Below are positions 1 through 39,533 of a DNA stretch of 39,533 bases, in pieces. The translations under genes and the position numbers were made by a program. The notes beneath the pieces are model-generated. The model was not told the DNA's origin. It ran no database searches and saw only the letters and a program-made list of their open reading frames with translations. This stretch comes from Acinetobacter towneri DSM 14962 = CIP 107472. Its GTDB lineage: Bacteria > Pseudomonadota > Gammaproteobacteria > Pseudomonadales > Moraxellaceae. Where the stretch lies: contig NZ_KB849679.1 of NCBI RefSeq assembly GCF_000368785.1, positions 6,263 through 45,795 on the forward strand, written 5' to 3'. The stretch's first letter is position 1. Every line of letters begins with the position of its first letter.

Positions 1-282
1 TTTATTACTGACACGCCATTTTAGTTTTGCTTTTTTGAACTGCTTGCGTCTTGTGACCAATTCTTCTGTCACTGCCTGAATAGTTTGACTGTGCAAGTTG
101 CATTCTTTCGATGTGCCTTTCGTGTATTTTGCAATGTCGTATGCTGAAAAGAATTGTTGTTTACGTTGTAGATGCTTAAAACACAAATCATTGACATAAT
201 TCCAGACAAAATTTACTTCGGATGCTAACTGATTTAGCACCTTGCAATGTTTGTCTTTTATGCGTAATTTGAGTGTCTTCAT
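1..282 (-). CDS. tnpB: IS200/IS605-family TnpB (OrfB), N-terminal part, truncated by window edge
   Basis: The reverse strand is open from an ATG at 282 to the window edge, giving 94 residues that begin MKTLKLRIKDKH and contain VNFVWNYVNDL, FSAYDIAKYT and a basic stretch RRKQFKKAKLKWR. This matches the N-terminal domain of TnpB/OrfB proteins of IS200/IS605 transposons as I know them. TnpB is an RNA-guided DNA endonuclease that works with an omega RNA and promotes element retention; its RuvC-like residues would lie off the window. No tnpA is visible. A structured segment that looks like the 3' end of an omega RNA lies just upstream (371-412). Whether the full gene is intact cannot be seen. Confidence 0.85.
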   Translation of the reverse strand, partial: MKTLKLRIKDKHCKVLNQLASEVNFVWNYVNDLCFKHLQRKQQFFSAYDIAKYTKGTSKECNLHSQTIQAVTEELVTRRKQFKKAKLKWRVSNK

Positions 283-335
283 CCAATTATTTTAACAGTA
301 TTTTTCTTAATAGTGACTATAGTACAAGTATTTAA

Positions 336-412
336 AACGACATTTCGTGTCGTTCATATGGTTTACTCCAGTCGCTTATATCCTCGTGCTGAACCACGAG
401 GTTTTTCGCTCC
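336..412 (-). mobile_element. IS200/IS605-like end structure upstream of tnpB (two hairpins)
   Basis: Reading the minus strand there are two parts. At 371-412: GGAGCGAAAAAC, a stem CCTCGTG/CACGAGG around a TTCA-containing loop, then ATATAAGCGAC. At 337-353: a second hairpin ACGACA-loop-TGTCGT. The same two parts with the same flanking blocks recur at 39460-39518, where the first stem has a different sequence but still pairs. The first part resembles the right-end/omega-RNA tail of IS605-type elements, yet here it sits 5' of tnpB. It could be the left end of this element, the right end of a lost neighbour, or a regulatory RNA. Confidence 0.6.
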
Positions 413-418
413 AGTGGA

Positions 419-440
419 TAAAAAAACCTAGAAATCTAGG
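419..440 (-). terminator. Short hairpin with T-run at the MITE edge
   Basis: On the minus strand the palindrome CCTAGATTTCTAGG (427-440) is followed by seven T residues. It could end leftward transcripts from the AdeT-like gene. Two bases of one arm (439-440) come from the end of the MITE-like element, so the hairpin straddles the junction. Confidence 0.4.
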
Positions 441-718
441 GTCTGTTGATACTTCGTCTATATTTGCGACGTGAGAGATATATCTCGCAAGGTTTTTTAG
501 CTGATATAAGGCATGAGGCAGGAAATTTAGTCATTCTAAATGACTGACTCATAACGCAATAGCAGCAAAAAATATGCTCGTTCCGAAGGACTGTGGCTAA
601 AACTTTCTCAGATTGCGTTATGAAACTTGGCAATAGACCCACTATTCCCTACGTTTCATGCCTGATCTGCTCAGTTTTAGCCTACAGCGCAAGCCATTTA
701 TGAAATATCAACAGACCC
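439..718. mobile_element. MITE-like element, 280 bp, with near-perfect terminal inverted repeats
   Basis: The ends are GGGTCTGTTGATACTTC on the left and the complement of GGGTCTGTTGATATTTC on the right, inverted with one mismatch over 17 bases. Inside are further inverted pairs (ATAACGCAAT near 551 against ATTGCGTTAT near 612), so the whole unit can fold into a long imperfect hairpin. There is no credible coding sequence; the 68-residue frame inside has no recognisable features. I see no target-site duplication. It sits in the 3' flank of the AdeT-like gene. The parent transposase family is not known to me. Confidence 0.7.
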
Positions 719-741
719 TCGGCTTTTTATTAAAAATCAAT

Positions 742-1758
742 CTATTCACCACCAAGTGAACATTCAAAATTGGTTTTTTCGACAGAACAACGAGCGCGTT
801 TTAACACACTCATCATGGCAGGGTCATAAATACCGCGTTTGGTCATATCCATACGTCCATCACGTAGCATTTTTTGATATTTAGTTTTATCTTCTGCGCT
901 CAAGTTCATTTTATATTTGGCTGGAATTTCACCTTCTAAACGATTAATCATACTCATCGCTTTAGGCAGATTTTTTACAAACCAATCTCGTGATTTTTGC
1001 CCAAAGCCCGCAGGGAATTGTTCAGGGCGAATCACAAAGTCTGCGGTCACTTGTAATACAGGGAAGTTAAACATCGCCCCGTTATTGCCTAAACCCTTGT
1101 AGATTTCTAAAGGTTTGTACGCATAGGCAGGCGCACCGACCATATCGACCTGACCATTGTTAAATTTCGCCACAAAGTTAGATACATCAGAAATGACAGC
1201 TTGCGCACCTACACGCTGCACCATAATTTTTTGTGCATCGTCATAGCCCAATACCGCAAACTTTTTCCCTGCTGCTTTTTCAATCGAGCTGATGTTCTTG
1301 TCGCGCACAAAAATAAAGGCCGAACCTAAAGGTGAAATACCCGCAACTTCATATTTCTTGCCACCTAAATTGGTAACCATTTTCGCTGCATTACGTTGAT
1401 CTAAAGCAAAGCTGATGGCACGTTGTGCAATCGCATTACTTGGCGCACCACCTAAAGCATCAATCGAGCCTGCAAATTTATTGTATTGGCGAGCACGCAT
1501 GGCGGTCATAAATACCCCATCACATTTGCCTGCTTTAAAATCATTGTCTGCGACAGCTTCATCCTGACGTGGAATTAAATTGACTTCTGCACCCCAGCCT
1601 TTTGCTGCTAGCGCCCACTCTTGTGCCATCTGAAAAGATTCACCTGACTTACCCAGTAAGTCAAAGACACATACATCTACTTTTGCTGCTTGCGCCTGAG
1701 CACTGAAACCGATCGCTGCGAATGCTGTCAATGTTGCGCTGACCCATATTTTTTTCAT
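742..1758 (-). CDS. AdeT-like periplasmic solute-binding protein
   Basis: A 338-residue protein beginning MKKIWVSATLTAFAAIG, a clear Sec signal peptide ending near AQAQA at residue 24, so the mature protein is periplasmic. The body (VCVFDLLGKSGE, GGKKYEVAGISPLG, NGQVDMVGAPAYAYKPLEIY) matches a family of putative solute-binding proteins often called AdeT1/AdeT2 in Acinetobacter. That name once linked it to RND aminoglycoside efflux, but nothing here looks like a pump: there is one N-terminal hydrophobic segment and no transport domain. The ligand is unknown. I chose the ATG at 1758 over an upstream start (1812) because it directly precedes the signal peptide and has AGAAGGA before it. A C-terminal cysteine pair is present. 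No permease or ATPase gene is adjacent. Confidence 0.88.
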   Translation of the reverse strand: MKKIWVSATLTAFAAIGFSAQAQAAKVDVCVFDLLGKSGESFQMAQEWALAAKGWGAEVNLIPRQDEAVADNDFKAGKCDGVFMTAMRARQYNKFAGSIDALGGAPSNAIAQRAISFALDQRNAAKMVTNLGGKKYEVAGISPLGSAFIFVRDKNISSIEKAAGKKFAVLGYDDAQKIMVQRVGAQAVISDVSNFVAKFNNGQVDMVGAPAYAYKPLEIYKGLGNNGAMFNFPVLQVTADFVIRPEQFPAGFGQKSRDWFVKNLPKAMSMINRLEGEIPAKYKMNLSAEDKTKYQKMLRDGRMDMTKRGIYDPAMMSVLKRARCSVEKTNFECSLGGE

Positions 1759-2085
1759 TGTTTCTATCCTTCTACAGATTTTTTTATTTTTGAGTGTCCG
1801 TACACGAAACAAATATTAAGCAAGTTCAAATTAAAAAAATAGAGCATTTACTCGAATTTCATCTGTCAATTCTGCCAAAACCTTATACTGCCTTATTTAA
1901 GCGATCATTTTTATTTCATAATTCACTTATATTTTATAGATTTAGATCAAAATAAAGATCATTTCCAACATGCACGTATTTTGTGCTTGTTTACAAAGTC
2001 ATAAAAAAAGCCTGTTGTTAGATCATAATTTTTAAACATCACAAGAGAGATTTTTCGCAAATCACAAATAAAACTGGGCTTATTT

Positions 2086-2113
2086 TTGTTTTCTGGTGGG
2101 CTTCCATTAGAAT
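2086..2113 (+). promoter_or_regulatory. Possible sigma-70 promoter of the ABC-F gene
   Basis: TTGTTT at 2086-2091 and TAGAAT at 2108-2113 are separated by 16 bases and lie 33 bases before the ATG at 2146. The rest of the 1759-2145 gap is AT-rich and should hold the divergent promoter of the AdeT-like gene, which I could not place. Confidence 0.4.
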
Positions 2114-2145
2114 ATGCCCAACTTTTGTTGTGACCAGTAAACACC

Positions 2146-4086
2146 ATGATTCAACTTGACCAAGTTTCTTTACGCCGCGGTGGACGTGTTTTATTTCAAA
2201 AAGCGTCTATGCAAATCCATCCAGGCTGGAAAGTCGGTCTTACAGGTGTCAATGGTGCAGGAAAATCCAGTTTATTTGCTGCGCTTTTAGGTAGTTTAAC
2301 CCCAGACGAAGGTACGTTGAGCCGTCCGCAAGGCTGGACTGTGGCGCACATGGCACAGGAAGTTAAAGCATTGGATTTGCCTGCGATTGATTTTGTGCTG
2401 TCGGGTGATGAAGAATACTGGAGCATTCAACAACAACTGCAACATCCTGAACAATTAAATAATGACCAACTTGCACATTTGCATGGTCGTTTTGATGAAA
2501 TTCATGGCTATACCGCACCCGCCAAAGCCGCACAACTGATGGCAGGTTTAGGTTTTATGGAACATCAAAACAGCTTGGCGGTCAGTAGTTTTTCTGGTGG
2601 ATGGCGCATGCGTTTAAATTTGGCGCGTACCTTAATGAGTCGCTCCGAATTATTATTACTGGACGAACCAACCAACCACTTAGACTTAGATGCAATTTTA
2701 TGGTTAGAAGACTGGCTTAAAGCCTATGCGGGAACTTTGGTGCTGATTTCCCATGACCGTGATTTTTTAGATGCCATTACCGATCATATTTTACATATTG
2801 AAAATAGTGAACTGACTTTATATACAGGCAATTATTCAACCTTTGAAACCACACGCAGTGAACGCTTGGCACAACATCAACAAGCGTATGAAAAACAATT
2901 AGAAACCCGTGCACATTTACAAAAATATATTGATCGTTTTAAAGCCAAAGCCACCAAAGCACGGCAGGCACAAAGCCGTATCAAGCAATTGGAACGCATG
3001 CAATTGCTTGCCCCTGCGCATGTAGATACACCATTTACCTTTAGTTTCCGTGAACCGACCAAAATGAGCTCACCCTTACTGACCTTGGAACAAGTCAGCA
3101 TTGGTTATGCAGACAAAGTGATTGCCAGCAAAATTAACCTACAAATTACCCCGACCAGTCGTATTGGTTTATTGGGGATGAACGGCGCAGGTAAATCGAC
3201 CTTAATTAAATCCTTAGTGGGTGAATTGGCGTTATTGGCAGGTACTCGCAAAGCCTCAGAATTACTCAATATTGGCTATTTTGCACAGCATCAAATGGAT
3301 GCTTTGGATGATAGCGCCAGCCCGATGCTACAACTGGCACGCATTGCCGATAAAAAAATCAGCGAAGCCACTTTACGCGCCTTTTTAGGCAGTTTTGGTT
3401 TTAGTGGCGAACGTATGGACACGCCTTGTGAAAGTTTTTCAGGAGGTGAACGTGCACGTTTGGCTTTGGCTTTAATTGTCTGGCAACGTCCTAACGTACT
3501 GATTCTGGACGAACCGACCAACCATTTAGACTTAGATATGCGACATGCCTTAACCATGGCATTACAGGATTATGAAGGTGCAGTGGTATTGGTGTCACAC
3601 GAACGTCAATTAATTGCCAGTGTCTGCGATGACTTACTCTTGGTTCATGCAGGACAATGCACAGAATTTGAAGGCGATTTACAAGATTATGCCCAATGGT
3701 TACGCCAAGCTCGTGCAGACATGCTTAAGCAAGGTACATCCAACACAGCTCCATCCAATCCAAGTCCAGTGGTTGAGAACAAGACTAACCTAGTCAAAGT
3801 AGATAAAGAAGCTCAACGCAAACTGGCAGCACAACGCCGTGAACAAACTCGCCCTATTCGTAAAAATATTGAAAAATACGAAGCGCAAATTGAAAAAATT
3901 CAACCGCGTCTGACTGAAATTGAAACCGAACTGGCAGATCCTGCCCTTTACGATACCAACCGTAAAGATGATTTGCTCAAACTCATGAATGAGCAAAATG
4001 ATCTGAAAACCAAATTGGCGCAGGCAGAAGAACAAATGCTTGAATTGATGATGGAATTGGAAGAACTCGAAAGTAGCTTTGAATAG
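2146..4086 (+). CDS. yheS: ABC-F family ATPase, YheS type
   Basis: A 646-residue soluble protein with two ABC ATPase domains and no membrane segments, the ABC-F layout. Walker A motifs are at residues 34-41 (GVNGAGKS) and 344-352 (GMNGAGKST). Signature motifs FSGGWRMRL and FSGGERARL precede Walker B/D-loop blocks LDEPTNHLD at about 172 and 454. The linker between the domains is basic and helical (YIDRFKAKATKARQAQSR), as in ABC-F proteins that reach into the ribosomal E site. The C-terminal 110 residues are a charged coiled coil. Residue-level similarity to E. coli YheS runs through the whole length. Known members act on translating ribosomes; which stalls this one relieves cannot be told from sequence. 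It has no obvious operon partner. Confidence 0.92.
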   Translation: MIQLDQVSLRRGGRVLFQKASMQIHPGWKVGLTGVNGAGKSSLFAALLGSLTPDEGTLSRPQGWTVAHMAQEVKALDLPAIDFVLSGDEEYWSIQQQLQHPEQLNNDQLAHLHGRFDEIHGYTAPAKAAQLMAGLGFMEHQNSLAVSSFSGGWRMRLNLARTLMSRSELLLLDEPTNHLDLDAILWLEDWLKAYAGTLVLISHDRDFLDAITDHILHIENSELTLYTGNYSTFETTRSERLAQHQQAYEKQLETRAHLQKYIDRFKAKATKARQAQSRIKQLERMQLLAPAHVDTPFTFSFREPTKMSSPLLTLEQVSIGYADKVIASKINLQITPTSRIGLLGMNGAGKSTLIKSLVGELALLAGTRKASELLNIGYFAQHQMDALDDSASPMLQLARIADKKISEATLRAFLGSFGFSGERMDTPCESFSGGERARLALALIVWQRPNVLILDEPTNHLDLDMRHALTMALQDYEGAVVLVSHERQLIASVCDDLLLVHAGQCTEFEGDLQDYAQWLRQARADMLKQGTSNTAPSNPSPVVENKTNLVKVDKEAQRKLAAQRREQTRPIRKNIEKYEAQIEKIQPRLTEIETELADPALYDTNRKDDLLKLMNEQNDLKTKLAQAEEQMLELMMELEELESSFE

Positions 4087-4093
4087 CCATACC

Positions 4094-4135
4094 GATGAGA
4101 TTTTAACGCTATGCTAAATAGGGTTAAATCTCATC
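4094..4135 (+). terminator. Hairpin after yheS
   Basis: GATGAGATTTTAAC (4094-4107) pairs with GTTAAATCTCATC (4123-4135) with one bulge. The tail is AT-rich but not a true T-run, so it may be a weak or Rho-assisted stop. Confidence 0.45.
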
Positions 4136-4351
4136 ATATTTCGTAGAATATGCATTGTGTATGTTCCATACTTATAAGACACATTCGTAATAGTTTTAAT
4201 CTTTAGTTTATCTTCACAACAACCACGTAAAGAAATTTAAGTCACTCTCTGCGTTTGTTTATTTTTACTTATCAATCTTGCACCACAGCATAGTTGTATG
4301 ACACCCCCCACCCTGAATAAAAGTAAGACAGCATAGCTACCAAGCAAGAAG

Positions 4352-4456
4352 TTTTGAATTTAAAAATCACACTGAGTTTTAAATTCAAAATCTACAATTT
4401 AAAAGCAAAAACTTAGTTATCCACAACTCAAACTAACTGTTATTTTAAATTCAAAA
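4352..4456. repeat. AT-rich quasi-palindrome repeats with one DnaA box (locus A)
   Basis: Three copies of a 14-base motif lie at 4352-4365 (TTTTGAATTTAAAA), 4377-4390 and 4443-4456 (both TTTTAAATTCAAAA, the reverse complement), plus a partial copy near 4397. An exact DnaA box TTATCCACA lies among them at 4417-4425. The same motif occurs in oriC and in the 30.3 kb array. The rest of the 4087-4536 gap holds the yheS hairpin and nothing else I recognise. Confidence 0.75.
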
Positions 4457-4536
4457 CTCTAATTAAAGCCAAATCAATCCATTCTTTCATGGTTATTTTG
4501 AGTCATTGAATCTCAGTGATTCACAGAAAATCGCTG

Positions 4537-4899
4537 CTACTCGGCAGTAATTTTTGCTTTGCTAATACATAATTCTTGTATTTTCCAGCCCTGAATATAG
4601 CGCCAAATTTCTTGAATATACCCTTGATCATCCGCCAAACCAATTTGAATCCGACAGTTAACCTGCTCACGATCAAACTCATATTCTTCTAATTCAACAT
4701 TCGGTTTGATCGGTTTCCAGACACCATTATTCACTGCATGCTGAATGTTGGCATAACGTGTTTCACGATTTTCCACACGTGATTCTGCCGTATAAACGAC
4801 TTTAAAATCTTCATCTTCATAGTGTGCTAACAGCTCCACATTGCCAGTAAAAAAAGCATTCACCCATGCATCACGTGCTTGTTCTAATTGATTATCCAT
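4537..4899 (-). CDS. SnoaL/NTF2-like small protein
   Basis: A 120-residue soluble protein without signal peptide. The pattern of an N-terminal helix (QARDAWVNAFFTGNVELLAHYEDEDFKVVY), a middle ARYANIQH-like segment and late strands ending IWRYIQGWKIQELCISKAKI is that of the SnoaL/DUF4440 NTF2-like fold, a cone-shaped barrel used by small enzymes and binding proteins. I cannot name a substrate or confirm catalytic residues. The ATG at 4899 has AGGAGA upstream. The gene is transcribed in the same direction as gyrB but lies beyond the gyrB terminator, so it is probably a separate unit. Confidence 0.7.
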   Translation of the reverse strand: MDNQLEQARDAWVNAFFTGNVELLAHYEDEDFKVVYTAESRVENRETRYANIQHAVNNGVWKPIKPNVELEEYEFDREQVNCRIQIGLADDQGYIQEIWRYIQGWKIQELCISKAKITAE

Positions 4900-5010
4900 C
4901 TTAATGATTCTCCTATATTTTTGGCTTAATGTAGCTCAGCATGACAGAACAATAAGTCAGTTTTATAAAAGTTATTTGGATGAATCACGACAACAACAAA
5001 AGCCAAACAT

Positions 5011-5034
5011 AAAAAAGCACTCCGTAGAGTGCTT
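5011..5034 (-). terminator. gyrB terminator
   Basis: On the minus strand AGCACTC pairs with GAGTGCT across TACG, followed by six T residues, 26 bases after the gyrB stop codon. Confidence 0.8.
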
Positions 5035-5060
5035 ATGGTTATGCGGATGATTTGGACGAA

Positions 5061-7538
<2,478 letters not shown>

Positions 7539-7572
7539 CTAGTGAAAAATAGGTCTATCCAAAGATAAAAAA

Positions 7573-8655
7573 TTATTGCTCAACAGCCTGCACCGTTCCG
7601 TGATCGACCTGAAATAAGCGATAAGGAATCGACAACGCTTGTAAGTGTTGTTGCACGGATTGATGATCTAAAGTGGTAATAAAAACTTGACTACCCAATT
7701 GGCTTAATCGTTCAATTAAACGTTGTTGTGCGCTTAAATCTAATTCTGCTGTCAGATCATCTAATAATACCACAGTTTCCTTATTAGACGCATGCAGCAT
7801 TGCAATCTGTGACAGTTTTAATGCCATAATCAATAGCTTTTTCTGCCCACGTGACAGCACCACATCGGCATCGCCCATTGGGGTTTTTAAGCGTAAATCG
7901 GCGCGGTGTGGCCCATATTCGGTATAGCGACGTTCCACATCTTTTTGATGATAATTGCACAGATCATTCAACAAGCCTGTTTCGGTATGAAAGCCTGCGC
8001 TGTATTCCAGACTAATGTGTAAATCAGGCAATAAATACTGTAAATCTTGTGCAAAAAATTGCTGCCATTGTTCCACCGTTCCCAAACGCTGCCGATGCAA
8101 AATCTCACCATAATCACTGAGCATTTTGTTCCACGGTTCCAAGTCCGACAGACTTAAATGTCGCTGTGATTTAAGCAAACTATTACGTTGTTTTAAGGCA
8201 CGTGAATAATATTGCCAAGCGTGATAAAACTCTGGTTCCACGTGGAACATCAACCAGTCCAACAGTTGCCGTCGTGGTTTTGCACCATGGTCAATAATAT
8301 CGGTACTGAGTGGATCAATATGTTGTAAAGGCAGAATTTTAGCCAATTGCCCTTGGGTCGCAACAGGGTCGCCATTGACCTTAATCAACTGCTCACCCGA
8401 TGCCATTTTTTGCATGCCAATTTTTTCAGTCAATGACTGAGCAAATACAATCGCATCTTGGCTACTGTTCTGAATGTAATTTTTAGGAATATGGGTGCGA
8501 AAAGAACGCCCTGTCGCCAATAAATGAATCGCTTCTAAAATCGAGGTTTTACCCGAACCATTTTGCCCATAAAAGACGTTAAACGGCTGCAACTCATGAA
8601 GTGCAACCGCTTTTAAGTTCCGAACACGCTCGATATGTAAACGCGTAATATGCAT
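7573..8655 (-). CDS. recF: DNA replication and repair protein RecF
   Basis: A 360-residue SMC-like ATPase that helps load RecA at single-strand gaps with RecO and RecR. Walker A is GQNGSGKT (residues 30-37). The signature [12 protein letters not shown] and the Walker B region [12 protein letters not shown] are in the C-terminal half, followed by QVFITTLD. Length and motif order fit the family. The start at 8655 gives the standard N-terminus [15 protein letters not shown]. It lies 37 bases after dnaN and 43 before gyrB in the same direction, so it is probably cotranscribed. A parS-like 16-mer is embedded in the codons for FHVEP near residue 136. Confidence 0.97.
8234..8249. promoter_or_regulatory. 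parS-like ParB-binding site 1 (inside recF)
   Basis: GGTTCCACGTGGAACA is a near-perfect palindrome. Its reverse complement, TGTTCCACGTGGAACC, is to my knowledge identical to a Pseudomonas chromosomal parS. It lies about 3.3 kb from oriC. Confidence 0.75.
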
Positions 8656-8692
8656 GATTCAGCTAGATTTAATCTTGAAATAAACCGCTCAC

Positions 8693-9841
8693 TTAAACAC
8701 GCATTGGCATCACAACATAGGTTTGATCTTGATGTGCTGGATCTTGTACCAATACCGATTGATTGGCTTCGGTCATGGTCATCGATACATCATCGCCATC
8801 CAATGCCCCTAATACGTCCAATAAATACTGTGCGTTAAATGACATTTCTAACGGCGAATCGGCATATTGAATCGCTAAATCTTCAATTGCTTCATCTTGT
8901 TCTGGGTTATTGGCACGTAATTGCAAGGTGTCCGCACTAAAATTCAGGAATACGCCACGCAATTTTTCATTACTTAAAATCGCCACACGCTGTAAAGATT
9001 GTTTAAATACATCATGCGCGATCAGCACGTTTTTATCACCACCACGTGGAATCACACGGCGATAATCTGGGAACTTACCATCAATTAATTTAGTGGTAAA
9101 ACGCACGGTAATTTCTGCTTGTTCTTTGTCACGGCTTGGGGTGCGAATGGTCACATTCAGCAATTCACGCCCAATTAAAAGTGCCAGTTGTTCATCTTCA
9201 ATGCTCAGCAAACGCTGCAATTCAGCCACAGCTTTACGCGGCACAATGGCTTGAATTAATTGAGTAGCTGTCGAAGATGCCGCTGTTTCACACAAGGCCA
9301 AACGGTGACCATCTGTGGTCACAGCACGTAATTGGTTTTCATCAATTTCTAACAAAGTACCCGTTAAATAAAAGCGTACATCCTGCACTGCCATCGCAAA
9401 CGCAGTTTTTTCAAACAAACGCTTCAGCTCACGCTCAGTAACCGTCACTTGCGTACCTTGAGCATTTTCTGTAGCCAATAATGGATAATCTTCCGCAGGC
9501 AAAGTACCTAATACAAAGCGGCTATTGCCCGATTTTAAAATACAGCGCTGATCTTCAGTGATTTGCAAATCAATCAAAGCTGCGCTTGGTAAAGATTTAC
9601 AAATATCCATCAGTTTACGTGCAGGCACTGTAGTTTCCCCTGCCTGTAAACATGCCCCTTCAGTCAGATTCGTACTGGCAACCAATTCCACTTCCAAGTC
9701 CGAACCAGTAATGGTTAAGGCTTGCTCAGTCACCTGAACTTTGACATTGGATAAAATATTTAAGGTATGGCGACGTTCAACCGCTCCTACGACATGTGAC
9801 AGAACATTCAGTAAGCTTTCTTTCGCGATTTTTAAACGCAC
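8693..9841 (-). CDS. dnaN: DNA polymerase III sliding clamp (beta subunit)
   Basis: A 382-residue protein forming the ring-shaped dimer that tethers DNA polymerase III to DNA. The three repeated clamp domains are visible: RLKIAKESLLNVLSHVVGAVE at the start, GGDKNVLIAHDVFKQSL in the middle third, and the conserved C-terminal TYVVMPMRV. I place the start at a GTG at 9841, which has AGAGGA eight bases upstream and gives the family's usual length and N-terminus; an in-frame TTG at 9859 would add six residues and lacks such a site. It follows dnaA by 108 bases and precedes recF by 37. Confidence 0.97.
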   Translation of the reverse strand: MRLKIAKESLLNVLSHVVGAVERRHTLNILSNVKVQVTEQALTITGSDLEVELVASTNLTEGACLQAGETTVPARKLMDICKSLPSAALIDLQITEDQRCILKSGNSRFVLGTLPAEDYPLLATENAQGTQVTVTERELKRLFEKTAFAMAVQDVRFYLTGTLLEIDENQLRAVTTDGHRLALCETAASSTATQLIQAIVPRKAVAELQRLLSIEDEQLALLIGRELLNVTIRTPSRDKEQAEITVRFTTKLIDGKFPDYRRVIPRGGDKNVLIAHDVFKQSLQRVAILSNEKLRGVFLNFSADTLQLRANNPEQDEAIEDLAIQYADSPLEMSFNAQYLLDVLGALDGDDVSMTMTEANQSVLVQDPAHQDQTYVVMPMRV

Positions 9842-9949
9842 GGTACATTCCTCTAACAACTGAAGATTGGAGTATAAAATAGGTTTTTTAGCAGTGTACT
9901 ATGCGGCAAAAGCTGCCGCATGGCAAGAACAGAATTTGAGCAAATTCGG

Positions 9950-11326
9950 TCAACTTTGCAACAATCGTTGCAGGTTTTTATAGTCTTCGTTAAAGATCGG
10001 ATCTTCTTCGCGCAGGCTTTGTACTTTTTCGCAGGCATGCATCACGGTACTGTGATCACGGCCACCAAATGCCATACCAATTTCAGGGAAACTGTCGCCT
10101 GTCAGCTCACGTGCCAAACCCATTGCCAACTGACGTGGACGCGCATAAATACGGGTACGTTTTGGCCCCACCAATTCTTTGAGCGGAATACGGAAATATT
10201 CACTCACGACTCGCTGAATATTTTCGGTACTGATGGTACGTGCGCGAATTGCCAAGACATCTTTTAAAGATTCACGTACCACATCTAGATCGATTGGGGT
10301 GCCTTTAAAACGGGAAATTGCCACCACTTTATTGAGTGCACCTTCAAGTTCACGCACATTAGCCACCACTTGCTGGGCAATAAATAAAGCACAGTTACGT
10401 GGTAAATCTACGGCGCTGCTTTCAGCTTTCTTTAATAAAATTTCAATTCGGGTTTCAATATCTGGCGGTTCTACCCCGACTGATAAGCCCCAAGAAAAAC
10501 GTGACACCAAACGTGCATCCAATTCGGTTAATTCTTTTGGATAACGGTCTGAAGTCAAAATAATCTGTTTAGATTCATCCAATAAAGCGTTAAAGGTATA
10601 GAAAAACTCCACCAAACTGGCTTCTTTACCTGCCAATAAGTGAATGTCATCCACCAATAACAAATCTAAAGAGCGGCAGTTTTTCTTAAATTCTTCAACC
10701 TTACCCTGCTGCAAAGAGCTGACAAAATCCTGCACAAAACTTTCTGCAGTCATGTACATCACCCGTGCATTCGGTTTGGCTTGCAACAAAGCATTGCCCA
10801 CCGCTTGCATCAAGTGAGTTTTACCCAAACCTGTTGGGCCATACAAAAATAATGGGTTGTGCTGTGAAGCCCCCAATTGGGTCAATACCTTGCGACAGGT
10901 TTCCGCAGCCATTTGGTTAGAACGACCTTCCACAAATAAGGAAAAGGTAAATAACGGATTGAGTTGGCGTTTACGGCTTTTTGCAGAACTTTCTTCTTTT
11001 TCACGTTTAGGCTTGGCCACAGGCGCAGGGCTAGATTCCAGCGCAGCAGTAGTGGTAGCAGGTTGTTCACTGGCCGATAAAATTGCACCTGGACGCGAAT
11101 CGACTAAAATTTCGACCTTACGCACGCGTCCCTCAGACAACTGCTCTGCCAAAATAGTAATCAATTCCAGATGATGTTCTTGAATGTAACGCGTCCAATA
11201 AGGATTAGGCGCATAAAGTTTTAATGTATCTTCAACTTCTTCTGCCACCAATGGGCGAATCCACATTGTAAAGACATTTCCAGAGAGCTCTTGTCGCAAG
11301 CGATTTAAGCAGTCCGTCCAAAGCAT
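9950..11326 (-). CDS. dnaA: Chromosomal replication initiator protein DnaA
   Basis: A 458-residue AAA+ initiator that binds DnaA boxes and melts oriC. Domain I spans residues 1-75. A low-complexity linker follows (about 80-118, rich in A, S, E and P). The AAA+ domain has Walker A GPTGLGKT (163-170) and Walker B LLLVDD (222-227). The DNA-binding domain IV carries the signature GGRDHSTVMHA (421-431). It is the first gene of the leftward dnaA-dnaN-recF-gyrB cluster and borders oriC directly. A DnaA box lies inside its likely promoter, which predicts autoregulation. Confidence 0.98.
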   Translation of the reverse strand: MLWTDCLNRLRQELSGNVFTMWIRPLVAEEVEDTLKLYAPNPYWTRYIQEHHLELITILAEQLSEGRVRKVEILVDSRPGAILSASEQPATTTAALESSPAPVAKPKREKEESSAKSRKRQLNPLFTFSLFVEGRSNQMAAETCRKVLTQLGASQHNPLFLYGPTGLGKTHLMQAVGNALLQAKPNARVMYMTAESFVQDFVSSLQQGKVEEFKKNCRSLDLLLVDDIHLLAGKEASLVEFFYTFNALLDESKQIILTSDRYPKELTELDARLVSRFSWGLSVGVEPPDIETRIEILLKKAESSAVDLPRNCALFIAQQVVANVRELEGALNKVVAISRFKGTPIDLDVVRESLKDVLAIRARTISTENIQRVVSEYFRIPLKELVGPKRTRIYARPRQLAMGLARELTGDSFPEIGMAFGGRDHSTVMHACEKVQSLREEDPIFNEDYKNLQRLLQS

Positions 11327-11348
11327 GTGAAACCCCTATCTAATCCAT

Positions 11349-11723
11349 TTTTAAATTTAAAACTTCTCTCGACCGCCTGAGCGGGTCGCCATTCTAACCA
11401 AGTTATCCACATCTGTCATGACAAAATCAGCAAAATTGCTCAAAAAAGGAATCATTAAACCTGAATTTAAATTTGAAACGTGGTGTGGATAAGTTTATCC
11501 GCAAGGTGTGGATAAAATATAGCACAAAGTTATCCACATAGTATTAAAATTATAGAAACACAGATATCCACAATTCAAAATTTTGTTTTATAAAAGAAAA
11601 AGTGGGTTTTCAACAGAAAAATGCGTCCCTAATAGTAATAAATTTAAATTTATAAATTTGAATTTATTTATAAGAAACGTTGCAACTGTGGATAATTCAA
11701 TCTGAGTTTAAATTTAAATTCAA
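11349..11723. repeat. AT-rich quasi-palindrome repeats within oriC (locus B)
   Basis: Copies of the TTT(A/G)AATTTAAA motif: TTTTAAATTTAAAA at 11349-11362, TGAATTTAAATTTGA at 11462-11476, a run of overlapping copies at about 11641-11666, and another at about 11706-11723. A weaker AATTCAAAA lies at 11572-11580. They alternate with the DnaA boxes. The motif is shared with the loci at 4.4 and 30.3 kb. Confidence 0.7.
11391..11419 (-). promoter_or_regulatory. dnaA promoter with DnaA box in the spacer
   Basis: On the minus strand ATGACA (plus positions 11414-11419) and TAGAAT (11391-11396) are 17 bases apart, five of six matches to each sigma-70 hexamer. The exact DnaA box at 11403-11411 lies entirely within the spacer. 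A GC-rich dyad (11371-11387) and one AT-rich quasi-palindrome (11349-11362) lie in the presumed leader before the ATG at 11326. Confidence 0.65.
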
Positions 11724-11825
11724 AACCGAAAATTTTAAAATTAAACAGAATAAGCTTGTGGATAATTATGTGAATAATACTGTTAATAACTTATTAGTCA
11801 AGCATAAACAATTACTTATCTTGTG

Positions 11826-11831
11826 TATACT
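11826..11831 (+). promoter_or_regulatory. Possible -10 element of the rpmH operon promoter
   Basis: TATACT at 11826-11831 lies 155 bases before rpmH. No good -35 hexamer is visible 16-18 bases upstream, so the assignment is tentative. The remaining leader to 11986 has no other recognisable feature. Confidence 0.3.
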
Positions 11832-11986
11832 TTAATTTGTATGATCAACCAGTCAATTGAGCGAAAACTTGTTAAAAAGAAAAATTTAGGCTTATTTTGC
11901 AAGAAACCGTGTTTTTCATTGACAGCTCAAGCAATGCGCACTAAAATCGCGGACCTTTATAGAAAGATCATTTTTGGAGTTTCGAT

Positions 11987-12121
11987 ATGAAACGTACATT
12001 TCAACCATCTGAATTAAAGCGTAAGCGCGTTCATGGTTTCCGTGCTCGTATGGCTACTAAAGCTGGTCGTCAAGTATTGGCTCGCCGTCGTGCAAAAGGT
12101 CGTCACAGCTTAACTGTTTAA
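11987..12121 (+). CDS. rpmH: 50S ribosomal protein L34
   Basis: A 44-residue, strongly basic protein: it starts [18 protein letters not shown] and ends GRHSLTV, the complete L34 sequence pattern. It is a structural protein of the large ribosomal subunit that binds 23S rRNA. The ATG is preceded by TTGGAG. It heads the conserved rpmH-rnpA-yidD-yidC gene order, with rnpA starting 31 bases after its stop. Confidence 0.98.
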
Positions 12122-12152
12122 TACAGTCACGCTGAACCGACTCTTGGGTGTT

Positions 12153-12545
12153 ATGACAACACTTTATGGCTTCAGCACAGAGTTGAGATTACGCTGTGCT
12201 GCCGATTATAAAGGTGTGTTTGATGGTGCGCTTTTTAAAGTGCATCAACCCCATTTCTTATTTCTTGCAAAACATTCCGAACTGCCGAATAGCCGTTTGG
12301 GTCTTGTCGTTGCAAAAAAGAAAGTGCGTCGTGCACACGAACGAAATCGAGTAAAACGACTTGCTCGCGAAAGTTTTCGCTTACACCAACAGCAATTAAA
12401 TGACTTAGATATTGTGGTAATGCCCAAAGTTGGGGTAGATACGGTATCTAATGCGGAATTGCATCAGCAATTACAATTTGCTTGGCAGAAGTTACAACGT
12501 CTCGCCAAAAAGCATTCAAAAATAGCTCCCTCCCCACAAAAGTAG
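12153..12545 (+). CDS. rnpA: Ribonuclease P protein component
   Basis: A 130-residue basic protein that assists the RNase P RNA in cutting 5' leaders off tRNA precursors. The conserved RNA-binding block is visible as [20 protein letters not shown] followed by [10 protein letters not shown]; the RxxxRNRxKR core is intact. I use the ATG at 12153, which gives [20 protein letters not shown]; an in-frame TTG nine bases earlier is less likely. Its position between rpmH and yidD is the standard order. Confidence 0.95.
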
Positions 12546-12554
12546 AGATGGCCA

Positions 12555-12875
12555 ATGGTACTTTTACTGCATTGGTTGATACGTTTCTATCAGATCGCGA
12601 TTAGTCCTTTATTGGGACCACGCTGTCGCTATATTCCAACATGTTCTCAATATTCTTTGGAAGCAGTCCATACGCATGGTGCTGTACGTGGTGTGTGGCT
12701 GGCTACAAAACGTATTTGTCGTTGTCATCCGTGGGGTGGTTCGGGCTATGATCCGGTGCCGCCAAAAGTCATTCGTTTTATTTCATTTCAGCAAATAGAT
12801 TCTCAAACGCATCACATTACTGTACCCTTTCGTGATCGTTTATTGAACCAAAATCACTCTAACCACTTGGGGTAA
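12555..12875 (+). CDS. yidD: Membrane protein insertion efficiency factor YidD
   Basis: A 106-residue protein of the YidD family with an N-terminal amphipathic segment ([18 protein letters not shown]) and the family core: [17 protein letters not shown], then [17 protein letters not shown]. It sits at the inner face of the cytoplasmic membrane and is thought to assist YidC-dependent insertion. The C-terminal 30 residues are a less conserved extension. It starts nine bases after rnpA and ends five before yidC, so translation of the three is probably linked. Confidence 0.93.
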
Positions 12876-12880
12876 TAGAT

Positions 12881-14644
12881 ATGCAACAATGGGCCAGGTT
12901 TGCAATTCTCGGGGCCATGTTTGTCGTCGCATATTTGCTCATTTTGGCGTGGCAAAAAGATTATGGAAATGCTGAAACAGCACCGCAGCAAAAAACTGCC
13001 GTTGTTTCACATGAAGTGTCTGCAGATTTGCCGAATGCCCAAACGGCTACAGCAGCTTCTGATGTACCGCAAGCAAATATTCCTGCACAGCAAACAACCG
13101 ATGCCACAGCACCTGTAAGTCAGCAGCTTATTTCAGTACAAACTGACCTTTATCATCTTTGGATCAATCCGAAAGGTGGTGATATTGTTCGTGTTGAATT
13201 ACTCAATCATGACAAAAATAAAGACAGTGACGATCCTTTCGTCATGCTGGAAAGCGATGCTAAGCGCACCTATGTCGCGCAATCTGGGTTAATCGGGCTG
13301 AATGGTCCAGACAGTAGCCGTAATGGCCGCCCAAGCTATGAAATTGAAAAATCGACTTATAGCTTAGCCGATGCCAAAGAAAGCAAAAATAAAGCGGGTG
13401 AAACAGTTAAAACTTTAACTGTCCCAATGGTATATAAAACTGCCGATGGTGTAGAAATCATTAAAACCTTTAGTTTTACTGAAGGTGAATATCCTGTGCT
13501 GGTGAATCACAAAGTGATTAACCGCAGCAGCCAAAACTGGCAAGGTCAGATGTTTGGTCAGTTGAAACGTGATAATTCAGATGATCCAGGCAAGTCAGAT
13601 CAAGGTATTTTTACCTTGGGTACTTTCCTTGGCGGCGCATGGGGAACACCTGAAGAACACTACAACAAGTTGAAATTTGACAATTTTAATGACGAAAAAT
13701 TGAATGTCGATGCAACAGGTGGTTGGGTGGCCGTGGTTCAGCACTATTTCGTGAGTGCATGGGTTCCGGGGCAGTTAAAATTGACGCAGGCCGATGGTCA
13801 ACCGTATGCAGCGAAGTTGGAATCACGTAAATCTAGCGATGAAATGAACATCATTGGTTTTACCTCGCCAACCATTAATGTCCCTGCAGGTACGGTGGCA
13901 GAAGTTGATGCGACCTTCTACTCTGGTCCAAAAATTCAGTCTGAATTGAAAGATTTGGCGACAGGTTTGAACCAAACTGTGGATTATGGCTGGTTATGGC
14001 CAATTGCAAAATTATTGTTTATTGGTTTGCAATTCTTCCATGGTTTAGTGGGCAACTGGGGTTGGTCAATCATCTTATTAACCGTTCTTGTCAAACTGAT
14101 TCTTTGGCCGTTATCGTCTAAGAGCTATCGTTCTATGGCGAAAATGCGTGTGATTGCACCAGAAATGCAGCGCATGAAAGAAGAATTTGGCGAAGACCGT
14201 ATGCGTTTCTCGCAAGAAATGATGGCACTTTATAAACGTGAACAAGTGAATCCACTGTCAGGTTGTTTGCCATTGTTACTACAAATGCCAATTTTCCTTG
14301 CCTTGTACTGGGTATTGATGGAATCGGTAGAGTTACGCCATGCACCGTGGTTAGGTTGGATTCAAGACTTATCGGCAATGGACCCTTGGTTTATCTTGCC
14401 ATTGTTGATGGGTGTGACCATGTACGTTCAACAAATGTTGAACCCACAGCCAACAGATCCAATGCAGGCAAAAATCTTCCGCATTATGCCTGTGGTATTT
14501 ACCGTATTCTTATTGTTCTTCCCTGCAGGTCTAGTTCTGTACTGGATTGTCAACAACTTGATTACGATTTTGCAGCAAAGCTTGATCAACAAAAGTGTTG
14601 AAAAAGACCGCGCTAAACGAGAAGAGGCAACTCCAGTCAATTAA
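12881..14644 (+). CDS. yidC: Membrane protein insertase YidC
   Basis: A 587-residue inner-membrane insertase. An N-terminal transmembrane helix (FAILGAMFVVAYLLILAW) is followed by a Q/A/T-rich linker and the large periplasmic beta domain of gram-negative YidC (to about residue 365). The conserved insertase core has five membrane segments, beginning near LFIGLQFFHGLVGNWGWSIILLT. The basic cytoplasmic loop MAKMRVIAPEMQRMKEEFGED and NPLSGCLPLLLQMPIF are both present. It works alone or with SecYEG to insert membrane proteins. It is the end of the rpmH cluster; a hairpin terminator follows. Confidence 0.97.
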   Translation: MQQWARFAILGAMFVVAYLLILAWQKDYGNAETAPQQKTAVVSHEVSADLPNAQTATAASDVPQANIPAQQTTDATAPVSQQLISVQTDLYHLWINPKGGDIVRVELLNHDKNKDSDDPFVMLESDAKRTYVAQSGLIGLNGPDSSRNGRPSYEIEKSTYSLADAKESKNKAGETVKTLTVPMVYKTADGVEIIKTFSFTEGEYPVLVNHKVINRSSQNWQGQMFGQLKRDNSDDPGKSDQGIFTLGTFLGGAWGTPEEHYNKLKFDNFNDEKLNVDATGGWVAVVQHYFVSAWVPGQLKLTQADGQPYAAKLESRKSSDEMNIIGFTSPTINVPAGTVAEVDATFYSGPKIQSELKDLATGLNQTVDYGWLWPIAKLLFIGLQFFHGLVGNWGWSIILLTVLVKLILWPLSSKSYRSMAKMRVIAPEMQRMKEEFGEDRMRFSQEMMALYKREQVNPLSGCLPLLLQMPIFLALYWVLMESVELRHAPWLGWIQDLSAMDPWFILPLLMGVTMYVQQMLNPQPTDPMQAKIFRIMPVVFTVFLLFFPAGLVLYWIVNNLITILQQSLINKSVEKDRAKREEATPVN

Positions 14645-14664
14645 GTATGGCTGAGCTGCTGAAT

Positions 14665-14701
14665 AAATCCGCTTAAGATGGTAATCTTAGGCGGATTTTT
14701 C
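14665..14701 (+). terminator. yidC terminator
   Basis: AAATCCGCTTAAGAT and ATCTTAGGCGGATTT form a long stem around a four-base loop, ending in a T-rich tail. It lies 20 bases after the yidC stop. Confidence 0.8.
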
Positions 14702-14735
14702 TTTGCATATATTTTGAAAGTTTTAGGTGAATTTT

Positions 14736-16091
14736 ATGTATAACCGCAGCACCATTGCCGCAATCGCGACTCCACCTGGCCGTGGTGGTGTGGGGGTGAT
14801 TCGCCTGTCGGGATCCAAAGCCTATGCGATTGCCGCAGCCTTGACCCAAAAAGACTTACCCAAAGCACGTTACGCAGGTTTTCGCCAGTTTTACGATGCA
14901 GCGAATGAAGTCATGGATGAAGGTTTGGTGATTTGTTTCCCCAATCCTCATTCATTTACTGGCGAAGATGTGGTGGAACTACAAGGGCATGGTGGCCCAG
15001 TGATTCAAAATGCTTTATTGGCACGTTTACTGGAACTCGGTGCAACGGCTGCCAAAGCGGGTGAATTTTCGATGCGCGCCTTTGAAAATGGCAAGCTGGA
15101 TTTGGTACAGGCCGAAGCCATTGCCGATTTAATTGATGCCACTTCACAAGCCGCTGCGCGTTCTGCAGTGCGTTCCCTTCAAGGGGCTTTTTCCACCAAA
15201 GTGAATACTGTGCTAGAACAGTTAATTCATTTACGTTTGCATGTTGAAGCTGCTATTGATTTTCCTGAAGAAGAAATTGACTTTTTGGCCGATGGGAAAA
15301 TCCTTAATTTGCTAGATGAAGTGGCTACTTCGGTGACTGCTGTGCAACAATCTGCGCGTCAGGGACAATTGTTGCGTGAAGGTCTGCAGGTAGTGATTGC
15401 GGGCAAACCGAATGCAGGTAAATCTTCTCTACTCAATGCCTTGGCGGGTATTGAACGTGCAATTGTGACTGATATTGCGGGAACTACTCGTGACGTATTG
15501 CATGAAAAAATTACCCTAAATGGCTTACCAATTACCCTGACCGATACCGCAGGTTTACGTGAAACAGGGGATATTGTGGAGCAGGAAGGGATTCGCCGTG
15601 CAATTAAAGAAATTGAACAGGCGGATTTATTGTTATTGGTCTATGACTTGAGCCAAAACGAAGATCCGTTGCAATTGGCACAGCATTATTTTGCTGAACA
15701 TATTGAACCGAAGCGTTTGATGTTGATTGGCAATAAATGCGATTTAACTGGTGTACAAGCTACAATTTCAGATTTTAATGGTTTTAGACATATTACTGTG
15801 TCGGCCAAACAAGAAACAGGTGTTCAATCGCTCATAGAGGCGATTACAGCGCATGCAGGCTTTCAGCCTGAAGAAGATACCTTTATTGCACGTACCCGTC
15901 ATTTAGACGCAATGAAACGCACGCAGCAGTATTTGGCTGAAGCACGTGAGCAGTTGGTGGTCTATCATGCGGGGGAATTAGTAGCCGAGTCGTTACGTCT
16001 TGCACAGAATGCTTTGGGTGAGATCACTGGTGATTTTTCTGCAGATGATTTGTTGGGCAAGATTTTTGGATCGTTTTGTATTGGGAAATGA
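14736..16091 (+). CDS. mnmE: tRNA modification GTPase MnmE
   Basis: A 451-residue GTPase that with MnmG makes the 5-carboxymethylaminomethyl group on wobble uridine 34 of tRNAs. The N-terminal folate-binding domain begins YNRSTIAAIATPPGRGGVGV. The inserted G domain has GKPNAGKS (223-230), DTAGLRET and NKCD. The C-terminus ends FCIGK, whose cysteine is the conserved one. I use the ATG at 14736 with AGGTGA five bases upstream; an in-frame GTG at 14727 overlaps that site. In many relatives gidA (mnmG), gidB and parAB follow; here they do not. Confidence 0.97.
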   Translation: MYNRSTIAAIATPPGRGGVGVIRLSGSKAYAIAAALTQKDLPKARYAGFRQFYDAANEVMDEGLVICFPNPHSFTGEDVVELQGHGGPVIQNALLARLLELGATAAKAGEFSMRAFENGKLDLVQAEAIADLIDATSQAAARSAVRSLQGAFSTKVNTVLEQLIHLRLHVEAAIDFPEEEIDFLADGKILNLLDEVATSVTAVQQSARQGQLLREGLQVVIAGKPNAGKSSLLNALAGIERAIVTDIAGTTRDVLHEKITLNGLPITLTDTAGLRETGDIVEQEGIRRAIKEIEQADLLLLVYDLSQNEDPLQLAQHYFAEHIEPKRLMLIGNKCDLTGVQATISDFNGFRHITVSAKQETGVQSLIEAITAHAGFQPEEDTFIARTRHLDAMKRTQQYLAEAREQLVVYHAGELVAESLRLAQNALGEITGDFSADDLLGKIFGSFCIGK

Positions 16092-16126
16092 TTTTTAGCG
16101 ATTACTTCCTGATTTGATACAAAAAT

Positions 16127-16158
16127 AGCATTAAGTTTGAGTGGCTTAGTGCTTTTTT
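16127..16158 (+). terminator. mnmE terminator
   Basis: AGCATTAAG pairs with CTTAGTGCT (one G-T pair), followed by six T residues. From here to the next gene at 16410 I see only AT-rich sequence and no further element. Confidence 0.7.
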
Positions 16159-16409
16159 ATTATCCTATTTGGGGTGATCTGCTACTAAAAATCAGCCTAT
16201 TCGTTAATGTTTAGTTTCTCATTCGGCACAAGCCCGATCTAACTTATGTCATATTTAAACGTTTCAATTTATCTTTATGAAAACCCATCAATAATCACGT
16301 AAGTCTTTTTAAACCGCAGCATTTAAAGCTATGATGAGAAAATAATCAAAAATTGGCGCTCAATTCAATCCTAAATGCACGAGATGAAATCTCTGATGGA
16401 GGTATTTGG

Positions 16410-16745
16410 ATGTTTGAACTGGCTTTTTTACGTGAAATACTCATTTCTTCGGTTCATTTTTTGCAATTGTCACTCGAAGCCATTTCTGTGATTTGTGTGG
16501 TGATTGGTCTAGTTAAAACTTTATGGGTGCTGGTTCAATTAAAATCGGGGCGTACTGCACGTTATTGTTTTGGGGATTGGCTTGCGACGGCGCTTGAATT
16601 TCAGTTGGCTGCAGATATTTTAGCCACCACGGTAGATCCAGATTTAGATAGCCTAATTAAATTGGCGATCATTGCTGTCATTCGAACCTTTTTGAATTAC
16701 TTCCTAACCAAAGAATTAGAGCATCAAACCATCAATGAAAAATAA
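16410..16745 (+). CDS. DUF1622 family inner-membrane protein
   Basis: A 111-residue protein with about three hydrophobic segments: SVHFLQLSLEAISVICVVIG, a middle segment around FGDWLATALEFQLAADILATT, and LIKLAIIAVIRTFLNYFL near the end. The pattern, with the conserved R-x-x-LNYFL element, matches DUF1622 membrane proteins of unknown function. I set the start at the ATG at 16410, which has GGAGG nine bases before it; the frame is open 57 bases further up but only from a TTG. It stands alone between mnmE and a convergent MFS gene. Confidence 0.8.
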   Translation: MFELAFLREILISSVHFLQLSLEAISVICVVIGLVKTLWVLVQLKSGRTARYCFGDWLATALEFQLAADILATTVDPDLDSLIKLAIIAVIRTFLNYFLTKELEHQTINEK

Positions 16746-16869
16746 TGGCTATTGAGTTTGAGATCAAAATAGAAGACATAGTCCCATTCATCTACAAGGT
16801 TTGAATATTTGAATAAACTCAGCTGATCCAAACCTTGTCCTGATTTTAGTTTGTCGTTTAGATGAAACT

Positions 16870-18057
16870 TCATCCTAAAACAGGTTTGTTCTGCAACTGG
16901 CGATACCAAATAATGATGTAGCCACACAGTAAGCAGATGGCTGCACAAAAGCTAAGTACGGCGGTGGTTAAACCGAAATGATCGGCCAGATAACCGACTG
17001 CAATAATTGGCAGAATCGTGCCTAAATAGCCCATAAATAAATAGGTCGACATCACTGCAGCACGATTCTGCAGATTGGTCATGGCATGAATTAAACCAAA
17101 AGCGCCAATCAATGCCAACCCGTGTCCTATGCCTAGCAGCACATCACTCACAAAAAATAGAAAACTCCAGTGTAAATACATGCATAAACCGAGTACCAAT
17201 AAACTCAATAACAGCAAATACAGCCCATAATTTAGACATTTTTGTGCAGGAATGGCTTTAGAAAAATACTGCACCAGCGCTGAAATCAGCAAAATACAGG
17301 TGATGGCCAAACCACTGACCAAAGGCCCGTGCCACGGAATAATCACTTGCACAAAAGAGGGAGAGAGCGAAGCAAATAAACTAAAGGCAGCAAAGGCACA
17401 GAATGCGGTTAAACCTGTAATATAAAATTCTGCATGAAAGCGTGGTTCTGGGCGTTCTAATTTTGGGGCAATCGAGAAGGCTTGTGGCGTAAATTCAGGC
17501 GGTGCTAAACGTAACAATCCAATAAAACACAGTACTGCACCCAAAATGACAGGAATATATGGACTAAACAAAGGCGCTGCTGAAAATTGTGCCACACCAC
17601 CACCGAGCAAAGGACCTAAGCCAAACCCGACTGCGGTAATGACTGAACTGAGCTGTGGCGCATGTGCTTTATGTGATTCGGGGATACTCCACATTAAGCC
17701 AATTAACGCCGATGTAGTCATAAGACCTGAAGCAATTCCAATCACAAAACGCCCCAAAGCAAGCCAAAGTGCATTGGTGGCAAACATAGACAGAATCAGT
17801 CCGAGGGTGATGATCACTAAACCCAATTCTAAGGTTTTTAAGAAGCCGATACTGTTGCTGGTACGCCCTAAAAAGAGCAAGGTAGCCAAACAACCGAGCA
17901 TATACGCCACAAAAATAAAGGTGATATGGCTGGGTAAAAGCTGCCACAATTCCTGATAAATTGGATACAGCGGGCTTGCAAGTGCCGTGCCCATGGTGCC
18001 AATAATCAGGGCGAGGCTGATCATCACGAAAGGATGCCAAGATTGAGATTGAGTCAT
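16870..18057 (-). CDS. MFS transporter
   Basis: A 395-residue membrane protein with about 12 predicted hydrophobic helices. Features of the major facilitator superfamily are present: a proline-containing first helix (ALASPLYPIYQELW), the cytoplasmic loop 2-3 motif in altered form (LGRTSNSIGFLKTL), an arginine in helix 4 (LALGRFVIGIASGLM) and a GFGLGPLLGG motif C in helix 5, which is typical of antiporters. It most likely exports small molecules by proton exchange, but the substrate cannot be told. It is followed by dmeR in the upstream direction, 103 bases away; I see no shared operon evidence. Confidence 0.85.
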   Translation of the reverse strand: MTQSQSWHPFVMISLALIIGTMGTALASPLYPIYQELWQLLPSHITFIFVAYMLGCLATLLFLGRTSNSIGFLKTLELGLVIITLGLILSMFATNALWLALGRFVIGIASGLMTTSALIGLMWSIPESHKAHAPQLSSVITAVGFGLGPLLGGGVAQFSAAPLFSPYIPVILGAVLCFIGLLRLAPPEFTPQAFSIAPKLERPEPRFHAEFYITGLTAFCAFAAFSLFASLSPSFVQVIIPWHGPLVSGLAITCILLISALVQYFSKAIPAQKCLNYGLYLLLLSLLVLGLCMYLHWSFLFFVSDVLLGIGHGLALIGAFGLIHAMTNLQNRAAVMSTYLFMGYLGTILPIIAVGYLADHFGLTTAVLSFCAAICLLCGYIIIWYRQLQNKPVLG

Positions 18058-18160
18058 AAAAAACTCGATTGATGGCTAAACTCTTGAGTTTAGTCTCATA
18101 TAGTGAGAAATATCACTCAGTGTAAAGACAAGCCTTGAATCTGGTCAAGCCTATTTGTGT

Positions 18161-18430
18161 TTAAGCATAGCGTTTTAGCAGTTTCATAAACTCTTCCAGT
18201 TCATGTTCATCAATCGCGCATTGATCACCAATCACATGATGACGCAAATGCGATTCGATTAACTCATTCATCAAACCATTGACCGCACCTTTAATAGCTG
18301 CGACTTGTTGTAAAACTTCAATACAGCCATGATCAGGATTGTGAAGTGCTTGTTCCACTGCCCCAATTTGCCCTTGTAGACGTTTGACGCGATTTAAAAT
18401 TTTCTTATCTGTATGTAAATGACCCAACAC
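18161..18430 (-). CDS. dmeR: CsoR/RcnR-family metal-sensing repressor, DmeR type
   Basis: An 89-residue all-helical repressor of the CsoR/RcnR/FrmR (DUF156) family. The metal-site fingerprint is H4, C36, H61 and H65, the His-Cys-His-His set of the nickel/cobalt sensor RcnR and its relative DmeR, not the Cys-His-Cys set of copper sensors. It is divergent from dmeF with 55 bases between, and a perfect inverted repeat lies in that gap. The expected logic, from family knowledge, is that the apo-repressor binds the gap and cobalt or nickel releases it. FrmR-type formaldehyde sensing is an alternative but is made unlikely by the neighbour. Confidence 0.88.
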   Translation of the reverse strand: MLGHLHTDKKILNRVKRLQGQIGAVEQALHNPDHGCIEVLQQVAAIKGAVNGLMNELIESHLRHHVIGDQCAIDEHELEEFMKLLKRYA

Positions 18431-18445
18431 ATCACCTCAATTTCT

Positions 18446-18466
18446 ATATACTCTAGGAGAGTATAT
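18446..18466. promoter_or_regulatory. Probable DmeR operator between dmeR and dmeF
   Basis: A perfect inverted repeat with nine-base arms ATATACTCT and AGAGTATAT around AGG, in the middle of the 55-base divergent gap. AT-rich arms around a short G-containing centre fit CsoR/RcnR operators. It would control both genes. Confidence 0.75.
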
Positions 18467-18485
18467 TTAACAATGATTTCCCATT

Positions 18486-19439
18486 ATGCGTCAGCAACAC
18501 TCTCATCGTATCCATCCACATCAATTCGATCAAGGCAATCCGCTGGCGCAGAATAAAATATTATATGCGGCTTTGCTGACGGCTGTCATGATGTTCTTGG
18601 AAATCTTGGGTGGCTGGATTTTTCATTCCATGGCTTTGCTGGCAGATGGCTGGCACATGAGTTCACACATGCTGGCGCTAGGTTTGGCTTATTTTGCCTA
18701 TCGGGCAGCACGTCATTATGCAGCCGATACGCGGTTTAGTTTTGGTACATGGAAAATTGAAATTTTAGCTGGCTATAGCAGTGCCATTTTATTGGTGGTG
18801 GTGGCTGCATTTATGGCAATTCACTCTATCGAGCGTTTATTTTTTCCTGTTGATATTCAGTATAACCAAGCCATTCCAATTGCGATTTTAGGGTTATTGG
18901 TCAATTTGATTTGTGCATGGTTATTACATGAAGATGATCACCATCACCATCACCATCACCATCACCATCATGAGCATACGCATGATAGCCATGACCTAAA
19001 TCAGAAAGCTGCCTTTATGCATGTGGTGGCAGATGCGGTGACTTCAATTTTTGCAATTATTGCTTTAATTGCGGGTAAATATTGGGGCTGGGATTTTCTA
19101 GATGCACTGTTAGGTATTGTTGGTTCAATTTTAGTGGCGCGTTGGGCAATAGGTTTGATGCAGGAAACAGGGAAAACATTGCTGGATGCAGAAATGGATC
19201 ATCCTGTGGTGGATGAAATTCGTGAAGTGATTGCAGAGTTACCAGTCAGTGTGATGATTACAGACTTGCATGTTTGGAAAGTTGGACAGGGTAAATTTTC
19301 CTGTATTTTGGCATTGGAAACCGCACACGATTTAGACGCAGATCAAGTCCGCACTGCTCTCGCCATTCATGAAGAAATTGTCCATATTTCAGTAGAAATT
19401 AATCCACCATCAGACTTGAATGTTCCACGTGAAACCTAA
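18486..19439 (+). CDS. dmeF: CDF-family cobalt/nickel efflux transporter DmeF
   Basis: A 317-residue cation diffusion facilitator with six membrane helices and a C-terminal cytoplasmic domain. Metal-site residues in the membrane are H57-x3-H61 and H179-x3-D183. Segments WHMSSHMLALGLAYFAYRAA and FGTWKIEILAGY are typical of DmeF rather than zinc CDF proteins. Between helices 4 and 5 is a His-rich loop with 11 consecutive histidines and more in EHTHDSHD. It exports divalent cobalt (and probably nickel) by proton exchange. Its divergent regulator DmeR supports this. The last codons contain a parS-like 16-mer. Confidence 0.92.
   Translation: MRQQHSHRIHPHQFDQGNPLAQNKILYAALLTAVMMFLEILGGWIFHSMALLADGWHMSSHMLALGLAYFAYRAARHYAADTRFSFGTWKIEILAGYSSAILLVVVAAFMAIHSIERLFFPVDIQYNQAIPIAILGLLVNLICAWLLHEDDHHHHHHHHHHHEHTHDSHDLNQKAAFMHVVADAVTSIFAIIALIAGKYWGWDFLDALLGIVGSILVARWAIGLMQETGKTLLDAEMDHPVVDEIREVIAELPVSVMITDLHVWKVGQGKFSCILALETAHDLDADQVRTALAIHEEIVHISVEINPPSDLNVPRET
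18937..18970 (+). repeat. Hexanucleotide tandem repeat in dmeF
   Basis: ATCACC is repeated five times plus four bases. It encodes most of the polyhistidine loop. Because the unit is six bases, gain or loss of units changes the number of His residues without breaking the frame. Confidence 0.9.
19421..19436. promoter_or_regulatory. parS-like ParB-binding site 2 (3' end of dmeF)
   Basis: TGTTCCACGTGAAACC differs at one position from TGTTCCACGTGGAACC (site 1 complement) and at two from TGTTTCACGTGAAACA, the general bacterial parS. Confidence 0.75.
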
Positions 19440-19557
19440 AGCGTTGCATGGCAAAAATGAGTTGTAGCAATTGCGTAATTCTGGCTTAAAAATGCTGAAT
19501 TCTGTGCATCTTTCAGCTTAGAATCAGGCTAAATTTACTTTATTTAGATGAAAACAC

Positions 19558-20259
19558 ATGATTAAACAATTGAGTTTAGCTGCCTTAATGGGATTATGCA
19601 GCGCCGTGAGCATGGCCGATGTTGCAACGGTTAGTAAAAATGTCAAACAACAGCATCCGCAACTGAAATTAGACAATATTCAAGCCACAGAAATGAAAGG
19701 TGTTTATAGTGCCTCTATGGATGGTCAAGTGGTGTATTTGAATGAAGATGCACAACATATTTTGGCGGGTTCAATGATTCGTTTAAAGGATCAGCATAAC
19801 TTAACCAAAGATTTATTGATCCAACAAAACAGTGTCGATTGGAAAAAGTTACCGTTACAAGATGCAATCAAAAGTGTGCGAGGTACGGGAAAACGTCAGA
19901 TTGCGATCTTTTCTGACCCAAATTGCCCATATTGTAAACAGCTTGAGGCTGAACTGAAAAAGCTGGACAACATTACAATCTATACCTTTATTTTGCCGTT
20001 AAAAGCGCAATCTGTTGCGCCATCTAAACAGGTGTATTGTGAGAAAAACCCTGCTCTTGCTTGGGAAAACCTGATCACAAAAGCACAATTGCCTACAAGT
20101 CAAAGCAGTTGTGCCAACCCTGTGGAGCGCAACATTGTTTTAGCGCATCGTTTAGGTGTAAACGGTACGCCTGCGATTATTTTCTCGAATGGCTTTAAAG
20201 TTATGGGAGCATATCCTGCGGCACAAATTGAACAGATTTTTAAAGAATTTGGTCTTTAA
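19558..20259 (+). CDS. dsbC: Thiol:disulfide interchange protein DsbC
   Basis: A 233-residue periplasmic disulfide isomerase. A signal peptide covers about residues 1-20 (MIKQLSLAALMGLCSAVSMA). The N-terminal dimerisation domain comes next, then a thioredoxin domain with active site C123-P-Y-C126, the cis-proline in TPAI (P205), and a second cysteine pair C161 and C185 as in E. coli DsbC. It corrects wrongly paired disulfides in the periplasm and is kept reduced by DsbD, which is not in this window. It is a single gene with a terminator about 90 bases downstream, shared with the convergent GlsB-like gene. Confidence 0.93.
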   Translation: MIKQLSLAALMGLCSAVSMADVATVSKNVKQQHPQLKLDNIQATEMKGVYSASMDGQVVYLNEDAQHILAGSMIRLKDQHNLTKDLLIQQNSVDWKKLPLQDAIKSVRGTGKRQIAIFSDPNCPYCKQLEAELKKLDNITIYTFILPLKAQSVAPSKQVYCEKNPALAWENLITKAQLPTSQSSCANPVERNIVLAHRLGVNGTPAIIFSNGFKVMGAYPAAQIEQIFKEFGL

Positions 20260-20349
20260 GAACGGCTAATTTTTTATCTGATATTGGCAACTAAAATTGT
20301 GTAGTGTGTATCGGAGCAAACCTGAAATTTGTGATTGCGAAGTAGATAT

Positions 20350-20383
20350 AAAAAAACCGCCTCAATTTTTAGGCGGTTTTTTT
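20350..20383. terminator. Bidirectional terminator between dsbC and the GlsB-like gene
   Basis: AAAAAACCGCCT and AGGCGGTTTTTTT form a stem with A-run and T-run on either side, so it can work on both strands. Confidence 0.85.
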
Positions 20384-20433
20384 ATTGAGAGAGAAGATGT
20401 TTGACTGAAAAATTACAGTCGTTAATACAGGAT

Positions 20434-20691
20434 TTAAGCACGCGATTTTTTCATGAACGTATTATAAATAAATAGAATAATCAGCGCACCAATGATGGAG
20501 GCAATAAAGCCTGCGGCAGAACCATCACCGTACAATCCCATCATACGCCCTGCATAGGTTGCCAATAAAGACCCTGCAATCCCAAGTAAGGTGGTGACAA
20601 TAAACCCTGCTTTATCATCTCCAGGATGAATCGCGCGGGCGATTAGACCTGCAATAAAACCCACCACAATTGCGACAATTAATGACCACAT
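20434..20691 (-). CDS. GlsB/YeaQ/YmgE family membrane protein
   Basis: An 85-residue very hydrophobic protein with about three helices: a glycine-rich first one (LIVAIVVGFIAGLIARAI), HPGDDKAGF in the loop, a second (TTLLGIAGSLLATYAG) and a third (FIASIIGALIILFIYNTF). This is the complete pattern of the GlsB/YeaQ/YmgE (transglycosylase-associated, misnamed) family. Members are stress-induced small inner-membrane proteins of unknown biochemical role. It stands alone between hpt and dsbC terminators. Confidence 0.88.
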   Translation of the reverse strand: MWSLIVAIVVGFIAGLIARAIHPGDDKAGFIVTTLLGIAGSLLATYAGRMMGLYGDGSAAGFIASIIGALIILFIYNTFMKKSRA

Positions 20692-20837
20692 GAGCAGCTC
20701 CTTGTTATCTTTGTTTATGTTTTACATCATGTTTCAGACTTATCTTTGCCGAAAAATCCCAAGGAAAATAGTCGAATAATGCTACAGCATGTAGTGTTTT
20801 TGTCCTGTTAGATAGATGAAATGCAAATTTCAGCCAT

Positions 20838-20869
20838 AAAAAAAAGTGATCTGAAACGATCACTTTTTT
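20838..20869 (-). terminator. hpt terminator
   Basis: AAAAGTGATC and GATCACTTTT form the stem, with A- and T-runs on both sides. It lies 20 bases after the hpt stop. Confidence 0.8.
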
Positions 20870-20888
20870 AAAGCGAGGCGTATTTGTT

Positions 20889-21416
20889 TTATAAGCCAAT
20901 TTCGCCAATAAACGGAATATGACGATATTTTTGGTCATAATCCAAGCCATAACCGACAATAAACTTATCTTCAATTTCAAAGCCCATAAATTTAACTTCA
21001 AGCTCAATTTCACGGCGTGATGGCTTGCTAATTAAGGTACACAGCTCAATTGAATTTGGCTCACGGGTTTGCAAAATTTCCATCACTTTATTTAGGGTGT
21101 TGCCCGAGTCGATAATATCTTCAACCACCAAGACATCTTTACCGCGAATTTCACCATCCAAATCTTTTAAAATTTTCACATCACGCGATGACACAGTACC
21201 TCCGCCGTAGCTGGATACAGTCATAAAATCCAGTTCATGCGGCTTTTGAATGGTGCGGCATAAATCTGCCATGAACAATACAGAACCACGTAATAAGCCA
21301 ATTAAAACCAACTCTTTGTCGCTATTGGCATAGTGAGCATTAATTTTTTGACCAAGTTCCTGAACTTTTGTTTGGATTTCTTCTGCAGAAATCAAAACCT
21401 GCATTTCAACTGTCAT
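20889..21416 (-). CDS. hpt: Hypoxanthine phosphoribosyltransferase
   Basis: A 175-residue type I phosphoribosyltransferase that makes IMP (and usually GMP) from hypoxanthine (guanine) and PRPP. The PRPP-binding loop is [12 protein letters not shown] (E99, D100, D103), the flexible-loop pair [10 protein letters not shown] is at 68-77, and [15 protein letters not shown] closes the purine site. I use the ATG at 21416, giving [15 protein letters not shown]; 54 further in-frame bases upstream look non-coding. It belongs to purine salvage, as does the neighbouring guaD, but the gap of over 200 bases suggests separate transcription. Confidence 0.93.
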
Positions 21417-21533
21417 GGGTAGATACCTAAAAAGCAAAAATAAAAAAGGTGTTGACCTGCAACACCCCAAAATATGCGCTAATTTTAATATATCTTGCGC
21501 GATGTTGCACGTGCTTGCATGGTTAAAATAGCA

Positions 21534-21683
21534 TCATTTTTGTGCTGAGTGAGAATCTGAGCGTAACAACAAAGCACAACCGAGTATCAGCATTGCCCAT
21601 CCGATGGGTTTTATATACGAGGATTGCGCAGGTTTAGCCACCTGCTGCTGAGTTTTGATTGGGTTGGTAGTAGGCACGTTGTC
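21534..21683 (-). CDS. Possible small single-helix membrane protein (tentative)
   Basis: A 49-residue frame from an ATG at 21683, MDNVPTTNPIKTQQQ, with one hydrophobic helix (PIGWAMLILGCALLL) and a short polar tail. It overlaps the last 50 bases of guaD in another frame, as translationally coupled genes often do. I do not recognise a family and no strong ribosome site is visible. It may be a chance frame; it is listed because the 21417-21633 gap has no other content and the polar-helix-polar pattern is protein-like. Confidence 0.25.
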   Translation of the reverse strand, partial: DNVPTTNPIKTQQQVAKPAQSSYIKPIGWAMLILGCALLLRSDSHSAQK

Positions 21684-22974
21684 CATAAATATAGGTCGCA
21701 TGAATATTACGGTCATCTGCTAAAGTAATGAGGGCAAATAATGCATCTTCAAGATGTTTGGAACGTTGTTGTCGTAAGCGTTGTAAAGCGGTGGCATTTA
21801 AATCCAGCACCACAAAATCGGCTTCTTTGCCTACCTTAAAATTCCCCAGCTTATCGTCTAAGTCCAAAGCTTTGGCAGCACCTAATGTGGCGTGATACAA
21901 CGCTTCAAAAGCAGAGAGTTTTGCCCCTTGCAGTTGTTGTACTTTATAGGCTTCATTGAGGATATGCAGTACATTAAACGTGGTGCCTGCGCCAATATCT
22001 GTACCTAAACCGACCTTCACCTGTCGCTCCCAAGTTTTATGCAGCGGAAATAAACCGCTGCCCAAAAATAAATTGGAGCTTGGACAAAAGGCAATTGCAG
22101 AATCGGTATGATGCAGACATTGCCATTCATGTTCTTCTAAATGCACACAATGCGCAAAAACCGAACGTGAACCTGTTAAACCATAGTGATGATAAACATC
22201 TAAATATCCATTTTGCTCTGGAAATAATTGTTTCACCCACGCAATTTCATTGTGATTTTCACTTAAATGGGTATGTACATAAACATCGGGATATTCGGCT
22301 TTGAGTTGCCCTGCCCGCGCCAGTTGCTCAGGGCTAGAAGTCGGTGCAAAACGTGGCGTAATCGCGTAGAGATTACGTCCTTTTCCATGCCATTTTTCAA
22401 TCAACGCTTTAGAGTCTGTATAGCCTGAGTCTGCACTGTCACACAATACTTCAGGTGCATGCCGATCCATCAGCACTTTACCTGCAATTAAACGCATTTG
22501 ATGTTGTGCTGCCGCTTCAAACAACGCATCTACCGATTCAGGATGTACCGTACAAAACACCAAAGCTGTGGTGGTGCCATTTTTCAGTAATTCCTGCACA
22601 AAAAATTGTGCAATCTGATCAGCATAGGCTTTATCTGCAAATTGCAGTTCAGTCGGAAAAGTATAAGTATTCAGCCATTCCAGTAATTGTTCACCATACG
22701 CGCCAATCATTTCAGTCTGTGGAAAATGAATATGGGTGTCGATGAAGCCAGGCACAATGAGATGGTCAGGATAATGTTGGAACTCAGTGTTGGCGTTTAG
22801 CTGTGCCTGCCCTTCTTGCCATGAACCAAACCACTGAATTTTGCCTTGTTCGCAAATTAACAAGCCATCGTCTACATAACGGACTTGTTCTGAAATTTGA
22901 TCGGCTTGGCTGGTACAGTTTTTGAAATCAAGAAAGCGACCACGAATTGCGGTGCGTTGTACAGGAGATGGCAT
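21634..22974 (-). CDS. guaD: Guanine deaminase
   Basis: A 446-residue zinc amidohydrolase that converts guanine to xanthine and ammonia. Metal and substrate motifs are in order: GFIDTHIHFPQ (H81, H83), LMDRHAPE, HTHLSENHNE, FAHCVHL, FCPSSNLFLGSGLFP and GLGTDIGAG. It continues as EADFVVLD near the end, the returning strand of the composite domain. I set the start at the second ATG (22974), which has AGGTTG upstream; an ATG at 22995 would add seven residues. With hpt it suggests purine salvage and catabolism in this segment. Confidence 0.93.
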   Translation of the reverse strand: MPSPVQRTAIRGRFLDFKNCTSQADQISEQVRYVDDGLLICEQGKIQWFGSWQEGQAQLNANTEFQHYPDHLIVPGFIDTHIHFPQTEMIGAYGEQLLEWLNTYTFPTELQFADKAYADQIAQFFVQELLKNGTTTALVFCTVHPESVDALFEAAAQHQMRLIAGKVLMDRHAPEVLCDSADSGYTDSKALIEKWHGKGRNLYAITPRFAPTSSPEQLARAGQLKAEYPDVYVHTHLSENHNEIAWVKQLFPEQNGYLDVYHHYGLTGSRSVFAHCVHLEEHEWQCLHHTDSAIAFCPSSNLFLGSGLFPLHKTWERQVKVGLGTDIGAGTTFNVLHILNEAYKVQQLQGAKLSAFEALYHATLGAAKALDLDDKLGNFKVGKEADFVVLDLNATALQRLRQQRSKHLEDALFALITLADDRNIHATYIYGQRAYYQPNQNSAAGG

Positions 22975-23083
22975 AAAACAACCTACATTTTTCATTTTTT
23001 CAAGAGATTGTACCTTAAATGTGGCTTGTAGCAGTATGATAAAATTTATCGTACGGTAAATTAAAACTTAGCTCAATTGATAT

Positions 23084-23110
23084 AAAAAAGCCCTCTCGAA
23101 AGAAGGCTTG
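23084..23110 (-). terminator. Terminator after the TerC/Alx gene
   Basis: On the minus strand AAGCCTTCTTTCGAGAGGGCTT folds as a short interrupted stem and ends in six T residues, 26 bases after the stop codon at 23136. Confidence 0.65.
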
Positions 23111-23135
23111 CAACGATGGTGGGGATTATTAAATT

Positions 23136-24101
23136 TTATAATGTGGTTTCATGGTGTTTTCGACTATGTCGAATTGATAACCACGCAGTGATTGTCAGCA
23201 CAAGTACAATAAAGCCGAGTGAAATCCAGATAGGCATGTGGAATACATCTAACATCAGCATTTTAAAGCCAATAAATAGTAAAATTAAACCCAGTCCATA
23301 CGGTAAATAATGCATTTTAGTGGCTGCGCCTGAGAGCAAGAAAAACATGGCACGTAAGCCCAAAATAGCCATAAGATTTGCAGTGAGTACAATAAACGGA
23401 TCGGTAGTCACGGCAAAAATTGCAGGGATAGAATCCACGGCAAAAATAACGTCAGATGCTTCGACCAAAATTAAAACTAAAAATAATGGCGTTGCCCAAA
23501 GTACACCATTTTGGCGCACAAAAAACTGATCTTTTTCCAGTGTTGGGGTAATACGCATGTGTTTGCGTAGCCATTTCAACAACGCCATATCTTCAATATT
23601 GCTGGCTTCTTGCTCTGGACCTTTTAAGAATTTAAAGCCTGTGTAGACCAAAAATGCGCCAAAAATATACAAAATCCAGGAGAATTCTTGTACAAACCAA
23701 GCTCCAATAAAAATAAAAATGGTTCTGAGAATAATTGCGCCCAGTACGCCGTAGAGTAAAATTTTACGCTGTAAGCCCGGTGGGATGGCGAATGCGGCGA
23801 AGATCATCAACCAAACGAATACATTATCAATCGCCAGTGATTTTTCCAGCAAATAACCCGCAAAGTATTCCATGACTTTGGTGTTGGCGAGTTCTAGCCC
23901 AACGCTGTGTTTAAGATACAGCCATAAACCGCCACCAAATAAAGCTGCCACACTGACCCAGGCGATACTCCAATACGCAGCGGTTTTGACTTTGACCGAT
24001 TCGCCTGCTTTTTGTTTAAAGCCTAAGAAGTCAATGGCGAGCATGACTGCAACAATTGCAAAAAAGACCAGATATAGCCATAAATTGCCGATGGATTCCA
24101 T
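23136..24101 (-). CDS. alx: TerC/Alx family membrane protein, probable manganese exporter
   Basis: A 321-residue inner-membrane protein with about nine helices. Family motifs are present: MLAIDFLGF near the N-terminus, the acidic pair LEKSLAIDNVFVW, and the second repeat LVEASDVIFAVDSIPAIFAVT, whose aspartates are the family's likely metal ligands. The start is the ATG at 24101, with GGAG seven bases before it; ten extra in-frame residues upstream lie in the riboswitch region. A yybP-ykoY riboswitch with its terminator lies directly upstream, so the gene should be switched on by Mn(II), which supports a role in Mn export like E. coli Alx. Tellurite resistance, the family's old label, is not supported. 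Confidence 0.88.
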   Translation of the reverse strand: MESIGNLWLYLVFFAIVAVMLAIDFLGFKQKAGESVKVKTAAYWSIAWVSVAALFGGGLWLYLKHSVGLELANTKVMEYFAGYLLEKSLAIDNVFVWLMIFAAFAIPPGLQRKILLYGVLGAIILRTIFIFIGAWFVQEFSWILYIFGAFLVYTGFKFLKGPEQEASNIEDMALLKWLRKHMRITPTLEKDQFFVRQNGVLWATPLFLVLILVEASDVIFAVDSIPAIFAVTTDPFIVLTANLMAILGLRAMFFLLSGAATKMHYLPYGLGLILLFIGFKMLMLDVFHMPIWISLGFIVLVLTITAWLSIRHSRKHHETTL

Positions 24102-24129
24102 ACAATCTCCACATCCAACAACTGGCCAC

Positions 24130-24190
24130 AAAAAAACCTTGACCTGTTGTCAGATGATTTCAAACATCTGTAACAACATGATCAAGGTCT
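24130..24190 (-). terminator. Riboswitch-controlled terminator upstream of alx
   Basis: On the minus strand GACCTTGA and TCAAGGT close a long stem that also pairs CAGATG with CATCTG, followed by seven T residues (24130-24136). The CCTTG arm is also needed to close the aptamer, so the two structures exclude each other. Confidence 0.75.
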
Positions 24191-24325
24191 TGCCTACATA
24201 GAGCGGACTTGTATCAACAAGTATGTGCACTATGCTCAGCGTCCGACTTTTTGCAAAGTGTAATGACGAAACGCTGACACGTTAAAGTTATATTTTAACG
24301 CTTGGAGGAGGCTACTCCCCTTGTT
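24181..24325 (-). promoter_or_regulatory. yybP-ykoY (Mn2+) riboswitch aptamer
   Basis: The minus strand reads AACAAGGGGAGTAGCC at 24325, the hallmark 5' block. It then has ACATACTTG before a short hairpin with CAAGTCCGCTC, and closes with GTAGGCAAGACCTTG (24195-24181). CAAGG at the 5' end pairs with CCTTG at the 3' end to form P1. These blocks match yybP-ykoY riboswitches of alx and mntP genes as I know them. Binding of Mn(II) should stabilise P1, keep CCTTG out of the terminator and let transcription reach alx. The remaining 24326-24499 sequence is AT-rich and should hold the promoter. Confidence 0.85.
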
Positions 24326-24499
24326 CAACATAATTTGGGATTAGGACGCTGCCTAAATCTGCGTAAAGAATTACATAATTTTAAGTGTTGTGCAATTTAT
24401 TCTGTATGGTAAATCACTTTAATTTGTACAAATTCAGCACAATATTTCGTAAAGAGTGTGGCAAATTGAAAAAATAGATTTAGTTTGATAGGTGGACTT

Positions 24500-24781
24500 A
24501 TGCAAATTCAACATCAAGAAACCCAACGCGGTGGCGAGTTTTTTATTGAACGAGATGGTCGGCATATCGCTGAAATTACTTATCAATATCAAGATGATCA
24601 CACTATTTTAGCAGATCACACTTGGGTCGATCTGACATTACGAGGTCAAGGGGTTGCCCGTCAGCTATTAGATATTTTGGTCGCCTTTGCACGTGAAAAG
24701 CAGCTAAAAATTGTACCCGTGTGCTCTTATATTGAGACGGCTTTTGAAACAGATACACAATATGCTGATGTCGTGGCTTAA
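24500..24781 (+). CDS. Small GNAT-fold acetyltransferase (YjdJ-like)
   Basis: A 93-residue protein of the short GNAT group. The acetyl-CoA-binding turn is RGQGVARQLLD, preceded by HTWVDLTL and followed by VPVCSYIETAF, where the VCSY element is the family's conserved end. Only one acetyltransferase core is present and there is no signal peptide. The substrate is unknown. The ATG at 24500 has AGGTGG upstream. It is divergent from the Alx riboswitch region and stands alone. Confidence 0.85.
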   Translation: MQIQHQETQRGGEFFIERDGRHIAEITYQYQDDHTILADHTWVDLTLRGQGVARQLLDILVAFAREKQLKIVPVCSYIETAFETDTQYADVVA

Positions 24782-24885
24782 AAGTCTTTCTACGTTGAAA
24801 TAATCTAATGTGTTGGTATTAAAACAGCATGCAGACTTCGTCTGTCGTGCAGTCTAAAATTTTCTTGAAAATATTATAAAAGCCC

Positions 24886-24922
24886 AAAAAAGCCAATCCA
24901 CAGCGCGTAGATTGGCTTTTTT
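24886..24922 (-). terminator. Alcohol dehydrogenase terminator
   Basis: AAAAAAGCCAATC and GATTGGCTTTTTT form a perfect stem around 11 bases. It follows the adh stop by about 20 bases on the minus strand and could also stop the convergent GNAT gene. Confidence 0.85.
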
Positions 24923-24942
24923 GTAACATAGTTAAGCCAAGA

Positions 24943-26028
24943 TTATTCGTAATTAATCATCACTTTCATGGCATTTTCATCTGAAGCATGTTTAAACACA
25001 TCATAGGCTTTTTCAAATTCAGAGAATTTAAAATGGTGCGTTGCCAGTTTTTCTAAAGGTAATTTGCCTGAACAGCAGGTTTTTAACAGCATACCTGTCG
25101 TATTGGTATTCACCAAACCCGTAGTGATGGTCAGGTTTTTAATCCAGAGTTTGTTTAACTCAAAATTTACCGACTTACCATGTACGCCCACATTGGCAAT
25201 ATGTCCGCCCTCTTTCACGACATTTTGGCAAATATCCCAAGTGGCTTCGACACCTACAGCTTCCATGGCACAGTCTACCCCGCGACCACCTGTAATCTCT
25301 AAAATACGTTGTACCGCATCTTCTTTGGCAGAGTTAATGGTATAGGTTGCACCCAACTCTTTTGCCATCGCCAAGCGGTTATCATCCATATCAACTGCAA
25401 TAATTTGTGCAGGAGAATAGAACTGTGCGGTAAGCAGACAACCCATGCCAATTGGACCTGTACCCACAATTGCAATGGTATCACCAGGTTTAACATTGCC
25501 GTATTGCACACCAATTTCATGTGAAGTTGGCAATACATCAGACAAGAAAACCGCAACTTCTTCATTTAAACCTTCAGGCAGCAAATATAAAGAAGTGTCT
25601 GCAAATGGAGTACGGACATATTCAGCATGAGTACCATCAATCATATATCCCATGATCCAACCGCCTTCATTTTGGCAGTGTGCATAGAGTTGTTTTTGAC
25701 AGTTTTCACAAGTACCACAACGGCTGACACAAGAAATAATCACCTTGTCGCCTTTTTTGAAATTTTTGACTGCCGAACCGACTTCTTCAACAATCCCGAT
25801 GCCTTCGTGACCTAAAATACGGCCATCAAATTGCCCTGTCTTGGCAACTGCAGTGTCTTGAATTTCTGGGTTTTTACCCTTCCAAATACCTAAGTCAGTA
25901 CCGCAAATGGTAGTTTTGGTGAGACGAATCACGGCATCTGTTGGTTGTAAAATTTCTGGACGTGGGCGTTCTTCAAAACGAATATCATTGGCGCCGTGGT
26001 AGACCATGGCTTTCATTGTTTTTGACAT
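24943..26028 (-). CDS. Zinc-dependent alcohol dehydrogenase (MDR family)
   Basis: A 361-residue medium-chain dehydrogenase. The catalytic zinc site is indicated by C42 (TICGTD) and the GHE motif at 73-75. A structural zinc lobe is complete with C104, C107, C110 and C118. The Rossmann nucleotide loop GTGPIGMG is at 189-196, and IAVDMDDNRLAMAKELGA carries an acidic residue that favours NAD over NADP. The start is the ATG at 26028 with AAGAAGG nine bases upstream; the frame continues further up but without protein-like sequence. It oxidises alcohols or reduces aldehydes; the substrate cannot be told. It is a single gene with its own terminator. Confidence 0.9.
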   Translation of the reverse strand: MSKTMKAMVYHGANDIRFEERPRPEILQPTDAVIRLTKTTICGTDLGIWKGKNPEIQDTAVAKTGQFDGRILGHEGIGIVEEVGSAVKNFKKGDKVIISCVSRCGTCENCQKQLYAHCQNEGGWIMGYMIDGTHAEYVRTPFADTSLYLLPEGLNEEVAVFLSDVLPTSHEIGVQYGNVKPGDTIAIVGTGPIGMGCLLTAQFYSPAQIIAVDMDDNRLAMAKELGATYTINSAKEDAVQRILEITGGRGVDCAMEAVGVEATWDICQNVVKEGGHIANVGVHGKSVNFELNKLWIKNLTITTGLVNTNTTGMLLKTCCSGKLPLEKLATHHFKFSEFEKAYDVFKHASDENAMKVMINYE

Positions 26029-26196
26029 TGTGACCATCCTTCTTAGTAATGATGATGAAAGACATCCAGCAGCCAACCTGTAGCAACCGTCATGCTCGCA
26101 GGATGTAATCTTTTTAAAGTAACAGGTCAAGATGACAAGTTCATGAGCAGTATTGTTGCTTTTAATAATTATAATATATAAATTTATAATTAATAT

Positions 26197-26237
26197 AAAA
26201 ATCCCCTATTTTTTGCCAAAAACAGGGGATTTTTTTT
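26197..26237. terminator. Terminator after mpl
   Basis: AAATCCCCT and AGGGGATTT form a stem with T-runs on both strands, 30 bases after the mpl stop. It separates mpl from the adh gene. Confidence 0.75.
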
Positions 26238-26266
26238 GAAAGAGTTTTAAATCAGTTTAAGCGATT

Positions 26267-27637
26267 TTAAGCCGTGTGTTGCAACGCTTGAATGAGTTTT
26301 TGATGTAAACCACCAAATCCACCATTTGACATAATCACCACTGCATCGCCCTCACCTGCTTGGCTCACGATTTTTTGAATAATTTCATCCAAAGTATTGG
26401 CCACCACCGCATGATTGCGAGCAGCCGCAACCACAGGCTGTAAATCCCAGTCTAAACCTTCAGGTTGATACCAAATCACAGCATCCGCCAAACGTGCTGA
26501 ATCTGCCAAGCCCTCTTTATGACTGCCCATGCGCATGGTGTTGGAACGTGGTTCAATAATCGCCCAAAGCTTACGCTCACCCAAACGCTTACGTGCGCCG
26601 TCCAGTGTGGTTTCAATTGCGGTTGGATGGTGGGCAAAGTCATCATAGACTTCAATGCCGCGTATGGTGCCTAATAACTCCATACGGCGTTTCACCCCAC
26701 CAAAATTGGACAGCGCTGCACATGCGGTTTCAATTGCAACCCCAACATGCTCTGCTGCGGCGATGGTTGCCAAGGCATTGGCGACACTGTGTTGCCCAGT
26801 CATATTCCAGCGCACTTCACCTTGTAGCACACCATTTTTCAGAACTTTAAAATGTGAACCATCTGCTGCAAGTTGTTCTGCATACAGTTCCGCTTGTGGA
26901 TCTGCATTGAGCGAAGTACGTAGCACAGGTGTCCAGCAACCCATTTCTAACACTTCATCAATATGGGTTTCTGTAATTGGGGCAATAATGCGCCCTTCAC
27001 TTGGGATGGTACGCACCAAATGATGGAATTGTTTTTGAATTGCGGCCAAATCATCAAAAATATCGGCATGGTCAAATTCAAGGTTATTTAAAATGGCGGT
27101 TTTAGGATGGTAATGTACGAACTTGGAGCGTTTATCAAAAAACGCAGAGTCGTATTCATCGGCTTCGACACAGAAATACTTGCCTGCACCCAAACGTGCA
27201 CTTTCACTAAAGCCTAAAGGAACGCCGCCAATTAAAAAGCCCGGTTCTAAGCCTGCCTGATCCAATACCCACGCCAACATGGTGGTGGTGGTGGTTTTGC
27301 CGTGCGTGCCTGCAACGCCCAGTACGTGTTTGCCTTGCAAGACATGATCGGCCAAAAATTGCGGGCCAGAAATATACGGCAAACCAGCATTCAGCATATA
27401 TTCAACCGCATCAATCCCACGTTTCATGGCATTGCCCACAATCACTAAATCAGGATGCGGTTGTAAATGGCTGCGGTCATAACCTTGCATTAAGGTAATG
27501 CCTGCATTTTCCAGTTGAGTCGACATCGGTGGATAGACGTTTTGGTCTGAACCTGTGACGGTATGTCCTAAATCGCGGGCCAAAAGTGCCAAAGAGCCCA
27601 TAAATGTGCCACAAATACCCAAAATATGCAGATGCAT
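26267..27637 (-). CDS. mpl: Murein tripeptide ligase Mpl
   Basis: A 456-residue Mur-ligase-family enzyme that joins the recycled tripeptide L-Ala-D-Glu-meso-DAP to UDP-MurNAc. It starts MHLHILGICGTFMGSLA, the family's N-terminal nucleotide-binding loop. The ATP loop is GVAGTHGKTTTT (108-118 or so). EADEYDSAFFDKRSKF and LNNLEFDHADIFDD are typical of Mpl rather than MurC. The C-terminal domain has YDDFAHHPTAIETTL and IEPRSNTMRMG. It works in the cytoplasm in peptidoglycan recycling. The 240-base gap to the divergent DUF486 gene should hold its promoter. Confidence 0.95.
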   Translation of the reverse strand: MHLHILGICGTFMGSLALLARDLGHTVTGSDQNVYPPMSTQLENAGITLMQGYDRSHLQPHPDLVIVGNAMKRGIDAVEYMLNAGLPYISGPQFLADHVLQGKHVLGVAGTHGKTTTTTMLAWVLDQAGLEPGFLIGGVPLGFSESARLGAGKYFCVEADEYDSAFFDKRSKFVHYHPKTAILNNLEFDHADIFDDLAAIQKQFHHLVRTIPSEGRIIAPITETHIDEVLEMGCWTPVLRTSLNADPQAELYAEQLAADGSHFKVLKNGVLQGEVRWNMTGQHSVANALATIAAAEHVGVAIETACAALSNFGGVKRRMELLGTIRGIEVYDDFAHHPTAIETTLDGARKRLGERKLWAIIEPRSNTMRMGSHKEGLADSARLADAVIWYQPEGLDWDLQPVVAAARNHAVVANTLDEIIQKIVSQAGEGDAVVIMSNGGFGGLHQKLIQALQHTA

Positions 27638-27877
27638 TCCGCCTTACTCCACTGCTTTTATAGACACATCACGTATTTTTGTGCTGTTGTCGTGATTAAT
27701 TTGATTTGAAGCAACGATAGCAAGGGTTTTGGCGAAAAGATAGTGATTCTTGTATCTCATTTCAGGGATTTTTCAGCGCTGAATCTGCGCCAAACGATGT
27801 AAAAAATTGCTGCTCTTGCATTTTTCATGGCAAATAGCTCGTAAAATAAAACTGAATTTTTAAGATAGTACGACACA

Positions 27878-28219
27878 ATGTCTTCAGCATTTTTACTTTT
27901 GGTGGTTGCAAACTGTTTTATGACCTTGGCGTGGTATGGTCATCTCAAGTTTTTACCACATGATGCGCCGCTGTGGCAGGCTATTTTATTCAGTTGGGTG
28001 ATCGCCCTGTTTGAATACAGTTTGATGATTCCTGCTACCCGTTTGCTGGCGCAGCATGGCTGGGCGGTAGGTCAAATGAAAATTACCCAAGAAGTTGTGA
28101 CTTTATTGGTGTTTGTCCCGTTTATGATTTTTTTGTTTAAGCAACCTTTTAAACTGGATTATTTATGGGCAGCTTTATGTTTATGTGGCTGCGTATATTT
28201 TGTGTTTCGAGCATCTTAA
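27878..28219 (+). CDS. DUF486 / DMT-like small membrane protein
   Basis: A 113-residue membrane protein with four hydrophobic helices: SAFLLLVVANCFMTLAWYGH, a second starting LWQAILFSWVIALFEY, a third around TQEVVTLLVFVPFMIFLF, and LDYLWAALCLCGCVYFVF. The motifs FMTLAWYGHLK and FEYSLMIPATR are those of DUF486, a small family related to drug/metabolite transporters, with no proven function. It is a single gene between the divergent mpl and purE. Confidence 0.88.
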   Translation: MSSAFLLLVVANCFMTLAWYGHLKFLPHDAPLWQAILFSWVIALFEYSLMIPATRLLAQHGWAVGQMKITQEVVTLLVFVPFMIFLFKQPFKLDYLWAALCLCGCVYFVFRAS

Positions 28220-28364
28220 AATGGTGCTTTTGCATGGCTTAAACAACTCGCGTAGCTGCAATGGTGTGAGCCTGTGGTTAATTATTAGAAAATAACCAGA
28301 TAAAAATAATCAAAAAAGTCGGTTGAGTCGCCGTGTTCAATTTTAACAAGTCGAAAAATCAGTC

Positions 28365-28370
28365 TATAAT
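28365..28370 (+). promoter_or_regulatory. -10 element of the purEK promoter
   Basis: A perfect TATAAT lies 74 bases before the purE ATG. The -35 is weak (TTTAAC at 28342-28347, 17-base spacing). Confidence 0.5.
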
Positions 28371-28444
28371 GTGGAGTTCTTATTCAAGCTTGGCTTTCTC
28401 GCCTGAATTTCTCTTTCCTTAGTTTCGTTTCTGGAATATTTGTA

Positions 28445-28957
28445 ATGAACGCGGCCGCTGCACAAGACGCTCCTCTCGTTGGAATTATCATGGGTTCTCA
28501 ATCGGATTGGGCAACTCTCGAACACACTGCCAATATGCTGAAGCAGCTTGGTGTCCCATTTGAAGCGGAAGTCGTTTCTGCACACCGTACCCCAGATCGC
28601 TTATTTGAATATGCTGAACAAGCGCGTGATCGTGGCATTCAGGTGATTATTGCAGGCGCTGGTGGTGCCGCACACTTACCAGGTATGTGTGCAGCTAAAA
28701 CTGATTTACCTGTTTTAGGTGTGCCAGTGAAATCTTCAATTTTAAATGGTGTCGATTCATTACTTTCAATTGTGCAAATGCCTGCGGGTATTGCGGTAGG
28801 TACATTGGCTATTGGTCCTGCGGGAGCAACCAATGCGGCAATTATGGCAGCCCAAATTTTAGGTTTAACCCGTCCAGAGATTGCACAAAATGTTGTCAAT
28901 TTCCGTGCCGCGCAAACTGAGAAAGTTTCAAGCAACAATATTCCAGGTCAGGCTTAA
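28445..28957 (+). CDS. purE: N5-carboxyaminoimidazole ribonucleotide mutase
   Basis: A 170-residue class I PurE, which moves the carboxylate of N5-CAIR to give CAIR in purine synthesis. Substrate-binding motifs are complete: GSQSD (17-21), SAHRTP (45-50, with the catalytic His47) and [10 protein letters not shown] (71-80). [20 protein letters not shown] is also typical. The enzyme is a cytoplasmic octamer in known cases. purK starts 14 bases after the stop, so the two form an operon and act in sequence: PurK makes N5-CAIR and PurE rearranges it. Confidence 0.97.
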
Positions 28958-28971
28958 GCGGGACAATTACT

Positions 28972-30093
28972 ATGGATAAGACCATCGGTATTTTTGGTGG
29001 CGGTCAATTGGGTCGCATGATGGCACAAGCGGCTTTACCCTTAAATATTCAATGTACCTTTTTTGAAGCCAGTCCAGATTGCCCAGCGGCAACCTTGGGT
29101 CAGGTTTTTGCCAGCAAAAGCGAAAATAGCCTACAAGATTTTATACACAGTGCCGATGTATTCAGCCTTGAGTTTGAAAATACTCCGTTGGCTGATGTTG
29201 ATGTATTGATTAAGCACAAAGACTTGCATCCACCACGTCAGGCTTTGGCAATTGCCCAAAACCGCTTGCTGGAAAAAGGCTTATTTGATGAATTGGCGAT
29301 TCCTGTTGCGCCGTATAAAGCGGTCAACTCGCTGGAAAGTTTACAGGCTGCTGTAACTGAACTTGGTCTGCCAATTGTGCTAAAAACCGCAACAGGCGGC
29401 TATGATGGCAAAGGTCAGTTTGTCTTGCGCAGTGCAGATCAGATTGAACAAGCATGGGCAGAACTTGGCCCTGCAGGCAGCTTGATCGCAGAAAGTTTTG
29501 TTACTTTTTCACGTGAAGTATCTATTATTGCGGTGCGTGGTCAAAATGGTGAAGTAAAAACTTGGCCATTGGCAGAAAACCATCATCACAACGGTATTTT
29601 GTCGCATTCGATTGTCCCTGCACCAAACAGCGCTGACTTGCAGCCTGCGGCACAAGACTATATCACTCGCCTGCTCAATCACTTGAATTATGTAGGTGTG
29701 TTGACGTTAGAGCTATTTGTCACTGACAAGGGCTTGTATGCCAACGAGATGGCACCTCGTGTGCATAACTCAGGTCACTGGTCAATTGAAGGCGCGGTGT
29801 GTTCGCAGTTTGAGAACCATATTCGTGCTGTAGCAGGTTTACCGTTAGGCTCAACTGAAGTGGTACGTCCAACGGTGATGGTCAATATTATTGGTCAGCA
29901 TCCCAAAACTGAAGATGTGTTGGCATTGAATGGCGCACATTTGCATTTGTACAATAAAACTGAGCGTGAAGGTCGTAAAATTGGGCATATTACTTTAATG
30001 CCGAATGATGCTGCTGAGTTGACAGATTTATGCCGCCAATTGGCAAAAATTTTGCCAAATCCATTGGCGCTCAGTGCTGATATGAGCTTGTAA
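28972..30093 (+). CDS. purK: N5-carboxyaminoimidazole ribonucleotide synthase
   Basis: A 373-residue ATP-grasp enzyme that uses ATP and bicarbonate to carboxylate AIR. The N-terminal domain begins IGIFGGGQLGRMM. The ATP-grasp core shows PIVLKTATGGYDGKGQF, then AESFVTFSREVSIIAVR, then the metal-binding NEMAPRVHNSGHWSIEG. The C-terminal domain has LHLYNKTEREGRKIGHITL. Motifs and length fit PurK. It is cotranscribed with purE and ends in a strong terminator. Confidence 0.97.
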   Translation: MDKTIGIFGGGQLGRMMAQAALPLNIQCTFFEASPDCPAATLGQVFASKSENSLQDFIHSADVFSLEFENTPLADVDVLIKHKDLHPPRQALAIAQNRLLEKGLFDELAIPVAPYKAVNSLESLQAAVTELGLPIVLKTATGGYDGKGQFVLRSADQIEQAWAELGPAGSLIAESFVTFSREVSIIAVRGQNGEVKTWPLAENHHHNGILSHSIVPAPNSADLQPAAQDYITRLLNHLNYVGVLTLELFVTDKGLYANEMAPRVHNSGHWSIEGAVCSQFENHIRAVAGLPLGSTEVVRPTVMVNIIGQHPKTEDVLALNGAHLHLYNKTEREGRKIGHITLMPNDAAELTDLCRQLAKILPNPLALSADMSL

Positions 30094-30109
30094 ATTTAAA
30101 AATGACGCC

Positions 30110-30138
30110 AAAGCGCTCATCACGATGAGCGCTTTTTT
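30110..30138 (+). terminator. purEK terminator
   Basis: AAAGCGCTCAT and ATGAGCGCTTT form the stem around CACG, followed by a T-run ending at 30138, 17 bases after the purK stop. Confidence 0.9.
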
Positions 30139-30320
30139 ATGCTCTCACATTTTTTATTCTGCCCATTTTTAAGGTGTTCTACCGTTAATCTGTCTAGGAT
30201 TGACGCTGTAATTTTAGGTTGATTAAGATAGATCAGGCTGAATAAGCAACCATCACCGTAGCAAAGCAATACTTAAAATAAAAATGCGCACAAGTCTGAT
30301 GGGAAACAGATGATAATTAT

Positions 30321-30756
30321 GAATTCAAAACTTTAAATTCAAATAGCGCGTTTTAAATTTAAAGCGATGCTTCAACTTTGAATTTAAATATCAGAAATGA
30401 ATTTAAAGATAGATCTGCAGTTTTGAATTTAAATAAAGTAGCGGCTCTTTTGATCTTTAAATTTAAAAAGCTACTTTTAAATTCAAAGTAATACATCGTA
30501 AATATGCAGTGAATGTCGTGTTTTGTGGATAACTTGGGTTGGTTTAATTTGAATTTAAACTTTTAAATTTAAAAGTCTTATCATGTGTTGTGATTTTGAA
30601 TTTAAAAATGTGAGATGCCGTACTTGTGGATAAGTGTTTTAAATTTAAAACGAGAAAATGAATTTAAAACTGTGTAAATGAATTTAAAGTTACAGATTTT
30701 CATCTGATCTCTGTGGCTGAAGGTGTTATGGTAAAGCCAAGATTTAAATTCAAAAC
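30321..30756. repeat. Dense array of about 15 AT-rich quasi-palindromes with two DnaA boxes (locus C)
   Basis: The motif is TTT(A/G)AATTTAAA, 12-14 bases. Copies start near 30321, 30331, 30351, 30377, 30398, 30421, 30455, 30474, 30548, 30560, 30594, 30637, 30659, 30679 and 30741. Seven read GAATTTAAA, three TTTAAATTC, four are symmetric (TTTAAATTTAAA) and one is degenerate. Several neighbouring centres are 19-26 bases apart, near two helical turns. Two exact DnaA boxes (TGTGGATAA) sit in the gaps at 30524-30532 and 30625-30633. The array fills most of the 678-base gap before mltB; its last copy ends 15 bases before the mltB ATG. Function unknown. Confidence 0.85.
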
Positions 30757-30771
30757 ACATCAAAGGGTATT

Positions 30772-32058
30772 ATGCATCGTTTCGCTGTGATTTTTGCGAC
30801 AGCTGCAATGGCAGCTACTCAGGTTCAGGCAGAACTAATTATCAATGGAAAATCTGTCACCGTAACACCAACGGTCAGTACATCTGCAAATTTTCAACCA
30901 CAAAACCATTTTCAAAGTTGTTTGGCCAACTTACGCAGCCAAGCCATTGCCAAAGGGGTGAGTGGCAGCAGTTATGATCGCTATACTCAAAATCTCAGCC
31001 CAGATTATTCCGTCATTGAGCGTTTAAATTACCAACCTGAATTTTCTACGCCAATCTGGGATTATCTCTCAGGCTTGGTCGATGATGAGCGCGTGCAGGC
31101 AGGACAGCAGAAATTGGCACAGCACCGTGATGTGCTCAATCGTGTTGCAGCAGCCTATGGCGTACCTGCAGAAACCGTAGTGGCGGTTTGGGGTGTAGAA
31201 AGTAACTTTGGTGCGATTTCAGGATCCTATCCATTATTGCAAGCGCTAGGTACCTTGAGCTGTGAAGGACGCCGTCAAAGCTATTTCCGAGGTGAGTTTT
31301 TTACCACCATGCGTTTATTGCAACGTGGTGATGTCACTGAATCACAATTAAAAGGCTCATGGGCAGGGGCGTTTGGGCATACTCAGTTTATGCCATCGAC
31401 CTATGATGAGTTGGCGGTCGATTTTGATGGTGATGGTCGCCGTGACTTAGTATCTAGTATTCCAGATGCTTTGGCTTCCACCGCTAACTTTTTAAAACGT
31501 CGCGGCTGGCAAACAGGGCAGCCGTGGGGCTTTGAAGTCAAAGTGCCTGCAGGCATGTCTTTGAGTGGTGAAGGGCGACGCAATAAAAAATCCCTCAGCA
31601 GTTGGGTTAATCGTGGGTTGACTCGTGCAGATGGTTCGGCATTAATTCAGGGCAATTTATCGGGCAGTAGTCAGGCAGGCTTGATGGCACCTGCAGGTGC
31701 GAATGGCCCTGTATTCTTAGTGTTTAGAAACTTCGATGCCATTTATAGCTATAACGCAGCAGAAAGTTATGCCTTAGCGATTGCGCATTTATCAGATCGT
31801 TTAATGGGGCAGTCTGCATTCCGCACCGCTTGGCCAACCGATGATGCAGGTACATCCCGCGCAGAACGCCGTGAAATTCAACGCTTTTTGTTAAGTCGTG
31901 GTTATGACATTGGTGAAGTGGATGGTTTAATTGGCGACAAAACCCGTCAAGCGATTCGTCAGGAACAGACTCGACTCGGCTTGGCTGCAACAGGTCGGGC
32001 AGGGCAGCAAATTTTAAGAGCGTTTCGTAATGAAGCGGCCAAACAAATGATGCAATAA
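30772..32058 (+). CDS. Lytic murein transglycosylase, MltB family, with peptidoglycan-binding domain
   Basis: A 428-residue exported enzyme that cleaves the MurNAc-GlcNAc bond to leave 1,6-anhydro ends. A signal peptide covers residues 1-20 (ends TQVQA); there is no lipobox, so it is probably soluble in the periplasm. The SLT_2/MltB catalytic domain shows VVAVWGVESNFG with catalytic Glu143, then GAFGHTQFMPSTY and the FDGDGRRD block. Residues about 365-425 are a C-terminal peptidoglycan_binding_1 domain (EIQRFLLSRGYDIGEVDGLIGDKTRQAI). Together with mpl it belongs to cell-wall turnover. Its upstream region is the AT-rich repeat array, which may control it. Confidence 0.92.
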   Translation: MHRFAVIFATAAMAATQVQAELIINGKSVTVTPTVSTSANFQPQNHFQSCLANLRSQAIAKGVSGSSYDRYTQNLSPDYSVIERLNYQPEFSTPIWDYLSGLVDDERVQAGQQKLAQHRDVLNRVAAAYGVPAETVVAVWGVESNFGAISGSYPLLQALGTLSCEGRRQSYFRGEFFTTMRLLQRGDVTESQLKGSWAGAFGHTQFMPSTYDELAVDFDGDGRRDLVSSIPDALASTANFLKRRGWQTGQPWGFEVKVPAGMSLSGEGRRNKKSLSSWVNRGLTRADGSALIQGNLSGSSQAGLMAPAGANGPVFLVFRNFDAIYSYNAAESYALAIAHLSDRLMGQSAFRTAWPTDDAGTSRAERREIQRFLLSRGYDIGEVDGLIGDKTRQAIRQEQTRLGLAATGRAGQQILRAFRNEAAKQMMQ

Positions 32059-32074
32059 GTTGTTGCGATTGCAT

Positions 32075-32105
32075 AAAAAAGGTCTGCAAATGTGCAGACC
32101 TTTTT
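32075..32105. terminator. Terminator between mltB-like gene and the convergent unknown gene
   Basis: AAAAAAGGTCTGC and GCAGACCTTTTT form the stem around six bases, with T-runs on both strands, 17 bases after the transglycosylase stop. Confidence 0.85.
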
Positions 32106-32128
32106 AATTTTTGTCTTAAAACAGGGGA

Positions 32129-32494
32129 TTAAGGTTCAATTTTCACTGCTTCAAGCAAATCAAAAATCACAGTCGTGACATCTTGGCTTAATTCTTTGTT
32201 ATTAAAAATTTCATAAGCTGAAATGGTGATGTCGGTATCACTTGGCAGCAAACGCTGTTCTTCTTCAATCAGGTGTTCAATTGGTAATAAGGTCTGTCTA
32301 ACCTCAAGATGCAAAATATCTTTGTATTCAATATTTTCATCTTCAAGTTCAATCACTTGCTCATTAAAATACGGCAATAAAATCGAGTGGAGACAAGGTT
32401 GAAGCTCAACAATATCAAAAATTTCGATATCACGGCTTTGTTCAATCGTGCTGATGTGGTCATTTACTTCAATCAGGATATGGTAGTAACTCAC
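32129..32494 (-). CDS. Unknown acidic cytoplasmic protein
   Basis: A 121-residue protein I do not recognise. It is strongly acidic (VIELEDENIEYKDILHLE, IEEEQRLLPSDTD), has no signal peptide or membrane helix and no cysteine motif. I chose a GTG start at 32494 (protein then begins MSYYHILIEVNDHIS) because TGGAGA lies just upstream; the frame stays open to 32572, but those 26 extra residues follow no ribosome site. It converges on the transglycosylase and lies downstream of the matrixin-like gene in the same direction, 150 bases away. Confidence 0.6.
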   Translation of the reverse strand: MSYYHILIEVNDHISTIEQSRDIEIFDIVELQPCLHSILLPYFNEQVIELEDENIEYKDILHLEVRQTLLPIEHLIEEEQRLLPSDTDITISAYEIFNNKELSQDVTTVIFDLLEAVKIEP

Positions 32495-32646
32495 ATGAAT
32501 CTCCACAGATCGTTCAGGGTTATACAGAGCCTTCACAATAACATGAAATGAGTAAATTTGCTGCCTTTGCACGTGTAATGGATATGCAACTATCGTACAG
32601 GGTGAGGGGAGTTTTGTGTTTTAGTCACTTCAGTTTGCCAGATTGC

Positions 32647-33561
32647 TCAATGCCGTGCATGGAGTAAATCGAGATCGGCAGGGCGCAGTTGGAAATTCTG
32701 CAACTGCTGATCTTTTAGCATTGGATACATTAAGGCATAAGGGTCGTTATGGTGTGCTAAACCCAAAGCATGACCAAATTCATGCGCCAAAGTTAGACGT
32801 AAATCATCTTTAGATTGAAACTCATAAATCCGAATGGCCTGACCATCAAAGCTGCCTTTATCAAATAAACGTGGTTGAAAACGTGCATTAAATTGCTGGA
32901 TGGATACATCAATGTCTTGATTAAGTTGATTGAGGGCATCGACTTGTTGATTGAGCTGGTTAATTTGCTGATTAAATTGCGCTATTTCGTGTTCTAAACT
33001 CCACATGTGTTGCTGGATTTCTTGTTTTTTGGCTGCAAAAATTTCCTGTTGCGAAGGATGTAGCCCACCACTTTGGTTAATTTGCTGTACTTGACGATTG
33101 TATTGTTCAAGTTGTTGTTCAAATAGCATTTTTTTTGCATCAAGTTGTTGATTTTTATCTGCAATTTCTTGTTTTAGTGCTTGAATATTTTGGTTTTGAT
33201 TGTTCCAGTGTTGTTGGCGTTGTTCAATGGCTGTAAGTTGTTGTTGGCGTTGGTTTGATTCATCTTGACGTTGATCATAAATCAAGTGAATGGCGAGCTT
33301 GGCGTTCGGGTCATATACAAAATAATCTTGTCCCGTCCCTTGTTTCCAAATATGGGTGGCTTCCTGACTCAGTTGTAGTAAATCGGCATGGCTTAAGCCA
33401 AAACGCGGATCGACTTCAGCAATACGATAACGTAAGCGAGTATCTAAAGGATGTTTTAAATGATCTAGTGCAGTATTGTGTCGTGTATGAGGATGTTGAA
33501 TATTTTGATAAATCAGCAAGATAGAAAACAGTATGATTGCACCCAATAGAAACAAACGCAT
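32647..33561 (-). CDS. Membrane-anchored matrixin-like zinc metalloprotease with a long coiled coil
   Basis: A 304-residue protein. An N-terminal hydrophobic segment (LFLLGAIILFSILLIYQ) acts as anchor or uncleaved signal, placing the rest outside the cytoplasm. Residues about 45-115 begin a split protease fold (LRYRIAEVDPRFGLS, DYFVYDPNAKLAIHLIYD). About residues 120-220 are a Q/N-rich coiled coil. The zinc motif HEFGHALGLAH is at 260-270, followed by a Met-turn (YALMYPM), as in metzincins of the matrixin type. The coiled coil is thus inserted inside the catalytic domain. The ATG at 33561 is used; an ATG 12 bases upstream abuts the AAGG ribosome site. Substrate unknown. Confidence 0.8.
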   Translation of the reverse strand: MRLFLLGAIILFSILLIYQNIQHPHTRHNTALDHLKHPLDTRLRYRIAEVDPRFGLSHADLLQLSQEATHIWKQGTGQDYFVYDPNAKLAIHLIYDQRQDESNQRQQQLTAIEQRQQHWNNQNQNIQALKQEIADKNQQLDAKKMLFEQQLEQYNRQVQQINQSGGLHPSQQEIFAAKKQEIQQHMWSLEHEIAQFNQQINQLNQQVDALNQLNQDIDVSIQQFNARFQPRLFDKGSFDGQAIRIYEFQSKDDLRLTLAHEFGHALGLAHHNDPYALMYPMLKDQQLQNFQLRPADLDLLHARH

Positions 33562-33723
33562 TGCTAGCGGCATCCTTTTTTGGGTTTACTGTAGCCGAAA
33601 GTAGGGCAGAAACTCAATCTATTTGCAGTTAGAGCATCATTTTATCTATTGTACTCGGTTGAGCGTCCAATTGTCTGTGCTCTTTCATTTAAATCTTGAA
33701 GTCAGTGTATGGATATCGAAAAG

Positions 33724-33759
33724 AAAAACCGCGCTGCAATTGCTTGCAGCGCGGTTTTT
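33724..33759 (-). terminator. dnaK terminator
   Basis: AAAAACCGCGCTGCAA and TTGCAGCGCGGTTTTT form a perfect 16-base stem around a four-base loop, about 20 bases after the dnaK stop. Confidence 0.9.
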
Positions 33760-33780
33760 GATGTGCGTTAAAGCGACAAA

Positions 33781-35715
33781 TTATTTTTTATCATCTTTGA
33801 CTTCAGTGAATTCAGCATCGACTACGCCATCATCGGCTTTTTGACCTGCGTCACCGCCAAATGCATTTGGGTCGAAACCTTGTGCACCGCCTTGACCTTG
33901 TGCAGCTTCATACGCACGTTGCGTAATTGGCATGATGATGTTTTGCAATGCTTCAGTTTTTGCTTTGATTGCATCTACATCATTTTCTTTGGTTGTCGCT
34001 TCAAGCTCAGTGACTGCAGTTTCAATCGCAGTTTTTTCATCGGCAGTCACTTGTTCACCAAGGTCTTTTACTGCTTTTTGAGCAGAAGAAACTAAAGCAT
34101 CCGCTTCGTTACGTGCTTTTGCAAGTTCTTCAAACTTACGGTCTTCTTCAGCATTTGCTTCAGCATCTTTAATCATCGCTTCAATTTCAGCATCGCTCAA
34201 ACCAGAGTTTGCTTTAATTTGAATCGATTGTTCTTTGCCTGTGCTCTTGTCTTTTGCAGACACTTTCAAGATACCGTCAGCGTTAATGTCGAACGAAACT
34301 TCAATTTGTGGCACACCGCGTGGCGCTGGTGGAATGTCACCTAATTGGAAGTTACCCAACAATTTGTTTTGTTGAGCCATTTTACGCTCACCTTGGTAAA
34401 CTGAAATGTCTACTGCAGGCTGGTTGTCTGCCGCTGTTGAGAACACTTGAGATTTCTTCGCAGGAATCGTGGTGTTTTTCTCAATGATTGGCGTCAACAC
34501 GCCACCCATAGTTTCAATACCAAGCGTTAACGGAGTTACGTCTAGAAGCAATACGTCAGTTTTGTCACCAGACAATACGGCACCCTGAATTGCTGCACCA
34601 ATTGCAACAGCTTCGTCTGGGTTTACGTCTTTACGTGGCTCTTTGCCAAAGAATTCTTGTACTTTTTGTTGTACAAGTGGCATACGTGATTGACCACCCA
34701 CCAAAATCACGTCAGAGATGTCAGAAGTTGAAAGTCCTGCATCTTGTAGCGCAACTTTACATGGCTCAATGGTACGAGCGACTAAATCAGCAACCAAACC
34801 TTCAAGTTTGGCGCGAGTCACGTTCATCACCAAGTGCTTCGGACCTGTTGCGTCTGCAGTGATATATGGCAAGTTGATTTCAGTCGCATTTGAAGATGAA
34901 AGCTCGATTTTTGCTTTCTCAGCCGCTTCTTTCAGACGTTGTAATGCCAATGGATCTTGTTTCAAGTTGAAGTTTTGCTCTTTTTTGAACTCTTCAACCA
35001 AGTATTCGATCAAGGCATTGTCAAAGTCTTCACCACCAAGGAAGGTATCACCGTTGGTTGATAACACTTCAATTTGTTGGTCGCCATCAAGGTCTGCAAT
35101 TTCAATGATCGATACGTCAAAAGTACCACCACCCAAGTCATATACAGCAACTTTACGGTCGCCTTCTTTCTTGTCCATACCAAATGCAAGCGCAGCAGCA
35201 GTTGGTTCGTTGATGATACGTTTAACTTCTAAGCCTGCAATTTTACCCGCATCTTTGGTTGCTTGGCGCTGTGCATCGTTAAAGTACGCAGGTACAGTAA
35301 TCACGGCTTCAGTAACTGTTTCGCCCAAATAATCTTCGGCAGTCTTTTTCATCTTTTTCAAAGTTTCTGCAGAAATTTGCTGTGGTGCAAGTTTCTTGTC
35401 ATTCACTTCAACCCAAGCATCGCCATTGTCTGCTTTGATGATTTTGTAAGGCACAAGACCAATGTCTTTTTGTACCGCTTGGTCTTCATAACGACGACCA
35501 ATCAAACGCTTAATTGCGAATAATGTGTTTTTCGGGTTAGTTACAGCCTGACGCTTTGCAGATTGACCTACAAGAATTTCGCCATCTTTATAAGCAATAA
35601 TAGATGGAGTTGTACGTGCGCCTTCTGCGTTTTCAATTACTTTAACTTTGTCGCCTTCAAGTACCGCTACACATGAGTTAGTTGTACCTAAGTCAATACC
35701 AATGATTTTAGCCAT
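33781..35715 (-). CDS. dnaK: Chaperone protein DnaK (Hsp70)
   Basis: A 644-residue Hsp70. The ATPase domain starts [21 protein letters not shown], has [13 protein letters not shown] and the phosphate-binding [14 protein letters not shown]. The linker [16 protein letters not shown] leads to the peptide-binding domain, and the C-terminal lid ends in the acidic [12 protein letters not shown] tail. It folds and protects proteins with DnaJ and GrpE. grpE lies 121 bases upstream in the same direction, and a heat-shock promoter lies in that gap. dnaJ is not downstream: a terminator follows and the next gene is the matrixin-like protease. Confidence 0.98.
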
Positions 35716-35763
35716 TTGGATGTTTCCTCAAAAATTCTTTTGCAATGTTTTCACTTGTTATTC

Positions 35764-35792
35764 GATATGAGAGCCAATCAAAATTTTTCAAG
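35764..35792 (-). promoter_or_regulatory. Sigma-32 (RpoH) promoter of dnaK
   Basis: On the minus strand CTTGAAA (plus 35786-35792) and CTCATATC (35764-35771) are 14 bases apart, close to the RpoH consensus CTTGAAA and CCCCATNT. It lies about 50 bases before the dnaK ATG. Confidence 0.7.
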
Positions 35793-35836
35793 TTGTTTAG
35801 ATGAAAATTTTTTATCAACTCTCGATTTTATAAGGC

Positions 35837-36376
35837 TTAAGCGCCAACCATCACCATTGCAGGGCGGAGTAAGCGACCATGTAAGGTGTAGCCTTTTTGT
35901 AATACGTTGCCAATTTCATTGGCTTTTGCATTTGGATCAATCCCTACGGCTTGATGCAGGTCTGCATTGAAACCATTGGCTGTATCAATCACCACCACAC
36001 CAAACTTTTCTAAAGTGGTCAGTAATGATTTCAAGGTCAGTTCCACACCTTCAGACAAGGCAGTTTTTTCATCACCATTGGCGGCAATAGCACGCTCAAG
36101 GTTGTCTACAGAATCCAATAATTCTTTAGCAAACTTTTCTAAAGCAAACTTTTTAGCTGTATCTGCTTCACGTTCTAAACGCTCTTTGGTTTTTTCCGCT
36201 TCGTAAACTGCATTGGCAGTACGTGCTTTTTCCAATTTTAGGTTTTCTTCAAGTTTGCTCAGTTGTTCTTGTAAAGACTCAACGGAAACTTCTGCTTGCT
36301 CAGTATCTTGCGCTGTTTGTTGTTCCGTCTGCTCTTGCTCAAGGTCTTGAGTTTGTTCGTTCTGCTCAGTTGCCAT
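35837..36376 (-). CDS. grpE: Nucleotide exchange factor GrpE
   Basis: A 179-residue protein that releases ADP from DnaK. A disordered acidic N-terminus rich in E and Q (residues 1-35) is followed by a long coiled coil ([28 protein letters not shown]) and the conserved head: [26 protein letters not shown], and the C-terminal [19 protein letters not shown] use the ATG at 36376, preceded by CGGAG, which gives the usual Acinetobacter-like N-terminus MATEQNEQ; the frame extends 11 residues further up. It is the first gene of a grpE-dnaK pair. Confidence 0.95.
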
Positions 36377-36484
36377 TGATTTACTCCGTTTAAATGGGTT
36401 TTTAAACATGTACAGTCCTTTGGCGTCAGTGCTAACTGCGTTATTGCTGAACTGCCATGGTTAGAGAAGTTCGTAATTAGCTAA

Positions 36485-36514
36485 GAAATCGGGGCAGGGC
36501 AGGCAAAATTCAAG
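36485..36514 (-). promoter_or_regulatory. Sigma-32 (RpoH) promoter of grpE
   Basis: On the minus strand CTTGAA (plus 36509-36514) and CCCCGATTTC (36485-36494) are 14 bases apart, a strong RpoH match. It lies about 108 bases before the grpE ATG. Confidence 0.8.
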
Positions 36515-36759
36515 CGTGCCAGTAGATTAATTTTCATTGCCATGAAATTTGGTCAAAACAATACATTTTGAATCAAGATGTCGGCGGATGAATGAAGCAA
36601 ATTAAACTTTGAAACTTATAATATTTTTTTGTTTAAAAAAGTATGGTAATAGGGAGCTGATTATTCAGCTAAACCAGTGCTTTTATTACGGAGATAGCTA
36701 AAAACACTGTTTTATCAACAGGATTCGACTGGGTGTTTGTTCACTATATTGTGCATGCG

Positions 36760-36946
36760 TATGATTAGAGTTTTTAAGTTTTGGTTGATTAATCGCTAAA
36801 ACAGCTTAATCGAGAGTAATTATATATTTTACACAAAACCTAACACTGCTTATTCTTTGCGCATAGATGCTATATCGCTGTAGTTTCTTGTGTATTGCTA
36901 AATGTGTTTTCGGGGCTTATCTAACTTCTGAATAAGCCCTTTTTTT
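36760..36946 (+). ncRNA. Candidate small RNA ending at an orphan terminator
   Basis: A strong rightward terminator (GGGCTTAT, 11-base loop, ATAAGCCC, then seven T residues, 36913-36946) has no gene upstream of it on this strand for more than 4 kb. A plausible start exists: TATGAT at 36760-36765, 17 bases after TTGTTC at 36737-36742, would give a transcript of about 175 bases. There is no convincing reading frame in between. No known RNA family is recognised. The other parts of the 36377-36975 gap hold the grpE promoter and nothing else recognised. Confidence 0.4.
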
Positions 36947-36975
36947 ACCTCATTTGTTTTGCTTTGCTGCAAGAC

Positions 36976-37455
36976 TCAATCACGATCACGTCGTTGTTCA
37001 CGGTCTTTACGGTTTTCCTGCCAGCGCTTTTGTTGTGCATCACGTTGTTGTTGCCAGCGTTTACGTGCTTCCTCACGCTTTTTTTGTTTAGCTTCAATTT
37101 GCTGCTTACGCTTTTGCTCTAGCTGTTTACGCTGCTGTTCCGATAAGCGTTTGCGTTGCTCTGCTAAGCGTTGTCGCTCTTGTTCATAGCGTTGTTGCTG
37201 TAATTGCTGTTGTCGTTTTTGTTCCCATTCACGACGTTCTAGTTCACGTTTACGACGCTCTAACTCAACCCGATTTTTACCTTGTTGATATTCCCAACGC
37301 TGCCGATCATTGTCATACCGTCGATGATCATCATCATAGCGACGGTCATAGCGTGGCTCATATCGTCCATCGTAGTAACCTTCGTCAGGCACGACCACGC
37401 AACCTACGGCTAAAATGGCAGTTGCGCACGAAAGTAAGATCAATTTTTTTGTCAT
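36976..37455 (-). CDS. Arg/Gln/Glu-rich lipoprotein
   Basis: A 159-residue protein starting MTKKLILLSCATAILAVGC, a lipoprotein signal with AVGC as lipobox, so Cys19 should be lipidated and the protein exported. A short Y/D/R-rich segment follows (GYYDGRYEPRYDRRYDDD). From about residue 60 to the end the sequence is almost only R, Q, K, E and L in heptad-like order (RKRLSEQQRKQLEQKRKQQ), predicting one long charged helix or coiled coil. The family is unknown to me. AGGAGG lies before the ATG at 37455; a longer frame to 37500 would hide the signal peptide. Net charge is strongly positive, which could favour contact with the envelope's anionic polymers. Confidence 0.75.
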   Translation of the reverse strand: MTKKLILLSCATAILAVGCVVVPDEGYYDGRYEPRYDRRYDDDHRRYDNDRQRWEYQQGKNRVELERRKRELERREWEQKRQQQLQQQRYEQERQRLAEQRKRLSEQQRKQLEQKRKQQIEAKQKKREEARKRWQQQRDAQQKRWQENRKDREQRRDRD

Positions 37456-37675
37456 GCTCTGCCTCCTGAGCCGATGAGGTAAATTTGTCTGAAACATCAA
37501 TCATAGACCGCAATAGTGTCAATGACAGCGTCATAAAAGCAGGGTAGCGTATAGGTAATTTGAATGTGTATAACGATTGAAGCACTTGTATAACAAAATG
37601 GTCACTGTGCTGTTGATCATGAAGAAATTATGAAGCGTTTAGGCAAATCATGCAGACATATTAAAAGGAACAGGC

Positions 37676-38749
37676 ATGCAAATTTTGAATTCATCTCTCA
37701 AAAATAAATTGCACAAAGGACAAGGTGCTGCTGCACGTGCATTAAATAAGTTACCAAGTCGAGTACATCATACTTTGGCTCAAGCTTTGGGTTATCCGTA
37801 TCATTATCCAGACCTTGATCCATTTATTAAATGCATGATGGCGGCACAATTAAAACAAGGGAAAATTGGTTTTATTGGTGCTGACCCTGTACAGTCTAGA
37901 CAGGCATTTGATCGACAAATGCAATCTATTCTGAGCACTCCAACTGCGGTCAAACGAGTTGAAGAAATCCGTTTAAACTTAGCCAGTGGCAATATCGCAG
38001 CGCGTTATTATCATCCTGCACCACATAAAAAATTGCCTTTAATCGTGTTTTATCATGGTGGTGGTTTTGTGGTGGGTGGTTTAGACAGTCATGACGAATT
38101 TTGCCGCTTAATGGCGGTACATGCCCATGCACAAGTGTTGAGTGTGGAATATCCACTCGCGCCTGAAGCTAGTCCACAGCAGATTATTCAAGTCTGTGAA
38201 GATGCTTTGGCATGGGCATATCAACATCGTCGAGAAATGAAAATTTTAAAAAATCGCATAGCGGTGGCAGGCGATAGTGCGGGTGGTAATATTGCAGCGG
38301 TGGTTGCACAGCGTAGTGCTCATTCAGCCTATGCACCTGACGCACAATTTTTAATTTATCCAGCCTTAGATTTTAAGAGTCGCCATCCTTCATTCTTTGC
38401 TTATAAAGATGGTTTGGTGCTGACGGGGCAAGATGTTGATTTTGTCACACAGCACTATGTCACACAGCATCAGGTCGCTTTGGATGATCCAATCATTTCG
38501 CCAACTTTTGGCAAATTGAAAAAACTAGCGCCTGCCTTTGTGGTCACAGCAGGGCATGACGTTTTGCATGATGAAGCTGAAATTTATGCACATAAATTAC
38601 GTCAACATGCTGTCACGGTAAAATATGTAGAATATTTAGATCAAACACATGGTTTTATTAGCATGACCTTTGTGTCGCGTCGCGCCAAAAAAATCAGCAT
38701 TGAAATGTGTAAAAACTTTAGAAAATTTTGGGATCGACCACGTAGCTAA
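37676..38749 (+). CDS. Alpha/beta hydrolase of the hormone-sensitive-lipase family
   Basis: A 357-residue esterase-type protein. The oxyanion-hole motif HGGG is at 127-130, the nucleophile elbow GDSAGG at 199-204 with Ser201, and the other triad residues are likely Asp295 (AGHDVLHDE) and His325 (QTHGFI). VEYPLAPEASP is the family's typical strand-loop. An N-terminal cap region of about 100 residues precedes the core; I see no signal peptide. It should hydrolyse short- or medium-chain esters; the natural substrate is unknown. AAGGAACAGG lies before the ATG. A parS-like site follows its stop codon. Confidence 0.88.
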   Translation: MQILNSSLKNKLHKGQGAAARALNKLPSRVHHTLAQALGYPYHYPDLDPFIKCMMAAQLKQGKIGFIGADPVQSRQAFDRQMQSILSTPTAVKRVEEIRLNLASGNIAARYYHPAPHKKLPLIVFYHGGGFVVGGLDSHDEFCRLMAVHAHAQVLSVEYPLAPEASPQQIIQVCEDALAWAYQHRREMKILKNRIAVAGDSAGGNIAAVVAQRSAHSAYAPDAQFLIYPALDFKSRHPSFFAYKDGLVLTGQDVDFVTQHYVTQHQVALDDPIISPTFGKLKKLAPAFVVTAGHDVLHDEAEIYAHKLRQHAVTVKYVEYLDQTHGFISMTFVSRRAKKISIEMCKNFRKFWDRPRS

Positions 38750-38772
38750 ACCTTGGGTTGTCTTTGTTAATC

Positions 38773-38788
38773 TGTTTCACGTGGAACG
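38773..38788. promoter_or_regulatory. parS-like ParB-binding site 3 (between convergent genes)
   Basis: TGTTTCACGTGGAACG differs at two positions from the general parS TGTTTCACGTGAAACA. It lies in the 40-base gap between two convergent genes, where no coding constraint explains it. Confidence 0.7.
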
Positions 38789-38789
38789 G

Positions 38790-39459
38790 TTAAACCAGAG
38801 TAGAGATTTCGGCTTCTGGAAAAGTCAGTTCGAACTCAGGCACGTAAAAACCATTGATGAAGCGTGCCTGATTAAAATCAGGAAACAAACTTGGATTCGA
38901 TTGCCAAGACGCATGTTTGAGTGGGATTAATCTGCCGCGAAAAGAAGGATTAAATTGATAAGATTTCCCTTGCCATGTTTGCTGAATTTTTAAAAGCGCA
39001 GCAGGGATGTAATGACTATCAATAAAGCTACGTTGCGTATTGCATTTTTCAAGTTGAATGGCGAATTGCAAATCTGCGTGTTGTATTTTGCAACTCATCT
39101 GTCGATCTTGAATATCCCAATCAAAGCTTGCCAGTTCTTTCGGAATACCCCAAAGCTGTTGTCCGTGTTGCACAGAAGACTCGGTTGAAACGAAAATTTT
39201 AGGAATAGTAGATAAACGACGCTGCCTAAATAAAGGATGATCTAAAATCAGCAGCTCATCGTAAGCACCAATGGGGCTAGCGTTATAACGTACCCACATG
39301 ACTTGAACAAGACGTCCTAAAAAAGAAGGTGTTAAGCCAAAAGGTTGTGCCTGTTTTAAAAATTGTGGGCTGAGCCAATAATTTAAAATATAGGCTTCAC
39401 CTTGAAGTTGCCAAGGTGCTGGACACAGTCGGCTCTGATCTGAATTATTTTTATCAAAT
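38790..39459 (-). pseudogene. Acetoacetate-decarboxylase-like protein, 5' end removed by an IS-like element
   Basis: From an ATG at 39299 the frame gives 169 residues (LLILDHPLFRQRRLSTIPKIF, GIPKELASFDWD) resembling acetoacetate-decarboxylase-fold proteins. Protein-like sequence continues upstream in frame without an ATG, GTG or TTG: it includes LCPAPWQLQGEAYI, NYWLSPQFLKQAQPFGLTPS and FLGRLVQV, as expected for the family's N-terminal part. It runs into the IS-like structure at 39460, and a stop codon lies inside that structure at 39480-39482. The start codon and probably a few residues are therefore missing. A CTG start or internal ATG could still give a product. The lysine expected for true acetoacetate decarboxylases cannot be assigned safely. 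Confidence 0.65.
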
Positions 39460-39518
39460 GGAGCGAAAAACTCTGTCCTTCAGGTCAGAGATATAAGCGA
39501 CACGACATGAAGTGTCGT
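39460..39518 (+). mobile_element. Second IS200/IS605-like end structure
   Basis: On the plus strand: GGAGCGAAAAAC, a stem CTCTGTCC/GGTCAGAG around TTCA, then ATATAAGCGAC (39460-39501), directly followed by the hairpin ACGACA-TGAAG-TGTCGT (39502-39518). All fixed blocks are the same as at 336-412; the first stem differs in sequence but still pairs. By analogy with the left copy, a tnpB-like gene may start beyond the window edge. It interrupts the 5' end of the decarboxylase-like gene. Confidence 0.6.
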
Positions 39519-39533
39519 TTGATTTAACTAAGG

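Follow-up and report, generated by a model that had tools for sequence, protein, structure and literature searches.

An origin-linked array of AamA-type sites and DnaA boxes in Acinetobacter towneri: a candidate locus for timing replication initiation

The gap between purK and mltB in Acinetobacter towneri DSM 14962 = CIP 107472 packs 11 exact copies of the 12-bp motif TTTRAATTYAAA (15 counting near variants) and two exact DnaA boxes into ~440 bp. The question is what such an array does at this place on the chromosome. It was analyzed within a window of 39,533 nucleotides, the whole stretch of DNA under study, which also contains the predicted oriC. Our preferred answer, held at a probability of about 0.6, is that the array is an origin-linked, AamA-marked DnaA-binding locus that helps time replication initiation.

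Composition of the array and identity of its motif

The exact 12-mer, TTT[GA]AATT[TC]AAA, occurs 11 times at positions 30321-30756 (Table 1), compared to a mean of 0.0185 and a maximum of 1 in 2000 dinucleotide shuffles of the array stretch. The count of copies and boxes bears out the dense array described in the sequence-only reading that preceded this work. The even spacing described there held only weakly. Successive exact sites are separated by 20, 25, 45, 34, 20, 72, 14, 33, 43, and 105 bp, and steps of 19-20 and 25-26 bp are the commonest across 77 purK-mltB gaps (see below). The site helical-phase vector across these gaps is weak (0.125 at 10.25 bp), which gives no support to the accompanying proposal of a protein bound to one face of the DNA. 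Promoter-like sites are not in excess in the purK-mltB gap (2 versus 3.6 in shuffles), the window has no Rfam match at gathering scores, and a search of 50,697 phage records (E 1e-5) gave no match to the gap. The terminator-like hairpin behind purK would insulate the array from purK transcription.

Table 1 Features of the purK-mltB array and of the origin-side loci in the window. Positions are those of the window.
Feature	Position	Strand	Remarks
gyrB-side cluster	4353..4455	no strand	exact AamA-type sites 4353, 4378, 4444; exact DnaA box 4417-4425
Predicted oriC	11327..11986	no strand	gap between dnaA (9950-11326) and rpmH (from 11987)
Predicted oriC, exact AamA-type sites (n = 3)	11350, 11707, 11713		
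Predicted oriC, exact DnaA boxes (n = 6)	11403, 11484, 11507, 11530, 11687, 11757		
purK	28972..30093	+	upstream neighbor of array; NCBIfam TIGR01161
Terminator-like hairpin and T run	30110..30135	+	directly 3' of purK
AamA-site/DnaA-box array	30318..30756	no strand	11 exact TTTRAATTYAAA plus variants; motif is the published AamA target
Exact 12-mer, starts	30332, 30352, 30377, 30422, 30456, 30476, 30548, 30562, 30595, 30638, 30743		
Near-variant TATGAATTCAAA, 1 copy	30318-30329		starts just outside 30321-30756
Near-variant AATGAATTTAAA, 3 copies	30396, 30657, 30677		
AamA-type site TTTAAATTCAAA	30332..30343	no strand	first exact site of the array
AamA-type site TTTAAATTTAAA	30352..30363	no strand	
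AamA-type site TTTGAATTTAAA	30377..30388	no strand	
AamA-type site TTTGAATTTAAA	30422..30433	no strand	
AamA-type site TTTAAATTTAAA	30456..30467	no strand	
AamA-type site TTTAAATTCAAA	30476..30487	no strand	
Exact DnaA box TTATCCACA	30524..30532	-	AamA site centered ~25 bp 5' (second preferred distance)
AamA-type site TTTGAATTTAAA	30548..30559	no strand	
AamA-type site TTTAAATTTAAA	30562..30573	no strand	
AamA-type site TTTGAATTTAAA	30595..30606	no strand	
Oriented composite	30625..30649	-	exact DnaA box 30625-30633 and AamA-type site 30638-30649, centered ~14.5 bp on the 5' side of the box
AamA-type site TTTAAATTCAAA	30743..30754	no strand	last of the array
mltB-type lytic transglycosylase	30772..32058	+	downstream neighbor of array; NCBIfam TIGR02283

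By sequence, the array 12-mer matches the m6A target published for the orphan adenine methyltransferase AamA of A. baumannii (PMC10483419). A known methyltransferase target thus takes the place of the binding platform for an unknown protein that had been suggested. SMRT sequencing of strain ATCC 17978 with and without aamA gave TTTRAATTYAAA as the proposed target; 59 of 66 motif I-VI positions were methylated in the first run, 41 in the second, and none in the aamA mutant (PMC10483419). The strongest signals came from regions 1 and 2, which held 29 + 9 of the 59 methylated positions in the first run and 28 + 9 of the 41 in the second (PMC10483419). Region 2 is dnaA/rnpA, and region 12 adjoins a SAM methyltransferase gene (PMC10483419). 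We infer that region 1 corresponds to the present array: its 28-29 methylated positions, taken as strands, fit the 13-14 palindromes per array of the pittii/nosocomialis/calcoaceticus group, and an 'mltA' gene is named in the paper. The aamA mutant had 1.5- to 2.4-fold more rnpA, dnaA, and pitA RNA and grew more slowly, neither of which was restored by complementation, and it formed filamentous cells in one medium (PMC10483419). At trmD (operon) and at other places, the sites resemble those of ordinary promoters (PMC10483419). Since some sites lie in the trmD operon and in the smtA coding cluster, AamA marks other places too. The related motifs TNTNAATTNAAA and TTTRAATTNA are partially m6A-modified in every A. 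baumannii strain tested in PMC10287943, all of which have aamA homologues, and Dam is stated there to be absent from the genus. The motif is also among the methylation motifs detected in further strains (PMC13227989).

The AamA-type gene of A. towneri (L122:1417-2709) encodes a 430-aa D12-class methyltransferase (PF02086). Its neighbors are ribD, itself preceded by an NrdR-type ATP-cone ORF, on one side and riboflavin synthase on the other. The name aamA rests here on the class and on the nrdR neighbor given in PMC10483419, rather than on a sequence match to A1S_0222. The same genome carries both the exact 12-bp motif in a dense cluster and an aamA-type gene near nrdR, which makes the array a candidate AamA methylation-site cluster. 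A search by sequence found no solved structure for AamA at E up to 1. The genome also has a second D12-class adenine methyltransferase, Dam-like and below the NCBIfam cut-off (L123:1375-2235; G000:C30); it adjoins a 476-aa ATPase-like ORF and a HigBA-like pair (named by eye) in what is possibly a defense island.

Distribution in the genome and conservation in the family

The A. towneri genome (2.95 Mb, 42 contigs) contains 36 exact AamA-type sites and 9 copies of the backwards-read pattern. Three loci in the window hold 17 of the 36: the array (11), the dnaA-rpmH gap (3), and the gyrB-side cluster (3). The array is not a general AT-rich repeat because the genome has just 36 exact sites, and this count speaks against the equal density in AT-rich gaps genome-wide that the sequence-only reading had considered. 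There are 55 exact DnaA boxes in the genome and 9 in the window, and all 9 lie inside the array, the oriC gap, or the gyrB-side cluster. The array is ~18.6 kb from the predicted oriC, counted from 11713, the last site in the dnaA-rpmH gap, to the first exact array site (30332).

Five further exact sites lie inside a SAM-methyltransferase gene on contig C24 (L023:9170-9626). Counterparts of this cluster (L109, L110, L111, L113, L115, and L116) have 3-6 exact sites in coding sequence, and the gene adjoins an FAD amine-oxidase-like gene (named by eye). In four named genomes this smtA cluster lies at a distance of ~188-235 kb from oriC, and it is mostly devoid of exact DnaA boxes, with one in L113. 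Other clusters were seen in relatives. In A. portensis, a stretch of ~110 bp at ~1.69 Mb (L117:3585-3694) combines two exact AamA-type sites with three exact DnaA boxes; it lies near a serC-like ORF (named by eye), far from oriC, and may be a second, DARS-like locus. A cluster of 3-4 exact sites common to A. cumulans and genome G136 (L112:5443-5565 and L114:5688-5852) adjoins ORFs of 163-168 aa and 249 aa. A gyrB-side-like cluster of 3 sites with no exact box occurs ~7 kb from dnaA in A. cumulans (L118:6949-7024) and is absent from the stretches examined in A. portensis, A. pittii, and A. nosocomialis (L119, L120, and L121).

Conservation was assessed at 80 named purK loci, the best 80 of 356 PurK relatives, a sample that for this reason favors close species. 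Among named genomes, the PurK closest to that of the window is from A. towneri, at 98%. The order purK, at least 4 exact sites, mltB was found in 77 of the 80, and the other 3 are cut by contig ends. Site and box counts come from 77 gaps, namely the window and 76 relatives scored complete. Outside this count are L035, L093, and L097, which run into contig ends and still have 2-4 sites, and L059, an intact array before mltB (7 sites and 3 boxes) that belongs to the 77 ordered loci and whose gap end was wrongly placed by an ORF. Each of the 77 gaps has at least 4 exact sites (median 9), with a total of 726 versus 2.2 in shuffles. Exact DnaA boxes total 146 versus 0.45; 72 of 77 gaps have at least one, 56 of 77 have at least two, and 5 of 77 have none. 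The range per array is 4-15 AamA-type sites and 0-4 exact boxes. Clades differ in where the sites lie and on which strands the boxes are, so it is the composition that is preserved, with turnover in the details.

A whole-genome search for the motif covered six named genomes. The array lies ~18.6-22.6 kb (by subtraction) from the next oriC-side site in A. portensis, A. cumulans, A. pittii, A. nosocomialis, and A. ihumii; the A. portensis and A. cumulans records begin at dnaA. In A. harbinensis, the sixth, the search found TTTGAATTTAAA only as single copies ~17.5 kb apart, although the purK gap of this genome has 6 sites counting all forms. The recurrence of the array near oriC, the excess of DnaA boxes, and the presence of the motif in the dnaA-rpmH gap uphold the original proposal of an origin-side element with a DnaA connection.

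The arrangement of boxes and sites was analyzed after the 80 gaps were grouped into 41 similarity clusters, with one representative for each box-bearing cluster (37 gaps, 74 boxes). An AamA-type site is centered 12-17 bp 5' of TTATCCACA at 29 of 74 boxes. Random non-overlapping placement (2000 trials) gave a mean of 8.3 and a maximum of 20, a null that ignores shared ancestry between clusters, and flipping the box strand reduced the count to 6. The box at 30625 and the site at 30638 are the example in the window. Such an asymmetry in spacing points to DnaA working side by side with whatever acts on the AamA site.

A family draw of 199 genomes included 66 of the window's genus, and all 66 have an AamA homologue at 82-100% identity. 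The same is true at 84-85% identity for the 4 genomes of genus g10 in the same family. Each of the four carries 6-8 sites together with 2 exact boxes on the downstream side of purK, and a further 2-3 sites lie upstream of dnaA. The 26 genomes used for locus comparison were hand-picked to cover motif-poor Acinetobacter plus the ordinary G007, and genera with and without AamA. Sites near purK were absent from all 13 sampled genomes of other genera. Among 12 dnaA loci of other genera, several of which were short or cut stretches, only G166 has a site (genus g13, AamA at 48%); G171 has no dnaA match and is absent from the oriC comparison. No array was found in four g5/g13 genomes with AamA homologues at 48-53% identity.

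A locus-by-locus comparison took in nine same-genus genomes, of which eight had been picked for having few motif copies. Sites near purK number 6 in G046, 14 in G007, and 4 in G050. The other 6 of 9 (G077, G131, G148, G098, G129, and G020) keep AamA and have 0-1 site within 1.5 kb on each side of purK. In G077, which lacks the array, purK (1.68 Mb) is far removed from dnaA, which sits at base 1. A strict one-to-one co-occurrence of AamA and array does not hold in these same-genus genomes, which have AamA and at most one site in the stretches around purK. Within ~760 bp upstream of dnaA, 1-5 sites were found in 8 of 8 same-genus genomes; the ninth, G148, is cut there. Because sites upstream of dnaA are present even where those near purK number 0-1, oriC looks like the core AamA target and the array like an addition to it.

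A proposed mechanism and its rivals

The array likely couples DnaA availability to the hemimethylation that replication generates, by analogy with Dam-SeqA plus datA. At usual fork speeds, no more than a minute would separate firing from the passage of a fork through the array, and because the fork would arrive so soon, oriC and the array would turn hemimethylated together. The DnaA boxes would double at once and the new boxes would take up DnaA. The dense hemimethylated sites may compete for AamA, hold a putative hemimethylation-reading protein, or both, with slower remethylation as the result. The oriC and dnaA promoter would then be refractory until AamA restores full methylation. SeqA (PF03925) was found in 0 of 60 same-genus genomes with a positive E. 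coli control, which rules it out as the reader. A bolder version is possible, and we hold it more tentatively than the main reading: the AamA mark would be dedicated to the origin, with its 12-bp target concentrated in oriC and a few origin-side DnaA-box arrays; together with a putative reader it would independently replace Dam-SeqA plus datA, and the array 19 kb away would set the length of the refractory period.

The conserved DnaA boxes near oriC could also be explained by a plain DnaA-titration or DnaA-cycling locus of the datA or DARS type, in which the 12-mer mainly binds a nucleoid protein in the role of IHF or Fis and AamA methylation is secondary. The oriented box-to-site spacing would be expected if such a 12-mer protein cooperates with DnaA. 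However, an array has just 0-4 exact boxes and 4-15 AamA-type sites, the 12-mer is precisely a methyltransferase target whose published methylation is densest in two such regions, and the nucleoid protein would be a putative one. We regard this explanation as unlikely. The AamA study implies for its targets a methylation-sensitive regulatory block, here acting on the downstream lytic transglycosylase gene, as the sequence-only reading had also suggested. The fixed order of purK, sites, and mltB at the named loci fits this idea, as does the 1.6-fold change of 'mltA' RNA in the aamA mutant, which was restored by complementation (PMC10483419). A promoter switch, however, needs fewer than 11-15 sites plus DnaA boxes over 440 bp, and the motif also marks the dnaA-rpmH gap and the gyrB-side cluster. 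Furthermore, no mltB lies beside the array in 3 of 4 g10 genomes within the stretch examined; another gene start follows instead, in one case that of an RlaP-family protein. A transglycosylase block has thus become less likely than first thought and is now a rather improbable account of the array.

Many palindrome copies near oriC in both orientations would suit a segregation or anchoring site, where a protein on methylated 12-mers tethers or pairs newly replicated origins, but DnaA boxes are not expected in such a site and AamA-type sites also occur in the dnaA-rpmH gap itself, which makes this explanation very unlikely. Neutral drift of an AT-rich repeat, or a CRISPR-like array, is hardly credible. 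In a survey of A. baumannii strains, the repeat ATTTTGAATTTAAAA does appear among CRISPR arrays (PMC8891609), but a single locus kept in 77 of 80 named loci and a shuffle expectation of 0.0185 copies refute drift. A 12-bp palindrome in both orientations with irregular steps of 14-105 bp does not have the anatomy of a CRISPR, with its direct repeats in one orientation and even unique spacers. The calls of the 12-mer repeat in Table 1 of PMC8891609 look like miscalled AamA arrays.

Significance and relation to known systems

AamA methylation of the motif is known (PMC10483419). We found no link of this methylation to oriC, DnaA boxes, or the purK-mltB array, and no account of re-initiation control without SeqA in Acinetobacter, in the open-licence PMC literature. 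The main text of PMC10483419 has 0 hits each for 'oriC', 'DnaA box', 'origin of replication', and 'replication origin' and does not appear to present the dense region as conserved or tied to the origin; of the site upstream of dnaA, the paper says that it fits other reports of 6mA in replication initiation. Where there had been a list of methylated positions, the present analysis defines a conserved cis-element that has a DnaA partner and whose enzyme is known. If the origin-linked reading is true, it would explain in a simple way why effects on growth, filamentation, and dnaA expression were reported for the aamA mutant, and it would show that a methyltransferase target can become largely dedicated to the origin region.

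The ATCC 17978 methylome (PMC10483419) has the same 12-bp TTTRAATTYAAA, is densest in regions 1 and 2 with region 2 at dnaA/rnpA, and has its region 12 beside a SAM methyltransferase gene like the C24 cluster here. Its authors read the targets mainly as promoter switches, in contrast to the locus proposed here. The CACAG and GTWWAC methylation motifs of Burkholderia cenocepacia are likewise rich in origins and found at DnaA boxes, but they have far more sites genome-wide (6,834 and 961), and PMC7364216 does not appear to report an origin-linked array.

In the E. coli Dam-SeqA system, the sites of an orphan adenine methyltransferase are crowded in oriC and the dnaA promoter, and replication creates a hemimethylated cluster (PMC13337833). 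The predicted A. towneri oriC similarly carries methyltransferase sites, 3 exact ones in the dnaA-rpmH gap. The difference is a 12-bp AamA-type target with 36 genomic sites instead of GATC, the lack of SeqA in the 60 same-genus genomes, and the additional array 19 kb from oriC. The E. coli datA, DARS1, and DARS2 are non-coding loci that carry DnaA boxes and keep their distance from oriC constant (PMC4585315), and here too a conserved non-coding stretch near oriC has DnaA boxes (at least one in 72 of 77 gaps). Unlike datA and the DARS loci, the array has fewer exact boxes and many methyltransferase sites. The proposed mechanism would thus resemble Dam-SeqA and datA/DARS in its logic and not in its parts.
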